Shown: one piece after another, positions 1 to 64,000 of the stretch | How positions within the stretch are numbered: position 1 is the first letter of the stretch | Layout: each line of letters opens with the position of its first letter | From: Gammaproteobacteria bacterium | GTDB lineage: Bacteria; Pseudomonadota; Gammaproteobacteria; Ga0077536 | DNA length: 64,000 nucleotides | NCBI GenBank assembly: GCA_016191285.1 | Contig: JACPPA010000038.1 | Coordinates: 62,001 to 126,000 of the forward strand | Direction: 5' to 3' | Notes under the pieces: model-generated | Seen by the model: the letters and a program-made list of their open reading frames with translations, nothing else | What the model was told of the DNA's origin: nothing | Databases searched by the model: none | Program-made: the position numbers and the translations under genes

Positions 1-479
1 TCGGACCGGTGCTCATCGTGGTGTTCGCGGTGTGGTTGGGCTGGGTTCCGGTCAGCGGCGCCGAATCCGCACGGGGTTTGGTGTTACCCGCGGTCACGTT
101 GAGTCTGGGGTTATCGGCGATCCTAGTTCGCCAATTGCGCTCGGCCTTGCGCGGCGTGTTGGGCGCCGACTACATTCGAACCGCCACGGCGCTCGGCGCG
201 ACGCCGTTCGAATTAATGCGCCATGCGCTGCCGAACGCGGCGCTGCCCGTGCTGAGCGTTGCTGGCACACAGCTCGGGGTGTTGATGGGCGGCGCGGTCA
301 TCACCGAGACGGTGTTCGGTTGGCCGGGACTCGGCGCGCTAACCATCGAGGCCATCCAAGGCCGCGATTATCCCGTGGTTCAGGCCTGCGTTCTCTACAT
401 CAGCCTCGCCTATGTCCTCATCAACACGCTGCTCGACCTCGTTTACGCGTGGTGCGATCCGCGCATAAGCTGGCGCTGA
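1..479 (+). CDS. ABC transporter permease, DppB/OppB type (5' end outside window)
   Basis: Inner-membrane permease of a peptide/nickel-type ABC importer. The reading frame is open from the first base, so the start lies upstream and only the C-terminal part (about 157 residues) is seen. It shows the binding-protein-dependent permease pattern: a hydrophobic segment, then an EAA-type loop (ATALGATPFELMRHALPNA) that contacts the ATPase, then the GGAVITETVFGWPGLG segment typical of DppB/GsiC/NikB. The stop overlaps the next permease start by one base (TGATG), as expected for a coupled DppB-DppC pair. The substrate cannot be told from the sequence, and the binding protein and ATPase genes are not in the window. 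Confidence 0.9.
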   Translation, partial: GPVLIVVFAVWLGWVPVSGAESARGLVLPAVTLSLGLSAILVRQLRSALRGVLGADYIRTATALGATPFELMRHALPNAALPVLSVAGTQLGVLMGGAVITETVFGWPGLGALTIEAIQGRDYPVVQACVLYISLAYVLINTLLDLVYAWCDPRISWR

Positions 480-1291
480 TGCGGAATCGCGACTGGGTGT
501 GTTTAACGGTGATCCTCGCTTGGCTAAGTGGCGCGGCGGTGGCGCCGCTCATCCTGCCGACGGCCAATACTGTCGACCTGACACGGATGTTCGCGCGTCC
601 GCAATGGGCGCTGTGGCTCGGCGCGGACGATCTGGGTCGCGCTATCGCGCTGCGCGTGATCAGTGGCGCCGGCGTGTCGTGTCCGGTAGCGCTCGTGGTG
701 GTGGCCATCTCGTTTAGCGTGGGGAGTGTGTTCGGCATTACCTGCGCGTGGTGCGGTGGGCGCCTCGATTTTATCGGCATGCGCGTGATGGATGCGTGCC
801 TGGCGTTTCCGGGAATTCTGCTCGCGATTGCACTCGCCGGCATCATGGGACCGGGGCTCGGCAATGTGGTGATAGCGCTCTGTAGCATCGGCTGGGTTGG
901 ATTTGCGCGATTGGCGCGGGCGCAAACGCTTAGCGTCAAGCGTCGCGAGCATGTGTTGGTCGCGGAAGCGATGGGCGTCAGGCCTGGGCATATTCTTATG
1001 CGTCATGTGTGGCCGCTGGTGCTCGCGCCGTTATTGGTCGAAGCGAGTTTCGCTTTTGCGAGCGCCATCGCGGCCGAAGCGGGTATGAGTTTTCTTGGAC
1101 TTGGGGTCCAGCCGCCCACCCCCTCCTGGGGCAGTATGTTGCGCGAAGCGGCGCAGTTTCTATTGATTGCGCCACATTTGATGCTCGGTCCGGCGCTCGC
1201 GATCGTATCCTTGGTGTTATCCGTACAAATCCTGGGTGAGCGTTTGCGCGCGTATCTCCAATTTGAACATCGCGAGACGGTGCGGCCATGA
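479..1291 (+). CDS. ABC transporter permease, DppC/OppC type
   Basis: Second permease of the same importer, 270 residues. The ATG at 479 overlaps the previous stop. The frame stays open further upstream, but that part runs inside the first permease gene. It has an N-terminal membrane segment, a periplasmic stretch with the family's LGADDLGRAIALRVISGA pattern (normally LGTDxLGRDxxSRxxxGA), several more membrane segments, the EAA loop (EAMGVRPGHILMRHVWP) and the DppC hallmark FLGLGVQPPTPSWGSML near the C terminus. It overlaps nagZ by four bases (ATGA). That suggests co-transcription and, as inference only, uptake of cell-wall peptides or similar compounds. Confidence 0.92.
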   Translation: MRNRDWVCLTVILAWLSGAAVAPLILPTANTVDLTRMFARPQWALWLGADDLGRAIALRVISGAGVSCPVALVVVAISFSVGSVFGITCAWCGGRLDFIGMRVMDACLAFPGILLAIALAGIMGPGLGNVVIALCSIGWVGFARLARAQTLSVKRREHVLVAEAMGVRPGHILMRHVWPLVLAPLLVEASFAFASAIAAEAGMSFLGLGVQPPTPSWGSMLREAAQFLLIAPHLMLGPALAIVSLVLSVQILGERLRAYLQFEHRETVRP

Positions 1292-2346
1292 GTCTTGGTC
1301 CACTGCTGATCGATCTCAAAGGCTTGGTGTTGAGCGCCGACGAACGCGAGCTGCTCGCGCATCCGCTGGTTGGCGGGGTAATTCTGTTTTCGCGTAATTA
1401 TCAAGATCGCGCACAGTTGGCCGCGCTCACCGCTGCCATTCACGCCGTGCGGACGCCGCGCTTGTTGATCGCGGTGGATCACGAGGGTGGACGCGTGCAG
1501 CGCTTTCGGCACGAATTCACCGAGTTGCCGGCGCTGGCGAGTCTGGGTGCGTTGTATGAGAAAAACGTGCATCGCGCGCTCGAAGTGGCGGCCGACATCG
1601 GCTGGCTCATGGCGGCTGAATTACGCGCGCATGAGGTCGATTTCAGTTTTGCGCCGGTGCTCGATCTCTACACCGGTAACAGCAAGGTCATCAATGATCG
1701 CGCCTTCCATGCCACCCCCGACACCGTCGCGCGCCTGGGCCAAGCGTATATGCGCGGCATGCACGCGGCGGGCATGGGCGCGGTGGGTAAACATTTTCCG
1801 GGACACGGCACGGTCAGCGCCGATTCGCATCATGAGCTACCGGTTGATCGGCGCACCCTGGAGACTTTGCGCTTGCGCGATTTGGTCCCGTTTCGATTAC
1901 TGGCTGTGGCCGGCATCGAAGGGATCATGCCGGCGCATATCCTGTTTCCGGCGGTTGATAATCTGCCGGTCGGTTATTCACGGGTATGGATCGAAGAAAT
2001 TCTGCGTCAGGAATTCGGCTTCATGGGCGCGGTGTTTAGCGATGACTTAAGCATGTCGGGCGCCGCGATCAGCGCAAGCCCTATCGAGCGCGCCGAACTC
2101 GCGCTCGCTGCCGGCTGCGATATGTGTCTGCTGTGTAATGATCGCGCGGCAGTGATCGCCGTGCTCGATCGGCTAAAGGTCGCCCTCAATCCGGTAGCAC
2201 AAGTGCGCCTGATGCGCCTGCACGGTCGCGGAAATTTGAATTGGTCGGCGCTGGTCGATCATCCGCGGCGCGCGAACGCGTTAGGCGCCTTGGGCATGCT
2301 CGAGCCTGCCCCAAGCTTGGAGTTGGGCGATGATGCGCCGGCGTAA
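1288..2346 (+). CDS. nagZ: beta-N-acetylhexosaminidase NagZ
   Basis: Cytoplasmic glycoside hydrolase family 3 enzyme of peptidoglycan recycling; it removes N-acetylglucosamine from anhydro-muropeptides. The 352 residues match the usual 340-350. Visible motifs: substrate-binding DHEGGRVQR (residues 64-72), KHFPGHG (168-174) followed by DSHHELP (179-185) carrying the catalytic Asp/His pair, and FSDDLSM (250-256) with the nucleophilic Asp. The start overlaps the upstream permease by four bases. The ending after residue 330 is poorly conserved and acidic. NagZ beside an oligopeptide-type permease would fit muropeptide recovery, but that link is inferred from position only. Confidence 0.95.
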   Translation: MSLGPLLIDLKGLVLSADERELLAHPLVGGVILFSRNYQDRAQLAALTAAIHAVRTPRLLIAVDHEGGRVQRFRHEFTELPALASLGALYEKNVHRALEVAADIGWLMAAELRAHEVDFSFAPVLDLYTGNSKVINDRAFHATPDTVARLGQAYMRGMHAAGMGAVGKHFPGHGTVSADSHHELPVDRRTLETLRLRDLVPFRLLAVAGIEGIMPAHILFPAVDNLPVGYSRVWIEEILRQEFGFMGAVFSDDLSMSGAAISASPIERAELALAAGCDMCLLCNDRAAVIAVLDRLKVALNPVAQVRLMRLHGRGNLNWSALVDHPRRANALGALGMLEPAPSLELGDDAPA

Positions 2347-2370
2347 CGATCGATCTACCACACACGAGCC

Positions 2371-3279
2371 GTGAAATATTTTCTCCATACCGCAATGGCA
2401 TTGCTGTTGACCTGCGCGAGCGTCGGCGCCATTGCGCTCCAGTGCACGCCGCTTCAACCACGGGCACTGCCGGTCACGGATACACTCTATACCCAGGGCT
2501 TGTTATGGCAGATTCGAGGGCCAGCGGAGCAGCGGAGCTTTCTCTTCGGCACGATTCATTTATCGGCGGGGATGACCGGCCAACCCAATGCCACCGTGAC
2601 CAAGGCGTTGCTCGCGAGCCATCAATTTGGCATGGAAGTATTGCTCGATGCCGACGCCATGCTGGAAATCGCCGCGCGCATGCGCTTCAGCGGCGCTACG
2701 ACGTTAAGAAAGCAGGTGGGTGCGGAGCTCTATGCGCGGACGGTGGAGTTATTAGCCAGCTATGGCATCGCCGAGGACGACGCCGATCGACTAAAACCAT
2801 GGGCCGCCTACACCACGCTAAGCCTGCCGCCAGGTCAGAACGGTGTACCCCTTGATCTGGTGTTGCTCGCCACGGCGCGGAAAACCACCCAACGCCAATT
2901 CGGACTCGAATCGCTGGCGGAACAGACCGCGGTATTCGAAAGCTTGTCGCGCGCCGATCAAACCGTGCTACTGACCGAAAGCGTGTGTCACTACAAAGTG
3001 CTTCAAAGCGATACGCAGGGTTTGGTCGACTACTACGCCAAAGGCGATCTGGCTGGACTTTATCGCGCCGCCAATAAATACACTTCCGCCACCAACGAGC
3101 GCTTGTTAAAGGCGCTGGTGATCGACCGTAACCAACGCATGATCGAACGCATGCAACCGTATTTGGCGCGCGGCGACGCCTTCATCGCCGTCGGCGCGCT
3201 GCATTTGCCCGGCGCGAAGGGTCTGTTGGCCCAGCTCGCGGCCCGCGGTTATCGCGTTAGTCCAGTGGCCAGTAGATAA
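2371..3279 (+). CDS. TraB/GumN family protein
   Basis: Probably exported, 302 residues, starting at GTG 2371; the first 22 residues form a signal peptide (basic start, then a hydrophobic stretch). It carries the TraB/GumN signature LFGTIHLSAG (about residues 57-66) and the C-terminal FIAVGALHLPG motif followed by a Gly-Tyr ending. These conserved His/Glu positions resemble those of Tiki-type metalloproteases. The biological role of bacterial GumN-like proteins is not settled. It lies 24 bases after nagZ in the same direction and may share its transcript. Family assignment is firm; function is unknown. Confidence 0.85.
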   Translation: MKYFLHTAMALLLTCASVGAIALQCTPLQPRALPVTDTLYTQGLLWQIRGPAEQRSFLFGTIHLSAGMTGQPNATVTKALLASHQFGMEVLLDADAMLEIAARMRFSGATTLRKQVGAELYARTVELLASYGIAEDDADRLKPWAAYTTLSLPPGQNGVPLDLVLLATARKTTQRQFGLESLAEQTAVFESLSRADQTVLLTESVCHYKVLQSDTQGLVDYYAKGDLAGLYRAANKYTSATNERLLKALVIDRNQRMIERMQPYLARGDAFIAVGALHLPGAKGLLAQLAARGYRVSPVASR

Positions 3280-3368
3280 AGCACGGCGGAAAAGGTTACG
3301 GGAGCGGGCCTAAAATCCGCTACCATGCGGCACCCGAAACCGACGCCCGGAAAGCAGCTCCGATCCGC

Positions 3369-4202
3369 ATGCAGCTCACCTTCACCAAGATGCAAGGCTT
3401 AGGTAACGACTTCGTCGTGCTCGATTGCCGTCACGCGCCAAATCAGCTGAGTACAACCCAACTCGCATGCCTGGCCGATCGCCGGTACGGGGTGGGTTGC
3501 GATCAAATTCTCGTGCTTGAGCCGCCGACGCTGGCGGGTGCGACAGTTGGCTATCGCGTCTTTAATGCGGACGGTTCCAGCGCCGAACATTGTGGTAACG
3601 GCGTGCGCTGTGTGGCGCGCTATTTAGCCGCGCGCGGCGCGGTCGCGGATAACCGCTTGACGGTCGAGATCGGCGGCGCGGGTTTTGAGTTGACGCTAGA
3701 GGCCGCCGGCGCGGTACGTGTCGATATGGGGATCCCACGCTTCGAGCCCGCCGCGCTCCCGCTGGCGGTGGCGGCCCGCGCGCCGCGTTATTCAGTGAAG
3801 TTTCAGCAGCGTGAATGGTCATTCGGTGCGGTATCGATGGGCAATCCGCATGCCGTGTTCGAAGTGGCGGAGGTTGCGAGCGCGCCGGTCGCCGAACTCG
3901 GCGCATTCCTCCAGGCGCATCCGTTGTTTCCCCACCGCGTCAACGTCGGCTGCATGCAGCGTTTGAGCGAGGAGCGCATTCGCCTACGCGTCTTTGAGCG
4001 CGGTGTCGGGGAAACTCCGGCGTGCGGCACGGGCGCCTGCGCGGCGGTCGCGGTGGGTCGCGCGTGGGGTATGTTAGCCGCGCGCACCGTGGTGGAATTG
4101 CGCGGCGGCGAATTGATTATTGAATGGTCGGGTGATGAACACAGCCCGCTTGCAATGACTGGACCGGCGGTCGAAGTATTCGAGGGGACAATCGAGTTAT
4201 GA
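3369..4202 (+). CDS. dapF: diaminopimelate epimerase
   Basis: Cofactor-independent racemase converting LL- to meso-diaminopimelate, the step before lysine and the mDAP cross-linking residue of peptidoglycan. The 277 residues match the family. The two catalytic cysteines are visible: Cys75 in EHCGNGVRC and Cys219 in ACGTGACAAV. The N-terminal FTKMQGLGNDFVVLD is also typical. The 89-base gap before it contains a TAAAAT that could serve as a -10 box. The start of the next gene overlaps by four bases (TTATGA). The dapF, DUF484, xerC order is common in gammaproteobacteria. Confidence 0.98.
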   Translation: MQLTFTKMQGLGNDFVVLDCRHAPNQLSTTQLACLADRRYGVGCDQILVLEPPTLAGATVGYRVFNADGSSAEHCGNGVRCVARYLAARGAVADNRLTVEIGGAGFELTLEAAGAVRVDMGIPRFEPAALPLAVAARAPRYSVKFQQREWSFGAVSMGNPHAVFEVAEVASAPVAELGAFLQAHPLFPHRVNVGCMQRLSEERIRLRVFERGVGETPACGTGACAAVAVGRAWGMLAARTVVELRGGELIIEWSGDEHSPLAMTGPAVEVFEGTIEL

Positions 4203-4909
4203 CTGAAGAGGTATCGGAACCAACTGGCGCAGCCGTGAGCGCGGAATCGGTGGTCGGCTATCTGCGCGAGCACCCGGAGTTTTTTAATCACTATCCGGAA
4301 TTGCTCTTAAACCTCGAAGTGCCGCATGCGACTGGCCAAGCGGTGTCGCTATGGGAACGGCAGGTCACGGTGTTGCGCGAGGAGAACGACAAGTTAAAGG
4401 CGCGTTTCGCGCAGTTTCTCGACTCGGCGCGCGAAAACGAAACCTTAATTCGTCGCCTGCATCAATTGGCCTTGGGCCTCATGGAGGCAGCAGGTCCACA
4501 GGCGGTGTTCGGTTTACTCGAACAGCGCCTGGGCGAAGATTTCAATGCCGACCGCGTCAGTGTGTTGGTGTTTGGTGCGCCGGCCTTTGTCGATTCGGAC
4601 AAGGTGCCGCAATTTGTCGGCGCCGATTCCACGCGTCGCGCACCCTTCGCGAGCTTGCTCGCCGGCAGTGAAGCCTTATGTGGGCGCCTGACGCAGGCCC
4701 AACTATTGGCGCTGTTCGCGGAATCGGCGCCGAGCGGATCGCACGTGGTGATGCCATTGAAGTCTGCGCTGTGGGATGGGGTGCTCGCGATCAGCAGTCA
4801 TGATGCCAAGCGTTTCGATGCCAACATGGGCACGGAATTTCTGGCGTACTTGAGGGACGTGGTGGTCTTGGTGTTAGAACCGTGGATCGCGAAGCCGCGA
4901 CCCACGTGA
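4199..4909 (+). CDS. DUF484 family protein
   Basis: Protein of 236 residues with the DUF484 N-terminal pattern [18 protein letters not shown], then a short coiled segment ([19 protein letters not shown]) and a GAF-like C-terminal half. The biochemical role of DUF484 is unknown. Its steady place between dapF and xerC suggests a link to chromosome or cell-cycle housekeeping, but that is only context. It is coupled to both neighbours, overlapping dapF by four bases and the chosen xerC start by four bases (GTGA). Confidence 0.9.
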
Positions 4910-5811
4910 ACGCCGGCGCGGACGTGATTGATGCGGTCGCGATAACTGAGTTTATCGCCAGCCTCAGCGCTGGCTCGCCCCACACGCAGGCCGCTTATCG
5001 CCGCGACTTGAATCAATTCCATAAGCATTACGCGACGCTGCCGAAACCGCCCGGATTTGTGCTCGATACGCATGTCGTGCGCGCTTACATCGCGGGCCTG
5101 CACCGCGCGGCGCGCGCCCCGCACTCGATTGCACGCGCGTTGTCGGCGCTTCGCGCGTATTTCGATTATCGTTGCCAGCGCGGTTACTTAACGCAGAACC
5201 CAACGCATGATGTGCATGCGCCCAAAGGCGCCCGACGCCTGCCCAAAGTCCTCGATGTCGATCAAACCGCGCATCTGCTGGCGCGTACGCCGGAGGGTGC
5301 GCTCGAGGTTCGCGATCTGGCGATGTGGGAGTTGGCGTATTCGAGTGGCTTACGGGTGTCGGAATTGGTGGGTCTTGATCTGGCGGGGATCGCCTTCGGC
5401 ACGGGCGAAGTGCGGGTGCTCGGTAAGGGTCGCAAAGAGCGCGTTGTACCCATCGGCCGCTTGGCGATCACTGCGCTCAACCGCTGGTATCAAATTCGAA
5501 ATGACTTCGCGGCGCCGGCAGAAACCGCGGTCTTTGTCAGTCGAAACGGCGCTCGCATCACCGTGCGCCAAGTTCAGTATCGGTTAAAGCGCTGGGCGTT
5601 GAAGCAAGGTCACACGCAACACCTGCATCCGCATATGTTGCGCCATTCATTCGCGAGCCACCTGCTCGAATCTTCCGGTGATTTGCGCGCCGTGCAGGAA
5701 TTACTCGGGCATAGCAATATTCGCAGCACGCAAATTTACACCCATCTCGACTTTCAACATCTCGCCAAAGTCTACGACGCCGCCCATCCGCGGGCGCGAC
5801 GGAAGTCATAG
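4906..5811 (+). CDS. xerC: tyrosine recombinase XerC
   Basis: Site-specific recombinase that, with XerD, resolves chromosome dimers at dif. I chose the GTG at 4906 (301 residues) because it overlaps the DUF484 stop as GTGA and gives a normal length; a GTG at 4882 would add eight residues. It has an N-terminal SAM-like domain and a C-terminal catalytic domain with the full set of active-site residues (numbering from 4906): Arg150 ([10 protein letters not shown]), Lys174 (GKGRKER), His243 and Arg246 ([12 protein letters not shown]), His269 (LLGHSN) and Tyr278 (TQIYTHLDF). The ending [19 protein letters not shown] is characteristic of XerC rather than XerD or phage integrases. Confidence 0.96.
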
Positions 5812-5870
5812 TGTATTTGGAGTAACTTAAACGCTCTTTAATCGTTCACGTGGGTGCTATTCGAAACCCT

Positions 5871-5911
5871 AAACCCCTCACCCCGGCCCTCTCCCGCAAG
5901 GGGCGAGGGGG
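5871..5911 (+). repeat. short inverted repeat (CCCCTCACCC...GGGCGAGGGG type)
   Basis: In the 267-base gap between xerC and hslV lies CCCCTC, about 20 bases including the internal CTCTCCCGC, then GGGCGAGGGG. It forms a G+C-rich hairpin. This resembles dispersed palindromic repeats seen between genes in many proteobacteria. It may also act as a weak terminator after xerC, but no T-run follows. The rest of the gap shows no convincing gene; a 68-codon frame across it is largely the repeat itself. Confidence 0.5.
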
Positions 5912-6078
5912 ATTAGGTGCCGAGTCGCGAATTTTCGCACGCGATCTCGAAATTCAAATGCGGCGATTTCTCAACGCTCGAAGAAACCGATTAATCTGGC
6001 AGCACGGAGTCGAATCCCACCCAGTCGACCGCAGCGGTGTTGTACAATCCCAATGACCAGCACCAAACCTTATTTCGA

Positions 6079-6618
6079 ATGAGTAACTTCCACGCCACCA
6101 CGATTCTCTCGGTCCGCCGTCCCGGCCACGTCGTCATCGGCGGTGACGGTCAGGTCTCGATGGGCGATCAAATTCTCAAGGGCAATGCGCGCAAGGTGCG
6201 GCGCCTCTATCAAGATCGCGTGCTGGCCGGATTCGCCGGCGGTACCGCGGATGCCTTTACCTTGTTCGAACGCTTCGAAGCGAAACTTGATAAACACCAA
6301 GGCAATCTCGTCCGCTCGGCGGTCGAACTCGCCAAGGATTGGCGTACCGATCGCATGCTACGCCGGCTCGAAGCATTACTAGCGATTGCAGACGCCGAAA
6401 ATTCACTGATTATTTCCGGCACCGGAGACGTGATCGAACCCGAAGATGCCGTCATGGCGATTGGTTCCGGCGGCTCATTCGCGAAAGCCGCGGCGCGCGC
6501 CCTGGTTGAAAATACCGAACTCGACGCCGCCTCTGTCGTTCGCAAAGGACTGCAGATCGCGAGCGATATTTGCGTTTATACAAACTCTAATTTCGTGGTC
6601 GAGGAACTGAGGTTCTGA
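6079..6618 (+). CDS. hslV: ATP-dependent protease peptidase subunit HslV (ClpQ)
   Basis: Threonine peptidase core of the HslUV protease, a bacterial proteasome-like complex for misfolded and regulatory proteins. The ATG at 6079 gives 179 residues. The longer open frame back to 6037 has no family match. The start reads [16 protein letters not shown], so a short propeptide would be removed to expose the catalytic Thr of TTILSVRR. The conserved GGDGQVSMG, the [14 protein letters not shown] segment and the [16 protein letters not shown] segment are present. hslU follows after 25 bases. Known hslVU operons are heat-shock controlled; I did not identify a sigma-32 promoter with confidence. Confidence 0.97.
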
Positions 6619-6643
6619 CGTGCTAGGTCGTTCAAATATTTCG

Positions 6644-7966
6644 ATGACCTTGACGCCCCAACAAATCGTCGAGCAGCTCGATAAACATATCGTGGGTCAA
6701 GATGCGGCCAAGCGCGCGGTCGCGATCGCGCTACGCAACCGGTGGCGACGGATGCGCGTGGCGCCGGAAATTCGCAACGAAATCACCCCTAAAAATATTC
6801 TGATGATCGGTCCGACCGGCGTTGGCAAGACCGAGATCGCGCGGCGCTTGGCGAAACTCGCCGGCGCCCCGTTTATAAAAATTGAAGCGACCAAGTTCAC
6901 CGAAGTCGGCTACGTGGGGCGTGATGTCGAATCCATCATCCGCGATCTGGTTGAAGTGGCGGTCGGCATGACGCGTGGCGAGGCCATGGATTCGGTGCGG
7001 GCCAAAGCGGAAGAAGCGGCGGAAGAGCGTGTGCTCGATGTGTTGTTGCCAGCACCGCGCGCGCTTGGCGAGACCGCGCCGGAAGATGAATCGACCACGC
7101 GCCAGCGCTTTCGCAAGATGCTGCGCGAGGGCAAGCTCGACGACAAGGAAATCGAAATCGAGGTGGCGCAGAGTCATGTTGGGGTTGAAATCATGGCGCC
7201 GCCCGGCATGGAAGAAATGACCAATCAACTGCAAAGCATGTTCCAGAATCTGGGCGCGAGCCGCAAGAAGCCGCGGCGCCTGAAGATTGCCCAAGCGTCG
7301 AAACTGCTGATCGAGGAAGAAGCCGCGAAGCTCGTCAACGAGGACGACATCAAGACCACTGCGGTCGAAGCCGTGGAGCAAAACGGCATTGTTTTTTTAG
7401 ACGAAATCGACAAAATCGCGCGGCGTTCCGAAGTCAGCGGTCCCGACGTGTCGCGCGAGGGCGTGCAACGCGATCTGTTGCCGTTGGTGGAAGGGAGTAC
7501 CGTCACCACCAAATACGGCATGGTGCGCACCGATCATATTTTATTCATTGCCTCCGGTGCATTTCACCTCGCGAAGCCCTCCGATCTCATCCCCGAGCTC
7601 CAGGGCCGCTTGCCGAACCGCGTTGAGCTCACGTCGCTCGGAGTCGACGACTTCGTGCGCATTTTGACCGAACCAAGCGCCTCGCTCACTGAGCAATATG
7701 CGGCATTGTTGGCAACCGAAGGCGTGATGCTGACGTTCGCCGCGGATGGTGTGCGGCGGCTCGCCGAAATTGCGCAACACGTTAATGATCGCAGTGAAAA
7801 TATCGGCGCGCGACGCCTGCATACGGTGATGGAACGGTTGCTCGAAGCGTTGTCATTTACCGCGCCGGGACGCCAAGGCGAATCGATCAGGATCGATGCG
7901 GACTATGTGAACGTCCATCTCGGCGAATTCATCAAGGACGAGGACTGGGCGCGCTATATCCTGTAA
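6644..7966 (+). CDS. hslU: HslUV protease ATPase subunit HslU (ClpY)
   Basis: AAA+ unfoldase that feeds substrates to HslV. I chose ATG 6644, which aligns with the usual MTPxxIVxxLDKHIIGQ start; GTG 6620 would add eight residues without family support. It is 440 residues long. Walker A is GPTGVGKT (56-63), Walker B is FLDEID (251-256), and the inserted I domain occupies roughly residues 110-240. Sensor and arginine-finger regions follow ([15 protein letters not shown] and [18 protein letters not shown]). The C terminus EDWARYIL resembles the HslU tail that docks into HslV and activates it. Confidence 0.98.
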
Positions 7967-7971
7967 TCACC

Positions 7972-8343
7972 ATGGCCCAACACCAACCGACCGATTTACT
8001 GCTGCATCAAGCCACGCGCGTGCTTGAAGTGAGCTTTGCCGATGGCGCGACGTTTCGCCTTTCCTGCGAATATCTGCGGGTCTATTCGCCGTCGGCCGAA
8101 GTGCGGGGTCATGGGCCGGGCCAAGGCGTGCTCCAGATCGGCAAAGAAAAAGTGAACATCACCGACATCGAACCGGTGGGTAACTACGCCGTGCGCCTGG
8201 TGTTCGATGACGGCCATAATACGGGCCTTTACACCTGGGATTATCTCTACCAACTGGGTAAGCAGTTCGCGGCTAATTGGCTGACCTACACGACGGCGCT
8301 GGTCGAGGCCGGACATCCGCGGCAGGCCCCGGCGGACGCGTGA
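7972..8343 (+). CDS. DUF971 (GBBH-like N-terminal domain) protein
   Basis: Small protein of 123 residues made almost entirely of the DUF971 fold, also found at the N terminus of gamma-butyrobetaine hydroxylases. Visible marks are the SFADGATFRLSCEYLRVYSP segment and the GNYAVRLVFDDGHNTGLYTWDYL segment; the latter is the most conserved part of the family. It lacks the catalytic dioxygenase domain, so it is not a hydroxylase. A role in iron-sulfur metabolism has been suggested for relatives, but nothing here tests that. It starts five bases after hslU and precedes ubiE by 23 bases, a common order in beta- and gammaproteobacteria. Confidence 0.88.
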   Translation: MAQHQPTDLLLHQATRVLEVSFADGATFRLSCEYLRVYSPSAEVRGHGPGQGVLQIGKEKVNITDIEPVGNYAVRLVFDDGHNTGLYTWDYLYQLGKQFAANWLTYTTALVEAGHPRQAPADA

Positions 8344-8366
8344 TCGCCAGCGCTTAAGGTTTCACG

Positions 8367-9113
8367 ATGCAGGACGGCCCCACGCATTTCGGCTATGAAC
8401 AGGTGAGTGCGCGCGAGAAAACCGCGCGGGTTCGGCAGGTTTTCGATTCGGTGGCCGGTCGTTACGATTTGATGAACGATTTGATGTCGGCCGGCTTGCA
8501 TCGGGTTTGGAAACGCTATGCACTGGCTCTGGCGGCGCTGCGCGTCGGTCAACGGGCGCTCGATTTAGCGGGCGGCTCAGGCGATCTTACGCGGGTCATC
8601 GCCGCGCGCGTGGGACCCGGCGGCGAAGTGGTCCTCGCCGACATCAACCGCGCGATGCTGAATGTCGGTCGCGATCATCTCGTGAATGCCGGGATCGTCG
8701 GCAATGTGCACTACGTGCAGGCGAATGCAGAAATCTTACCGTTCCCCGATCGGTATTTCGATGTGGCGACCATGGCGTTTGGCTTACGCAATGTCACCGA
8801 TAAGGAGCGCGCGCTGGCCGAACTGTATCGAGTGCTGAAACCGGGCGGACGTGTGTTGATTCTGGAGTTCTCGACGGTGACTCAGCCGCTACTCGCCCGT
8901 CTCTACCACGCGTATTCGTTTCACGTGTTGCCACGCCTTGGGGGCTTAGTCGCCAACGATAGCGCGAGCTACCGCTATCTCGCGGAGTCGATACGTATGC
9001 ATCCCGCGCAAGACGCGTTGCTGACCATGCTTCAAACCGCGGGCTTCGAGCGTTGTCGGTATCATAATTTAACCGCCGGCGTGGTCGCCGTGCATATCGG
9101 TTATCGATTGTGA
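8367..9113 (+). CDS. ubiE: ubiquinone/menaquinone C-methyltransferase UbiE
   Basis: S-adenosylmethionine-dependent C-methyltransferase of quinone synthesis, 248 residues. The N-terminal motif [21 protein letters not shown] is diagnostic of UbiE/MenG. The SAM site is [12 protein letters not shown] (about residues 66-77) with the acidic VLADIN downstream. [19 protein letters not shown] and [10 protein letters not shown] are further family motifs. The stop overlaps the ubiJ start by one base, and ubiB follows, giving the standard ubiE-ubiJ-ubiB operon. Since the window encodes bc1 and ubiquinone factors, ubiquinone is the likely product; menaquinone cannot be excluded. Confidence 0.97.
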
Positions 9114-9724
9114 TGCTCGATCGCGCGTTAACTCTAATCGCCGGGTGGTTGACGCATTTGTTAAACACCGATTCGTTGGCGGCAGCGCGTGCGCGCGAAC
9201 TCGCCGGCAAGGTCTTTGCGCTTAATTTGACGGGTATCGAGACCAGCTTATTCATTGCGCTCGATGACAATGGCATGGTGCTGGCGACCACCTCACCGCG
9301 TGCACCCGACGTCACGCTGAGAGGCTCGGTCTCTGACTTCGTGGCGTTTGTTCACGCCCGCCAAACCCAGGGCGGTGCGCCGGCCGGCAAATTGCAAATC
9401 CAAGGCGATCTCTCGACCGCGCAGCAATTGCAGCGTTTGCTGGACCAGCTCGACATCGATTGGGAAGAGCTGCTGGCGATGCGCATCGGCGATGTCGCCG
9501 CGCATCAGATTGGGCGCGGCGTGCGCGGAGCACGCGACTGGTTCAGCACCGCGCGCGTTGCCTTCGAGCAGGATCTAACCGCGTTTCTGCAACAAGAGCG
9601 GCGGATCGCCCCGAGTCCGCGCGAGGCCGAGTCCTTCGTCCGTGCCGGCGCGACGTTGGCGGCCGATGTCGATCGCTTGGCCGCTAGAGTCGCGCAATTA
9701 CGCGCGCGCAAACTGCCCCCATGA
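9113..9724 (+). CDS. ubiJ: ubiquinone biosynthesis accessory factor UbiJ
   Basis: SCP2-domain protein of 203 residues that helps assemble the soluble ubiquinone-biosynthesis metabolon and binds lipid intermediates. The N-terminal half is the SCP2-like sterol/lipid binding domain (VFALNLTGIETSLFIALDD, then GKLQIQGDLSTAQQLQRLLDQLDIDWEE). The C-terminal third is a coiled coil rich in Ala and Arg. ATG 9113 is preferred because it overlaps the ubiE stop; GTG 9110 is a possible alternative. It overlaps ubiB by four bases (ATGA). The operon position fixes the identity more firmly than the modest sequence conservation does. Confidence 0.9.
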   Translation: MLDRALTLIAGWLTHLLNTDSLAAARARELAGKVFALNLTGIETSLFIALDDNGMVLATTSPRAPDVTLRGSVSDFVAFVHARQTQGGAPAGKLQIQGDLSTAQQLQRLLDQLDIDWEELLAMRIGDVAAHQIGRGVRGARDWFSTARVAFEQDLTAFLQQERRIAPSPREAESFVRAGATLAADVDRLAARVAQLRARKLPP

Positions 9725-11397
9725 TGGTCCTGGTGACCCGTTTTATCCGCATCCTCGCGATTCAACGCGTGTTGATCCGGCACGGATTCGACGAGATGCT
9801 ATTTGCGACACCGTGGTTGAGACCGGTGTCGTTTTTGCGCTTGCTCCTACCGTGGAATTGGGTGCGGCACGACTACGCACCGCGCGCCACGCGCATGCGT
9901 CAAGTGTTGGAAGAGCTAGGTCCCATCTTCGTTAAATTCGGGCAAGTGCTCTCGACGCGCCGCGATCTTCTGCCCGACGATGTCGCCGAGGAATTCGCGA
10001 AGCTCCAAGATCACGTACCGCCGTTCCCGGGTGCGCACGCCAGGCAATTGGTCGAACGGGCTTACGGTCATCCGCTCGCCGTGGTGTTCGCCGAATTCGA
10101 TGAAACGCCGCTGGCGTCGGCGTCGATTGCACAGGTGCATGCGGCGCGCTTGCGCGATGGCCGCGAAGTGATCGTCAAAGTGGTGCGACCGGGGATCCGT
10201 AAAGTAATCGATCGCGATATAAGTCTGATGATAGCGCTCGCCCGCACGGCCGAGCGCTATTGGTCGCATGGCCGCCAATTGAAACCGACCCGCGTGGTCG
10301 CCGAAATTCAAAAGACCATTCTGGATGAACTCGACATGTTGCGCGAGGCGGCCAACGCGTCGCAGTTACGCCGGAATTTTGCCGATTCCACGGTCATGGT
10401 TGTCCCGGAGGTATTTTGGCCGCATACGCGGCAAAACGTGCTCGTCATGGAACGCGTGGACGGAATCCCCATCAGCAATGTGGCGGCGCTGCGCGCGGCC
10501 GGCGTTGATTTGCACGCCTTGGCGGCCACCGGTGTCGAGATATTTTTTACTCAGGTTTTCCGCGATCATTTTTTTCACGCCGATGTGCATCCCGGCAATC
10601 TGTTCGTGCGTCCAGGGCAGGGCGGCGGTCCGGCGGTTTTTATTCCGGTCGACTTCGGCATCATGGGATCGTTGAGCGAATTCGATCAACGCTACCTGGT
10701 CGAGAATTTTTCAGCGTTTTTAGACCGCAACTATCGGCGAGTCGCCGAGTTGCACGTGGAATCCGGCTGGGTCCCGCGCGATACGCGGGTGGATGATTTC
10801 GAATTCGCGATCCGCACCGTGTGCGAACCGATTTTCGATCGGCCGGTGAAAGATATCTCGGTCGGGCAACTGCTGGTGCGCTTGTTTCAAACCGCGCAAC
10901 GCTTTCACATGGAAGTCCTGCCGCAACTGCTGTTGCTACAGAAGACCATCGTCAATGTCGAAGGGATCGGGCGCCAACTCGATCCCGAACTCGATTTGTG
11001 GCGCACCGCGAGACCGTCGCTAGAACGCTGGATGCGCGATCGCGCCGGCGTGCGCAGCGTGTTGCACGCCGCGCGCAAAACGCTGCCGCTATGGCTTGAT
11101 CGCCTGCCACAAATTCCGGGCATGGCGTTCGATGTGTTGACGCAGATCAAAGAAGGGCGCTTGGAAGTGGGGACCCGCGATCAGGCGCTACAAGAAATCC
11201 GCCACGAGATCCAAGAAATCCATCGGCGCTTGGTCTATGCCGTGATCGGCGTGGGGCTGCTGCTCGCCGGGGGCCTCCTCAGCAGCGCGAGCGGCGACTT
11301 ACAGGTGCGCCACACCATTCCGTTCATCGCCTGGGTGCTCAGCGGCATTGGGCTTGGCGCTTTGGTCGCGTCAATCCTGCCGCGTTATCGCAGTTGA
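9721..11397 (+). CDS. ubiB: ubiquinone biosynthesis kinase-like protein UbiB
   Basis: Atypical protein kinase-like ATPase of the ADCK/UbiB family needed for ubiquinone synthesis, 558 residues. It has the family KxGQ motif in GPIFVKFGQVLSTRRDLLP (about residues 66-84), the Ala-rich nucleotide loop ASASIAQVHAA in place of a Gly-rich loop, the VIVKVVRPG lysine region, and the FFHADVHPGNLF and VDFGIMG catalytic and metal motifs. Two C-terminal membrane segments (VIGVGLLLAGGLLSS and IAWVLSGIGLGALVASIL) anchor it in the inner membrane. It closes the ubiE-ubiJ-ubiB operon and is followed by a run of REP-like repeats. Confidence 0.97.
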   Translation: MMVLVTRFIRILAIQRVLIRHGFDEMLFATPWLRPVSFLRLLLPWNWVRHDYAPRATRMRQVLEELGPIFVKFGQVLSTRRDLLPDDVAEEFAKLQDHVPPFPGAHARQLVERAYGHPLAVVFAEFDETPLASASIAQVHAARLRDGREVIVKVVRPGIRKVIDRDISLMIALARTAERYWSHGRQLKPTRVVAEIQKTILDELDMLREAANASQLRRNFADSTVMVVPEVFWPHTRQNVLVMERVDGIPISNVAALRAAGVDLHALAATGVEIFFTQVFRDHFFHADVHPGNLFVRPGQGGGPAVFIPVDFGIMGSLSEFDQRYLVENFSAFLDRNYRRVAELHVESGWVPRDTRVDDFEFAIRTVCEPIFDRPVKDISVGQLLVRLFQTAQRFHMEVLPQLLLLQKTIVNVEGIGRQLDPELDLWRTARPSLERWMRDRAGVRSVLHAARKTLPLWLDRLPQIPGMAFDVLTQIKEGRLEVGTRDQALQEIRHEIQEIHRRLVYAVIGVGLLLAGGLLSSASGDLQVRHTIPFIAWVLSGIGLGALVASILPRYRS

Positions 11398-11417
11398 AGT
11401 GGGCATGAATGAGCATC

Positions 11418-11483
11418 GTAGGAGCTGCCCTCGGAGCCAATCTTTGTTAAGGCTCCTCCGCTGCTAAAGCAGCTCCCACAAAT
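11418..11483 (+). repeat. REP-like element, family A (copy 1)
   Basis: The stretch opens with GTAGGAGCTGCC and closes with GCTGCTAAAGCAGCTCCCACAAA, an inverted pair resembling the GTGGGAGCNGCTTTAGC repetitive extragenic palindromes common in Pseudomonas and relatives. It lies just downstream of ubiB. The left arm is degenerate and the right arm is well kept. Such pairs are mobilised by RAYT transposases and can act as transcript ends between convergent genes; ubiB and the S41 protease converge here. Confidence 0.75.
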
Positions 11484-11529
11484 ACCGCCATTGCGAGTGC
11501 AACGACGAAGCAATCCAGAGTTTGCTGCG

Positions 11530-11559
11530 CAATTCGCGGATAAATCCGCTCCCACATGA
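11530..11559 (+). repeat. REP-like element, family A (copy 2, single arm)
   Basis: A single arm reading AATTCGCGGATAAATCCGCTCCCACA, matching the right-hand arm of the neighbouring elements, including the terminal GCTCCCACA. No left partner is visible close by, so it appears to be a solo or decayed REP. Confidence 0.6.
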
Positions 11560-11574
11560 GTGCAAGGGGATGAT

Positions 11575-11643
11575 TGTGGGAGCCGCTTTAGCGGCGAATC
11601 TTCTCGCAATTCTGCTTCGCTGCTAAAGCAGCTCCCACAAAAC
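11575..11643 (+). repeat. REP-like element, family A (copy 3, inverted pair)
   Basis: The best preserved copy in this gap. The left arm TGTGGGAGCCGCTTTAGCGGCG faces the right arm TTCGCTGCTAAAGCAGCTCCCACAAA across a short AT-richer centre. Each arm is itself palindromic (GCCGCTTTAGCGGC and GCTGCTAAAGCAGC), so both a large hairpin and two small ones can form. This is the REPIN/BIME layout. It sits about 20 bases from the end of the minus-strand protease gene. Confidence 0.8.
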
Positions 11644-11663
11644 TAATGCTGATTAGCGAAATC

Positions 11664-13109
11664 TTACGGCGCCGTGCTCCGCGCCTTCAGGAGCGCCATT
11701 CCCTTTAGCATATTCAACGCTTCGTAAACCTCGTAGTCTTTGGTGGCGAGCGCGCGAGGATCGGTCGGCGCGGTGACCTCATCGCCCTTTGCTTTGGCCG
11801 CCGCGTCTTTCTTGATTGGATTGTCCAAATGTCGCTCCAGTTGTGCTTCGGTGATCGCGTGATTATTTTTGCCTTCGGCGTTCGCAATCTTGAGTTTATC
11901 GATCACGATGTCGGGCTTAATACCTTCAGCTTGTATCGAGCGGCCATTCGGCGTGAAGTAGCGCGCGGTCGTGATCTTTATCGCAGTTTTGTTATTCAAC
12001 GGCAAGATCGTTTGCACCGAGCCCTTGCCAAACGTCTGGCGGCCCATGATCACAGCGCGCTGTCGATCTTGTAGTGCGCCAGCAACGATTTCCGACGCCG
12101 ATGCCGAGCCTTCATTGACGAGCACGATGAGCGGGGCGCCGCCGAGGAGATCCGGTGGCTTGGCTTCGAATTCGAGCTTGGCATCCGCCACGCGGCCCTC
12201 GGTATAGACAATTTTCCCAGAAGTTAGAAACGCGTCGGAGACCGCGATAGCTGCGCCGAGCACGCCACCGGGATTGTTGCGCAAATCGAGGATCAAACCT
12301 TTAAGTGGACCGCCGGCATTGCCTTTGAGCTTGTCCAGGGCGCGCACCAGATCGTCGCCGGTGTGAGACTGAAACGCGGAGATCCGGATATAGCCGAAAC
12401 CGGGTTCGAGACTCCTGCTGCGCACACTCTGCACTTTGATAACATCGCGCTCGAGCTTCAGTTCGATAGGCTTGGCGGCGCCTTCGCGCACAATCGTGAT
12501 CTCGATTTTGGTCCCCGCTTTGCCGCGCATTTTCTTGATTGAATCGTTCAAAGACATGCCGCGCACGGGAGTGCCGTCAATCCGCACGATGGTGTCGCCG
12601 GCGAGTACGCCAGCCTTTGCGGCTGGCGAGTCGTCGATGGGTGTGATGACTTTGATGACGCCGTCTTCGGCGCCGACTTCAATGCCTAAGCCGCCGAATT
12701 CGCCGGTGGTCCCTTCTTGGAGTTCCTCATAGGCTTCGGCATCGAGATAGGTCGAATGCGGATCGAGTCCGGCGAGCATGCCTTGAATGGCATTTTCGAG
12801 AAGCTTTTTATCGCTAACCGCCTCGACGTAATCACTCTTGACCTTGTGAAAGACTTCAACGAAGACTCGAATATCGTCTAATGGTAATGGCGTCGCCGCG
12901 GGCGCGCTGGACGGCGTTGGCGTGCCGGCTTGCGCGTTGACCGGCGATGTCGGCGTCGGGGCGGTTGCTGGTACGCTACTCGGTGTAACGGCTGGTGTCG
13001 TTGGCGGCGGAACCGTTGGCTCTTCGGCGCCAACAAGGGTGCTTGCAATAGCGCCCAACAATGAGCCCAGGAAAAGAGTATGACGAATGGGTGACGACAT
13101 TATTCTCAA
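11664..13109 (-). CDS. S41 family C-terminal processing peptidase (CtpA type)
   Basis: Periplasmic serine protease of 481 residues. A signal peptide (about residues 1-28) is followed by a long Pro/Thr/Ala-rich linker (30-75), an unusual feature that may tether the domain away from the membrane. A PDZ domain then follows (GGLGIEVGAEDG onward, about 138-220), and after it the S41 catalytic domain. The Ser/Lys dyad fits Ser337 in GSASASEI and Lys362 in TFGKGSVQ, 25 residues apart as in E. coli Prc. Substrates are unknown; relatives trim exported proteins or peptidoglycan hydrolases. An internal ATG (residue 4) is an alternative start. It converges with ubiB across the REP cluster. Confidence 0.93.
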   Translation of the reverse strand: MRIMSSPIRHTLFLGSLLGAIASTLVGAEEPTVPPPTTPAVTPSSVPATAPTPTSPVNAQAGTPTPSSAPAATPLPLDDIRVFVEVFHKVKSDYVEAVSDKKLLENAIQGMLAGLDPHSTYLDAEAYEELQEGTTGEFGGLGIEVGAEDGVIKVITPIDDSPAAKAGVLAGDTIVRIDGTPVRGMSLNDSIKKMRGKAGTKIEITIVREGAAKPIELKLERDVIKVQSVRSRSLEPGFGYIRISAFQSHTGDDLVRALDKLKGNAGGPLKGLILDLRNNPGGVLGAAIAVSDAFLTSGKIVYTEGRVADAKLEFEAKPPDLLGGAPLIVLVNEGSASASEIVAGALQDRQRAVIMGRQTFGKGSVQTILPLNNKTAIKITTARYFTPNGRSIQAEGIKPDIVIDKLKIANAEGKNNHAITEAQLERHLDNPIKKDAAAKAKGDEVTAPTDPRALATKDYEVYEALNMLKGMALLKARSTAP

Positions 13110-13229
13110 AGTGATGCCTCTCTAACGGTCAATGCAACGAGTGACGCCTATCCTCAAGCCGGCATTATGCCGGAATTCATGCGCAACTCGGCTTAAGAAC
13201 ACGCAAGCGATGAATCGCCACGAATTTGC

Positions 13230-13302
13230 GTCGTCCCGGCGCAGGCCGGGACCCAGTCCCAGAAGGTGCTTTGACTGGATTCCGGCTTGCGCCGGAATGA
13301 CG
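13230..13302 (+). repeat. dispersed inverted repeat, family B (GTCATTCCGGC...GCCGGAATGAC type)
   Basis: The left arm GTCGTCCCGGCGCAGGCCGG (13230 onward, continuing GACCCAGTC) faces the right arm GACTGGATTCCGGCTTGCGC (continuing CGGAATGACG) across about 14 bases. The same unit recurs near 25582. It fills much of the 259-base gap between the protease and the HIT gene. The family is widespread between genes in proteobacterial genomes. The rest of the gap shows nothing convincing, though the promoters of both flanking, divergent genes should lie here. Confidence 0.75.
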
Positions 13303-13368
13303 ATGTGTTGGGCCGTCGCGCTTCCGCAGGTGGTCGGTTATTCTACTTCGCGATTTTAGTGACACAGT

Positions 13369-13791
13369 ATGCGTGATGAAATTTTTGAACTGCATCCGAA
13401 TTTAAGCGCGGATTTTCATCCGCTCGGTCGGCGTGGCGCGATCCACCTTCTGCTGCGACGGAATGCGGCGTTGCCGTGGTTTATCTTGGTACCAGAGACC
13501 GATGCGCTGGAGCTCTATGACGTGCCAACGCCGTTGCGCCGCGAACTCGATCAACTCATCGATGCGCTCGCGCGGTTTGTCAAAGCCCGCTTTGCCTGCG
13601 ACAAAATCAACATCGCCGCCATCGGTAACATCGTGCCGCAGTTGCATGTGCACGTCATCGGGCGACGTCGCGATGATTGTTGCTGGCCGCAGGCAGCATG
13701 GGGGCATGTGCACGAAACTCGAAGTTATTCGGACACAGATCTCGCCGCGCTGGTCCAAGCGCTCGCCAACGAAGTTCCGAACGGACGGTGA
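13369..13791 (+). CDS. HIT domain protein (histidine triad hydrolase)
   Basis: Protein of 140 residues with the histidine triad QLHVHVIGRR at about residues 90-99 (HxHxH-like nucleotide-binding loop). It starts MRDEIFELHPNLSADF, typical of small proteobacterial HIT proteins of the HIT/Fhit superfamily, and includes the ILVPE strand near residue 40. Such enzymes hydrolyse or transfer nucleoside-phosphate bonds; the substrate is not known for this branch. The ATG at 13369 is the first in frame. A VOC protein follows after 88 bases. Confidence 0.88.
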   Translation: MRDEIFELHPNLSADFHPLGRRGAIHLLLRRNAALPWFILVPETDALELYDVPTPLRRELDQLIDALARFVKARFACDKINIAAIGNIVPQLHVHVIGRRRDDCCWPQAAWGHVHETRSYSDTDLAALVQALANEVPNGR

Positions 13792-13879
13792 TTCACACGG
13801 ATGCAAACCAGGGTCGGATAGCCGATAGTTAACCAACGCTGCCGCTCGTGGGCGGCTTCAACAAGTGAGGGAGGAAGTT

Positions 13880-14365
13880 ATGCGCTTTCATCATATGGCG
13901 GTGTTTGTCTCCGATCTTCAGGAAGCGATTCATCTGTGGCGCGATGTCATGGGCTTCGAACTCGCGGTTGAAACGATCATCCCCGATGGCGCCGGGCCGG
14001 GCCCGAGTACTTATATGTATCCCAAGCTGCTCGACGATATTTTCAAGGTCAAAGGCGCGCGTTCGAAAATGGCACTGTTGAGTTCGAAGGAAGGCGCATT
14101 GATCGAACTGCAGGAATGTCTAATGCCGGCAATTGAGAAAACGCCACCCGAGAACCTGCGCTACGGCCATACCGGCTTTCACGAGTTGGGCTTGGTGGTT
14201 GAAGATATCGATGCGTTTTTCGCCAAAGTCCGCGCGGCTGGCTATAAGACGCAGACCGAGTATGTGTGGCAATGCGCAAACATCGGCCGTTCGTTTTTGT
14301 TTTATGACAAGGACGGCAACATGATTCAGATGTGGGAACCGATTGGCGATCCCGCCTGGAAATAG
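13880..14365 (+). CDS. VOC (glyoxalase/bleomycin resistance) superfamily protein
   Basis: Protein of 161 residues. ATG 13880 is preceded by a strong GGGAGGAAG ribosome site, which decides the start. It has two beta-alpha-beta-beta-beta modules with likely metal ligands in RFHHMAVFV (residue 4 region), LIELQE, FHELGLVVEDID and MIQMWEP. The pattern resembles methylmalonyl-CoA epimerase and related lactoylglutathione lyase-like proteins, but length and motifs do not settle a substrate. It converges with the enoyl-CoA hydratase-like gene, four bases away, so a role in acyl-CoA metabolism is plausible but unproven. Confidence 0.8.
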   Translation: MRFHHMAVFVSDLQEAIHLWRDVMGFELAVETIIPDGAGPGPSTYMYPKLLDDIFKVKGARSKMALLSSKEGALIELQECLMPAIEKTPPENLRYGHTGFHELGLVVEDIDAFFAKVRAAGYKTQTEYVWQCANIGRSFLFYDKDGNMIQMWEPIGDPAWK

Positions 14366-14369
14366 CGCG

Positions 14370-15155
14370 CTAGCGGCCTTGCCACCGCGGTGGACGCTTT
14401 TGTGCGAAGGCCTGCGCCCCTTCTAGGCGATCGTTCGAGGCGTAGCACGCTTTAAACGCCGGATAGTCATGCTGCGCGCGCATCGCGGCTTCGAGACTGG
14501 GTTCGTCGAGCCCGCGCATCACCGTTTGTTTTGAAGCGCGGATGGCGAGCGGCGCGCAGCGCAGGATCTTGGCGCACCAGGCGGCCACAATTTCATCGAG
14601 CGCGGCAGGCTCGACCAATTCGGTCACGAAGCCGAGACGAAGGCCGGCCTCCGCATCGATGATATCGCCGGACAGAATTAGCCCCATTGCTTGTTTCAGA
14701 CCGATTTGACGCGCCAGGCGATGCACGCCGCCGCCGAGCGCCACCGCGCCCACCAGCGGTTCGGGGAGCCCGAAACGCGAGCGGCGGGTCGCGATCAGAA
14801 TGTCGCAGGCTAGCGCGACTTCGAAGCCGCCACCGACCGCGACGCCGTCCACGGCGGCGATCAAAGGTTTGTCCAAGTCAAAGCGTTCGATAAGTCCCGC
14901 ATACCCACTGCGCGGATATACATGGGGTCGACCGCGTTTCGCGATCGATTTCAAATCACTGCCGGCGCAGAACGCGCGTTCGCCGGCGCCCAGGATCACG
15001 CCGAGATATTGCTCGTCGTCGGCCGCGAAGCGATCGAACGCATCCTGCAATTCGTCGTGCATTTCTTGATTGATCGCATTCAAGACCTCGGGACGATTCA
15101 ACGTGATGCGGGTGATGTGATCGGCGGTGCTGACAGCGATGAATTGATAGGCCAC
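14370..15155 (-). CDS. enoyl-CoA hydratase/isomerase family protein
   Basis: Crotonase-fold protein of 261 residues acting on acyl-CoA thioesters. The two oxyanion-hole segments are clear: ERAFCAGSDLKSI (about residues 59-71) and DGVAVGGGFEVALACDILIA (about 103-122). The downstream LPEPLVGAVALGGGVHRLARQIG corresponds to the region bearing a catalytic Glu (LPE); the usual second Glu is less obvious. Hydratase, isomerase or dehydratase activity cannot be separated by eye. The N terminus MAYQFIAVSTADHITRITLNRPEVLNA is standard. Confidence 0.9.
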   Translation of the reverse strand: MAYQFIAVSTADHITRITLNRPEVLNAINQEMHDELQDAFDRFAADDEQYLGVILGAGERAFCAGSDLKSIAKRGRPHVYPRSGYAGLIERFDLDKPLIAAVDGVAVGGGFEVALACDILIATRRSRFGLPEPLVGAVALGGGVHRLARQIGLKQAMGLILSGDIIDAEAGLRLGFVTELVEPAALDEIVAAWCAKILRCAPLAIRASKQTVMRGLDEPSLEAAMRAQHDYPAFKACYASNDRLEGAQAFAQKRPPRWQGR

Positions 15156-15714
15156 TGGTTAGTCCTCGTGTTTGCGCTGATCGAATTTCGCCTGCCCGCG
15201 CATCGCGGAACGATTCGCTGAGCGCGGTGATAACGAGATCGGCCAGGCGTTGCAGGCGTTCGCAGTGATACGTTTCTTCCATAAGCCCGGTGGATAGAAA
15301 CGAGAACGTGACTCGGCGCGCTCGACCCGATTCAGCACTATTGCATTCGACATGTTTAATCCTCGCTTATGTACTGGTCCCCTGCACCAAACTATTTGAC
15401 GCACCGTGGGAGCCGCTTTAGCGGCGAATCTTTATGCACGTCCATTCGCGGCTAAAGCCGCTCCCACGGGACTGATGGTGCTAAGGAAGCTCTGCAAAAG
15501 GCAGAGTTTCCCTAATTGTAGACCTGGGCAGGGGCCGCGAACCAACTTTCACCGACGCGCTTCGGTTCATTAAGCAGCGCAATAAAACGCTAGTGCATTT
15601 GCCGACCATGAGCTGCGCTAGCGGCGATCGGGAACCAGGGTGTTATCCTTAGCTGCGCGATTCAACGCGGGATTTAGCGCCTCTAAATCCGCTGACACTT
15701 ACAGGCGAAACTCC
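15156..15714. other. intergenic stretch with repeat, two hairpins and a possible broken small gene
   Basis: This 559-base gap lies between the enoyl-CoA hydratase-like gene and yheU. On the minus strand, a short frame from ATG 15353 (MSNAIVLNRVERAE) runs into a second frame (FLSTGLMEETYHCERLQRLA, about 15300-15160) if one base is skipped near 15308. I do not recognise the product, and it may be noise. A REP pair lies at 15404-15470. GGAAGCTCTGC/GCAGAGTTTCC forms a hairpin at 15485-15511. A perfect 8-base stem GGATTTAG/CTAAATCC (15670-15690) sits 24 bases before yheU and could be in its leader. Confidence 0.4.
15404..15470 (+). repeat. REP-like element, family A (copy 4, inverted pair)
   Basis: Clean inverted pair: CCGTGGGAGCCGCTTTAGCG (left, continuing GCGAATC) and ATTCGCGGCTAAAGCCGCTC (right, continuing CCACGG), about 12 bases apart. 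Same family as the copies near 11418-11643 and the best match to the Pseudomonas-type REP arms in the window. Confidence 0.85.
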
Positions 15715-15990
15715 ATGACCGCCGAGCCGCAAGAACCGGTCGTCGTTCCCTATGGCCAGCTATCCGATCTGGCGCTGCGTGGCGTGGTGGAAGCGTTCGT
15801 GCTCCGTGAAGGCACCGACTACGGTGCCCGCGAGTTCACGCTCGACGAAAAGATTGCGCATGTAATGAATCAGTTGATGCGTCACGAGGCGGAGCTGATG
15901 TTCGATCCAGATTCGGGCTCGGTGGGTATTGTCCGCGTAGCGTCACACATAAAACGATCGACGAAGGCGTTGCCCGATCGATCTCGTTGA
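15715..15990 (+). CDS. YheU family protein (UPF0270)
   Basis: Protein of 91 residues. The conserved block VEAFVLREGTDYGAREFTLD (about residues 23-42) followed by EKIAHVMNQL is diagnostic of UPF0270/YheU, whose function is unknown. ATG 15715 follows GGCGAAACTCC; the frame is open upstream to 15640, but that part includes the leader hairpin. The C-terminal 20 residues after GIVRVASHI are longer and more basic than in E. coli YheU (72 residues). Confidence 0.85.
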   Translation: MTAEPQEPVVVPYGQLSDLALRGVVEAFVLREGTDYGAREFTLDEKIAHVMNQLMRHEAELMFDPDSGSVGIVRVASHIKRSTKALPDRSR

Positions 15991-16026
15991 CGTAAAGCAA
16001 GCTCGCCTTCGTCACCGCTACCCGGC

Positions 16027-16797
16027 CTAGGCAAAGCCCGGTCGATCGGCCCCGCCATGGACTGAGATCTTCTCGCCCGACACGTAGGTATTACGCTCGG
16101 AAACCAGGAAACGTACGACATTGGCGACATCTTCGGGCGCGCAGACGTGACCAAAGGGCGCCGTCTTGTCGAGGTCGTGAATTTGCGCGATGCCGAGTGA
16201 TTTGGCCAAGCGCTGGCCCATGTCGGTGTCGGTTAAGGGCGGCGCCACCACGTTGACATAGATGTTGTGCGGGCGTTCCTCCTTGGCGAGGGTGTAGGCG
16301 AACGCTTCGCCAGCGGCTTTGCCCATGTTGTAGGGCGCGCCACGTGCGGCGAAGAACAGGGTCGCGACGCTTGAGATGACGATGATGTCGCCGCGTTTGG
16401 TCCCGCGCATCTGCGGCAGAACGAGTTTCGAGAGATAGAATGGCGCGAAGGCGTGAACTCCGACCACGCGCGCCATTTCGAGCGGATCGGTATCGGCGAC
16501 GGTGTTGCCGCGGCTGGCGATACCGGCGTTGTTGATCAGGATTGAAATGGGGCCGAGTTCGTTCTTCACACGCTCGACCATGGCGGCATCTTCTTCGATC
16601 ACATCGACCGACGCCTTGAACGCCGCGGCCCGGCGGCCCAGCGCTTTGATTGAAGCGACGGTTCGCGCCGCCTCGGCATCGTCGCGGCGGTAGTTCACAG
16701 CGATGTCGGCGCCATCTTCGGCAAGCGCCAAGGCGATTGCGCGGCCGATGCCGCGACTTCCCCCCGTGACCAATGCGACGCGGCCTTTCAGCGACAT
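16027..16797 (-). CDS. short-chain dehydrogenase/reductase (SDR)
   Basis: NAD(P)-dependent oxidoreductase of 256 residues. The start at 16797 is supported by a well-placed AGGAG and by the family start MSLKGRVALVTGGSRGIG; an upstream ATG at 16821 is less likely. Classical SDR marks: TGGSRGIG (11-18), NNAG (89-92), catalytic Ser142/143, Tyr156 and Lys160 in YNMGK. NYRRDD after beta-strand 2 suggests NADP preference. It is closest in pattern to FabG-like 3-oxoacyl reductases, but the substrate is open. It converges with yheU. Confidence 0.9.
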   Translation of the reverse strand: MSLKGRVALVTGGSRGIGRAIALALAEDGADIAVNYRRDDAEAARTVASIKALGRRAAAFKASVDVIEEDAAMVERVKNELGPISILINNAGIASRGNTVADTDPLEMARVVGVHAFAPFYLSKLVLPQMRGTKRGDIIVISSVATLFFAARGAPYNMGKAAGEAFAYTLAKEERPHNIYVNVVAPPLTDTDMGQRLAKSLGIAQIHDLDKTAPFGHVCAPEDVANVVRFLVSERNTYVSGEKISVHGGADRPGFA

Positions 16798-17130
16798 TGT
16801 AGTTCTCCTTTTCTCGATCACGATTTCGAGTTGGTTCCAGCGCGCGGCGGTATCCAGAAAGTAACACAGCTCAAGTTCATGTCCTTTGGCGTCTTGTTAG
16901 AAATGCAGCCATTTGAGGAAATGACAGGCCACCATATTTCCAAACCCCGCGTCCTCATTGTGCCGAGAGTACGGTGATTTTTACTGGTAAGCAAAAATAC
17001 TCACGATGATTTTCCGTTGCCGGATAAAGTTACCGTGCCGAATACTCCAGCGGCGCGCCCGTCACTATCGCGGGGGAGAAAGTGGATGTCTCCGCATCTG
17101 CGCCCGAATGCGCAGCGATTCGTTCGTCTG
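16798..17130. other. intergenic stretch without a recognisable gene
   Basis: Between the SDR start and the vapBC promoter. I see only weak dyads, such as GGAAAT...ATTTCC near 16918-16941 and CTGCGC...GCGCAG at 17098-17115. No frame here has a family signature. It should hold the SDR promoter, reading leftward, but no box stands out. Confidence 0.4.
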
Positions 17131-17167
17131 CTTGCAACCTGGATACAGAAATCTGTATATTTGCGAC
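17131..17167 (+). promoter_or_regulatory. vapBC promoter with palindromic operator
   Basis: TTGCAA (17132-17137) and TATATT (17156-17161) make a sigma-70-like pair with an 18-base spacer. Inside the spacer and over the -10 box lies the palindrome ATACAGA-AA-TCTGTAT (17143-17158), with 7-base perfect arms and a 2-base centre. It ends ten bases before the antitoxin ATG. That placement is what autoregulation by a VapB-VapC complex would need. The boxes and palindrome are seen; protein binding is inferred. Confidence 0.7.
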
Positions 17168-17416
17168 ATGAAGACGACCTTGAATTTGAGCGACAGCCTG
17201 TTGGCACAGGCTAAAGCACTGGCGGCACGCCAGAGAACTTCGCTCACGCGAGTGATTGAGGAGGGGCTGCGGTTACGCCTGCTGACGCAGAAGGCGGGCT
17301 CGAAGTCAGCACGAGTGCGATTGCCAGTGTTCCGAGGTAAGGGCGGCTTGGTCGAGGGTATCGACCCGCTAAGCAACAAGGCGCTGCTTCGCGCAGCCGA
17401 AGACGATGACGCCTGA
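17168..17416 (+). CDS. vapB: type II antitoxin, VapB family (ribbon-helix-helix type)
   Basis: Antitoxin of 82 residues. MKTTLNLSDSLLAQAKALAA, with the following TSLTRVIEEGLR, is the ribbon-helix-helix DNA-binding pattern of DUF2191/VapB proteins. The tail (VRLPVFRGKGGLVEGIDPLS) is the unstructured part that normally wraps the toxin. The ATG at 17168 fits this motif; upstream codons in the open frame cover the operator. It overlaps the toxin start by 11 bases, so the two are co-translated. It should repress its own promoter through the palindrome just upstream. Confidence 0.9.
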   Translation: MKTTLNLSDSLLAQAKALAARQRTSLTRVIEEGLRLRLLTQKAGSKSARVRLPVFRGKGGLVEGIDPLSNKALLRAAEDDDA

Positions 17417-17840
17417 CGTCAACGTTCTTGTCGCCGCTTCGCGCAGCGATCACCCGCATTATGAAGCAGCGCGGCGCTGGCTCGAAACGGCGCTCAACGA
17501 CGCGGCGGCAGGTCGCGGCCTCTTGCTGTTACCGATGGTAGTGGCAAGTTTCTTGAGGTTAGTTACGCACCCGAAAGTATTTGTGTCACCAACGCCGATA
17601 GCGGAGGCGGTGAACTTCATCGAAGTTTTGCTAACAGCGCCCGGTGTGCGAATGCCTGAGATCGGAGCCGAGTGGCCCAAGCTGCGCGAATCGTGCCTAA
17701 CCCGCAAGCTAGGCGCGAACGATATTCCTGATGCTTGGCTGGCGGCGACTGTCCAACACATGGGAGACCACCTCGCTAGCTTCGACGGGGATTTTCGCAA
17801 GCTTTTGAAGCGTTCGGAGTTCACGCTGTTGGCAGGTTAA
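17406..17840 (+). CDS. vapC: PIN domain toxin, VapC family
   Basis: Ribonuclease toxin of 144 residues with the PIN fold. Acidic metal-binding positions visible are Asp4 (MTPDVNVLVAA), Asp106 and Asp109 (ANDIPDAWLAA), and Asp127/Asp129 (SFDGDF). The usual Glu near residue 45 is not obvious (LPMVVASFLRLVTHPKVF); the same spot reads hydrophobic in some relatives of the Mycobacterium-type PIN subfamily. Targets in this class are tRNA or rRNA, but which one is not predictable here. The gene is intact and sits at the left edge of the accessory region. Confidence 0.9.
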   Translation: MTPDVNVLVAASRSDHPHYEAARRWLETALNDAAAGRGLLLLPMVVASFLRLVTHPKVFVSPTPIAEAVNFIEVLLTAPGVRMPEIGAEWPKLRESCLTRKLGANDIPDAWLAATVQHMGDHLASFDGDFRKLLKRSEFTLLAG

Positions 17841-17898
17841 TCAACGGGTTCGGCGATTCAAGCCGAGAAGCGCGAATTGTGGACGCCCAACTCGTCCG

Positions 17899-17928
17899 CG
17901 CGCGTGAACCGGGCGCGCGTGAACCGGG
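17899..17928 (+). repeat. 15-base tandem direct repeat
   Basis: CGCGCGTGAACCGGG occurs twice without a gap (17899-17913 and 17914-17928), just before the 5' end of the group II intron remnant. It may be a replication-slippage duplication of exon-side sequence. Confidence 0.85.
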
Positions 17929-18244
17929 GACACCCAGTGCGCCGGGCAAAGCCGGTAGACGAGAGTGGAGGTGGAATTCCTCTATCCGGTAAGAGCTAGC
18001 GACTCGCCGGAGCCCCGAGTCATGGGCGAGTCTGTTCGTGAGGGCAGCCGCTAAGCGTTGACAGGGGAAAGTGCAGGCCCAGTATTGAGCTCTGAAATCA
18101 CCGTGAGGAACGCCGACCTTGTTGGGTGAGGGGGAAGGCAATATGCGGCGGAAGCGCTATCGCAAGCCTTCGTCGTGGTTCCTCGGAGTCATAGACCTGA
18201 AGCATGCACGAATGTCTTTTACACGGAACCCGGGAGGTCCTGAG

Positions 18245-18978
18245 TGTGGCCGAAGGAGTGGCGTCTGCGAGGAAGGCATCAGAGTTCCCCAAGGGGCGGT
18301 GTGTTCACCGTTGTTAGCGAACGTGTATTTGACGACGCTATCGACCGGTGGGTGCATGGGTGGCGACAGCGAGCGGCACGCGGAGCGGTGTCGATCGCGC
18401 GCTATGCGGATGATTTTGTCATTGGCGTGCAGTATCGCGCCGATGGCGAGCAATTGCAGGGAGGCTTGCAACAGCGGCTGGAGCGGTATGGGTTACGACT
18501 GCATGCTGAGAAGACGCGGTTGCTAGAGTTTGGCCGGTTCGCGGCGGCGAATCGTGCGCGGCGTGACGAAGGGAAGCCGGAGACCTTCGACTTTCTCGGG
18601 TTCACGCACTGTTGCGCGGTGCGTCGCAACGATGGCGGCTATGCGTTGCAGCGGCGTTCAATCGCGAAGCGCGTGCGTGCGTTTCTGCAGCGCATCAAGA
18701 CGGGGTTACGGCAGCAGTATGCGGAGTCGGTGAACTGGCAGGGGCAATGGCTGCGACAGAAGGTGCAGGGGTATTTTCTCTACCACGCGGTGCCGGGGAA
18801 CCGGGCTGCGTTGGAGACCGTGCGCCGTGAAGTCAATCGGCTGTGGTTGCGTGTATTACGCCGTCGCAGTCAGCACCATGCGATGCCCTGGTCCCGACTT
18901 ACAGGCTGCTGGATACGCCGGTGGATCCCGTCGACGCGCATCATCCATCCCTACCCGAACCAGCGCTTTGCGTTTTGA
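18245..18978 (+). pseudogene. group II intron reverse transcriptase/maturase, truncated and frameshifted
   Basis: Two frames together give the C-terminal half of an LtrA-like protein. Frame one (to about 18331) reads EGIRVPQGAVCSPLLANVYL, which is RT motif 4. A shift near 18328-18333 moves to frame two with DDAIDRWVHGW, then RYADDFVIG with the catalytic YADD (about 18400-18417), then LRLHAEKTRLLEFGRFAA, ETFDFLGFTH, the X/thumb region and GYFLYHAVPGN, ending LRRRSQHHAMPWSR and HPYPNQRFAF. RT motifs 0-3 at the N terminus are absent. It cannot encode a working enzyme without recoding. Confidence 0.85.
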
Positions 18979-18987
18979 CTCAACGCA

Positions 18988-19022
18988 AGAGCCGGATGCG
19001 TTAGTCGCGCACGTCCGGATCT
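18988..19022 (+). ncRNA. group II intron domain V
   Basis: AGAGCCGGATGCG, a short loop TTAG, then TCGCGCACGTCCGGATCT fold into the roughly 34-nucleotide hairpin of domain V, with the catalytic AGC triad near its base and the two-base bulge on the 3' strand. It is well conserved compared with the decayed ORF. A possible domain VI follows (19029-19052). Confidence 0.8.
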
Positions 19023-19276
19023 GTGTGTGGGGCGGAGAGCAATCTCGACCCGCGACTTGATTATGAGGTTGATTTAAAATGTTACTTTCTTGGCTGTCCT
19101 GTAATCCCTGTAATCAATCCTGGACTGGACCGGCATAAACACTCTCGGATGCTCTGTCGTGTTGGTGTTTTTACAGCGCAATAACCCATCGACTGCCCTT
19201 TGGCATTGTTTCTTAACTGCTGAGATTGGACTATGGTGTATTTTTAACGACTGACATCCAGATTCGGAGGCGGCGC

Positions 19277-21412
19277 ATGGCCCGAGAAGTCCTAGCTCTG
19301 GCAATGGATGCCGGCGGCACGATGACCGATACCTTTCTGGTCGACAAGGAAGGCAATTTTGTCATCGGCAAGGCGCCGAGCACTCCTTGGGACGAGTCAG
19401 AGGGATTCATCGAATCCGCCCAAGACGCGTTTATGCAGTGGCAACTGGATGAACGCACGGCCTTCGCGCAGTTTGAAGTCGCGGTCTATTCCGGGACGAC
19501 TATGCTCAACACTTTGCTTACCCGCACCGGCCGCAAGATTGGGCTCATCACGACCAAGGGCTTCGAGGACATCCTGCTGATGGAGCAAGGTCGTCAGGTC
19601 TGGTCCGGCTATTCCTATGCCGACCGGTTGCATTCGGCGACCCACGTGCACAATCAGCCTTTGGTGCCGCGTCGGCGGATTCGGGGCATTTCCGAGCGCA
19701 CCAACATGTTCGGCACAGTCGCGATCCCGCTGTATGAAAAAGACGCACGCGCGGCGGCTGAAGAACTCTTGACGCAAGATCTCCAAGGCGTGGCCATCTG
19801 TTTCTTGCATTCCTATGCGAATCCGCAAAACGAGAAGCGCATGGAGGCCATCTGCGGCGACGTGATGCAGGCGAAGGGGATCAATATCCCGATTTATTTG
19901 TCCTCGCATATTCGACCGGTCATCCGCGAGAATCAACGCGTCAATGCTACGACGATCGAAGCCTATGCGGCCGATCCGGTACGCAAACAACTCCACAATG
20001 TGGAAAACCGCGCGACCAGTCGCGGCTATCGCAAGCAGATGACGACTATGCTGTCTTACGGTGGGCTCGCCAACATTCGCCATCCGCGTTTACACGAGAC
20101 GCTGATCTCGGGGCCGATCGGTGGCATGTTGGGGGCGCATTACGTGGCGAAACTCATCGGCGCGCCGAATGTGTTGGCCATCGACATGGGCGGCACGAGC
20201 TATGACTTCGGTCTCATCACCAACGGCACGTTTAATCTTAACAACGAACCGGAAATCGCGCGTTTCCGCCTCGCGCTTCCGAGTATCGAACTCGACAGCA
20301 TTCGCGGCGGCGCGGGCTTGTATCTTTCGGTCGATCCGATCACGAACCGCATCATCATGGGGCCGGAAGGCGCCGGTGCCAGTCCGGGTCCGGTGTGCTT
20401 CGATCGCGGCAACAAGCAACCGACCATCACCGATTGCCTGGCGATCAACGGGTATTTGAACAAGAACAATTTCTTGGGCGGCAAGATCAAGCTCAACCTT
20501 CTCGCGGCTCAAAAGGAAATCAAGACCCAGCTTGCCGATAAGATTGGTCTCAATGTGCACGATGCGGCGGATGGCATCATCAAGCTATGGTTGCAGACCG
20601 CACTGGACGCGACCCGGCGCGCGATCCAAGTTCGCGGCGGCGACGTCGCCGATTACGTGATCATGGGCTATGGCGGCGCCGGTCCGATGGTGCTGGCGGG
20701 GGTTTCTGAAGGCCAGCCTTTTAAAGGCGTGGTGACCTTCCCGTTCGCAGCGGCGTTCTCGGCTTTCGGATGCACGACAACGGATTATTCGCATCGATAT
20801 ACGCGGTCGAGTCTATTCAGCTTGCAACACAACTCTGATACGGCGGCAAAGGAAGTAGTCGCCAAAGGACTGACCGAGCTCTGGAACACGCTTGAAGCCG
20901 AAGCGAAGGAGAGTTTCGAGAGCGAAGGCATGGAGTTGAGCAAGGTAACGTACAAGCGGATCGCGTTCGTGCGCTACGGCGGGCAGCTCGACGAAGTCGA
21001 AGTACCGCTCGACCGCCCGTGGCAGGCGATCACCGGCGACATCGATCACCTGCTCGATCTCTTTGAAGATCTATACACCAAGATGTTCGCCAAAGCCGCG
21101 AAATACCCCAAAGCCGGCTATGCAATCCTGCAAGTCGCGCTGGTCGCCTCAATCGAAACCAAGAAGCCGGAATTTCCCCTTTTCCCAGATCAGGGTCCAA
21201 CACCCGCTGCCGCGGTGAAGAAAGGCGAGCGAGATCTTTATATCAATGGCAAATGGCAGAAAGCGGGTATTTACGACATGGATTCACTTGAGTCCGGAAA
21301 CGTGATTAATGGACTCGCGATACTGGAACATCCGGCGACGACTTTGCTCGTGCCCGGTACGCGTAAAGCCCGAGTTGATAACCGCAAATTCATTTGGTTG
21401 GAAAATCTGTAA
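19277..21412 (+). CDS. acxA: acetone carboxylase-type beta subunit (HyuA-like ATPase)
   Basis: Protein of 711 residues of the hydantoinase A/oxoprolinase family, matching acetone carboxylase beta (about 717). ATG 19277 follows a clean GGAGG; the upstream open frame has no match. The N-terminal phosphate-binding motif is DAGGTMTDTF (11-20) and a second actin-like motif is DMGGTSYDFG (303-312). In the known enzyme this subunit uses ATP to activate bicarbonate and the ketone. alpha and gamma subunit genes follow at 28 and 2 bases, and the three-gene set is what sets acetone carboxylase apart from plain hydantoinases. Acetone itself is inferred; acetophenone or butanone are alternatives. Confidence 0.82.
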   Translation: MAREVLALAMDAGGTMTDTFLVDKEGNFVIGKAPSTPWDESEGFIESAQDAFMQWQLDERTAFAQFEVAVYSGTTMLNTLLTRTGRKIGLITTKGFEDILLMEQGRQVWSGYSYADRLHSATHVHNQPLVPRRRIRGISERTNMFGTVAIPLYEKDARAAAEELLTQDLQGVAICFLHSYANPQNEKRMEAICGDVMQAKGINIPIYLSSHIRPVIRENQRVNATTIEAYAADPVRKQLHNVENRATSRGYRKQMTTMLSYGGLANIRHPRLHETLISGPIGGMLGAHYVAKLIGAPNVLAIDMGGTSYDFGLITNGTFNLNNEPEIARFRLALPSIELDSIRGGAGLYLSVDPITNRIIMGPEGAGASPGPVCFDRGNKQPTITDCLAINGYLNKNNFLGGKIKLNLLAAQKEIKTQLADKIGLNVHDAADGIIKLWLQTALDATRRAIQVRGGDVADYVIMGYGGAGPMVLAGVSEGQPFKGVVTFPFAAAFSAFGCTTTDYSHRYTRSSLFSLQHNSDTAAKEVVAKGLTELWNTLEAEAKESFESEGMELSKVTYKRIAFVRYGGQLDEVEVPLDRPWQAITGDIDHLLDLFEDLYTKMFAKAAKYPKAGYAILQVALVASIETKKPEFPLFPDQGPTPAAAVKKGERDLYINGKWQKAGIYDMDSLESGNVINGLAILEHPATTLLVPGTRKARVDNRKFIWLENL

Positions 21413-21440
21413 TGTTGAGGCGACGATAGGAGACAAATTT

Positions 21441-23726
21441 ATGAGTGCAATCAAACCCCTTGATGACGCCACTGTTTACATGTCGCTCCGCGCGCGGATT
21501 GAAGGGATGAAGCAGTTGCTCAAATCGACCGGCCATTACAAAGGCGTTCGCGATCTGCGCTTGAAGAAAAAAGACGTCATCCGCTTCGAGCTGCTGTATT
21601 CACGCTTGCAATCGATCGTGATCGGTTCACAGCAGGTCGGATCTAAGGTCTCCTGCTCGCCGGGCACCCGTGAAGTCGGCGAATCGGTCGTCGGGCTGTA
21701 TACCCCGGAAGGCGACGCTATTGTGTTTTCCGGCGGCATCATGGTGCACGTGCATACAATGAGTCGCTTCATCAAATGGATGATTGCGCACGATTACGAA
21801 ATTGATCCCGGCTTTAAACACGGCGACATCTTCGAGAACAACGACACTTACATTGGCGGGGTCCACATCCCGGACGTGATGGATGTCACGCCGATTTTCT
21901 GGAACAGCGAACTGGTCGGCTGGGCCGGCATGGTGACCCACGTGCTCGAAGTCGGCGGCATCACCCCCGGCAGCATGCCGGTGCTCGCCGCCGAACGCTT
22001 CACCGAAGGGCTCATCATCTGCGCCGAGCGCATCGGCGAGCACGACAGCATCTACAAACACTATGAAGTCCGCGCCGAACGTAGCGTGCGTTCGCCGGAT
22101 CTGTGGATTATGGATGCCAAAGCGCGCGTCACCGGAGCGTTGATGACGCGCGACGAGATCCTGGAGACCATCAAGGAATTTGGGTTCGAGTACTACAACG
22201 AGGCCGTTAATGAATATATCGAGAGCGCGCGTCAAGCCCAGCTCGAAAGAGTGAAGACGATGCTGGTGCCGGGCACGTATAAGGAAGTCACGACCTGCGA
22301 CCAGATCATGGAAGGTCAACCGGGATTATCGCCATTGGCAGATGGCAATGTCACGATTATCGAACCGCTGGAGATGATGATCGATGGCAAGGGCAAGATG
22401 ACGATCGATTTCGATGGTTTCGGCTCGTGGCGGTACTGGTCCGGCAACGCCACGCCGGCGGCACTGGAGGGTGGCTTGTTCGTCTCGATGTCGCAGGCCT
22501 TGAATTTCGACGGCCGCATCAATCACGGCAGCTACCTCGCGACCGAACTCAAATTTTCCAAAGGCACGACGGTATGGCCGGATAACAAGTATGCCTCCAC
22601 GTCGCTCGGCTGGAACCTGGTGATGCCGAGCTGGGCCAACTGGTATCGGATGATGGCGCGCGCCACCTACATGCGTGGCTTCGTCGAAGAGACCTTCCTG
22701 TTCGGTGCGCTGACGCCGTGCTACGACGGTGGCGGGATTGACCAGTACGGCAAGGTCTTCGGCGGCACTAACTTCGAACTCGCGGCTCAGGGCAGCGGGG
22801 CGCGCGGTATCGCCGACGGGATCGACTTCGGCTATGTGCTATGGAATCCGGAATCGGACATGGGCAACGCCGAAATCTGGGAGCAACTGTTTCCGCAGTT
22901 GTACCTGTCGCGCAAAATCCTGCCGAATGCGCATGGCTTCGGAAAATATCGGGGCGGGAACGGGTGGCAGTCGCTACTGCTGACCCATAACTCCAACCAG
23001 CTGGTGGTCACCACCGAGCTATGCCAAGCGCGCGCTTTCGACCACCAAGGGATCTTTGGCGGTTATCCGGGCAAGATTCATTACATCTACCTGATGACCG
23101 ATACGGATATCAAAGAGCGCATCGCCAACCAGCAGGAACTGCCCACCGGCGAAGGGGAAGATCCGTTGAACCCGGAACTAACCCGACTGGTGAACGGCAA
23201 GCTGCGGATCTCGCATGGGAACATGACCGCCGACAAGCCCCTCAAGGATGGCGACATTCTGCTGATGCAATACCGCGGGATGGGGGGCTTTGGCGATCCA
23301 TTGGATCGCGACCCTACGCTGATTGAGAAGGATCTCGAAAACGGGATCGTCAGTCGCGCGATGGCGGAAACGATCTGCGGCGCGGTGATCGAACGCAACG
23401 AACAGGAAGCGTGTTGGATGGTCAATCGCGAGAAGACTGTCCAACGGCGCGCCGAGCGCCGCCAAGCGCGGCTCAAGAACGGCGTACCTGTAGCACAGTG
23501 GATGCAACAGCAAAAGCGGCGGATTGAACGCTACGATCTCCCGGACGTCGCCCTCGAGATCTACAAGGACGTGAGCTCGCATTCCCGCAAATGGATTCGC
23601 GAATACCGCGAATTCTGGGGCTTCGATGAATCGTTCACGTTCAATATCCCGGGTATTCGCGACGTGAACCCGTTCGCAATGCGTTCCGGCGAATCACGCG
23701 TCGCCGACAATCCCTTGGAGTTCTGA
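21441..23726 (+). CDS. acxB: acetone carboxylase-type alpha subunit (HyuB-like)
   Basis: Protein of 761 residues of the hydantoinase B family, close to acetone carboxylase alpha (about 775). ATG 21441 has an AGGAG-like site (ATAGGAGAC). The Mn-binding residues of the Xanthobacter enzyme as I recall them (His150, Asp153, His175) have equivalents at the same spacing: His142 and Asp145 in GGVHIPDV, and His167 in GMVTHV. FENNDTYIGG just before and PIFWNSELVGWAG between are also shared. In the known enzyme this subunit joins the activated ketone and carbonate to give acetoacetate. Overall it looks divergent from the characterised enzyme. Confidence 0.82.
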   Translation: MSAIKPLDDATVYMSLRARIEGMKQLLKSTGHYKGVRDLRLKKKDVIRFELLYSRLQSIVIGSQQVGSKVSCSPGTREVGESVVGLYTPEGDAIVFSGGIMVHVHTMSRFIKWMIAHDYEIDPGFKHGDIFENNDTYIGGVHIPDVMDVTPIFWNSELVGWAGMVTHVLEVGGITPGSMPVLAAERFTEGLIICAERIGEHDSIYKHYEVRAERSVRSPDLWIMDAKARVTGALMTRDEILETIKEFGFEYYNEAVNEYIESARQAQLERVKTMLVPGTYKEVTTCDQIMEGQPGLSPLADGNVTIIEPLEMMIDGKGKMTIDFDGFGSWRYWSGNATPAALEGGLFVSMSQALNFDGRINHGSYLATELKFSKGTTVWPDNKYASTSLGWNLVMPSWANWYRMMARATYMRGFVEETFLFGALTPCYDGGGIDQYGKVFGGTNFELAAQGSGARGIADGIDFGYVLWNPESDMGNAEIWEQLFPQLYLSRKILPNAHGFGKYRGGNGWQSLLLTHNSNQLVVTTELCQARAFDHQGIFGGYPGKIHYIYLMTDTDIKERIANQQELPTGEGEDPLNPELTRLVNGKLRISHGNMTADKPLKDGDILLMQYRGMGGFGDPLDRDPTLIEKDLENGIVSRAMAETICGAVIERNEQEACWMVNREKTVQRRAERRQARLKNGVPVAQWMQQQKRRIERYDLPDVALEIYKDVSSHSRKWIREYREFWGFDESFTFNIPGIRDVNPFAMRSGESRVADNPLEF

Positions 23727-23728
23727 TC

Positions 23729-24232
23729 ATGGCCGGACACATAGTCGAACTGGACGAAGCGGCTCTCGGGCAGTTGATCGACGGCAACCTGCCGTGGGAC
23801 GACGTGCACCATATCCAATCGTCGTACAAAGACCCCAAGCGCTTTGATACCTATGTGAAAGTGTTGCAATCGCGGATGGCGTGGAAGAACCCCATTGTCC
23901 TCCCGCTCTCCCCGTACCTCTCGATCGTCAAAAGTGACAGCGGGATCTATGTGGTGAAGTGCGTGTGCGGACAGGACTTCGGGGACTACCGCCGCAACTG
24001 GAAACTTTCCGCGCTGATCAACGTGCGCGACACGGAGGAGAAGCTGCAGGAACTGTGGCCCGGCCCGCGCTGTCCGGATCCCGAGAAGAACGAAGTGCGC
24101 GAGTTCTACTGCCCGGGATGCGGTCTTCAACTTGAAGTGGACGCGGTGCCACCCGGCTATCCGATCCTCGCCAATTTCACCCCCAACCTAGAGGCGTTCT
24201 ACCGCGACTGGTTAGGACGAGCACTGCCGTAA
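23729..24232 (+). CDS. acxC: acetone carboxylase-type gamma subunit
   Basis: Small subunit of 167 residues, close to the known 168 or so. It carries two cysteine pairs that could hold the zinc ion of this subunit: Cys78 and Cys80 (KCVCGQDFGDYRRNWK) and Cys128 and Cys131 (FYCPGCG). Its presence two bases after acxB is the strongest evidence that this is an acetone carboxylase-like complex rather than a hydantoinase. The ending PNLEAFYRDWLG is typical. No regulator or thiolase gene is next to the operon, so regulation and downstream use of the product lie elsewhere. Confidence 0.85.
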   Translation: MAGHIVELDEAALGQLIDGNLPWDDVHHIQSSYKDPKRFDTYVKVLQSRMAWKNPIVLPLSPYLSIVKSDSGIYVVKCVCGQDFGDYRRNWKLSALINVRDTEEKLQELWPGPRCPDPEKNEVREFYCPGCGLQLEVDAVPPGYPILANFTPNLEAFYRDWLGRALP

Positions 24233-24488
24233 CGCTTGGCGCTCTCCTCCACTTCAATGGCGGGAGAGGAAGGACGCCATTTTCTATGCGCTTTCCCGCT
24301 TCAAGAGTTGCTAAACCAATATCTGTTAATCGACACACAGCCGAACCGTAAAGCCTTAACCTTGCAGGCGGTGCCGGCCGTCGCCGGCATAAACGCGGGC
24401 GGCAGATACTACTTGCATGCCGGAGTGGCAGCGGGGGCGGATGAACGCTAGAAGTTTAGAGCGGCTGTGTGTCGCTATATCACGCCCG
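24233..24488. other. intergenic stretch after the carboxylase operon
   Basis: CTCTCC/GGAGAG (24243-24248 and 24263-24268) with a short TTTTCT at about 24280 could be a weak terminator for the operon. No frame in the rest shows a family signature. Base composition drops toward A+T to the right. Confidence 0.3.
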
Positions 24489-25072
24489 TCAGGTCCGAGT
24501 GTTTCGGCGAAAAGCGAGTCCGGCAAGCCCAACCAATCCGGAGCCAAGGAAGTAGAACGCGGCAGGAAGCGGCACGAGGGTGAGCAGAAGCGAGGTCGAT
24601 CTGATTATGCTCGGATTTATTGGATCACGGATAGCGCCGCCTACTAACAATTGTTCGGAATCGTTAATTGCGACGGCGTCTCTCAGAGATATCACCAAAT
24701 TTGCAAGCGGATCGTTCAAGTCTAAAAGTGAATTGATGTTATATAAGATTCCGTTCTCCCATAGCGCGGCGGAAGTGTCGCTGCCTATAAATTTTCCTAA
24801 GTCGGTGAATGTTTCCTTATCCCATAGAAATCCACCCGTAGACGTGTATCCAATTACTTGACCGGCATCATTAACTGCCAAGGCATGGGGCTATAAAGAC
24901 CCGCCGTACAATCGCATCCGTACAGCGGGTTAAAGCCACCCGGCACCCCGAGATCGGTCATCATTCCGTTTTGCCAAAAGAAGGCATGTGGCCCGACATA
25001 AGGCGCAAAATTAGGAGAAGGGGTCCGAAAAATCGCGCTATCGCCAACTGGTAAGTGCGGCGGGACAACCCG
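24489..25072 (-). pseudogene. HAF-repeat protein with VPLPA-CTERM tail, broken
   Basis: Two minus-strand frames joined by a shift near 24893 give about 190 residues. The upstream part has HAFFWQNGMMTDLGVPGG. The downstream part has ALAVNDAGQVIGYTSTGG, GFLWDKETFTDLGKF and AALWENGILYNINSLLD. These are HAF-type repeats, each pairing a WxxG segment with a TDLG or INDxGQ segment. The C terminus is a sorting tail: VPLPAAFYFLGSGLVGLAGL followed by AFRRNTRT, with a motif, hydrophobic span and basic end as in VPLPA-CTERM proteins handled by exosortase. No start or signal peptide is present. The A+T-richer composition differs from the neighbours, pointing to transfer and decay. Confidence 0.7.
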
Positions 25073-25804
25073 CTATCGTCTGAGCTTTTTCCAACGGGGA
25101 AGGAGACTGCCGGTGGCGCAAGCAAGGTTGTCCATGGGCGAGATCAGAGAGACGCTGCGTCTCAAGTTTGAAGCCGGCATACGATCAAGCTGTATGTACA
25201 TAGATTCGAAAATATAAAGAAGCGCCGACTTATCCCCTCTGCGCAAATCATCGCGCGCACCAAGCCATGCTTCATAGCGTGGGGAAGCTAAAGCCTTAGG
25301 AAGCGATTCTAAGGCTGTACTCGATGTCTTCATCGGTAGCGCAGTGGCCTCCCGACTCGCTCTGACGGCGACTCGGCTTCTTTCTTCGCGCGACGCTTGG
25401 GCAGGAATTCCGTGACCCTAATTTTTTAATGTTCGAAATCCAGTCTTGAGAACCCCCTTTGCGTATTTCTTCCCCGAGCTTCAGCGTTAAGTGGTGAACA
25501 CTCTTAGACTTAAATGCTCTAAGTGCGGAATGGCACTTACAAAAGCTGAAATGCCGGGAAAAATGCACAATCTTTGCCCGTCGTCATTCCGGTGAATGCC
25601 GGAATCCAGTCAAACAATGAATTCTTTTTTCACTGGACTTAGTGCTCGGCGCACGGGGTGACGGCGTAAACCGCGCTTAAGTAAGTGCCATTCCTCTCAG
25701 TGCGCTTTTACAAAAACGGTCTGTTTTTTCCGCAATCGACACCGATAGTTCATCGTGGTTTTCAATCTGCATAATTCGGCGCTGGCTTAGCGAAGCGGCC
25801 TACC
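25073..25804. other. degenerate stretch with no recognised gene
   Basis: Two short minus-strand frames (25073-25333 with 86 codons, 25296-25568 with 90 codons) overlap each other, have no ribosome sites I can support and no recognisable family. A family B repeat lies at 25580-25612. The composition is A+T-richer and looks like decayed island DNA between the HAF-repeat relic and the integrase relic. Confidence 0.4.
25580..25612 (+). repeat. dispersed repeat, family B (second copy)
   Basis: GTCGTCATTCCGGTGAATGCCGGAATCCAGTC matches the arms of the element at 13230-13302. The partner arm to the right (TTTTTTCACTGGACTTAGTG) is decayed, so this copy is degenerate. Confidence 0.7.
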
Positions 25805-26220
25805 ATCATTTACGTGACGCGATTCCGATTGGAATAACGATGGCGCTCGCAGCGAGTTGATCGTGATAATCGGACCACTCTGGGGCCCTTAGCTCGCCAG
25901 GTCGCACTAATCGACGCGGCGCGAGACGGAGAGCCGCTCTTGTCACAGCTTCCCCCGCAAAGCCGTCGATGGCGCGCATCAGAGTGCCGACGGCCTTCGG
26001 ACGGTAATTGCCGCGTGATGTTTCTCCTTAGCGGGCGGCAGCGCATCACGCAAATCGGCGGCAGGGTCCCGGTCAGCACGCCCGGTGGCAATCGCGTAGC
26101 GGAAAATTTGTCCCATGATTAGACCTACGCGGCGCGCAAGCTCACGGGCGGCACGCGCTTCTATTCGACGAAGCACGGCGAGCAATTCAGGTGCCTTCAC
26201 CTCGAAAAGCTCGGGCAGTT
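25805..26220 (-). pseudogene. P4-type tyrosine integrase fragment, frameshifted
   Basis: The first fragment (about 26220-25995) reads APELLAVLRRIEARAARELA and GQIFRYAIATGRADRDPAAD, then LRDALPPAKEKHHAAIT, the core of P4-like island integrases. After a frame change near 25990 the second fragment continues LMRAIDGFAGEAVTRAALRL and VRPGELRAPEWSD, then stops at about 25805. The N-terminal DNA-binding part and the entire HxxR...Y catalytic end are missing. It sits about 160 bases from tRNA-Leu, the kind of site such integrases use, so this is probably the scar of an integrated island. Confidence 0.8.
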
Positions 26221-26376
26221 ATCCCTGGACGTCAATGGACTTATTACCGTCCAAGCAAATCCCGAGTATCTTTTCGTCTCTGCTAGATCGTTAGTTTTTC
26301 GGCCAGAAGCACTGAATATTTGGATGTGTTTGGACTGTGTTGGGCACTCCTGGATGAACATCCTGAGATGTGTTAG

Positions 26377-26463
26377 TGGTGCCGGGGGGGGGACTCGAAC
26401 CCCCACATGGTTTCCCATACCGGATTTTGAGTCCGGCGCGTCTACCAATTCCGCCATCCCGGC
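26377..26463 (-). tRNA. tRNA-Leu (CAA anticodon)
   Basis: On the minus strand the 5' end is GCCGGGATGGCGGAATTGGTA, a leucine-type D arm. The anticodon stem CCGGA/TCCGG encloses the loop CTCAAAA, so the anticodon is CAA (reads UUG). A long variable arm (TATGGGAAACCATG) confirms class II. The T loop is TTCGAGT and CCA is encoded. The plus strand shows a run of nine G here. With that run, position 7 (A) faces C at position 66, an A:C mismatch in the acceptor stem that may be real or an error in the homopolymer. Confidence 0.95.
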
Positions 26464-26548
26464 GCGGGAAGGGGCGCCAGTATAGAGGAAAGCGTCGGGC
26501 TGAATCGACTCCTCCGCCCGGTGAGAGCAAATCGGCTAGAGTCCACGC

Positions 26549-27580
26549 ATGCAGCGCAGCGATTTCCACTACGATTTACCGCCGGAACTCATCGCGCAAC
26601 GCCCGCTAGCGGCGCGATCGGCGGCGCGCCTCTTATGCCTTGACGGGCCAAGTGGAGTGGTAGCCGATCGCCAGATCGCGGATCTCGTCGAGTTAGCGCG
26701 GCCCGGTGATCTCCTGGTGTTTAATGACACGCGAGTGATCCCGGCGCGGCTGTTCGGACACAAGCAATCCGGCGGACGCGTTGAAGTTTTTATCGAGCGA
26801 TTGATCACGGCGACGTCGGCAGTGGCCCATGTGCGTGCGAGCAAAGCGCCTAGGTCTGGCACTGAGTTGCTGATCGATGGCAATCATCGTCTGCGGGTGA
26901 ATGCGAGGACTGAGCAAGGGCTCTATCTGCTCGCCACGCTGGAAGAACGGTCGCTCATTGAAATCTTGAACGCCGTTGGCCACGTTCCGTTGCCGCCTTA
27001 TATAGCGCGTACGGATGATGCGGGCGATGCTGAACGTTACCAGACGATTTATGCACGGCACCCTGGCGCCGTGGCAGCGCCGACGGCCGGTCTGCACTTC
27101 GATGAAGAGCTCCTCGATAAGCTCAAGGCACGTGGTGCGCGTATCGCGTTCGTGACCCTGCACGTCGGCGCCGGGACGTTCCAACCCGTGCGCGCCGAGA
27201 AGCTCGAAGACCACCCTATGCATGCAGAATGGTCGACGGTAACCGCCGAGATAGTTGCGTTGGTCGCCAAGACCAAAGCGGAAGGCGGCCGCGTGGTGGC
27301 GATTGGCACCACCAGCGTCCGCGCGCTCGAATCCGCGGCGCAATCCGGAACGCTCATGCCGTATGCGGGTGACACGCGACTCTTTATCTATCCGGGTTAT
27401 CGCTTTCAGGTGGTGGACTGCTTGCTGACCAACTTCCATTTACCCGAGTCGACGTTGTTGATGTTGGTGGCGGCGTTTGCCGGCTTTAGACCGACCATGG
27501 CCGCTTATCGGCACGCGGTCGCTGCGCGCTATCGGTTCTTCAGTTACGGCGATGCGATGTGGGTGACTCGCGCCGCATGA
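26549..27580 (+). CDS. queA: tRNA preQ1(34) S-adenosylmethionine ribosyltransferase-isomerase
   Basis: Enzyme of queuosine synthesis that moves the ribosyl part of SAM onto preQ1 in tRNA to give epoxyqueuosine; 343 residues, the usual length. The start [20 protein letters not shown] is diagnostic, as are [39 protein letters not shown] and [14 protein letters not shown]. The ATG at 26549 lies 85 bases after the start of the oppositely oriented tRNA-Leu. tgt follows after 52 bases, the standard queA-tgt pairing. Confidence 0.98.
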
Positions 27581-27596
27581 GCGAATCCCCTGGTAG

Positions 27597-28742
<1,146 letters not shown>

Positions 28743-28794
28743 GACGGTCACGGTGGCTATGCAATAATACGCGCCGCTTTGCCGAGGGGTGGTC

Positions 28795-29130
28795 ATGGAT
28801 TCTTTATTAAACAGCGCGTTTGCCCAGTCAGCGACCGATGCAACCAGTACACAACAAGGACTGATGAGCTTTTTGCCGCTCGTTATTCTGTTTGTCGCGT
28901 TCTACTTTTTCCTCATCCGCCCACAAATGAACCGTCAGCGGGATCATCAAAAAATAGTCGAAGGCCTGCATAAGGGGGACGAAGTCGTCATCACCGGGGG
29001 CATGTTGGGCCGGATCTCAGATGTCGGTGACAACTACTTGAAGCTCGAAGTCGCCAAAGGCATCGAGGTCAAAGTGCAGAAGCAGGCGGTGGCGACGGTG
29101 CTACCCAAAGGGACAATAAAAGAAATCTGA
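28795..29130 (+). CDS. yajC: preprotein translocase subunit YajC
   Basis: Small membrane protein of 111 residues that joins SecD-SecF in the accessory Sec complex. I chose ATG 28795, preceded by GAGGGGTGG; GTG 28789 is an alternative. One membrane span, FLPLVILFVAFYFFLIRPQM (about residues 26-45), ends in the hallmark FLIRPQ, followed by the cytoplasmic GDEVVITGGMLGRI. secD follows after 45 bases. Confidence 0.97.
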   Translation: MDSLLNSAFAQSATDATSTQQGLMSFLPLVILFVAFYFFLIRPQMNRQRDHQKIVEGLHKGDEVVITGGMLGRISDVGDNYLKLEVAKGIEVKVQKQAVATVLPKGTIKEI

Positions 29131-29175
29131 TCGGCGCCGCGCGCGTTTTCACTCGACATTCGGAATCACTCTGCG

Positions 29176-30999
29176 ATGAATCAATACCCGTTGTGGCGTT
29201 ATCTGCTCGTGCTCGTCATTGTCGTGGTGGGCTTGCTTTACGCACTGCCGAATATCTACGGCCAAGATCCGGCGTTACAGATCTCGCCACGGCGCGCCGC
29301 GGCCATTAACGAGGCGTTGGAAAAGACCATTACCGAAGCGTTGGGCAAGGCGTCCATCGCGGTTAAAGCGACCGAACGCAGTTCGAACCGGATGCTGATT
29401 CGATTTCCGAACGAGGCCGTGCGCGCGCAAGCGATGACGGCGATAACCGCCGCGCTCGATCCCAAACTCTATCTGGTCGCGCTGAACACCGCGCCTGCGA
29501 CTCCCAATTGGTTACGCAAAATCGGCGGCAAACCCATGTACATGGGCCTCGACCTGCGGGGTGGCGTGCATTTTTTGTTACAGGTTGATACCGATGCCGT
29601 GCAACGTCAGATCATCGAACGGTTCATGTCGGAGTTGCGGCCGGCGCTCCGCGATGGACAAATCAGATTTCGTACGGTGACGCGCGGCGGCAAGGGCGGC
29701 ATTTTAGTTAGCTTCCTGAACGCCGAAGCGCGCGAAAAAGGGCGCGCACTCATTGCGCGTGAGTTCGGCGACCTCACGATTACCGACGCGGGTGCGACCG
29801 AGGATTACGCTCTGCAACTAACGCCAAAGCTCAAATATGTCACCGACACGCGGAAAACGGCGGTCAAACAAAACCTGACCACCTTGCGCAATCGCATAAA
29901 CGAATTCGGCGTGGCCGAGCCCGTCATTCAACAACAGGGCGACAGCCGCATCGTGGTCCAATTGCCCGGTGTCGAAGACACGGCCGAAGCGAAGAAACTA
30001 TTAGGCGCGACCGCGACCCTTGAATTTCGAATGGTTGATACGGATGGTGACGTTACGGCCGCCGCAGCCGGCAAGGTTCCGGCGGCAAGTAAGCTCTACC
30101 AACGTCGTGGTGGCGGTGCGATCCTGCTGAAGAAGCGCTTGATGCTGACGGGCGAATCGATCATCGATGCCGCGTCCGGAGTAGAACAGCAATCGGGGAC
30201 GCCGGCGGTATTCATTACGCTTGATGGCAAAGGCGCCCGCCGCTTTAGCCGCGAAACCCGCGAAGAAATCGGTAAACCCATGGCTGTGGTGTTCATCGAA
30301 CAACAGCAGGGTCGTCCGGTGGAAGAAGTGATCAATGTCGCTACCATCCGCGATGAGCTCAACAAACGGTTTCAAATTACCGGTCTCGATAACACCGACG
30401 AAGCGCATACGCTGGCGTTGCTGTTGCGTGCTGGTGCGTTGGCGGCGCCGATGGAAATCGTCGAAGAGCGAACGGTGGGCCCAAGCCTTGGTCAGGACAA
30501 TATCGATCGCGGACTGCATTCGTCGTTGATCGGTTTTGCGGCCGTGGTGCTGTACATGGCCGTGTATTACAAAGCCTTCGGCGTCATCGCCGATTTCGCT
30601 TTGGTGTTGAATGTCGTGCTAACCGTGGCGTTGCTGTCGATGCTCCAGGCGACGCTGACGGTTCCCGGAATCGCGGGAATTTTGTTGACAGTTGGCATGG
30701 CGGTGGATGCGAACGTGCTAATTAATGAGCGTATTCGCGAAGAACTTAGACTTGGAACCTCGCCGCAGGCCGCGATTCATGCCGGCTACGAACGTGCTTT
30801 TGGCACCATTCTCGATTCGAACGTCACCAGTTTGATCGCCGCCGTGGTGCTGTTTAGCTTTGGCACGGGACCCGTGAAGGGTTTTGCGGTCACGCTGACG
30901 CTCGGCATCCTGACTTCGATGTTCACCGCCGTTACCGGAACCCGCGCTGTCGTCAACTTGCTCTTCGGCAAGCGACGGCTGAAGGGCTTATCGGTTTAA
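29176..30999 (+). CDS. secD: protein translocase subunit SecD
   Basis: Proton-driven accessory subunit of the Sec translocon that helps pull proteins into the periplasm; 607 residues. There is one N-terminal membrane span (LLVLVIVVVGLLYALPNIYG), then the large periplasmic P1 domain starting at GLDLRGGVHFLLQVD, then five membrane spans at the C terminus. The family motif TVGPSLGQDNIDRG and GMAVDANVLINERIREE are present; the Asp in that last motif is important for function in homologues. It is longer at the N terminus than some SecD proteins but normal for this class. Confidence 0.98.
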   Translation: MNQYPLWRYLLVLVIVVVGLLYALPNIYGQDPALQISPRRAAAINEALEKTITEALGKASIAVKATERSSNRMLIRFPNEAVRAQAMTAITAALDPKLYLVALNTAPATPNWLRKIGGKPMYMGLDLRGGVHFLLQVDTDAVQRQIIERFMSELRPALRDGQIRFRTVTRGGKGGILVSFLNAEAREKGRALIAREFGDLTITDAGATEDYALQLTPKLKYVTDTRKTAVKQNLTTLRNRINEFGVAEPVIQQQGDSRIVVQLPGVEDTAEAKKLLGATATLEFRMVDTDGDVTAAAAGKVPAASKLYQRRGGGAILLKKRLMLTGESIIDAASGVEQQSGTPAVFITLDGKGARRFSRETREEIGKPMAVVFIEQQQGRPVEEVINVATIRDELNKRFQITGLDNTDEAHTLALLLRAGALAAPMEIVEERTVGPSLGQDNIDRGLHSSLIGFAAVVLYMAVYYKAFGVIADFALVLNVVLTVALLSMLQATLTVPGIAGILLTVGMAVDANVLINERIREELRLGTSPQAAIHAGYERAFGTILDSNVTSLIAAVVLFSFGTGPVKGFAVTLTLGILTSMFTAVTGTRAVVNLLFGKRRLKGLSV

Positions 31000-31039
31000 C
31001 TTAAGCCATGCGACATGCCCACTCTACGAGGACGGTTTG

Positions 31040-31975
31040 ATGACCGCTAAGCCCCGGACCAGTATCGATTTCATGCGTTGGCGCACCGTTGGGTTGGTGT
31101 TGTCCACCGCAATTAATCTGGCGGCAGTGTTGTCGTTGTTTATCCAAGGGCTGAATTTAGGTATCGAGTTTACCGGCGGCACGGTGGTCGAACTGGCGTA
31201 CGAGCGAGCGGCCGATCTCGATCACATTCGAACGGCGATTAAAACGTCCGATTTCGGCGGCGGGACGGTCCAGAACTTCGGCGGCCCGCTCAATGTGTTA
31301 CTGCGTTTGCCACCTAGCGAGAATATCGCAGGCACTGAAGCGGCAAGCGCAGATTACACGGCGCGGTTGGAGAAACTCTTGCCCGGCGCGAAAGTTCGCC
31401 GCGTTGAATTCGTTGGGCCGCAAGTGGGTGACGAACTGGCGACCGATGGCATCATCGCGTCGCTGATCGCGCTCGGCGGCATTCTCGTTTACGTGATGCT
31501 CAGGTTCACGTTCAAGTTTTCGGTGGGCGCCATCATCGCCACCGTGCACGACGTGATGGTGATTCTCGGGTTTTTCTCCATTTCTCGGCTCGAGTTCGAC
31601 CTCACCGCACTGGCCGCGGTGCTCGCGATCATGGGTTATTCGCTCAATGACACCATCGTCATTTTCGATCGAATTCGCGAAAATTTTCGCTCGATTCGCA
31701 AGATGCCGCCGATCGACGTGATGAATCTCTCGCTGAATCAAACGCTGTCACGCACGATCAACACCCATGTAGTCACATCGCTCAGCGTGTTCGCGTTGTT
31801 CTTCTTTGGCGGCGAGTTGATCCATGGATTCTCAATTGCTTTTCTGATCGGCATAGTGGTGGGCACGTATTCGTCGATTTATGTCGCCACGGCCAGTGTG
31901 TTGGCGCTCGGCGCGACCCGCCAAGAACTATTGCCGATCCAAAAAGAGGGCGCGGAAGCGGATAAGCGGCCGTAA
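31040..31975 (+). CDS. secF: protein translocase subunit SecF
   Basis: Partner of SecD, 311 residues from ATG 31040 (a TTG directly before is less likely). One N-terminal span is followed by GIEFTGGTVVELAY, the usual SecF periplasmic entry. Later spans include GYSLNDTIVIFDRIRENFR, the SecF signature, and NTHVVTSLSVFALFFFGGE. Lies 40 bases after secD with a GAGGACGG site. Confidence 0.98.
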   Translation: MTAKPRTSIDFMRWRTVGLVLSTAINLAAVLSLFIQGLNLGIEFTGGTVVELAYERAADLDHIRTAIKTSDFGGGTVQNFGGPLNVLLRLPPSENIAGTEAASADYTARLEKLLPGAKVRRVEFVGPQVGDELATDGIIASLIALGGILVYVMLRFTFKFSVGAIIATVHDVMVILGFFSISRLEFDLTALAAVLAIMGYSLNDTIVIFDRIRENFRSIRKMPPIDVMNLSLNQTLSRTINTHVVTSLSVFALFFFGGELIHGFSIAFLIGIVVGTYSSIYVATASVLALGATRQELLPIQKEGAEADKRP

Positions 31976-32010
31976 AATAAATCTTCCATTTGGCGGATTG
32001 CTAGTTTGTT

Positions 32011-33156
32011 ATGCAAATTGTTGCCGACGCCAATATTCCTGGGTTGGACGCGCTCTGCGGATCCTTCGGTACGATCCAGGTAGTCGATGGACGGAGCATT
32101 CATCGCGCCCATCTAGCGCACGCGGAAGTGTTGTTGGTGCGCTCGGTGACGCCGGTGAACGCCGGCTTACTTGCCGGCACGCCAGTTAAGTTCGTCGGCA
32201 GCGCCACTGCCGGCATCGATCATATCGATACCGAATATCTCGCCGCGTGCGGGATTCACTTTGCCTATGCCCCCGGCTGTAATGCCGTGGCGGTTGCCGA
32301 ATACGTGTTGGCGTGTGGTCTTGCGTATTGCGCGGCCGTTGGCCGAAACTTAAATGAGTTGGCTGTCGGCGTTATCGGTTATGGACATGTCGGCCAAGCG
32401 GTGGTTCACCTGCTTACGGCGCTGAAGGTTCGTTGCCTGTTGAATGATCCGCCACGCGCTGAAGTCGACCCGGCAATTCGGTACCACACACTACCGGAAG
32501 TGCTCGACGCGGATATCGTGACGGTACATGTGCCGCTTAACGACACCGGTCCGTATCCAACGCGCGGCCTCATTGACCGCCACGCGCTGTCCACGATGCG
32601 GCCGACAGCGCTTTTGATCAACGCCGCGCGCGGCGGCGTGCTCGACGAGCGCGCGTGGCTGAGTTTGATGTCTGCTGGCCAGCCACGTTATCTGGCCGTG
32701 GATTGCTGGCAGGGCGAGCCGCGGATCGATCATGCGACATTGGCGCAAGCCTGGGTCGCCTCGCCGCACATTGCGGGCCATACGGTGGATGCGCGGTGGC
32801 GCGCGACGCGCATGTTGGCCGATGATCTTGCGCGGTTTGTTCACCAACCGACCCCTGATTCGGAGCCCGGCCCGGCTACGCCAATCGATCACAGCATAAT
32901 GCTCGGCGAGGAATCGGGATTGTTGAACAAGCTGACCACCGTGATCCAAAAGATTTGTCCGTTGCAAACCTGGACCCAGGCATTACACGGGATTGCCGGG
33001 CGCCCACTCAACGAGGCGCCGCGCTATTTCGACCAGTTACGCCGCGAGTTCGGGGTACGCCGTGAATTTTCGACGTATTCGGTCAGCAGCGCGACACTTG
33101 CGTCTGCCGAGATTCAATCGCTGAAAGCGCTGGGATTCAATTTCGAGCCATGCTAG
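32011..33156 (+). CDS. pdxB: erythronate-4-phosphate dehydrogenase
   Basis: NAD-dependent enzyme of the pyridoxal phosphate pathway, 381 residues. The start MQIVADANIPGLDALCGSFG is diagnostic. The Rossmann motif is GYGHVG (123-128) and the 2-hydroxyacid dehydrogenase region includes INAARGGVLDERAW and the SPHIAGHTVDARWRATRML segment. The C-terminal PdxB dimerisation domain is present (NEAPRYFDQLRREFGVRREF). It begins 35 bases after secF. This DXP-dependent B6 route is typical of gammaproteobacteria. Confidence 0.96.
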   Translation: MQIVADANIPGLDALCGSFGTIQVVDGRSIHRAHLAHAEVLLVRSVTPVNAGLLAGTPVKFVGSATAGIDHIDTEYLAACGIHFAYAPGCNAVAVAEYVLACGLAYCAAVGRNLNELAVGVIGYGHVGQAVVHLLTALKVRCLLNDPPRAEVDPAIRYHTLPEVLDADIVTVHVPLNDTGPYPTRGLIDRHALSTMRPTALLINAARGGVLDERAWLSLMSAGQPRYLAVDCWQGEPRIDHATLAQAWVASPHIAGHTVDARWRATRMLADDLARFVHQPTPDSEPGPATPIDHSIMLGEESGLLNKLTTVIQKICPLQTWTQALHGIAGRPLNEAPRYFDQLRREFGVRREFSTYSVSSATLASAEIQSLKALGFNFEPC

Positions 33157-33166
33157 AACTTAAAGT

Positions 33167-34360
33167 ATGAAAGCGCTCAAGTTCGGCACGCCGCTTAACG
33201 CCAATGCGACTCGTCTGATGTTGCTAGGCGCTGGCGAGCTGGGTAAAGAGGTGGCGATTGAAGCGCAGCGGCTGGGGCTTGAAGTGATCGCCGTTGATCG
33301 CTACGCCAATGCGCCGGCAATGCAAATCGCGCATCGTGCGCATGTCATCGACATGCTCGATGGCGACGCCTTGGAGCGGGTTATCCGCACTGAGCAGCCG
33401 CACTTCATTTTGCCCGAGGTCGAAGCCATCGCGACCGCGCGGTTGGTCGCGCTCGAAGCGGCCGGCTTCTGTGTCGCACCGAATGCCCGTGCGGCGCTGC
33501 TGACCATGGACCGTGAAGGCATTCGACGGTTAGCCGCCGAGGAGCTTGGATTGCCGACGTCGCCGTTTAAGTTCGCCAGCACCGAAACGGAATGTGTAGA
33601 GGCAGTACAGGCGCTGGGTGTGCCCTGCGTCATCAAACCGGTGATGAGCTCCTCCGGTAAAGGTCAAGTAGTAGTCCGCAAGTGCGCCGATGCAACTAAG
33701 GCATGGCATGCCGCGATTAGCGGGCGGCGCGCCGGCAGTGCCCGCGTAATCGTCGAAGGTTTCGTCGAGTTCGATTACGAAATTACCTTGCTTACCTTAC
33801 GCCATGCGGGCGGAACGAGCTTTTGCGCGCCCATCGGTCACCTGCAAATCGACGGCGATTACCGCGAATCCTGGCAGCCGCAACCAATGAGCGCGCGCGC
33901 GTTTCAGCGCAGTGAGGAAATAGCCCGGCGGATCACGGATGGCTTAGGCGGCCGCGGCTTATTTGGCGTTGAGCTCTTTATCCGCGGCGACGAGGTCTGG
34001 TTCAGCGAAGTGTCACCGCGTCCGCACGATACTGGTATGGTGACGATGATCGCCCAGGATCTGTCCGAATTCGCGCTCCATGTACGGGCGGTCGTCGGCC
34101 TCCCGATTCCGGAAATTTTTCAGCGCGGTCCCGCCGCCTCGGTCGCGGTGCTGGCAAGCGGTCATGGCCGGACCATTGAATATGCGGGTATGGCAGAAGC
34201 GTTGGCCACCCCAGGCACGGATTTGCAGTTGTTCGGCAAACCCGAAGTGGTTGGTAAACGACGGGTTGGAGTTGCGCTGGCACGCGGTGGCACAATCGCC
34301 GAGGCGCGCGACAAAGCACGCGCCTGCGCCGCCGCGCTTCAGATCACGGTTACGAACTAG
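33167..34360 (+). CDS. purT: formate-dependent phosphoribosylglycinamide formyltransferase
   Basis: ATP-grasp enzyme of purine synthesis that makes formyl-GAR from GAR, formate and ATP; 397 residues. Visible motifs: [20 protein letters not shown] (nucleotide fold), [17 protein letters not shown]-type lysine in [28 protein letters not shown] and [14 protein letters not shown]. The start is ATG 33167, 10 bases after pdxB. The presence of PurT means GAR formylation need not depend on folate; purN is not in the window. Confidence 0.97.
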
Positions 34361-34392
34361 CTCAGAAAAACTACGGTCGGAGGAGGTCTCGA

Positions 34393-34788
34393 ATGAGAAT
34401 GATGCACACCATGTTACGGGTTACCAATCTCGATAATTCACTGAAATTCTATTGCGACGTATTAGACATGAAGCTAATTCGCCGCAAGGATTATCCCGAG
34501 GGTAAGTTTACCTTGGCGTTTGTCGGGTACGGCGACGAACGCGATTCCTCGGTGGTGGAATTGACGCATAACTGGGATACCGAGAGCTATGAAATCGGTA
34601 CCGCGTATGGACATATCGCGATCGGGGTGCCGGATGTGTACGCCACGTGCGATCGCATCAAGGCGCGCGGCGGTAAGGTGATCCGCGAAGCCGGTCCGAT
34701 GAAGGGCGGTAAGACCGTGCTAGCCTTTGTCGAAGACCCTGACGGCTACAAGGTGGAAATCTTGCACGACGAACCTCATCCCGGTTGA
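34393..34788 (+). CDS. gloA: lactoylglutathione lyase (glyoxalase I)
   Basis: Metalloenzyme converting the methylglyoxal-glutathione adduct to S-lactoylglutathione; 131 residues. The four metal ligands fall at the same numbers as in E. coli GloA: His5, Glu56 (VVELTHNW), His74 (YGHIAIGV) and Glu122 (KVEILHDE). A strong GGAGGAGG site precedes ATG 34393. The dimeric nickel-type enzyme is expected from its length. Confidence 0.97.
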   Translation: MRMMHTMLRVTNLDNSLKFYCDVLDMKLIRRKDYPEGKFTLAFVGYGDERDSSVVELTHNWDTESYEIGTAYGHIAIGVPDVYATCDRIKARGGKVIREAGPMKGGKTVLAFVEDPDGYKVEILHDEPHPG

Positions 34789-34922
34789 GGTTTCTCGAAC
34801 GAGGTTTGTGCTAAATTAACCGTTCACGCGCCTCAGGGTATTCGCGGCTTCGCGCTAGCCCTTAAGGCTGCTGATCAAACCTTAATCCACCTTGAAATTT
34901 TGCTGGCAGAGGGCCTTAGCTA

Positions 34923-35540
34923 ATGAAGCGATTTTTTCTGATGGCCGCGGCGATGCTCGTCGCCTTAGTCACCGGTGCTAACGTCATTGCGTTGGAAGCG
35001 CCATTGGATATTGTGCGTCAAACCACCGATCAAGTTGTTGCGCGAGTCCAGGGTGATAAGGACGCGTTGCGTAATGATCCGGCCAAAATGTACTCACTCG
35101 TATCGGAAATGATCTTTCCGCATTTCGATTTCAACGTGATGTCGCAATTTGTACTTGGCCCTGAGTGGAAGAGCGCGCAAGCAAGTAAACGCACGCAGTT
35201 TGTCGCGCAATTCCGGAAATTATTAGTGCGCACTTATGCCACGGCGCTGTTGGAGTATTCGGATCAAAAAATCGAATATCCAGCACAGGGGACGGGCGCG
35301 GATAACAATGGGAAGACAGCGACGGTGCGCCAAGATGTCACACAGCCCGACAGCAAGATCCTCCCGATTGTTTATCGCTTACACAGCAAGACGGGTGATT
35401 GGAAAGTATTCGATGTCTCAGTTGACGGTGTGAGCCTGGTGAAAACCTACCGCTCCTCTTTCACCAGCGTGCTCAAACAAGGTGGGATCGATAAGTTAAT
35501 AGCCGATCTCACCACCAAGAATCAGGAAATAGGCCAGTAA
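34923..35540 (+). CDS. mlaC: phospholipid-binding protein MlaC
   Basis: Periplasmic lipid carrier of the Mla system that shuttles phospholipids between outer and inner membranes; 205 residues with a signal peptide (about 1-23, before LEAPLDIV). Family marks are the LVSEMIFPHFDFNVMSQFVLG segment and the KTATVRQDVTQPDSKILPIVYRL segment. Usually it follows mlaF-mlaE-mlaD and precedes mlaB, then ibaG and murA. Here only mlaC is next to the bolA and murA genes; gloA lies upstream instead of mlaFED, so the rest of the transporter must be elsewhere. Confidence 0.93.
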   Translation: MKRFFLMAAAMLVALVTGANVIALEAPLDIVRQTTDQVVARVQGDKDALRNDPAKMYSLVSEMIFPHFDFNVMSQFVLGPEWKSAQASKRTQFVAQFRKLLVRTYATALLEYSDQKIEYPAQGTGADNNGKTATVRQDVTQPDSKILPIVYRLHSKTGDWKVFDVSVDGVSLVKTYRSSFTSVLKQGGIDKLIADLTTKNQEIGQ

Positions 35541-35551
35541 CTGGCCCCCCA

Positions 35552-35803
35552 ATGACCAACGAACAAATACAGGCATTAATCGAGCAAGGGATTGCAGGTG
35601 CCGAAGCTCACGTTGATGGCGATGGAACGCATTTCGTCGCGCAGGTCATTAGCGACGCCTTTAAAGATCTGTCGTTGATTAAGCAGCATCGAATCGTCTA
35701 TGGCGCGCTTGGCGACCACATGAAAAGCGCCATCCACGCGCTTTCAATCCAGACCTTCACGCGAGACCAATGGGTTAAACAGCAGGCGTTCAAGGTCATA
35801 TAA
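35552..35803 (+). CDS. ibaG: BolA family protein (IbaG/YrbA type)
   Basis: Small BolA-fold protein of 83 residues: MTNEQIQALIEQGIAGAEAH, then GDGTHFVAQVISDAFKDLSL, and the RIVYGALGDHMKSAIHALSI helix. The place between mlaC and murA is that of E. coli ibaG (yrbA), an acid-responsive protein that interacts with monothiol glutaredoxins. It starts 11 bases after mlaC and ends 15 bases before murA. Confidence 0.93.
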   Translation: MTNEQIQALIEQGIAGAEAHVDGDGTHFVAQVISDAFKDLSLIKQHRIVYGALGDHMKSAIHALSIQTFTRDQWVKQQAFKVI

Positions 35804-37078
<1,275 letters not shown>

Positions 37079-37084
37079 TAAAGC

Positions 37085-37756
37085 ATGGATGCAGCACCAC
37101 TGCAGCCCGAGGCTACGCGTGGCAATTTAACGATCGCGTTAGCCAAGGGGCGAATTCTGAAAGAGGCTTTGCCGTTGCTGCGAACCGCGGGCATTGCACC
37201 GCAGGACGATCCGGGACGTTCGCGCAAACTTATCTTTGGTACCGCGCGGCCGGACGTTAGAATCCTTGTCATGCGCGCGACCGATGTCCCAACCTATGTC
37301 GAATACGGCGCTGCGGACTTGGGTATCGTTGGCAAAGACACCCTTCTCGAGTACGACGGCGACGGCTTCTACGAACCGCTCGATTTAGGCATCGCACGCT
37401 GTCATTTGATGGTGGCAGCGCCGGCGGGACAACAACTGACGGCCGCGCGATTGCGAATCGCCACGAAGTACGCTGGTATCACCCGCCGGCATTTCGCGGT
37501 GCAAGGAGTCCAGACCGAGATTATTAAGCTCTATGGCTCGATGGAACTCGCGCCGTTGGTAGGGCTCGCCGACCGCATCGTCGATTTGGTCGATACGGGA
37601 AACACGCTGAAGGCCAATGGCCTAGTCGAGATCGAACGCATTTGCGAGATTAGTGCACGGGTGATCGTCAACAAGGCCGCGTGGAAAACCAAGCACCAAG
37701 CAGTGACGGCGCTGCTTGCGGAACTAGATCGCCACAAAGGATCAGGGCGGGCGTGA
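37085..37756 (+). CDS. hisG: ATP phosphoribosyltransferase, short form
   Basis: Catalyses the first step of histidine synthesis. At 223 residues it is the short HisG_S form, which lacks the C-terminal regulatory domain and normally needs HisZ for activity and feedback control. Visible marks: [36 protein letters not shown] and [14 protein letters not shown]. It overlaps hisD by four bases (GTGA). No hisZ gene is in the window. Confidence 0.97.
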
Positions 37757-39048
37757 GCATAACCCTGACACGCTTGTCGACTCGCGACGCGGCGTTCCCT
37801 GCTCAATTCGCGCGCTTGACGACGTTTGAGGCCGGTAACCCACGACAGGTTCGGCAGGTAGTCGAGCAAATTGTCGACGCCGTGCGCCGTCGCGGTGATG
37901 CCGCGCTACTCGAATACACCAATCGCTTCGATCGTCGTAGCGCCACCGCTGGCGCCGCCCTCGAAATTACTGATTTTGCCGATTATCCGGCGCGTGTCGC
38001 CCCAGCGCTGGCGAGCGCGTTAGCGGAAGCAGCGACCCGCATCCGGGCCTTTCATGAACGGCAACGCCAGGAATCGTGGACTTATACCGAACCCGATGGC
38101 ACTGAGCTCGGTCTGCGGGTCACCGCACTTGATCGCGTCGGGGTGTATGTGCCGGGTGGCAAAGCGGCGTATCCGTCATCGGTTCTCATGAACGTCATCC
38201 CAGCCAAGGTGGCTGGCGTGCGCGAAGTGATCATGGTGGTCCCCGCGCCGGATGATGCACTCCAACCCATCGTGCTCGCCGCCGCTGCGATCGCAGGCGT
38301 TGACCGCCTTTTTTCGGTGGGCGGCGCACAAGCCATTGCGGCGCTTGCTTACGGCACAGCGACAATTCCCGCGGTCGATAAGATTGTCGGCCCCGGAAAT
38401 AGTTACGTTGCCGCCGCCAAGGCACTCGTATTTGGGAAGGTTGGCGTCGACATGATCGCCGGGCCTTCGGAGATCCTGATTGTGTGTGACGGCGTCACCG
38501 ATCCAGACTGGATTGCGATGGATCTGATGTCGCAGGCGGAACACGATGAAGACGCGCAAGCCGTCTTAATTTCGCCGGACGCGGATTTCCTGAATTCGGT
38601 TCAGACCAGTATCGAGCGTCTACTCCCGAGTCTTGAGCGCCACGCGATTATCGCGGAATCATTGACTCGCCGCGGCGCGTCTATTCACGTGAGAGATCTG
38701 GTTGAAGCCTGCGCGCTGGTCAATCAAATCGCCCCCGAACATCTTGAGCTCTCAGTCGCCGACCCACACGCACTACTCCCGCTGATTCGGCACGCCGGTG
38801 CCATTTTTCTCGGCCGGCATACGGCCGAAGCAGTCGGCGATTACTGCGCGGGCGCTAATCATGTCTTACCGACCGCGGGGACAGCACGCTTTTCGTCACC
38901 CTTGGGTGTTTACGATTTTCAGAAACGTAGCTCAATCATCGGTTGTTCGGCGCTTGGCGCACGGAAGCTCGCAATCCTTGCGAGCGCCCTGGCGCGTAGT
39001 GAAGGGTTAACGGCCCACGCACGTTCGGCGGAGTATCGAAACAGTTAG
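37753..39048 (+). CDS. hisD: histidinol dehydrogenase
   Basis: Zinc enzyme for the last two steps of histidine synthesis; 431 residues from GTG 37753, chosen for its overlap with the hisG stop (the open frame runs upstream inside hisG). Family marks: [19 protein letters not shown], the [20 protein letters not shown] segment, [37 protein letters not shown] and [20 protein letters not shown]. hisC, usually next, is not adjacent; a gap of 228 bases and petA follow. Confidence 0.98.
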
Positions 39049-39276
39049 CGTGGCGCGACCGGCCGGCTCACGCGCCAGCGTGTCTAACTAACCCAAAGTC
39101 GAGCGTTCATCGTCGCCCTGGTGTGCGGATTTTTGATGTTATAATTCTGCGCGGCCACGGTATCAGATGCGCCATCGATGGCATACCTGATACCGTGCGA
39201 AGTTTCGAGGTCGGTGCATGGGTCCAGGCTAATGGCGCGCACCCTACTTCTGTAATTAGCTGGAGACTTTGAGTTT
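39049..39276 (+). promoter_or_regulatory. petABC leader: -10 box and strong 5' hairpin
   Basis: TATAAT at 39140-39145 is a perfect -10; no good -35 stands 17 bases before it. About a dozen bases later begins a hairpin with 11-base perfect arms, CACGGTATCAG (39156-39166) and CTGATACCGTG (39187-39197), with a nested ATGC/GCAT and GCC/GGC inside. Its position suggests that it forms the 5' end of the petA mRNA, where it could stabilise the transcript. TGGCGCG/CGCGCCA (39051-39078) after hisD could mark the end of the previous transcript, though no T-run follows. Confidence 0.55.
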
Positions 39277-39876
39277 ATGACCGACCAACCCGTCGATGCA
39301 CAACGACGTCGGTTCCTAACGGGGACCGCAACCGTCCTTGGAGGTATCGGAGCCGGCTTTACGGCGGTGCCGTTTGTCGCTTCATTTCAACCGAGCGCGC
39401 GCGCGAAAGCGATCGGCGCACCCGTTGATGTGGATATTGGAAAACTCGAGCCAGGTCAGCGCTTGATTCAAAAATGGCGGGGCAAGCCGGTGTGGATCGT
39501 ACGCCGTACGCCCGAAATGTTAGAAAATCTGAAAAAGTTCGAAGCTGGCGTGCTGCGCGATCCGGAATCGGATAAGTCGATACAGCCGGGATACGCAAAA
39601 AACGTCTGGCGCTCGGAAAAACCCGAGTATCTAGTGCTGGTCGGGGTGTGTACGCATTTAGGCTGTTCGCCTAATTTTGTTCCCGAGCCCGGCGCTCCAG
39701 GCATGGGTGGTGTTTGGAATGGCGGATTTTTTTGCCCCTGCCATGGTTCCAAATTTGATCTCGCCGGCCGCGTTTATATGGGTGTTCCGGCCCCCATGAA
39801 TCTTGAAGTCCCTCCGTATCAATTCGTTAGCGATACCAAGCTCATCATTGGCGCTGATAAGGAGCACGCGGCATGA
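39277..39876 (+). CDS. petA: ubiquinol-cytochrome c reductase iron-sulfur (Rieske) subunit
   Basis: Carries the 2Fe-2S Rieske cluster of the bc1 complex; 199 residues. A twin-arginine-like start, QRRRFLTGTATVLGGIGAG, combined with one membrane span is typical. Cluster ligands are Cys125, His127 (CTHLGC, 125-130) and Cys153, His156 (CPCHGS, 153-158), with Cys130 and Cys155 as the disulfide pair. GWKP-type residues for a high-potential cluster are not checked. It overlaps petB by four bases. Confidence 0.98.
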   Translation: MTDQPVDAQRRRFLTGTATVLGGIGAGFTAVPFVASFQPSARAKAIGAPVDVDIGKLEPGQRLIQKWRGKPVWIVRRTPEMLENLKKFEAGVLRDPESDKSIQPGYAKNVWRSEKPEYLVLVGVCTHLGCSPNFVPEPGAPGMGGVWNGGFFCPCHGSKFDLAGRVYMGVPAPMNLEVPPYQFVSDTKLIIGADKEHAA

Positions 39877-41126
39877 ATGCCCTCGTTCGAAATTTAACTG
39901 CCTTGCGTGACTGGGTTGATGAACGCTTCCCGCTAATCCAATGGTGGGATGATCATCTCGGTAAATATTACGCGCCCAAGAATTTTAATATTTGGTATTA
40001 CTTTGGCGTGCTGTCGATCGTGGTCTTCGCAATTCAGATCGTTACCGGCATCTGGCTGGTCATGAATTACAAACCCGATGCGACCATGGCGTTCGCGTCG
40101 GTTGAATACATCATGCGGGACGTCGATTGGGGTTGGCTAATTCGCTATCTCCATTCCAGTGGTGCGTCGGCATTTTTCATTGTGATCTACCTGCATATGT
40201 TTCGTGCGCTTTTGTATGGATCATACAAAAAGCCGCGCGAATTGCTGTGGATCTTGGGCATGCTGCTGTACCTGTCGTTGATGGCGGAAGCCTTCATGGG
40301 CTATCTGCTGCCGTGGGGCCAGATGTCATTCTGGGGCGCGCAGGTCATTATCTCGCTGTTCGGTGCGATTCCGGTGATAGGCGACGGACTCTCGACCTTG
40401 ATTCGTGGAGATTATGTGGTCTCGGATATCACGCTCAATCGATTCTTTTCGCTGCACGTCATCGCCTTACCGCTAGCGCTCGTCGGCTTGGTCTTTTTGC
40501 ATATCATTGCGCTGCACGAGGTGGGTTCGAATAACCCGGATGGGGTTGAGATCAAGAAACACAAAGACGCGAACGGCAAACCGTTGGACGGGATCCCGTT
40601 TCATCCGTATTACACGGTTAAAGACTCGGCCGGCATCGTTGTATTTTTGATGCTGTTCTCGGTGGTGGTGTTTTTCGCGCCTGAAATGGGTGGGTACTTC
40701 CTCGAAGCCAATAACTTCATCCCCGCGGACTCGATGAAAACCCCGGAGCATATCGCGCCGGTGTGGTACTTCACGCCGTTCTATTCGATTTTGCGGGCAA
40801 ACACCGTCAACTTTCTGTGGTTGGACGCCAAGGTATGGGGCGTTACTTTCATGGGGCTGGGCGTCATGGTGTTGTTTCTGTTGCCGTGGCTTGATCGCAG
40901 TCCGGTTAAATCAATTCGCTATCGAGGTTGGCTCTACAAGATCGCGCTTATGATATTCGTTATTTCCTTCGTGATTCTCGGCATTCTCGGCGTGTTGCCG
41001 GTAAACGATGCAAGAACGGCAGTAGCGCAAGTTTGCACCGTGCTCTATTTCCTGTTCTTCCTATTAATGCCGATCTATACCAAGCTCGACAAAACTCGGC
41101 CTGTTCCGGATAGGGTGACGATGTGA
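39873..41126 (+). CDS. petB: ubiquinol-cytochrome c reductase cytochrome b
   Basis: Membrane core of bc1 with two haem b groups and both quinone sites; 417 residues, fused b-type length as in mitochondria and proteobacteria. First His pair: LHSSGASAFFIVIYLHMFRA, with two His 14 residues apart. Second pair: RFFSLHVIALPLALVGLVFL then HIIALHEVGSNNP. The Qo motif reads PEHIAPVWYFTPFYSILR, the PEW-like segment here being PVWYF. The stop overlaps the petC start by one base. Confidence 0.98.
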   Translation: MNALVRNLTALRDWVDERFPLIQWWDDHLGKYYAPKNFNIWYYFGVLSIVVFAIQIVTGIWLVMNYKPDATMAFASVEYIMRDVDWGWLIRYLHSSGASAFFIVIYLHMFRALLYGSYKKPRELLWILGMLLYLSLMAEAFMGYLLPWGQMSFWGAQVIISLFGAIPVIGDGLSTLIRGDYVVSDITLNRFFSLHVIALPLALVGLVFLHIIALHEVGSNNPDGVEIKKHKDANGKPLDGIPFHPYYTVKDSAGIVVFLMLFSVVVFFAPEMGGYFLEANNFIPADSMKTPEHIAPVWYFTPFYSILRANTVNFLWLDAKVWGVTFMGLGVMVLFLLPWLDRSPVKSIRYRGWLYKIALMIFVISFVILGILGVLPVNDARTAVAQVCTVLYFLFFLLMPIYTKLDKTRPVPDRVTM

Positions 41127-41866
41127 TGTGTCGATTATTTGCTGCCTTGTTGGTCGGTTTATTCGCACCGCTGGTGTTGGCGAATACTGAGGAACTCAAA
41201 CTGCAGAACGCGAATGTTGATCTAAGTAATCGCGCGAGTCTGCAACACGGTGCGAAATTATTTATCAATTACTGTGTGAGTTGCCACTCGGCTTCGTTCA
41301 TGCGCTACAACCGGATTGCCGCAGATTTGGGCATTCCGGAAGATAAAATGAAGCAGAACCTGATGTTCACCACCGATAAAATTGGGGAGACCATGACGGT
41401 GGTGATGCGACCCGAGGATGCGCAATCCTGGTTTGGAATTGCGCCGCCGGATTTATCGGTGGTCGCGCGGTCGCGCGGACCAGATTGGCTGTATAGCTTC
41501 CTGCAAGGCTTCTACGCCGACGAGAAGCGTCCGACTGGGGTCAATAATCTTTATTTCCCGAGCACCGCGATGCCGCATGTGCTGTGGGAACTACAGGGCG
41601 TAAAGCGCCCGGTGTATCACACCGTCACCGACGACATGGGTAAAGAAGTACAAGCTATTGCCCATCTGGAGGACGGCGTTCCGGGTCGACTTTCCGAGGC
41701 CGAATTTAAAATGGCGGTCCGCGATTTGGTGAATTTTCTAGTCTATCTGGGCGAACCGGCCAAACTGGTACGCTACAAGATTGGGGTGGCCGTTCTGTTG
41801 TTTTTGTCGTTGTTGTGGGTGGTGATGTATTTACTGAAGCGTGAATATTGGAAAGACGTCCATTGA
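41126..41866 (+). CDS. petC: ubiquinol-cytochrome c reductase cytochrome c1
   Basis: Haem c-bearing subunit of bc1, 246 residues from ATG 41126 (GTG 41123 adds one residue). A signal peptide (about 1-19) precedes TEELKLQ. The haem attachment site is Cys50-Val-Ser-Cys53-His54. The axial Met is probably in NNLYFPSTAMPHVLW. A C-terminal membrane anchor is VAVLLFLSLLWVVMYLLKRE. sspA begins two bases after it, so the bc1 and ssp genes may share a transcript. Confidence 0.97.
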   Translation: MCRLFAALLVGLFAPLVLANTEELKLQNANVDLSNRASLQHGAKLFINYCVSCHSASFMRYNRIAADLGIPEDKMKQNLMFTTDKIGETMTVVMRPEDAQSWFGIAPPDLSVVARSRGPDWLYSFLQGFYADEKRPTGVNNLYFPSTAMPHVLWELQGVKRPVYHTVTDDMGKEVQAIAHLEDGVPGRLSEAEFKMAVRDLVNFLVYLGEPAKLVRYKIGVAVLLFLSLLWVVMYLLKREYWKDVH

Positions 41867-41867
41867 C

Positions 41868-42494
41868 ATGACGGCGGTCGCGAATCGACGGTCCATCATG
41901 ACGTTGTTCGCTGACGCGAGCGATCCTATCGGTCACGCTGTCCGCATTGTGTTGGCGGAAAAAGACATCAATGTCGAAATTAATTTCGTCACGCACGAAA
42001 CCAGACCCGAGGATTTGAACGACCTCAATCCCTATCATGGATTGTTAACGCTGATCGATCGCGATCTCGTCATTTACGATCCGCAGATCATGATGGAGTA
42101 CCTGGACGAACGTTATCCACATCCCCCCTTGATGCCGGTGGATCCGGTTTCGCGTGCCAATAACCGGCAAATTCGCTACCGCATCATGCGCGATCTCTAC
42201 GGCTCGGTTGAGTTATTAACCGAGGACAATGAAGCCAGCGGCGCCGCGCGTCGCGCCGTGCGGGACAATCTACTTGCAGTGGCGCCAGTGTTTACTCGCC
42301 ATCAATTTTTCTTATCCGACGAATACTCACTGGCCGACTGTTGTCTCGCGCCGTTGTTATGGCGCCTGAATCATTACGGGATCAAACTTGCCGCCCAGGC
42401 CCGTCCGGTTTTGAAATATGCCGAAGCCATGTTTGGCCGCGAGGCATTCAAGTCGTGCCTGTCGTCTTTCGAGCGCGGTTTGCATAACGCTTAA
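41868..42494 (+). CDS. sspA: stringent starvation protein A (GST-fold)
   Basis: RNA polymerase-associated regulator with a glutathione transferase fold; 208 residues from ATG 41868. N-terminal thioredoxin-like half: IMTLFADASDPIGHAVRIVL then VLAEKDINVEI. The surface pocket motif appears as LPPHxPL-like YPHPPLMPVDPVSRA, where homologues need the Pro-His residues for function. The helical C-terminal half includes FFLSDEYSLADCCLAPLLWR. The petC-sspA-sspB order is a hallmark of gammaproteobacteria and betaproteobacteria. Confidence 0.95.
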   Translation: MTAVANRRSIMTLFADASDPIGHAVRIVLAEKDINVEINFVTHETRPEDLNDLNPYHGLLTLIDRDLVIYDPQIMMEYLDERYPHPPLMPVDPVSRANNRQIRYRIMRDLYGSVELLTEDNEASGAARRAVRDNLLAVAPVFTRHQFFLSDEYSLADCCLAPLLWRLNHYGIKLAAQARPVLKYAEAMFGREAFKSCLSSFERGLHNA

Positions 42495-42542
42495 GAAATC
42501 TTAGACTTGTCGCCCGAATAAATGTGGCGAGATCCCAGCGGT

Positions 42543-42938
42543 ATGACGTCAACCAAACCTTACTTGATCCGCGCTCTGTACGAATGGATTGTCGACAATT
42601 CATTCACGCCGCATCTGTTAGTCGACGCGCGTGACGAGCGCTGCGTGGTGCCTCGACAATTCGTCAAAGATGGCGCCATTGTGCTGAATATTGCGCAGTC
42701 AGCCACCAATAGTTTAATGATGGGGCAGGATACTGTGTCGTTTGGGGCGCGTTTTAGCGGTGTGGCCTATAGCATCACCGTGCCGGTAGCCGCGGTGCGC
42801 GCCATCTATGCTCGAGAGAACGGTAGAGGGCTGGCCTTTGAAGATGAGCCGGAGCCGGCCGACACCGAGTCGACCTCACCACCCGCCGCGGATAAGCCGC
42901 CAACTAAACGCGCACCCACGCTAACCATCGTGAAATAA
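42543..42938 (+). CDS. sspB: ClpXP adaptor SspB
   Basis: Delivers ssrA-tagged peptides to ClpXP. ATG 42543 gives 131 residues and aligns with family starts; an upstream ATG at 42522 would add seven. The substrate-binding domain is PYLIRALYEWIVDNSFTPHL through VPVAAVRAIYARENGRGLAF. A flexible acidic and Pro-rich linker follows, and the C terminus PTLTIVK matches the short ClpX-binding XB module (PALRVVK in E. coli). It converges with the BON lipoprotein gene, four bases away. Confidence 0.95.
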   Translation: MTSTKPYLIRALYEWIVDNSFTPHLLVDARDERCVVPRQFVKDGAIVLNIAQSATNSLMMGQDTVSFGARFSGVAYSITVPVAAVRAIYARENGRGLAFEDEPEPADTESTSPPAADKPPTKRAPTLTIVK

Positions 42939-42942
42939 TGCA

Positions 42943-43536
42943 TTACCGGTTCGACGATTCGAATAATTTGACGACCTTGGTGATTCCCCCCACCGTCGAC
43001 ACCGCTTCGGCCACCGCGTCGCCGGTTGGTTGATCGAGCAGGCCCATTAAGTAGACCACGCCGGCTTCCGTGACGACTTTGACATCCAAGGCGGAGATGT
43101 CCTTGATCGACACCAGTTTGCCTTTTACTTTAGCGGTAATTAATCCGTCATTGGTCCGATTGATCGTCGCACTTGGTTCAGCGATGGCGATTTCGTTGTA
43201 GATGTGGCGCACTTTGGTAATGCGCGACACATATTCCTCCGCTCGCTTCTTGAGTTCTTCGGTTGGCGCTTCGCCGGTGAGCAATACCATTTGGTCATAG
43301 CTGGTGACGTTGATATGAGTCCGACCGGCCAAAGCGCCGTCCGCCTTTAGAAAATCGTCCGCTTTGTTTTCGATGGTTTGATCTTCGAATACCGTTCCCG
43401 TGGTGCGCTTGTCACTGGTCACCACCGCACCCGTCGCGACGCCGCCGGCGAGAAAAGCGCCGCAGCCAGAAAGTCCGAACAACAACGCAGACAGGAGTAC
43501 CGCCGCGCAAATAGCTAGTTGACGATTCATGTTCAC
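42943..43536 (-). CDS. BON domain lipoprotein (DolP/YraP-like)
   Basis: Outer-membrane lipoprotein of 197 residues. Signal peptide ends in the lipobox GLSGC, with Cys25 the lipidated residue. Two BON domains follow (about 55-115, including LAGRTHINVTSYDQMVLLTG, and about 130-190, including VYLMGLLDQPTGDAVAEAV). It matches YraP/DolP, which supports outer-membrane integrity and BAM function. The order lpoA-yraN-diaA-dolP on the minus strand is the same as in E. coli. It overlaps the diaA-like gene by four bases. Confidence 0.92.
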   Translation of the reverse strand: MNMNRQLAICAAVLLSALLFGLSGCGAFLAGGVATGAVVTSDKRTTGTVFEDQTIENKADDFLKADGALAGRTHINVTSYDQMVLLTGEAPTEELKKRAEEYVSRITKVRHIYNEIAIAEPSATINRTNDGLITAKVKGKLVSIKDISALDVKVVTEAGVVYLMGLLDQPTGDAVAEAVSTVGGITKVVKLFESSNR

Positions 43537-44138
43537 TGATGTTCCCCCAAATATTCGCGGTCAATCAAATCACAAAGGCAATGAATAATGGTTAAATGAA
43601 TTTCCTGAATGCGCGCAGTGGATTCTGCGGGTACCCGGAGTTCGAGGTCCGTCGCCTGCAACTTACTAGCGGCGGGACCGCCGTCGCGCCCCGTCAACAA
43701 CACGGCCCCCAGTCCCCGCGCCTGCGCCGCTTGCAAAGCGGCGACAATATTCGGCGAACGTCCACTGGTCGAGAAAGCGAGTAATACGTCACCCTGCCGA
43801 CCAAGGGCATGGATCTGCCTGGCGAATATCTGCGAGAAATCGAAGTCGTTCGCAATCGACGTAAGCGTCGAGGTATCGGTCGTTAGCGCCACTGCCGGTA
43901 GTCCTTCACGCTCGCGTTCAAAACGGTTGAGAAGTTCCGACGAGAAATGTTGAGCGTCGGCAGCCGAACCACCGTTGCCGCAAGTCAAGATCTTATTGCC
44001 TGCGCGTAAGGCCACGATCAACTTGCGCGCAGCGTCGGCAATCAAATTGGGCAGCACACTCGCACACCGAGTCTTTAGCGCACTGCTCTCATCGAATATG
44101 TGTTTGACCCGCCGCGCCGCTTCAATCGCTGAGTCCAT
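43533..44138 (-). CDS. SIS domain protein, DiaA position with GmhA-like metal site
   Basis: Protein of 201 residues with a single SIS domain (NKILTCGNGGSAADAQHFSS). By position (between yraN and dolP) it is the counterpart of DiaA, which binds DnaA and helps timely initiation. However, it keeps residues that bind zinc in the phosphoheptose isomerase GmhA: His64 and Glu68 (AQHFSSE), Gln178 and His186 (QEIHLTIIH), with the same spacing as in GmhA. E. coli DiaA has lost the Glu and the last His. So it could be an isomerase for LPS heptose, a DnaA regulator, or both. Confidence 0.85.
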   Translation of the reverse strand: MDSAIEAARRVKHIFDESSALKTRCASVLPNLIADAARKLIVALRAGNKILTCGNGGSAADAQHFSSELLNRFEREREGLPAVALTTDTSTLTSIANDFDFSQIFARQIHALGRQGDVLLAFSTSGRSPNIVAALQAAQARGLGAVLLTGRDGGPAASKLQATDLELRVPAESTARIQEIHLTIIHCLCDLIDREYLGEHQ

Positions 44139-44168
44139 ACCTTCACGTGCCTGTTTGGGTGCGGTGCA

Positions 44169-44534
44169 TTATGCCGAAAACGCTGCCTTTATCCAGCAAA
44201 AATCAGTAGCAGCCAACGCGCCGCTAATTCCGACGGCGTCGAAGCGACAAGCTAAATGCTGAAATTGCGCGTTGCGTTGGAGAAAATTGGACGCCGCGCG
44301 AACGACTCGTGCTTGCTTGCGTTTGGTAATCGATTCGAGCGCACCTCCAAAATCTTGATTGGCGCGGTAGCGAACTTCAACGAATACCAGGATATTCGCA
44401 TCCATCATGATTAAATCGATTTCACCGGTGCGGCAGCGAAAATTCCGCGCAAGGAATCGCAATCCCCGCAACTCGAGATAGTGTTGCGCGGCGCGTTCGT
44501 AAGCTGATCCTTGAGCTACACGATGCACGATCAT
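44169..44534 (-). CDS. yraN: YraN family protein (UPF0102)
   Basis: Protein of 121 residues of the UPF0102 family, a restriction-endonuclease-like fold. The nuclease-type core is visible: GLRFLARNFRCRTGEIDLIM with the Glu-Ile-Asp, then VFVEVRYRANQDFGGALESI, matching the PD-(D/E)XK pattern. Function is unproven. It overlaps lpoA by four bases, and precedes the diaA-like gene by 30. Confidence 0.93.
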   Translation of the reverse strand: MIVHRVAQGSAYERAAQHYLELRGLRFLARNFRCRTGEIDLIMMDANILVFVEVRYRANQDFGGALESITKRKQARVVRAASNFLQRNAQFQHLACRFDAVGISGALAATDFCWIKAAFSA

Positions 44535-46414
44535 TCACCGTGAGGTTGGAGATCACGCAGGGGACGTGGAACGCCCTGGCTGAATTTCGCCCAGGTTAGC
44601 GTACGGTGGATTGTTCCCGTTCGATCCAGCGACAAACGACCGGTGGCGCCAGTGGCGTTAAGACTCGGATCGACGCGCATCTGAGGCAGCAGCTTGACCA
44701 AGCGATAGGCGTCGATTCCAAATGCATAAAAGCGATCAAGATCGCGCCCCGACCTAGTCCAACGGCCCGCGATTAAGCGGCGCAGTTCGCGATCTTCGAT
44801 ACCAATGATCCATGGCATACAGCCGAGCATGACGCCGTCAAGATCTTGATCGGCGCGTGGCGAGACCGTGCCCGAAAAGAGCTGTGACGTCGCGTAGATG
44901 GGGAGATTGTCCACGCCGTAGTATCGGAACTGCGGCAGGATTTGCCGGCCGTCCTCGGGTTGGGCGACTAGCATGATCGCATCGAGGTCGGGTCGCGATT
45001 GCGCTACGAACGTGATCGGCCGTTGCAGCAGTTTCCGTAATGCATTGGCACGCGACTCGCTGTCCGCGAGACTAAAAGTCTGCTTGATCGCCGCCTGATA
45101 CGACGCAACCGAACTATTGTAAGTGGCCGCACCGGCCACCACGCCGCCACGCCGCTGCCATTGGTCACTAAACGTTTTCTGCGCTCGCGTACCTAGGTCG
45201 GTATTCGGCACGATCGTCGCCATTCGCCGGCGTCCTTCGCCCCAAGCACGATCCGCGAGATCCTGGGCTTCGTCTTCAGGTCTCAGTGCAAACTGGATGA
45301 AATCGCGCGCACCGGCCGGCACGTCGGCGGCTGGTGGCGTGGTTTGGGTAGCGACGTTTAAAGCCAATATCGGCACTTTGCGCTCGGTGACGCCATGCAG
45401 CGACTCGACGCCAAGTTTATCCAATGGCCCGACGATCATGTCCGCGCCGTCGGCCACCGCCTGTGCGTAGACGTTCCGCACGTCTGCACCGAAGGCTGGA
45501 TAAGTAGTGATCGTCAAGTCTTGGTCGTGGGCCGCGAAACGCATCGCGATAAAGCCATCGCGAATGGCGCGCGCAAAGGCGGCGAGCTCGCCGTTGAAAG
45601 GTAGCAAGAGTGCGATCTTCTTGGATAGTTTGGCCGCTTCTTCTGCACGCTCAACCAGTTCGTCGACCAGGATTTCATTCGCCGGATGTTGGGGATAGGC
45701 CAATCTCCACTGCGACAAATGTTCCGCTAGCATTTGCGGCGCGCCAGCTTGGGTACGAGTTTCGTTCAAGAGAGCACGCCAACCCGCGACGTTTTGATTG
45801 CGAGTATCAGCCCGGTCTAATTGCGCCAGGTCGCGACATTTGACGAGAGAATCCCAGATCAAATGGGTGAGTTCGGTGCGCCGTTGCCGCGCCAAAGGCA
45901 GCAGTTCGGAGTTCAGTAGATTTACCACGGCGGTATCGTCGTCGAGCGCGAGTTGCACGCGACCGAGCGTGCGCAAATACAAACCTTTTTCAAACGGATC
46001 GAATTGGCGGCTGTCGAGCGCGTTCAGCTCTGCGAGTTTGTTCGCGGCTGAGGACTCGGGGGGCGCCAGCAACGTTGTTATAAATGCGCGACGCACGTTC
46101 GGTGTATGGTCCTGGTCGGGCGCCAATTCACGCGCACGCTTTAAATCATTTAGATCGAAATAAATTAGAGCGGCTCTGAGTCGCGTATCGGCGGCGGGTA
46201 TGTTTGGCGTCGCCGCGGCCGCCACCAAATCCGCCGCCGCGCCCTCAAAATCGCCGCGTTCAATTTTCGCCGAGGCAGATATTACCGACGACGCGGGGAT
46301 CGGCGCTGTCACCGGTCTCGTTGGTTGTGAGACACAGCCAGTGGCGATAATTGCGATCGCTATGTTTAAGATAAGCGGCGAATTCCGCCAAACCCTGTTG
46401 AGCAAGTCGTCCAT
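44531..46414 (-). CDS. lpoA: penicillin-binding protein activator LpoA
   Basis: Outer-membrane lipoprotein that activates PBP1A from the outside; 627 residues from the start at 46414. Upstream codons are in frame but lie inside rsmI. The signal peptide ends at a lipobox-like IIATGC. The N-terminal half is TPR-like helical (DLNDLKRARELAPDQ), and the C-terminal half is a periplasmic-binding-protein fold beginning KIALLLPFNGELAAFARAIR. Its start codon shares two bases with that of rsmI on the other strand. Confidence 0.93.
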   Translation of the reverse strand: MDDLLNRVWRNSPLILNIAIAIIATGCVSQPTRPVTAPIPASSVISASAKIERGDFEGAAADLVAAAATPNIPAADTRLRAALIYFDLNDLKRARELAPDQDHTPNVRRAFITTLLAPPESSAANKLAELNALDSRQFDPFEKGLYLRTLGRVQLALDDDTAVVNLLNSELLPLARQRRTELTHLIWDSLVKCRDLAQLDRADTRNQNVAGWRALLNETRTQAGAPQMLAEHLSQWRLAYPQHPANEILVDELVERAEEAAKLSKKIALLLPFNGELAAFARAIRDGFIAMRFAAHDQDLTITTYPAFGADVRNVYAQAVADGADMIVGPLDKLGVESLHGVTERKVPILALNVATQTTPPAADVPAGARDFIQFALRPEDEAQDLADRAWGEGRRRMATIVPNTDLGTRAQKTFSDQWQRRGGVVAGAATYNSSVASYQAAIKQTFSLADSESRANALRKLLQRPITFVAQSRPDLDAIMLVAQPEDGRQILPQFRYYGVDNLPIYATSQLFSGTVSPRADQDLDGVMLGCMPWIIGIEDRELRRLIAGRWTRSGRDLDRFYAFGIDAYRLVKLLPQMRVDPSLNATGATGRLSLDRTGTIHRTLTWAKFSQGVPRPLRDLQPHGE

Positions 46415-47297
46415 GTCTATTTCATTTGCTGACGGGAACCACAGTCTATCAATCGAACGCCCGTGCTTGTATCTCGTGGCGACGCCGATTGGAAATTTAG
46501 GCGATATTGGCAATCGCGCACTCGCAGTCCTAAAGCAGGCTGACATCGTGCTCGCGGAAGATACTCGAACGAGCCTTCGTTTACTTGAGCATTACGGGAT
46601 AAAGCGTCCACTCGAGTCGTTTCACGACCGTAATGAAAGCGCCCGGGTCGCGGCCTTAATCACGCGCCTAACGACCGGCTCGTTGGCGGTCGCGCTGATT
46701 TCCGATGCGGGCACGCCATTAATTTCAGACCCCGGATTTCGTCTGGTGAGGGCGGCGCACGAGGCGAACATCCTGATCCGAGCGATTCCCGGACCAAGTT
46801 CGATTCTTGCGGCACTGACGAGTGCGGGATTGCCCACCGATCGCTTCGTGTTCGAGGGGTTTCTCCCGAATCGCGACGGCCCGCGACGTGCGCACTTAGC
46901 GACGCTCAGGAACGAGGCTCGTACGATGATTTTTTTCGAAGCACCGCATCGGATTCATGAAACACTGGGCGACTTGTTGGCTGAATTTGGCCCGGACCGC
47001 GAAATATGTGTAGCGCGTGAACTCACTAAGCATTACGAGACCTTATATCGAGGGTCGCTCACTGACGTGAACGCCCGAGTGGTAGCGGATCCGAATGGCA
47101 ACCGCGGTGAATTTGTTATCGTACTCAGTGGGAGCGCGGCTTCAATTGCCGAAGCCTCGACGCTAAAGTTGCTACGCATTTTGCTCAAAAGAATGTCGCA
47201 ACGCGACGCGATCGAAACCGCTGCGGAAATTTCTGGACTTGGCCGTAACGAACTATATGCGCTCGCGTTAACACTTCGCCGCGCCGAGGAGGACTAG
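46413..47297 (+). CDS. rsmI: 16S rRNA (cytidine(1402)-2'-O)-methyltransferase RsmI
   Basis: SAM-dependent methyltransferase of the tetrapyrrole methylase fold acting on 16S rRNA C1402; 294 residues. Motifs: LYLVATPIGNLGDIGNRAL, LAEDTRTSLRLLEHYGI, VALISDAGTPLISDPGFRLV, IPGPSSILAALTSAGLPTDR and ARELTKHYET. The ATG at 46413 gives 24 residues before the LYLVATP motif, a little longer than E. coli. Divergent from lpoA with no spacer, so each promoter would have to lie inside the other gene, or one start is misplaced. Confidence 0.96.
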   Translation: MSISFADGNHSLSIERPCLYLVATPIGNLGDIGNRALAVLKQADIVLAEDTRTSLRLLEHYGIKRPLESFHDRNESARVAALITRLTTGSLAVALISDAGTPLISDPGFRLVRAAHEANILIRAIPGPSSILAALTSAGLPTDRFVFEGFLPNRDGPRRAHLATLRNEARTMIFFEAPHRIHETLGDLLAEFGPDREICVARELTKHYETLYRGSLTDVNARVVADPNGNRGEFVIVLSGSAASIAEASTLKLLRILLKRMSQRDAIETAAEISGLGRNELYALALTLRRAEED

Positions 47298-47332
47298 GTT
47301 GCATGGCCAAACCGCTGTGGTCAAACTACGCC

Positions 47333-47711
47333 CCGAGCGGGCTGGACGGTCGCTGGCGCTCATCGCGAGGTGGGTGCTGGAGGAAAGTCCGGGCTCCGTA
47401 GAGCAGGGTGCCAGGTAACGCCTGGGGGATGTAAGTCCACGGAAAGTGCCACAGAAAATATACCGCCAGCAGTCGCTCTGCGACTGTGGTAAGGGTGAAA
47501 TGGTGCGGTAAGAGCGCACCGCGTCGACTAACATCGACGGCACGGTAAACCCCACCCGGAGCAAGACCAAATAGGGAAGCATGCTGTTTTGCAGCAAGGC
47601 GTGGCTCGCGCTCGCTTCCGGGTAGGTTGCTACAGGCGTGCGGTGACGTACGTCGCAGATGAATGACCGTTACTGCGCAAGCAGAACAGAACCCGGCTTA
47701 CAGGCCCGCTC
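47333..47711 (+). ncRNA. rnpB: RNase P RNA, bacterial type A
   Basis: Catalytic RNA that matures the 5' ends of tRNAs, about 379 nucleotides. Outer helix P1: GAGCGGGC (47333-47340) pairs with GCCCGCTC (47704-47711). Conserved cores are GGAGGAAAGTCCGGGCTCC, GCAGGGTGCCAGGTAACGCC, the GGTAAGGGTGAAA-like segment (47491 onward), the AAACCCCACCCGGAGCAAGA stretch, AAATAGGG and CAGAACCCGGCTTA close to the end. TTTAATTTTT follows directly. The rsmI-rnpB-mraZ order is common in gammaproteobacteria. Confidence 0.96.
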
Positions 47712-47732
47712 TTTAATTTTTGCTCGTCATCC

Positions 47733-47761
47733 CAGATCTCATTGGGCTTCAATGAGATCTG
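47733..47761 (+). terminator. hairpin after rnpB
   Basis: CAGATCTCATTG (47733-47744) and CAATGAGATCTG (47750-47761) are a perfect 12-base inverted repeat with a five-base loop. It follows the T-rich end of rnpB by about 12 bases. There is no T-run on its right, so it is not a standard intrinsic terminator; it may still block read-through or protect the RNA end. Confidence 0.4.
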
Positions 47762-47892
47762 ACATGAATAAACTTTGATATGTCGTTGAAAGTAACTAGA
47801 TTGCTTTCACATGACTCCAGTGCCGAATCGTCCGTGTGGCAGTAAGTCTCTGTCTCGCAAGCAAGATTTCCACATTTTTACCCCGTTTTCCC

Positions 47893-47922
47893 TTGACAGC
47901 GTTTGAGGGCGCTTCGTATATT
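47893..47922 (+). promoter_or_regulatory. mra (dcw) operon promoter
   Basis: TTGACA (47893-47898), an 18-base spacer and TATATT (47917-47922) form a near-consensus sigma-70 promoter. The predicted start of transcription falls at the first MraZ-type box, about 110 bases before the mraZ start codon. It would drive mraZ and the cluster behind it. Confidence 0.75.
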
Positions 47923-47929
47923 GGCTGCG

Positions 47930-47969
47930 GTGGGGAAAAGTGGTGATTAGTGGCGGCTGATGGATCTTT
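47930..47969 (+). promoter_or_regulatory. MraZ operator, four boxes at 10-base spacing
   Basis: GTGGGGAAAA, GTGGTGATTA, GTGGCGGCTG and ATGGATCTTT follow each other exactly every 10 bases (47930, 47940, 47950, 47960), each opening with (G/A)TGG. MraZ is known to bind TGGGN direct repeats with 10-base periodicity upstream of its own operon and repress it. Only the first box has the full TGGG, so affinity of the others is uncertain. Confidence 0.75.
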
Positions 47970-48038
47970 TAGCCACCATTGTGCTCCACCTTGGAGGCCA
48001 CGCTCATGTATCCGCGACCCTTGCAATAGGTCACAAGC

Positions 48039-48497
48039 GTGTTCAGAGGATTTTGCACAGTCAGCATTGACGTCAAAGGCCGCATCGGGGTTCCGGCGCG
48101 GTATCGCGAACTCCTTGCCGCTGATGCATCGCCCACCTTGGTCGTGACGGTTAATCCATGGGATCGTTGCTTGTGGCTCTACCCGTTGTCGCAATGGGAA
48201 ACGATCGACGCCAAGCTCTTGGCCCTACCGGATGGTGATCAAGCGAGCCGGCGCGCCAAGCAAATCATCCGAGGGCAAGCAATCGATTGCGAATGCGATC
48301 GCCAAGGGCGGATTCTGATTCCCCCCGAATTACGTCGATTTGCGGCGATCGAGCAGCGCGCCGCGCTGCTCGGCCAGGGCAATAAACTCGAACTGTGGGA
48401 CGCGACGACCTGGACACGCCAGCGCGATTCATGGTTACAGGCGCTCGAAGCCGGCGCTGCTCCCAACTCAACCGTGTTGGCGGCGTTGTCGTTGTGA
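48039..48497 (+). CDS. mraZ: transcriptional regulator MraZ
   Basis: AbrB-like DNA-binding repressor of the dcw cluster; 152 residues from GTG 48039 (MFRGFCTVSIDVKGRIGVPA). Two MraZ half-domains are visible, DVKGRIGVPARYRELL and CDRQGRILIPPELRRF, and the LLGQGNKLELWDATTW motif follows the second. It probably controls the cluster through the boxes at 47930-47969. Overlaps rsmH by four bases (GTGA). Confidence 0.97.
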   Translation: MFRGFCTVSIDVKGRIGVPARYRELLAADASPTLVVTVNPWDRCLWLYPLSQWETIDAKLLALPDGDQASRRAKQIIRGQAIDCECDRQGRILIPPELRRFAAIEQRAALLGQGNKLELWDATTWTRQRDSWLQALEAGAAPNSTVLAALSL

Positions 48498-49408
48498 GCA
48501 GGCTGCTTGATAGCGAACATTCGCCTGTAATGTTGCGCCAGTGCATGGAGGCGCTTGGTATCAAGCCTGACGGATATTACGTTGATTGTACGTTTGGACG
48601 CGGTGGTCACAGCGCCGCGCTACTGGCGCGATTAGGCCCCACTGGACGGCTCTTCGCGTTCGATCGTGATCGCGATGCCATTTCGTCGCGACCTGACCTC
48701 GCGCGTGATCCGCGTGTCGAAATTCAGCACGGGCGATTTTCAGCCGTTGATTCCGCGCTCGAAGAGCGCGGTCTGGCGGGCAAGGTTCACGGAATATTGA
48801 TGGACCTCGGTGTTTCATCGCCGCAACTCGATAACCCAGAGCGGGGTTTTAGCTTCCGTGGTAATGGACCGCTCGATATGCGCATGGATCAGTCCAGCGG
48901 GGCTACCGCGGCGGAATGGCTCGAGCGCGCGCCCGAAGCGGACATTCGGCAGTGCCTGTGGGATTTTGGCGAGGAGCGAATGGCTCGGCGAATTGCCGCG
49001 CGAATCTGCGCAACGCGCGTTGCGGCACCGCTGCGTACGACTCAGGAGCTCGCGGCCCTCATCAGCACAATCGTGCGGCGTGACCATCGAATTGATCCCG
49101 CGACTCGAACTTTTCAAGCGCTGCGGATCATGATTAACGACGAGTTAGGGGAATTGCGCAGAGCGCTCGCGCGGTTTCTGAAATTGCTGGCAGTTGGTGG
49201 TCGTATCGTTGTGCTTAGTTTCCATTCGCTAGAAGACCGAATCGTAAAGCGCTTTTTCCGCGATACCGCAAAAGCCAGCGCCGACGCGGAATCGGGGCCG
49301 CAGTTCGTGCTGGTATTTCGAAAACCCTCCGGACCCACGGATGAAGATATCGCGCTCAATCCACGCGCGCGCAGCGCGCGCCTGCGCGCGTTGGAACGCA
49401 CGACATGA
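48494..49408 (+). CDS. rsmH: 16S rRNA (cytosine(1402)-N4)-methyltransferase RsmH
   Basis: N4-methylates 16S rRNA C1402, the same nucleotide modified by RsmI encoded 1.2 kb upstream; 304 residues from GTG 48494. Motifs: HSPVMLRQCMEAL, YVDCTFGRGGHSAALL, ILMDLGVSSPQLD, the GFSFRGNGPLDMRMD stretch, and VVLSFHSLEDRIVK. The frame is open upstream within mraZ, but the GTGA overlap and family start argue for 48494. Confidence 0.97.
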   Translation: MSRLLDSEHSPVMLRQCMEALGIKPDGYYVDCTFGRGGHSAALLARLGPTGRLFAFDRDRDAISSRPDLARDPRVEIQHGRFSAVDSALEERGLAGKVHGILMDLGVSSPQLDNPERGFSFRGNGPLDMRMDQSSGATAAEWLERAPEADIRQCLWDFGEERMARRIAARICATRVAAPLRTTQELAALISTIVRRDHRIDPATRTFQALRIMINDELGELRRALARFLKLLAVGGRIVVLSFHSLEDRIVKRFFRDTAKASADAESGPQFVLVFRKPSGPTDEDIALNPRARSARLRALERTT

Positions 49409-49671
49409 AATATTGGATCACCTTAGCGGTGCTTGGAGGTGCAATTTTCGCAAGCGCCCTGCAAGTGGTTCTAACTCGATATCAAACTCGACAATTGTTC
49501 GTTGAACTTCAAGATTTAAAGAAACAAAAAGACGATCTTGATAATGAATGGAGTCAACTTTTGCTTGAGCAAGGGACCTGGGGTACCCACGCGCGCGTGG
49601 AAGAAATCGCGCGCGGCAAGCTTGATATGACGATTCCTGAACCTACCGAAATTCGACGCACTCGTTCGTGA
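49405..49671 (+). CDS. ftsL: cell division protein FtsL
   Basis: Small bitopic protein of the FtsQLB complex; 88 residues. One membrane span (WITLAVLGGAIFASALQVVL, residues 3-22) is followed by a periplasmic coiled coil (TRQLFVELQDLKKQKDDLDN) and the family ending with RVEEIARGKLDM. Sequence is weakly conserved, but place and architecture fix it. It overlaps rsmH and ftsI by four bases each. Confidence 0.95.
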   Translation: MKYWITLAVLGGAIFASALQVVLTRYQTRQLFVELQDLKKQKDDLDNEWSQLLLEQGTWGTHARVEEIARGKLDMTIPEPTEIRRTRS

Positions 49672-51398
49672 GAATCGCCACCTCAAATCCCAGTTTAAGG
49701 CGACGACTGGTGATGGTTGCCTTCACCGCCATGGCGTTCGTTTTAGCATGGCGCGCGATCGATTTGCAGCTATCCGATCGAGAATTCTTACAAGAGCATG
49801 GAGATGCCCGCTATTTACGCACGGTCGAGACCGCTGCTCATCGTGGAATGATCACCGATCGCAATGGCGAACCATTAGCGATTAGCACGCCGGTTAGTTC
49901 AGTGTGGGCCAAGCCCGCCGAATTGCTCGGGCAGCGTCACCGCTGGCCGACGTTAGCGAAAATTCTAGATATGTCGCAAGCCCATCTCGAAACCGTGCTT
50001 ACGTCACGTCGCCGCCGTGAATTTATTTACCTTAAACGGCAAGTCAGCCCGGATGTGGCGGAAGCAGTCGAACGTGCCGCGATCCCGGGTGTGGAGCTTG
50101 GCGCGGAATATCGCCGTTATTATCCGTCGGTCGAAATGGCGTCGCATTTGGTCGGCTTTACGAATGTCGATGATCGTGGCCAGGAAGGCGTTGAGCTCGC
50201 CTTTGATTCGACTCTGCGTGGAGCGCCCGGACTCAATCGTGTGATCAAGGATCGGCTGGGCCGAATCGTTGAGCATGTGGAGCGAATTCGCGCAGTACAA
50301 CCGGGCCGGGACCTCGCCCTCAGTGTCGATCGGCGCATTCAATACATCGCCTATCGCGAACTAAAACGCGCCGTCCAAACGAATAAGGCCGGAGCGGGGT
50401 TGATGGTGATTTTGGATGTCGGCACCGGCGAGGTTTTGGCCCTCGTTAATCAGCCTTCGTACAATCCCAATAATCGCGGCGATCTGAAAGGCGAGTTTTT
50501 TCGCAATCGCGCGGTTACGGATCTGTTCGAGCCCGGATCGACGATTAAGCCGTTCACGATCATTGCCGCTCTGGAATCGGGGCTTTATACGCCAACCACA
50601 CCGATCGATACGGCGCCTGGAACGTTTCAAGTGGGGCATCATTTGGTCCGCGATGTGCACAACTACGGCGCGCTCGACGTGACCGGTGTGATCGAAAAAT
50701 CGAGCAACGTCGGCGCGACAAAAATTGCGTTATCGATCGACGCTGAGCAATTGTGGAGTGTGTTTAATCAAGTTGGATTTGGCCATCCCACTGAAATTGA
50801 GATGCCCGGCGAACCACTCGGTCATCTGCCCGACTTTCATGGTTGGCGCGAAATCGAACAGGCAACGTTGTCGTTTGGTTATGGAGTTTCAGTGACCGCA
50901 CTACAACTCGCGCGTTCGTATTCGGTGATTGCGAGCGGCGGCATGCTGCGACCCTTAAGCATCTTGCGTCAGACGCAGGCTCCCGCGGGCGTACGCGTAA
51001 TAGCGGAACCAACGGCGCGCGCTGTGAATGCGATGCTTGAACGCGTCGTGCAGTATGGAACGGGTAAGGAAGCGGCGGTTTACGGTTATCGCGTGGCAGG
51101 GAAGACCGGCACGGTGCATAAAAGCACCGATACGGGTTATGCCGCGGACGATTACCTTTCGCTGTTCGCCGGATATTTTCCGGCGTCTGCGCCGCGGTTG
51201 GTGGCCGTGGTGATGATCGATCGTCCGAAAGGTCACGAATACTACGGTGGCCTCGTCGCCGCACCGGTTTTTGCACGCGTCATGCGCGACGCCGCGCGAA
51301 TTCTGAATATTCCCTCGGATGCGTTGCCAGAAGAGGATGAGCGCTTAAAGGTCGCGCTGAAACCGGACGCTGGTCCGGGCCCGGCAGTACTGCACTGA
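49668..51398 (+). CDS. ftsI: peptidoglycan transpeptidase FtsI (PBP3)
   Basis: Septal class B penicillin-binding protein; 576 residues from GTG 49668. One N-terminal span (LVMVAFTAMAFVLAWRAIDL) is followed by the pedestal region with HRGMITDRNGEPLA and RRYYPSVEMASHLVGF. The transpeptidase domain has Ser291 and Lys294 (EPGSTIKPF), Ser345-Ser346-Asn347 (EKSSNVGATK) and Lys479-Thr480-Gly481 (AGKTGT). It overlaps murE by one base. Confidence 0.98.
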   Translation: MRIATSNPSLRRRLVMVAFTAMAFVLAWRAIDLQLSDREFLQEHGDARYLRTVETAAHRGMITDRNGEPLAISTPVSSVWAKPAELLGQRHRWPTLAKILDMSQAHLETVLTSRRRREFIYLKRQVSPDVAEAVERAAIPGVELGAEYRRYYPSVEMASHLVGFTNVDDRGQEGVELAFDSTLRGAPGLNRVIKDRLGRIVEHVERIRAVQPGRDLALSVDRRIQYIAYRELKRAVQTNKAGAGLMVILDVGTGEVLALVNQPSYNPNNRGDLKGEFFRNRAVTDLFEPGSTIKPFTIIAALESGLYTPTTPIDTAPGTFQVGHHLVRDVHNYGALDVTGVIEKSSNVGATKIALSIDAEQLWSVFNQVGFGHPTEIEMPGEPLGHLPDFHGWREIEQATLSFGYGVSVTALQLARSYSVIASGGMLRPLSILRQTQAPAGVRVIAEPTARAVNAMLERVVQYGTGKEAAVYGYRVAGKTGTVHKSTDTGYAADDYLSLFAGYFPASAPRLVAVVMIDRPKGHEYYGGLVAAPVFARVMRDAARILNIPSDALPEEDERLKVALKPDAGPGPAVLH

Positions 51399-52912
51399 TG
51401 TTAGCGTCGCCGCACCAGCTCTCAACCAATATGCGACTGTCCGCTCTGCTTGAAGGCTGGGCGGCTATTACCGATCGCGACGAACGAGTGATCTCGGGGA
51501 TCACCTTGGATAGTCGTCGCGTGTTGCCGGGCAATTGTTTCTTCGCGTTGGGGAGTGCTGCGACGCGACCCGCGCAGCACATTGTCGAAGCGGTTGCGCT
51601 CGGCGCTGCCGCCGTGGTGATGGATGATGCATCCAATCTTGACGCCGAGGTCTCGATACCAATCGTGCGAATTCCGGAACTCAAGGGCAAGGTGGGGCCG
51701 ATCGCTGCTGGCTATTTTGGGCAGCCGAGCGAATCGCTGGCCGTGATGGCGGTGACCGGCACTAACGGCAAAACCACCGTCGCGCACAGTTGCGCCCAAG
51801 CGTTATCGCGATGTGGCCGCCACTGCGGCTATCTCGGCACGCTGGGTGCTGGGCCGTTAGGAGCACTCGCGCCAACGGGAATGACGACTCCGGATCCTAT
51901 TACGCTACAGCGGACACTGGCCACGATGTTGGCGCACGGCTGTGACAGTGTGGCCATGGAAGCGTCGTCGCATGCGCTCGCCCAGTGCCGATTAGCAGGC
52001 ATGCAGGTCGACGTCGGAGTCTTTACAGGGCTGGGTCATGATCACTTGGATTATCATCGCAACCTGGCTGCGTATGCCGATGTCAAGCGTAAATTATTCG
52101 AGTTACCGGGATTGGCGCATGCGATTTTGAATGCTGATGATCCGCAGTCCAGCAATTACTTGAAAACCTTTTCACCGCAGCTTGAAGTGTGGCAATACAG
52201 TTTAAGGACCGCGCGAGAACTAAATGCGACGACCCAATATCTGGCGGTCCGCCAGGCGCAGTATCGCGCGGATGGGACCACGCTGGACGTTGAATCGAGT
52301 GCCGGGAATTTTGTCCTCACGACTAGATTGGTGGGCGATTTCAATGCTCAGAACTTGCTCGCGATTTTGGGCATTCTTCTCGCGTTTGAAATCCCATTGG
52401 CCGCTGCTTGCGTCGCAGTTGAGTCGGTGGTGCCGGTTTGTGGACGCCTGGAAGTTTTCGGCGGTTGCGCGGGGCAGCCTCTGGTTTATGTCGACTACGC
52501 GCACTCGCCAGATAGTTTGGAGCGAGTATTGCGTCTGCTTCGAAGTTTTAATCCGATGCAGCTAATTTGCGTTTTCGGTTGTGGTGGAGAACGTGATCGC
52601 AGTAAGCGCCCGCTGATGGGTGCAGTGGCTGCGCGTTATGCCGACCAGGTAATTATTACTGCCGATAATCCGCGGGGTGAAGATCAAACAATGATCGCGG
52701 CGCAAATTCTGAAAGGCATCGCTGACTCCGATAAAGTTTCGGTCGTTGCTGACCGCACTTCGGCAATTGCACAAGCACTCGCAATTGCCACGGCACAAGA
52801 TATCGTCTTGATCGCCGGTAAAGGCCACGAAACTTTTCAGGAAATTGGTGGGATCCGATTTCCGCTCAGCGATCAAGCGATCGTTTCGCGCTTGCTCACG
52901 GCGCTTGCATGA
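51398..52912 (+). CDS. murE: UDP-MurNAc-L-alanyl-D-glutamate:meso-diaminopimelate ligase
   Basis: Adds the third stem residue; 504 residues. Nucleotide site TGTNGKTTVAHSC. The specificity motif DNPR (TADNPRGED) marks meso-diaminopimelate rather than lysine, in line with dapF in this window. The YVDYAHSPDSLERVL and FGCGGERDRSKRPLMG motifs are present. The start MLASPHQLSTNMRLSALLEG may be a few residues long; an inner ATG (MRLSALL) is possible. Overlaps murF by four bases. Confidence 0.97.
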   Translation: MLASPHQLSTNMRLSALLEGWAAITDRDERVISGITLDSRRVLPGNCFFALGSAATRPAQHIVEAVALGAAAVVMDDASNLDAEVSIPIVRIPELKGKVGPIAAGYFGQPSESLAVMAVTGTNGKTTVAHSCAQALSRCGRHCGYLGTLGAGPLGALAPTGMTTPDPITLQRTLATMLAHGCDSVAMEASSHALAQCRLAGMQVDVGVFTGLGHDHLDYHRNLAAYADVKRKLFELPGLAHAILNADDPQSSNYLKTFSPQLEVWQYSLRTARELNATTQYLAVRQAQYRADGTTLDVESSAGNFVLTTRLVGDFNAQNLLAILGILLAFEIPLAAACVAVESVVPVCGRLEVFGGCAGQPLVYVDYAHSPDSLERVLRLLRSFNPMQLICVFGCGGERDRSKRPLMGAVAARYADQVIITADNPRGEDQTMIAAQILKGIADSDKVSVVADRTSAIAQALAIATAQDIVLIAGKGHETFQEIGGIRFPLSDQAIVSRLLTALA

Positions 52913-54279
52913 TCAGCCAATCAATGCGTGACGCGGCGCTTGCGATCGGTGGGGTTTTCAGCGGGATCGACCTCCGTTTCCACGGCGTGAGTACGGATAG
53001 TCGTACGCTTAACCCGAATGAATTATTTGTGGCGTTGAAAGGTGAACGTTTCGATGGTCACGATTCAATCGCTAGCGCGCACGCGCGAGGCGCCGCCGGT
53101 GCGGTGGTGGGTAATGGCCGCGTCTCGAAGGCGCGGTTACCGCAGATCGAAGTAGCGGATACGCGGCGTGCGTTGGGGGAATTGGCGCGCGCGTGGCGTC
53201 AGCGATTTGAATTGCCCGTCATCGGCATCACTGGTAGCAGTGGCAAGACCAGCACCAAGGAAATGCTGGCCGAAATCCTGCGTCAGGCGGGACCGGTGCT
53301 CGCTACCGTCGGCAACCTTAATAATGATATTGGCGTACCGCAGACCCTGTTTCAATTGAATGCCGAGCATCGTTACGCGGTCATTGAAATGGGCGCGAAT
53401 CGCCTGCACGACATCGCTGAATTAGCCACGATTGCCACCCCAAGCGTCGCGGTGGTCACGATGTGTGGCCCGGCGCATTTGGCGGGGTTTGGTTCAATTG
53501 AAAATGTCGCACGCGCCAAGGGCGAGATTTATCGCGGGTTGGGAACCATGGGCACTGCGGTCATCAATGCCGATGATAAGTTCGCAGCGCTGTGGCGCGA
53601 GATGGCGGCTAACGCCTCAACGTATTCATTCGGCATCGAAAACGTGGCCGATGTCAGCGCCTCCGCCATTAACTTGGGTGGTCCGGGTGAGGGATCGGTC
53701 TTTAACCTGGATACGCCGCTCGGTAGCGCGTCTCTACATCTGCCGTTCGATGGTTTACATAACGTTTACAACGCGCTCGCAGCCGCGACAGCTGCTTATG
53801 CCAGCGGTGCGACGCTCCATCAGATCAAGGTTGGCCTGGAAAAAGCGAGCCGAGTTCACGGCCGCCTCAATGTGCGACGTGGCACCCGCGGCGCCGCGAT
53901 CATTGATGATAGTTATAACGCCAATCCTGCCTCCCTGAATGCGGCCCTCGCAGTCTTAGCTCGTAGCACGGGTCGACGTTGGCTATTGCTCGGTGACATG
54001 GGCGAGCTCGGTAGCGCGGAAGTTGATGAACACCGCGCCGCGGGGTTGGCCGCGCGACGGCTGGGAGTTGAGCGTTTATTTGCGCTTGGCCCCTTAAGTC
54101 AGGAAGCGGTCGCCACGTTCGGCGTTGGCGCCCGCCATTTTGCGCAAGCTAGCGAGCTAGTCGAGGCACTGCGCCACGAGCTTGCCGCCGACGTGACCTT
54201 ACTGGTCAAGGGCTCGCGCGTGATGCAACTCGACCAGCTCGTCGAAGCGCTCATCGAAGAAGGGGTTGCCGAATGTTAA
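52909..54279 (+). CDS. murF: UDP-MurNAc-tripeptide:D-Ala-D-Ala ligase
   Basis: Completes the cytoplasmic pentapeptide; 456 residues. N-terminal substrate domain with [20 protein letters not shown], then the ATP site [26 protein letters not shown] and [17 protein letters not shown], all MurF hallmarks. The stop overlaps mraY, whose ATG 54273 lies inside the last codons of murF. Confidence 0.98.
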
Positions 54280-55355
54280 TGGAGCTTGCCGAGTACCTGA
54301 AGCAATACTACTCTGGCTTCAACGTTTTCCAATACCTTACGTTACGTACTATTCTCGGGATCATCACCGCGCTCGTACTGTCCCTGCTCATGGGGCCGTA
54401 TATCATCAAGCGGCTCAGCGTGGCGCAGATTGGGCAGCGGATCCGCGATGACGGTCCGCAATCGCACTTATCCAAAGCCGGGACGCCAACCATGGGCGGT
54501 GCGTTAATCCTAACGGCGATCGCGCTTAGCACCGTACTGTGGGGGAATCTGAATAATCGCTTTCTATGGATTGCGTTGGCTACGACGCTGCTGTTCGGCG
54601 CGATTGGGTGGGCCGACGACTATTTGAAAATTTCGCACAAAAACACCAGGGGCCTATCTGCGGTCAAGAAATATTCATGGCAATCCGCGGTGGCGGCGGC
54701 GGCCGCTGTGTTTTTATATATGAACGCCCAATCGCCGAGCGAAACGCAATTAATTGTTCCATTCTTCAAACACGTGATTCTCAATCTTGGATTGGGTTAT
54801 ATCGTACTCACGTATTTCGTGATCGTCGGCACCAGCAATGCGGTGAATTTAACCGATGGTCTGGATGGTCTCGCGATCATGCCGACGGTGCTGATCGCGA
54901 GCGCGCTGATTGTGTTCGCGTACGTCACCGGGAACATTAAATTCTCGCATTATTTGTCCTTGCCCTATATCGCAGGGGTCGGCGAGCTCTGCGTGTTCTG
55001 CGGTTCGATTGTCGGCGCCGGGCTTGGATTTCTCTGGTTCAATACCTATCCGGCGCAAGTGTTCATGGGTGACGTTGGTGCGCTCGCGCTTGGCGCCGCG
55101 TTAGGCGTGGTGGCGGTGGTGGTGCGCCAGGAACTTGTATTGTTGATCATGGGCGGCGTGTTTGTTTTGGAGACCGTATCGGTCATTCTCCAAGTCGCCT
55201 CCTTTAAGTTGACCGGCAAACGCATATTCCGGATGGCGCCGATTCATCATCATTTTGAATTGAAGGGGTGGCCGGAGCCACGTGTGATCGTGCGTTTCTG
55301 GATCATCTCCGTGGTGTTGGTCTTGATCGGTCTAGCGACGTTGAAGATTCGCTAG
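54273..55355 (+). CDS. mraY: phospho-MurNAc-pentapeptide transferase
   Basis: Inner-membrane enzyme that makes lipid I; 360 residues with about ten membrane spans. Start [20 protein letters not shown] is typical. Catalytic and substrate motifs: [26 protein letters not shown] (Asp pair), [26 protein letters not shown] and [15 protein letters not shown]. The stop overlaps murD by one base. Confidence 0.98.
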
Positions 55356-56734
55356 TGGGCGCCCCGTTGCATCAGCCAACCGTCAAGAGTCAACGCGCAC
55401 CGTTCTGGATGATTTTCGGTCTCGGTGCGACGGGTTTGTCTTGCGCGCGCTTTTTGACTCAGCGCGGGATTGCGACGAAGGTTTTCGACACCCGCGCCGC
55501 GCCGCCGAATTTGGCGACACTACGACAAGATCTGCCTGAGATCATCGTTAGCACCTTCGATGAGGCTGCGAGTCAAGTTGCCGCGGCCGATACCCTGGTG
55601 TTAAGCCCCGGGGTTGCGCTTGATCATCCGCTGGTGGAATTAGCGCGGCGTGCGGGAGTCGCCATCGTGGGTGACATCGAACTCTTCGCGCGCCACGCCA
55701 CGGCGCCCTACGTCGCGATTACGGGCTCGAATGGAAAGAGTACGGTCACGACATTGGTCGCGGCGATAATCGCGGCGGCCGGTCATGCGGTCAAAGCGGG
55801 CGCGAATCTTGGGACGCCGGCGCTAGAATTACTCGCTAGCCCGACGCCAGATTACTTTGCGCTCGAGCTCTCGAGCTTTCAGCTCGAGTTGACCGAAAAT
55901 CTCGCACCTGAAGTGGCTTGCGTCTTGAATATCGCGGCGGATCATTTGGATCGGCATCACACACTCGACGCCTATGTGGCAGCCAAAGCACGAATTTTGC
56001 GCAATGCGAAATGCGTGATCGCAAACGCCGACGATCCGCTTGTAAGACAAATGATACGGAGTGCCGCGTGTACGTCGGTGCGCTGGGTGTCGCTGCGGAC
56101 TCTCGCCGCCGAGCACTATTCGATTATCGAACGCAATGGCGAGCGCTGGTTGGGTGTGGGTGACGAAATGATACTGCGCACCGCGGCGTTGCAGATTAAC
56201 GGCTCGCATAATGAATTTAATGCACTGGCGGCAGTGGCCATCACTGATCAATTAAACATTCCGCGTACGGCACAAATCGTGGCGCTAACTGCGTTTGGTG
56301 GACTTGAACATCGCTGTCGATTGGTCGGCGAGCACGACGGAATAAGTTGGTTCAATGATTCAAAAGGCACCAACATCGGCGCCGCGAGCGCCGCGATTGC
56401 CGGCATCTTCGATCGACGACGGGGGGTCTTAATCGCGGGTGGCCAGGGCAAGGGCGCCGATTTTCGCGAGTTGCGGTCCGCACTCATCGAGCACATCCAT
56501 ACGGCGATTCTCATTGGCGAGGACGCGCCTAAAATCGCCGCGGCGATCGATGATCTCGTAACGGTGAAACTCGCGGCGGATATGCGCCAAGCGGTGGAGA
56601 GCGCCGCGCACGCGGCGCGCGCGGGCGAAGCAGTATTATTGTCGCCCGCGTGCGCGAGCTTCGACATGTTCAGAAACTATGAAGCACGTGGGCGCGCGTT
56701 CGAAGCAGCAGTACGCGAGCTGTTAAGAACATGA
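55355..56734 (+). CDS. murD: UDP-MurNAc-L-alanine:D-glutamate ligase
   Basis: Adds D-glutamate; 459 residues from GTG 55355, which overlaps the mraY stop by one base (the frame is open upstream inside mraY). N-terminal FGLGATGLSCARFL nucleotide fold, ATP site ITGSNGKSTVTTLV, then LELSSFQLE, and near the C terminus FNDSKGTN. The last region LLSPACASFDMFRNYEARG is the standard MurD ending. Overlaps ftsW by four bases. Confidence 0.98.
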   Translation: MGAPLHQPTVKSQRAPFWMIFGLGATGLSCARFLTQRGIATKVFDTRAAPPNLATLRQDLPEIIVSTFDEAASQVAAADTLVLSPGVALDHPLVELARRAGVAIVGDIELFARHATAPYVAITGSNGKSTVTTLVAAIIAAAGHAVKAGANLGTPALELLASPTPDYFALELSSFQLELTENLAPEVACVLNIAADHLDRHHTLDAYVAAKARILRNAKCVIANADDPLVRQMIRSAACTSVRWVSLRTLAAEHYSIIERNGERWLGVGDEMILRTAALQINGSHNEFNALAAVAITDQLNIPRTAQIVALTAFGGLEHRCRLVGEHDGISWFNDSKGTNIGAASAAIAGIFDRRRGVLIAGGQGKGADFRELRSALIEHIHTAILIGEDAPKIAAAIDDLVTVKLAADMRQAVESAAHAARAGEAVLLSPACASFDMFRNYEARGRAFEAAVRELLRT

Positions 56735-57924
56735 CGCAGGCAGTCACCCAAGCCGATATCAAGCGTGTTGCCACACCACCGGAGATCGGATTTGATTTTT
56801 GGTTCGTGATCGCGGCCATTACGTTAATTGGCTTTGGACTCATTATGGTCGCCTCGGCGTCGATCCCAATCGCGGTGCGTAATGGCGGCGGCGAGCTCTA
56901 CTATTTTTGGCGCCAGCTCGGGGCGGTGGGGTTAGGGCTGTGTATCGGGGGGGCGATTTTAAGTACGCCTCTCGCGGTGCTCGAAAAACTCAGCGCCGCC
57001 GCGCTTCTTCTGGGTTTCGTGTTGCTCTTTGCGGTACTCATTCCGGGCATCGGCCGCGAAGTTAATGGCAGTATGCGGTGGCTAACGATTGGGCCTTTGA
57101 CCTTACAAGCGTCCGAACCGGTAAAGCTTGCCGTCATCCTGTACATCGCCGGGTATTTGGTGCGCCACCGTGCGCAAGTGCAAAGCGAATTTATCGGCTT
57201 TATTAAGCCGATTGGCGTCGTCACCGTGGTCGCGATGCTGTTATTACTGGAACCGGATTTTGGTGCGGCCGTGGTGTTGTTTTCGACAACGCTCGGGATG
57301 CTTTTTATCGGCGGTGTTCCGCTGCGACGATTTATCGCGTGGGGTTTTGTCGCGATCGCGGCGCTGGCGTCGCTCGCGGTGTTGGCGCCCTACCGCATGC
57401 AGCGTTTAATGGCGTTTCGCGATCCCTGGGCCGATCCATTTGACAAGGGCTTTCAGCTGACTCAAGCCTTGATTGCGTTTGGACGCGGAGAGTGGGTTGG
57501 CGTCGGTCTCGGGAACAGCGTCCAAAAATTATTTTATCTGCCGGAAGTGCATACTGATTTTATCTTTGCCGTCATCGCCGAAGAGTTGGGTTTAATGGGC
57601 TCATTGGCCGTGATCGGAATGTTTGTGTTTCTATTTTTTCGAATTTTGCGAATCGCGAATTACGCCGAAGAAGTGAACAAACCATTCGCGGCGAATATTG
57701 CTTACGGCGTGGGCTTGCTGATCGCTATCGAAGCCTTCGTTAACATTGGCGTTAATATGGGGATACTCCCCACCAAAGGACTGACCTTGCCGCTCATCAG
57801 TTACGGTAGTAACAGCATGATGAGCTTGTGCGCGGCGATTGGTCTGGTGTTGCGAGTCTCGCAAGAATCGCGTGGAACGCCGCGGCCGCCTCGCTTTGCG
57901 CCTGGTGGAGAGACCCGTGCTTAA
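56731..57924 (+). CDS. ftsW: peptidoglycan glycosyltransferase FtsW
   Basis: SEDS-family polymerase of septal peptidoglycan that works with FtsI; 397 residues with about ten membrane spans. Motifs: NGSMRWLTIGPLTLQASEPV and KLAVILYIAGYLVRH, then LLLEPDFGAAVVL, LPEVHTDFIFAVIAEELGL, and near the end LTLPLISYGSNSM. The N-terminal 25 residues are cytoplasmic. Overlaps murG by eight bases. Confidence 0.98.
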   Translation: MTQAVTQADIKRVATPPEIGFDFWFVIAAITLIGFGLIMVASASIPIAVRNGGGELYYFWRQLGAVGLGLCIGGAILSTPLAVLEKLSAAALLLGFVLLFAVLIPGIGREVNGSMRWLTIGPLTLQASEPVKLAVILYIAGYLVRHRAQVQSEFIGFIKPIGVVTVVAMLLLLEPDFGAAVVLFSTTLGMLFIGGVPLRRFIAWGFVAIAALASLAVLAPYRMQRLMAFRDPWADPFDKGFQLTQALIAFGRGEWVGVGLGNSVQKLFYLPEVHTDFIFAVIAEELGLMGSLAVIGMFVFLFFRILRIANYAEEVNKPFAANIAYGVGLLIAIEAFVNIGVNMGILPTKGLTLPLISYGSNSMMSLCAAIGLVLRVSQESRGTPRPPRFAPGGETRA

Positions 57925-58993
57925 ACGGGTCCTGATCATGGCGGGTGGCACCGGAGGGCATATCTACCCGGCGTTAGCCGTTGCGGCCTATCTCCGCCAG
58001 AATGATGTGGCGCTAGCCTGGCTCGGCTCGGGACGCGGAATGGAAAATCGGATCGTGCCGATGCATGGCATCGAAATCGCAAAAATCACGATTACCGGTT
58101 TGCGCGGACGCGGGTGGCTGGCCCATGTGTTGTCACCACTCACCATTCTTGTCGCCACCATACAAGCGATTATCGCGATTTATAGAATTCAGCCCTGTGT
58201 TGTCCTCGGCATGGGCGGATTCGTCAGCGGTCCGGGTGGACTCGCGGCGTGGTTATGTCGCAAGCCGCTCATCATTCACGAGCAAAACGCCATCGCTGGT
58301 CTAACGAATCGACTATTGAGCCGTATCGCAAACGCGGTTCTAGCGGGCTACCCGTCGAGTTTTGCGTCGATTTGCCCCGCACGCTTCACCGGCAATCCAG
58401 TCCGCGCAGCCATTGCCGATTTACCAACTCCTGGCGTGCGACCGCAGCAGCATCAAGCATTACGTCTCTTGATTGTTGGTGGCAGCCTGGGCGCACATAG
58501 CTTGAATACGCGAGTCCCATCGGTTCTCGGTATTGTTGCGAATAATCACGTGCTGGAGGTCTGGCATCAATGCGGCACGCGTGATGTGGCCACCACGGAA
58601 GCAGCATATATCGGCGCAAATCTGACGGCTCGAGTCGATTCGTTCATTGAAGATATGGCAGCGGCCTACGTCTGGGCCGATATCGTGATCTGCCGCGCAG
58701 GCGCAATCACGGTGGCCGAGCTTGCGGCCGCCGGCGTCGCATCGATACTCGTGCCGTTCCCGTATGCCGCTGACGATCATCAATCGGCGAATGCTCAGTA
58801 TCTTGCCGATCGCCAGGCGGCGATTGTGGTAAGCGATCGCGATTTGGCGACCGATAAGTTGTATACGGTACTCGAATCGTTAGCCAACGAACGTTCACGA
58901 ATTCTGGCGATGGCCTGTCGAGCGCGAAATTGCGCGAAGGGAGATGCCGCGGCTACCGTCGGCAATGTCTGTTTGGAATTTTTGCGTGCTTAA
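57917..58993 (+). CDS. murG: UDP-N-acetylglucosamine:lipid I transferase MurG
   Basis: Peripheral membrane glycosyltransferase that makes lipid II; 358 residues from GTG 57917. Motifs: the Gly-rich LIMAGGTGGHIYPALAVA, GMGGFVSGPGGLAAW, IIHEQNAIAGLTNR, LLIVGGSLGAHSLN, and the donor-site region CRAGAITVAELAAAGV then PFPYAADDHQSANA. A longer open frame upstream lies inside ftsW. Confidence 0.98.
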   Translation: MLKRVLIMAGGTGGHIYPALAVAAYLRQNDVALAWLGSGRGMENRIVPMHGIEIAKITITGLRGRGWLAHVLSPLTILVATIQAIIAIYRIQPCVVLGMGGFVSGPGGLAAWLCRKPLIIHEQNAIAGLTNRLLSRIANAVLAGYPSSFASICPARFTGNPVRAAIADLPTPGVRPQQHQALRLLIVGGSLGAHSLNTRVPSVLGIVANNHVLEVWHQCGTRDVATTEAAYIGANLTARVDSFIEDMAAAYVWADIVICRAGAITVAELAAAGVASILVPFPYAADDHQSANAQYLADRQAAIVVSDRDLATDKLYTVLESLANERSRILAMACRARNCAKGDAAATVGNVCLEFLRA

Positions 58994-59009
58994 GGTTGAA
59001 CAACTTCCG

Positions 59010-60395
59010 ATGCACAACGTCCGGCGGATTCATTTCGTCGGGATCGGTGGTGCGGGGATGAGCGGCATTGCTGAGGTCTTTCACAACCTCGGATACGAAG
59101 TTTCGGGATCTGATCTAGCTAATAATCAAATGACGGCGCATTTGCACCAGATGGGTGTTCGGATCGATTCGGGACATCGCGCGGAGCACGTTGCCGATGC
59201 TGATGTCGTGGTGTACTCAAGCGCGATCGCTCAAGACAACGCCGAGCTCGCCGCGGCGCGCGCCCGCCGGATACCGAGCGTGCCGCGCGCGGAAATGCTT
59301 GCGGAATTAATGCGCTTTCGGCGCGGGATCGCGGTCGCAGGGACGCATGGTAAAACCACCACTACTAGCTTGATCGCGAGTGTGCTGGCGGAAGGCGGTA
59401 TTGATCCGACCTTCGTCATCGGTGGCTTACTCCACAGCGCGGGATCTCATGCCAAGCTTGGTGCGGGCCACTACTTGGTGGCCGAAGCCGACGAAAGCGA
59501 TGCGTCATTTCTGTTATTGAATCCGTTGCTCGCGGTGTTGACTAATGTCGACGCCGATCACATGGAAACCTACGAACAAGACTTCGAAAAGTTGCGGCGC
59601 GCGTTTCGCGAGTTTTTTAAACGCTTGCCATTCTATGGAGTCGCGATTGTCTGCATCGACGATGAAGCGGCAGGATCGTTGATTAGCGAGATGCATACAC
59701 GTGTATTGACTTACGGCACTCGACTTGAGGCCGACTTTCGCGCCAGCAATGTGCTGGTCAATGGCCGGCAGTCGCGCTTTACCGTGCATCGCGTAGGCGA
59801 TCGGCCGCCGCTCGACATCGTGCTCAACATGCCCGGTCGACATAATGCTTTAAATGCGTTGGCCGCCATCGCCGTCGCCGACGAATTGGGCGTCGCCGAC
59901 GCGGCGATCGTGCGCGCGTTGGCAGCATTTGAAGGCGTTAAGCGCCGCTGCCAGGTCAAAGGTGAAATTCGCCTTGGCGACAAACTAGTGCTGGTGCTGG
60001 ATGACTATGGCCATCATCCGCGCGAGATCGCGGCAACCATCAACGCCGTGCGCGAAGGTTGGCCCGAGCGCCGATTAGTGGTCGCGTTTCAGCCGCATCG
60101 TTATACGCGGACGCGCGATTTATTTGATGATTTCGTGGCGGTGCTCGCCACGGTAGATGTCTTGCTAGTCCTTGATATCTATGCCGCTGGCGAGAAGCCG
60201 ATCGCGGGCGCCGATTCGCGCGCGCTGTGTCGCGCCGTGCGGTCTCGCGGCCAGCTCGATCCGATTTTCGTCGCTCTTCCGCAAAAGATCGGCGCGGTGC
60301 TCGAAGGGGTCGCCAATGATGGGGATCTGCTGTTGCTCCTTGGTGCTGGCAGCATCGGGCGCGTGGCAGACTCAATGCAGTTCGTCACCGGATGA
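59010..60395 (+). CDS. murC: UDP-N-acetylmuramate:L-alanine ligase
   Basis: Adds the first stem residue; 461 residues from ATG 59010. GTG 58986, overlapping murG, would add eight residues and is possible. N-terminal RRIHFVGIGGAGMSGIAEV, ATP site VAGTHGKTTTTSLIA, ADESDASFLLLNP, MPGRHNALNALAAI and DDYGHHPREIAATI. The ending GAGSIGRVADSM is typical. It precedes murB by 43 bases. Confidence 0.97.
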   Translation: MHNVRRIHFVGIGGAGMSGIAEVFHNLGYEVSGSDLANNQMTAHLHQMGVRIDSGHRAEHVADADVVVYSSAIAQDNAELAAARARRIPSVPRAEMLAELMRFRRGIAVAGTHGKTTTTSLIASVLAEGGIDPTFVIGGLLHSAGSHAKLGAGHYLVAEADESDASFLLLNPLLAVLTNVDADHMETYEQDFEKLRRAFREFFKRLPFYGVAIVCIDDEAAGSLISEMHTRVLTYGTRLEADFRASNVLVNGRQSRFTVHRVGDRPPLDIVLNMPGRHNALNALAAIAVADELGVADAAIVRALAAFEGVKRRCQVKGEIRLGDKLVLVLDDYGHHPREIAATINAVREGWPERRLVVAFQPHRYTRTRDLFDDFVAVLATVDVLLVLDIYAAGEKPIAGADSRALCRAVRSRGQLDPIFVALPQKIGAVLEGVANDGDLLLLLGAGSIGRVADSMQFVTG

Positions 60396-60438
60396 AACGG
60401 AATTCGCACCCGCGATGGCGACCCTTGGACGAGCGGCT

Positions 60439-61368
60439 ATGAACGAGTTATCGAGCGCGGCAAAATTCCGCGGACCACTACGCAGCGACGAACCGATGGC
60501 TGGCTATTGCTCGTGGCGAGTCGGCGGTAGAGCCGAACGTTGTTTCGAACCGGTGGACCGGGACGATTTAATAATATTTCTACACAGCGGCGCGCCCGAT
60601 GCAGCGGTTACGTTCATCGGACTCGGCAGCAATGTATTAATTCGTGATGGCGGCTTGCCGGGAACGGTGATCCTCACCGGTCGTGCGCTGTCCAAGATTG
60701 TGCCCAGCGATGGCGTGAGCATTCGAGCTGAAGCTGGCGTGCCGTGCGCTAAAGTGGCGAGGGTTGCGGCCCAAGCGGGATTCACCGGCGGCGAATTCCT
60801 GGCCGGGATCCCTGGAACGCTTGGCGGTGCGCTAGCGATGAACGCAGGCGCGTTCGGCGCTGAAATTTGGCCTTTGATCGTCGCGGTCGAAACCGTCGAT
60901 CGCAGCGGCCAGGTTCGAATCCGACCCGCCGCCGATTTCAAATTTGGCTATCGCGCAGTCGATATTCCGCCTGGCGAATGGTTTCTCAGTGGGACCTTGC
61001 GATTTGCCGTCGCCAGCAGTGATGTCGCCGTTGCGCGAGTCAAGCAATTTCTCGCGCGTCGCAATAGCTCGCAACCAACTGGGATGGCGAGTTGTGGGTC
61101 GGTATTCAAAAATCCGCCGGGCGATTTTGCGGGACGCTTAATCGAGGCCGCTGATCTCAAGGGCTATCGGCATGGTGGATGTTTTGTTTCCGACAAGCAC
61201 GCCAACTTCATTATTAACGCTGGCGACGCGAGCGCTACTGACATTGAAGATCTGATTCTCATCGTACGCGAAGTAGTGGCGCGTAAATTTGGGGTGGTAC
61301 TCGAACCTGAGGTGCGCATTCTCGGACGGCGCGAAGCGCCACGCCGAGCAGTGAGCGGGGTCGAATGA
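60439..61368 (+). CDS. murB: UDP-N-acetylenolpyruvoylglucosamine reductase, type II
   Basis: FAD-dependent reductase that makes UDP-MurNAc; 309 residues from ATG 60439, with ATG 60415 possible. FAD-binding marks are YCSWRVGGRAER, FIGLGSNVLIRDGG and GIPGTLGGALAMNAGAFG. The catalytic region reads SCGSVFKNPPGD and the C-terminal HGGCFVSDKHANFIINAG. These motifs and the short length fit the type II (Bacillus-like) MurB rather than the longer type I of E. coli. It overlaps ddlB by four bases (ATGA). Confidence 0.97.
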   Translation: MNELSSAAKFRGPLRSDEPMAGYCSWRVGGRAERCFEPVDRDDLIIFLHSGAPDAAVTFIGLGSNVLIRDGGLPGTVILTGRALSKIVPSDGVSIRAEAGVPCAKVARVAAQAGFTGGEFLAGIPGTLGGALAMNAGAFGAEIWPLIVAVETVDRSGQVRIRPAADFKFGYRAVDIPPGEWFLSGTLRFAVASSDVAVARVKQFLARRNSSQPTGMASCGSVFKNPPGDFAGRLIEAADLKGYRHGGCFVSDKHANFIINAGDASATDIEDLILIVREVVARKFGVVLEPEVRILGRREAPRRAVSGVE

Positions 61369-62324
61369 CCATGAGCGGCAACTTGACCGATGAATACGTA
61401 ACCACCCACGCCGGGCGCGTGGCAGTATTGATGGGCGGACCTTCGGCCGAGCGGGAAATCTCGATTCGCAGCGGTACTGCGGTGTTAAAAGCTTTGCAAA
61501 GCGTCGGTGTAGACGCAGTTGAGGTGTGTTGGGACGGCGATCTGAATGCACAGATCGCGGCGGTACGCCCCGATCGCGCGTTCATCGCCTTGCATGGTCG
61601 CGGCGGCGAGGATGGCTGCGCACAGGGGGCACTCGACGTCGCGCAAATTCCATATACCGGCAGCGGTGTTTTAGGTTGCGCGCTCGCGATGGACAAGGCG
61701 CGCAGTAAATTGCAGTGGCGCAGTGTGGGCTTGCCGACACCGGATTTTCTGGTGGTGAGTGAGTCCGAAGACGGGACGAGTGCGATCCAGCGCTTTGGGT
61801 TGCCGCTCATGGTTAAGCCCGCGCGCGAAGGTTCGAGTATAGGGATCTCCAAAGTCGAGCACGCGGACGAGCTGCCGCAGGCGATTGCCGACGCGAAGCA
61901 CTTTGACGACACCATTTTAATTGAGAAATTTATCACCGGTAGCGAGTACACTCTATCGATCCTGGGGCCCACGACGCTGCCGATTATTAAAGTTGAAACC
62001 CCACGCAAATTTTACGATTACGAAGCCAAGTATCACGCCAATACGACGCGCTATCTGTGTCCGGCGGGATTATCGGAAGCCGACGAGCGGACATTTGCTA
62101 GCGTTGGTCTCAAGGCGTTTGTCGCCTTGGCGGCGAGTGGCTGGGGTCGAGTCGATTTCATGGTGGACGCGCACAACAACCCGTGGCTCATTGAACTGAA
62201 TACCGTGCCAGGCATGACCGACCATTCCTTGGTGCCGATGGCGGCCGCGCATGCTGGTTTGAGCTTCGAGCAATTAGTCATTCGAATATTAGCGTCAAGT
62301 TTTCGGAGGGCGCATGTGGCCTAA
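61365..62324 (+). CDS. ddlB: D-alanine--D-alanine ligase B
   Basis: ATP-grasp ligase making the D-Ala-D-Ala dipeptide used by MurF; 319 residues. Motifs: VLMGGPSAEREISIRSG, FIALHGRGGEDGCAQGAL, YTGSGVLGCALAMDK, the MVKPAREGSSIGISKV lysine site, and C-terminal IELNTVPGMTDHSLVPMAA. The ATG overlaps the murB stop. ftsQ starts 11 bases before its end. Confidence 0.98.
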   Translation: MTMSGNLTDEYVTTHAGRVAVLMGGPSAEREISIRSGTAVLKALQSVGVDAVEVCWDGDLNAQIAAVRPDRAFIALHGRGGEDGCAQGALDVAQIPYTGSGVLGCALAMDKARSKLQWRSVGLPTPDFLVVSESEDGTSAIQRFGLPLMVKPAREGSSIGISKVEHADELPQAIADAKHFDDTILIEKFITGSEYTLSILGPTTLPIIKVETPRKFYDYEAKYHANTTRYLCPAGLSEADERTFASVGLKAFVALAASGWGRVDFMVDAHNNPWLIELNTVPGMTDHSLVPMAAAHAGLSFEQLVIRILASSFRRAHVA

Positions 62325-63096
62325 GATGTCTGGCGCGCAAGCACGACCGCGGTCGACGGCGGCTCCAATCTCGTTTAAGTCGGTGGTGTCGATCGCACTG
62401 TCGCTCGTGGCGTTGGTGGCGCTTGGTTACTTTGCGCAGTCGGCATATCGCTCGGTTACGTACCCAATACGCAAGGTAATGGTCGAAGGCGATTTTAGAA
62501 TCTTGACCCCGACTTACATTCAATCCGCGGTCACGGATGCTCTCGATGGTGGATTTTTCGAAATAGACGTGCAGAAGATCAAACGGAGAATGCTCGAGGA
62601 GCCATGGGTCGCGGAGGTGGTGGTTGAGCGGGTATGGCCCGATGCGGTGCGGGTGACGATCAAGGAGCAAGTACCGGCGGCGACCTGGGGCAGGCACGCG
62701 TTATTAAATGGCGAGGCCGATATTTTCGCCCCAGCGGCGGCGAGCATTCCCAGCGGGTTGCCACGCTTGGACGGCCCGGTGGGTACTGAATCCACAGTAC
62801 TCGCGATGTACCGGACGGTCGCAAAGCGTTTAACCGACCTCGAGTTAAAGCCGGTCGCGGTGGTGCTATCGCAGCGCGGAGCTTGGGTCGTGGAACTCGC
62901 GGATGGTGCGCAATTAGTGCTTGGTCGCGCGAGTCTGGACGAACGAATTGCGCGATTCACTGTTGCCTACGCGGCGTTATTGAAAAGCAATTGGTCGCAC
63001 ATTGGCGTCGTTGATCTGCGCTACACCAACGGCTTCGCGGTTCGTGAGCGCAGCACGATACCGAACATAGGTGAAGGGTCTAAGCAACGTGGATAA
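62314..63096 (+). CDS. ftsQ: cell division protein FtsQ
   Basis: Bitopic divisome protein of the FtsQLB complex; 260 residues. One membrane span (SVVSIALSLVALVALGYFAQ, about residues 24-43) precedes a POTRA domain (VEGDFRILTPTYIQSAVTDA then LEEPWVAEVVVERVWPDAVR) and the beta domain (GAWVVELADGAQLVLGR). The ATG lies inside the end of ddlB. It precedes ftsA by 39 bases. Confidence 0.97.
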   Translation: MWPKMSGAQARPRSTAAPISFKSVVSIALSLVALVALGYFAQSAYRSVTYPIRKVMVEGDFRILTPTYIQSAVTDALDGGFFEIDVQKIKRRMLEEPWVAEVVVERVWPDAVRVTIKEQVPAATWGRHALLNGEADIFAPAAASIPSGLPRLDGPVGTESTVLAMYRTVAKRLTDLELKPVAVVLSQRGAWVVELADGAQLVLGRASLDERIARFTVAYAALLKSNWSHIGVVDLRYTNGFAVRERSTIPNIGEGSKQRG

Positions 63097-63135
63097 CAAG
63101 CATAACGATGTAGGATTCAGTGCGGTGCTTAACAG

Positions 63136-64000
63136 ATGGTAAGAAAACAAGAGAAGAATTTGCTGGTGGGCTTGGACATCGGGACCTCAAAGGTCGTCGC
63201 GATCGTTGGGGAACTATCGCCGGAAGGCACGATTGAGGTGGTTGGCGTTGGCTCGCATCCGTCGCGCGGCTTAAAAAAAGGCGTTGTAGTCAATATCGAG
63301 TCCACCGTGCAATCGATTCAGCGCGCTGTGGAAGAAGCGGAATTGATGGCCGGCTGTGAGATTCGTTCGGTCTACGCTGGAATCGCCGGCAGCCATATTC
63401 GGAGTTTGAACTCGCACGGCATCGTCGCGATTCGCGACAATGAGGTTACGCATAGCGACGTGGAGCGCGTCATCGATGCGGCGCGTGCGGTCGCCATTCC
63501 CGCCGACCAGAAGATTTTGCATATCCTGCCCCAGGAATTCATCATCGATGGCCAAGAGGGGATCCGAGAGCCGGTCGGCATGTCCGGCGTACGCTTGGAA
63601 GCCCGCGTGCATATGGTCACGGGGGCAGTCAGCGCGGCCCAGAACATTGTAAAATGCGTGCGTCGATGTGGTTTGGAAGTGGACGACATCATTTTGCAGC
63701 AGTTAGCGTCGTCCTACGCCGTATTGACTGAAGATGAAAAAGACCTTGGCGTGTGTTTGTGCGACGTTGGCGGTGGGACGACGGACATCGCGGTTTACGC
63801 GCACGGAGCAATTCATCATTCGGCTGTGATCCCCATTGCCGGGGATCAAGTGACGAACGATATAGCGGTGGCCTTGCGTACGCCGACGCATCACGCTGAA
63901 GACTTAAAAATAAAATTCGCCTGCGCGCTGACTCAGCTCGCGAACCCCGATGAAACGATTGAAGTACCAAGTGTGGGCGACCGGCCCCCGCGGCGCCTGG
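63136..64000 (+). CDS. ftsA: cell division protein FtsA (3' end outside window)
   Basis: Actin-like protein that tethers FtsZ to the membrane. ATG 63136 begins MVRKQEKNLLVGLDIGTSKV, with the phosphate-1 loop LDIGTSKVVAIVGE; the first 288 codons are in the window. Further motifs are LPQEFIIDGQEGI (inside domain 1C), VSAAQNIVKC and the phosphate-2 motif LCDVGGGTTDIAVY (about residues 211-224). The C-terminal membrane helix lies beyond the edge. ftsZ is expected next. Confidence 0.97.
   Translation, partial: MVRKQEKNLLVGLDIGTSKVVAIVGELSPEGTIEVVGVGSHPSRGLKKGVVVNIESTVQSIQRAVEEAELMAGCEIRSVYAGIAGSHIRSLNSHGIVAIRDNEVTHSDVERVIDAARAVAIPADQKILHILPQEFIIDGQEGIREPVGMSGVRLEARVHMVTGAVSAAQNIVKCVRRCGLEVDDIILQQLASSYAVLTEDEKDLGVCLCDVGGGTTDIAVYAHGAIHHSAVIPIAGDQVTNDIAVALRTPTHHAEDLKIKFACALTQLANPDETIEVPSVGDRPPRRL

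Follow-up and report, generated by a model that had tools for sequence, protein, structure and literature searches.

An acetone carboxylase-type operon on a separate lineage of the Acx branch in a gammaproteobacterial genome

Gene content and family assignment

The window analyzed here, a 64,000-nucleotide stretch of gammaproteobacterial contig JACPPA010000038.1, contains three complete, co-directional ORFs at 19277-24232 of the forward strand, almost contiguous and in the order beta-alpha-gamma, which is the acxABC order (Table 1). Acetone carboxylases join bicarbonate to a small ketone with the use of ATP, such that acetone becomes acetoacetate and ATP becomes AMP and phosphate. The ORFs match the Pfam families Hydantoinase_A (beta, 8e-70), Hydantoinase_B (alpha, 3e-75) and Acetone_carb_G (gamma, 2e-36), and a PDB sequence search returns chains of the Xanthobacter autotrophicus acetone carboxylase as the top solved relatives of all three subunits. 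An alternative, longer alpha ORF begins at 21309 and runs into beta; in two orthologs the picked ORFs start at the residue matching the ATG at 21441, and alpha residues are numbered throughout from this ATG.

Table 1. Features of the operon and its immediate flanks (positions in the window)
Feature	Positions	Strand	Remarks
Group II intron relic	17974..18978	+	D1-D4-6 RNA match and truncated reverse transcriptase/maturase ORF
Beta subunit, acxA-like gene	19277..21412	+	711 aa; HydA type, ASKHA kinase fold
Alpha subunit, acxB-like gene	21441..23726	+	761 aa; HydB type, predicted metal site
Alpha E81 codon	21681..21683	+	Xanthobacter E89, switching carboxylate (role from available text of PMC12250083); alignment
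Alpha H142 codon	21864..21866	+	Xanthobacter H150, metal ligand; alignment
Alpha D145 codon	21873..21875	+	Xanthobacter D153, metal ligand; alignment
Alpha H167 codon	21939..21941	+	Xanthobacter H175, metal ligand; alignment
Gamma subunit, acxC-like gene	23729..24232	+	167 aa; four Zn-type Cys
HAF-repeat/PEP-CTERM-like ORF	24489..24881	-	Short, probably relic; all scores below cut-offs
Integrase relic	25982..26200	-	Phage_int_M 2e-17; beside tRNA-Leu
tRNA-Leu(caa)	26377..26463	-	Right boundary of genus-variable interval

The first-pass annotation described an acetone carboxylase-type three-gene operon, a description with which the intact frames, the Pfam families and the closest solved relatives all agree. 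Scores against the X. autotrophicus enzyme are 460 bits for alpha, 571 for beta and 160 for gamma; against acetophenone carboxylase they are 184, 340 and 37, and the operon scores far below the cut-offs of the NCBIfam Apc equivalog models. The lengths of alpha and gamma agree with the Acx criteria given in the available text of PMC5214803. That text assigns two HydA-type subunits and the gene order ABCD(E) to Apc, and describes Hyd enzymes as two-subunit or fused proteins without gamma; the window operon has a single HydA-type gene, and gamma is present. The acetophenone carboxylase ApcABCDE of Aromatoleum (PDB 5l9w) shares homologous HydA, HydB and gamma subunits with the window operon, but the gamma encoded here is longer (167 aa vs 129 aa for 5l9w_C). 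With the AcxABC of Xanthobacter autotrophicus Py2 (PDB 5m45, 5svb, 5svc), in turn, the operon has gene order, subunit sizes and fold in common.

Predicted structures are consistent with this assignment. Among the 999 chains aligned for each, acetone carboxylase is the best match of both AlphaFold models: the alpha model (pLDDT 69.5) aligns over 668 residues with Z 26.8 and rmsd 6.0, and the beta model (pLDDT 83.8) over 694 residues with Z 49.9 and rmsd 5.1. Within the alpha model pLDDT falls below 50 at residues 138-145, the segment that holds H142 and D145.

Genomic surroundings

The operon was said in the first-pass annotation to lie between mobile-element relics, and this picture is largely borne out. 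To the left, an RF02005 match (17974-18198) is followed by the C-terminal part of a group II reverse transcriptase (18244-18978), as expected of a group II intron relic; to the right, a Phage_int_M match marks the proposed integrase relic. Of the HAF-repeat relic also proposed on the right, the short ORF exists, but its profile score falls just below the cut-off (22.2 vs 22.65 bits). Further left are a HIT-like gene (13369; named from sequence alone), glyoxalase-like, enoyl-CoA hydratase and SDR genes, and a PIN-domain gene accompanied by a putative antitoxin gene; on the right, the integrase relic and tRNA-Leu are followed by queA. No second exact copy of the tRNA-Leu 3' end (at least its last 12 bases), sought as an att site, was found in the window.

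Comparison with five same-genus genomes indicates that the interval between the HIT-like gene and queA is a variable region. In three of them 5.5-9.1 kb of other genes separate the HIT homolog from queA, and in the window 12.8 kb; the remaining two show no HIT homolog within the stretch viewed. One same-genus genome (G003) has a complete integrase gene (407 aa) next to queA. No beta, alpha or gamma match occurs at the corresponding locus in any of the five.

The neighbors of the two orthologous operons, in genomes G033 and G020, were considered as a clue to substrate and set aside. Nitroreductase-like, enoyl-CoA hydratase, luciferase-like, SDR and MaoC-type genes adjoin the G033 operon, and the window enzymes of the two shared types are only 25% (enoyl-CoA hydratase) and 34% (SDR) identical to them, and hence not orthologs. 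Next to the G020 operon are genes for a 126-aa protein of no assigned function, a MaoC-type protein, a luciferase-like protein and an SBF transporter, none of which has a window match at E 1e-6; the best matches of the MaoC-type and luciferase-like proteins in the window's own genome (46% and 61%) are on other contigs. Only the gene trio is conserved across the three loci, the flanking genes not being mutually orthologous, and the context therefore names no pathway.

Catalytic and metal-site residues

Residue roles in the Xanthobacter enzyme (Xa) are taken from the available text of PMC5543143 and PMC12250083. By sequence alignment, H142, D145 and H167 of alpha correspond to the Mn ligands H150, D153 and H175, as the first-pass annotation had proposed from their spacing, and E81 to the fourth, switching ligand; H103 of alpha corresponds to Xa H111. 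Beta keeps the phosphate motifs DAGGTMTDT and DMGGTSYD as well as F399 (Xa F405), with T385 in place of Xa S391. The two Cys pairs noted earlier in gamma are likewise present (C78/C80 and C128/C131), together with an extra C115. Paracoccus sp. MA and a paralog from the window's own genome (C16) have gammas that lack some of these four.

The conserved metal spacing had also been offered as evidence for the carboxylase type, and here the earlier reading does not hold. The H-D-H triad is found in ApcD, in the Apc-type sequences of the window's own genome and in all four gamma-less HydB genes of that genome, so that hydantoinase-type genes have the same spacing. The triad is thus a family-wide feature, not diagnostic of acetone carboxylase; it was rejected as proof of that function, and it fails to separate carboxylases from their hydrolase-type relatives. 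Nor do the catalytic residues distinguish acetone from other ketones as substrate. In the available text of PMC5214803, similarly, a consensus from substrate sites failed to tell Apc, Acx and Hyd apart.

Several positions differ from the Xanthobacter enzyme. According to the available text of PMC10865871, four Trp may act as a metal filter; three are kept (W391, W398, W468), and the fourth, Xa W438, is C427 here. The contact between alpha E85 and beta N578 seen in the ligand-free Xanthobacter enzyme is replaced by R77 and D572, which, as a guess from sequence, might form a salt bridge in its stead. E85 and N578 occur together in eight sequences of the canonical group, defined below, and in Natronorubrum. 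Elsewhere in the Acx branch, position 85 is R or K and position 578 is D, E, S, N or T, and R occupies position 85 in 80 of the 80 named loci among the matches listed; the change is therefore common to most non-canonical lineages and not special to that of the window.

Phylogenetic placement

Trees were built from 53 alpha and 53 beta sequences, and a further alpha tree of 34 sequences included four HydB; long end branches were flagged in all three. Alpha and beta trees agree in uniting the window with its two orthologs (support 100/100) at the end of a long stem, apart from a canonical group that comprises Xanthobacter, Paracoccus, Cupriavidus, Acidibrevibacterium, Natronorubrum and three operons of the host family. 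Support for the canonical group is 100/99 (alpha) and 95/88 (beta) with Natronorubrum, and 100/100 without it. The window thus falls outside the clade of the characterized Xanthobacter enzyme in both trees. Its union with a cosmopolitan sister clade is weak for alpha (84/79; 87/94 in the 34-sequence tree) and better for beta (98/94). In AU tests, forcing the window clade together with six canonical sequences costs 105 log-likelihood units (p-AU 3.6e-46); when the intermediate sequence L074 is added to these the cost is 12 units (p 0.03), such that the test only weakly rejects the canonical group as a more distant sister. The suspected divergence from the characterized enzyme is upheld by both trees and by the AU test.

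The 34-sequence alpha tree bears on a further explanation, namely that the operon encodes an ATP-dependent amidohydrolase of the hydantoinase, oxoprolinase or lactamase type that has retained gamma. ATP-dependent hydantoinases and caprolactamase (PDB 7hk5, 9h03, 6yra) do share the HydA and HydB domains and the fold, and the H-D-H triad extends to hydantoinase-type HydB. Moreover, the window's own genome encodes, at C40:265709-269601, a HydB-gamma fusion together with the associated HydA; the fusion groups with a gamma-less HydB in the alpha tree, so that gamma also occurs outside Acx and Apc. In that tree, however, a set of 27 Acx sequences including the window is supported at 100/100, and the seven sequences outside it are two Apc-type, the four HydB and the fusion; the window lies in the Acx branch and not in the gamma-less hydantoinase clades, the four HydB branching elsewhere with support. 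Acetone carboxylase is, besides, the closest solved relative of every subunit, and the alpha and gamma lengths match those of Acx. An amidohydrolase therefore appears improbable. On sequence grounds, the window operon is a member of the Acx branch, separate from the Xanthobacter clade; it is a new lineage within an already known carboxylase family, and as such no great surprise to a specialist.

Distribution and selection

Orthologs at 84% and 80% identity occur in G033 and G020, so that the operon is found in three of 36 family genomes, each of another genus; several of the 36 are incomplete (down to 57%), and such counts of absence are accordingly not exact. The best alpha match in the five same-genus genomes is 39%; in a sample of 369 genomes of the class, no match from beyond the family with an E value of 1e-140 or better exceeds 39% identity.

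It is possible that horizontal transfer produced this patchy distribution. The operon proteins are 80-84% identical across genera in which SecD is 70% and 67% identical (the QueA of G033, a 38-residue fragment, was left out of the comparison). Yet SecD is also surpassed in conservation by other carboxylase genes in the family (the C21 type is 89% identical within the genus); dS approaches saturation, and the G+C content resembles that of the host.

Comparisons of the window with both orthologs yield dN/dS of 0.055-0.109 (six comparisons), a rough ratio because dS (1.07-2.7) is near saturation; these values suggest that the operon is maintained under purifying selection. The neighborhood might otherwise invite the view that the operon is decaying and stranded, with intron and integrase relics and a short HAF/PEP-CTERM-like ORF on its flanks. 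The three intact frames and intact catalytic residues, the low if rough dN/dS and a G+C of 0.575 (vs 0.576 for the host) all speak against decay, which we regard as very improbable.

Regulation and paralogs

An AcxR-type activator, the type of sigma-54 activator that accompanies acetone carboxylase operons, was reported absent from the vicinity, and indeed the ORFs listed beside the operon include no sigma-54 activator gene. The PF00158 matches on the contig are a weak one at C3:140218, within a frame of 864 aa and ~54 kb from the operon, and a strong one at C3:151555, ~65 kb from it. Upstream of beta, no -24/-12 sigma-54 promoter was found with two or fewer mismatches to the consensus. The loci of Cupriavidus pinatubonensis and Acidibrevibacterium are annotated with a sigma-54 activator, and in this respect the window operon differs from them, as it does from Xanthobacter AcxABC.

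The window operon is one of several paralogs, its genome containing six gamma-family loci. Three of these (the window operon, C16 and C21) each combine a long gamma with a single HydA and a single HydB, and their alphas are 29-38% identical; C16 has the gene order of the window operon, and C21 the order HydB-gamma-HydA. Two Apc-type clusters (C40, C49) and the HydB-gamma fusion make up the remainder. No canonical-group enzyme, that is, none of the Xanthobacter clade, was found among the six loci.

These observations bear on whether the operon encodes a plain but diverged acetone carboxylase of the host organism, with acetone as its main substrate. Its architecture and catalytic residues are those of the Xanthobacter enzyme, and with the other five gamma-family loci all outside the Xanthobacter clade, the function would otherwise be missing from the cell; acetone could, for this reason, be the substrate. 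Against this stand the operon's own position outside that clade, the lack of an adjacent activator gene or sigma-54 promoter match, and the situation in G033, where the 84% ortholog (L071) coexists with a canonical-group operon (L077). G033 is a draft of 450 contigs with 3% contamination, and the contigs that carry its two operons are short (12.2 and 7.1 kb); misbinning may be the source of the apparent coexistence, although the G+C contents of the two contigs agree (0.665 and 0.657). On balance, a plain acetone carboxylase seems somewhat unlikely. Taken together, the placement in a clade of its own, the co-occurrence in G033 and the lack of an adjacent activator suggest that acetone is probably not the main substrate, a possibility that the first-pass annotation had raised.

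Proposed function

With a probability of about 0.58, we read the operon as encoding a functional Acx-branch ketone carboxylase that depends on ATP and has the composition (alpha-beta-gamma)2. This enzyme, one of several paralogs, would mainly act on a ketone other than acetone, or on a range broader than acetone. Gene order, intact frames, aligned catalytic residues, branch placement and purifying selection are the direct basis of this reading; mechanism, metal identity and substrate class would follow by extension. By analogy with the Xanthobacter enzyme, beta would use ATP to phosphorylate first the enolate of the ketone and next bicarbonate, and both phosphorylated intermediates would travel along a channel inside the enzyme to a divalent metal in alpha. 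The ligands of this metal would be H142, D145, H167 and, in the switching role, E81; the C-C bond would form at the metal to give a 3-oxoacid product. Gamma would be a structural Zn subunit.

More tentatively, the window operon and its two orthologs might constitute a functionally distinct third class among the ketone carboxylases that use ATP but no biotin, with a substrate that is neither acetone nor acetophenone but, for instance, a methyl ketone that is branched or derived from a terpenoid. The host family might then have multiplied such enzymes, the six gamma-containing paralogs of this cell serving different ketones. According to the available text of PMC5214803, few enzymes of the HydA/HydB carboxylase-hydrolase family have been characterized, and among the papers listed by our literature search on acetone and acetophenone carboxylases, no title or abstract opening was about the window lineage. 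Several diverged gamma-containing carboxylases with the same catalytic residues in one genome represent a natural set in which to study the choice of ketone and metal.

Relatives beyond the host family

Outside the host family, the closest relatives among the matches listed form an uncharacterized Acx-like clade from Bacillaceae, Actinomycetes, rhizobia and Rhodobacteraceae, including a locus on pSymB of Sinorhizobium meliloti, with 42-46% alpha identity to the window. In named genomes, the 80 loci among the matches listed, from a set in which records close to the window's genome may be absent, reach at most 46% identity; a beta match lies beside alpha in 79 of the 80 and a gamma match in 78, the misses being at contig ends. 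The clade shares with the window operon its beta-alpha-gamma genes and the R at Xa position 85. It differs at the ligand position of H142, where Gln is found in 72 of the 80 loci among the matches listed, whereas the window keeps His. Betaine/choline-type transporter genes occur near 33 of the 72 Gln-bearing loci among the matches listed, a count that leaves out a general ABC-ATPase cluster.

A substituted metal ligand among named relatives

The 80 named relatives among the matches listed (L095-L174) come from Bacillaceae, Actinomycetes, rhizobia, Rhodobacteraceae and others, and in 72 of their 80 alpha genes glutamine replaces the histidine that serves as the first Mn ligand (H150 in the numbering of the Xanthobacter autotrophicus acetone carboxylase). 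These 72 genes retain D153, H175 and the switch residue E89, and Mesorhizobium accounts for 43 of them; the remaining 8 keep histidine at the H150 column.

Within the same listed matches, a gene for a BCCT or glycine-betaine/choline-type transporter lies in the fetched flanks of 33 of the 72 glutamine loci and of none of the 8 histidine loci, the transporter identity having been checked against Pfam for two of them. An SDR gene is found near 57 of the 72. The glutamine-bearing relatives may carboxylate a quaternary-ammonium ketone at a metal centre that differs from that of the Xanthobacter enzyme. One published account places a HydA-type protein (hydantoinase A-type subunit) within a glycine betaine cluster of an anaerobe (PMC9768040); literature on acetone carboxylase with carnitine or betaine yielded no closer report.

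Paralogs, gamma subunits and flanking repeats

Features recorded in the window, its own genome and the canonical group (the clade holding the Xanthobacter enzyme)
Feature	Location	Strand	Remark
34-nt inverted repeat	window 13270-13303 and 25581-25614		arms 91% complementary
Rieske ring-hydroxylating alpha subunit, 538 aa	L038:5006-6619	-	immediately past HydA/HydB pair, contig C18
HydB-gamma fusion and adjoining HydA gene	G000:C40:265709-269601 (L035:13700-18243)	-	HydB and gamma in one ORF
Gamma of C16 paralog	L029:9702-10208		Zn-site Cys incomplete
Gamma of Paracoccus sp. MA, canonical group	L178:9344-9820		Zn-site Cys incomplete
HydA/HydB pair, canonical group, Natronorubrum bangense plasmid	L177:4577-12160

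HydB-type genes are plentiful in genomes of the host family, with 24 or 25 matches each to the alpha query in, for example, G013, G020 and G033. On contig C40 of the window's own genome, a single 760-aa ORF joins HydB to gamma; in the alpha tree this fusion clusters with the gamma-less HydB of C18, apart from the acetone carboxylase branch and two acetophenone carboxylase-type rows. The N-terminal Cys pair of the C18 Rieske subunit resembles gamma by eye, and the PF08882 profile has no match in that protein.

The 34-nt repeat, REP-like by eye, encloses the genus-variable stretch around the window operon.

Beside the Natronorubrum bangense pair there is neither a gamma match nor an annotated gamma gene, and transposase genes come after it.
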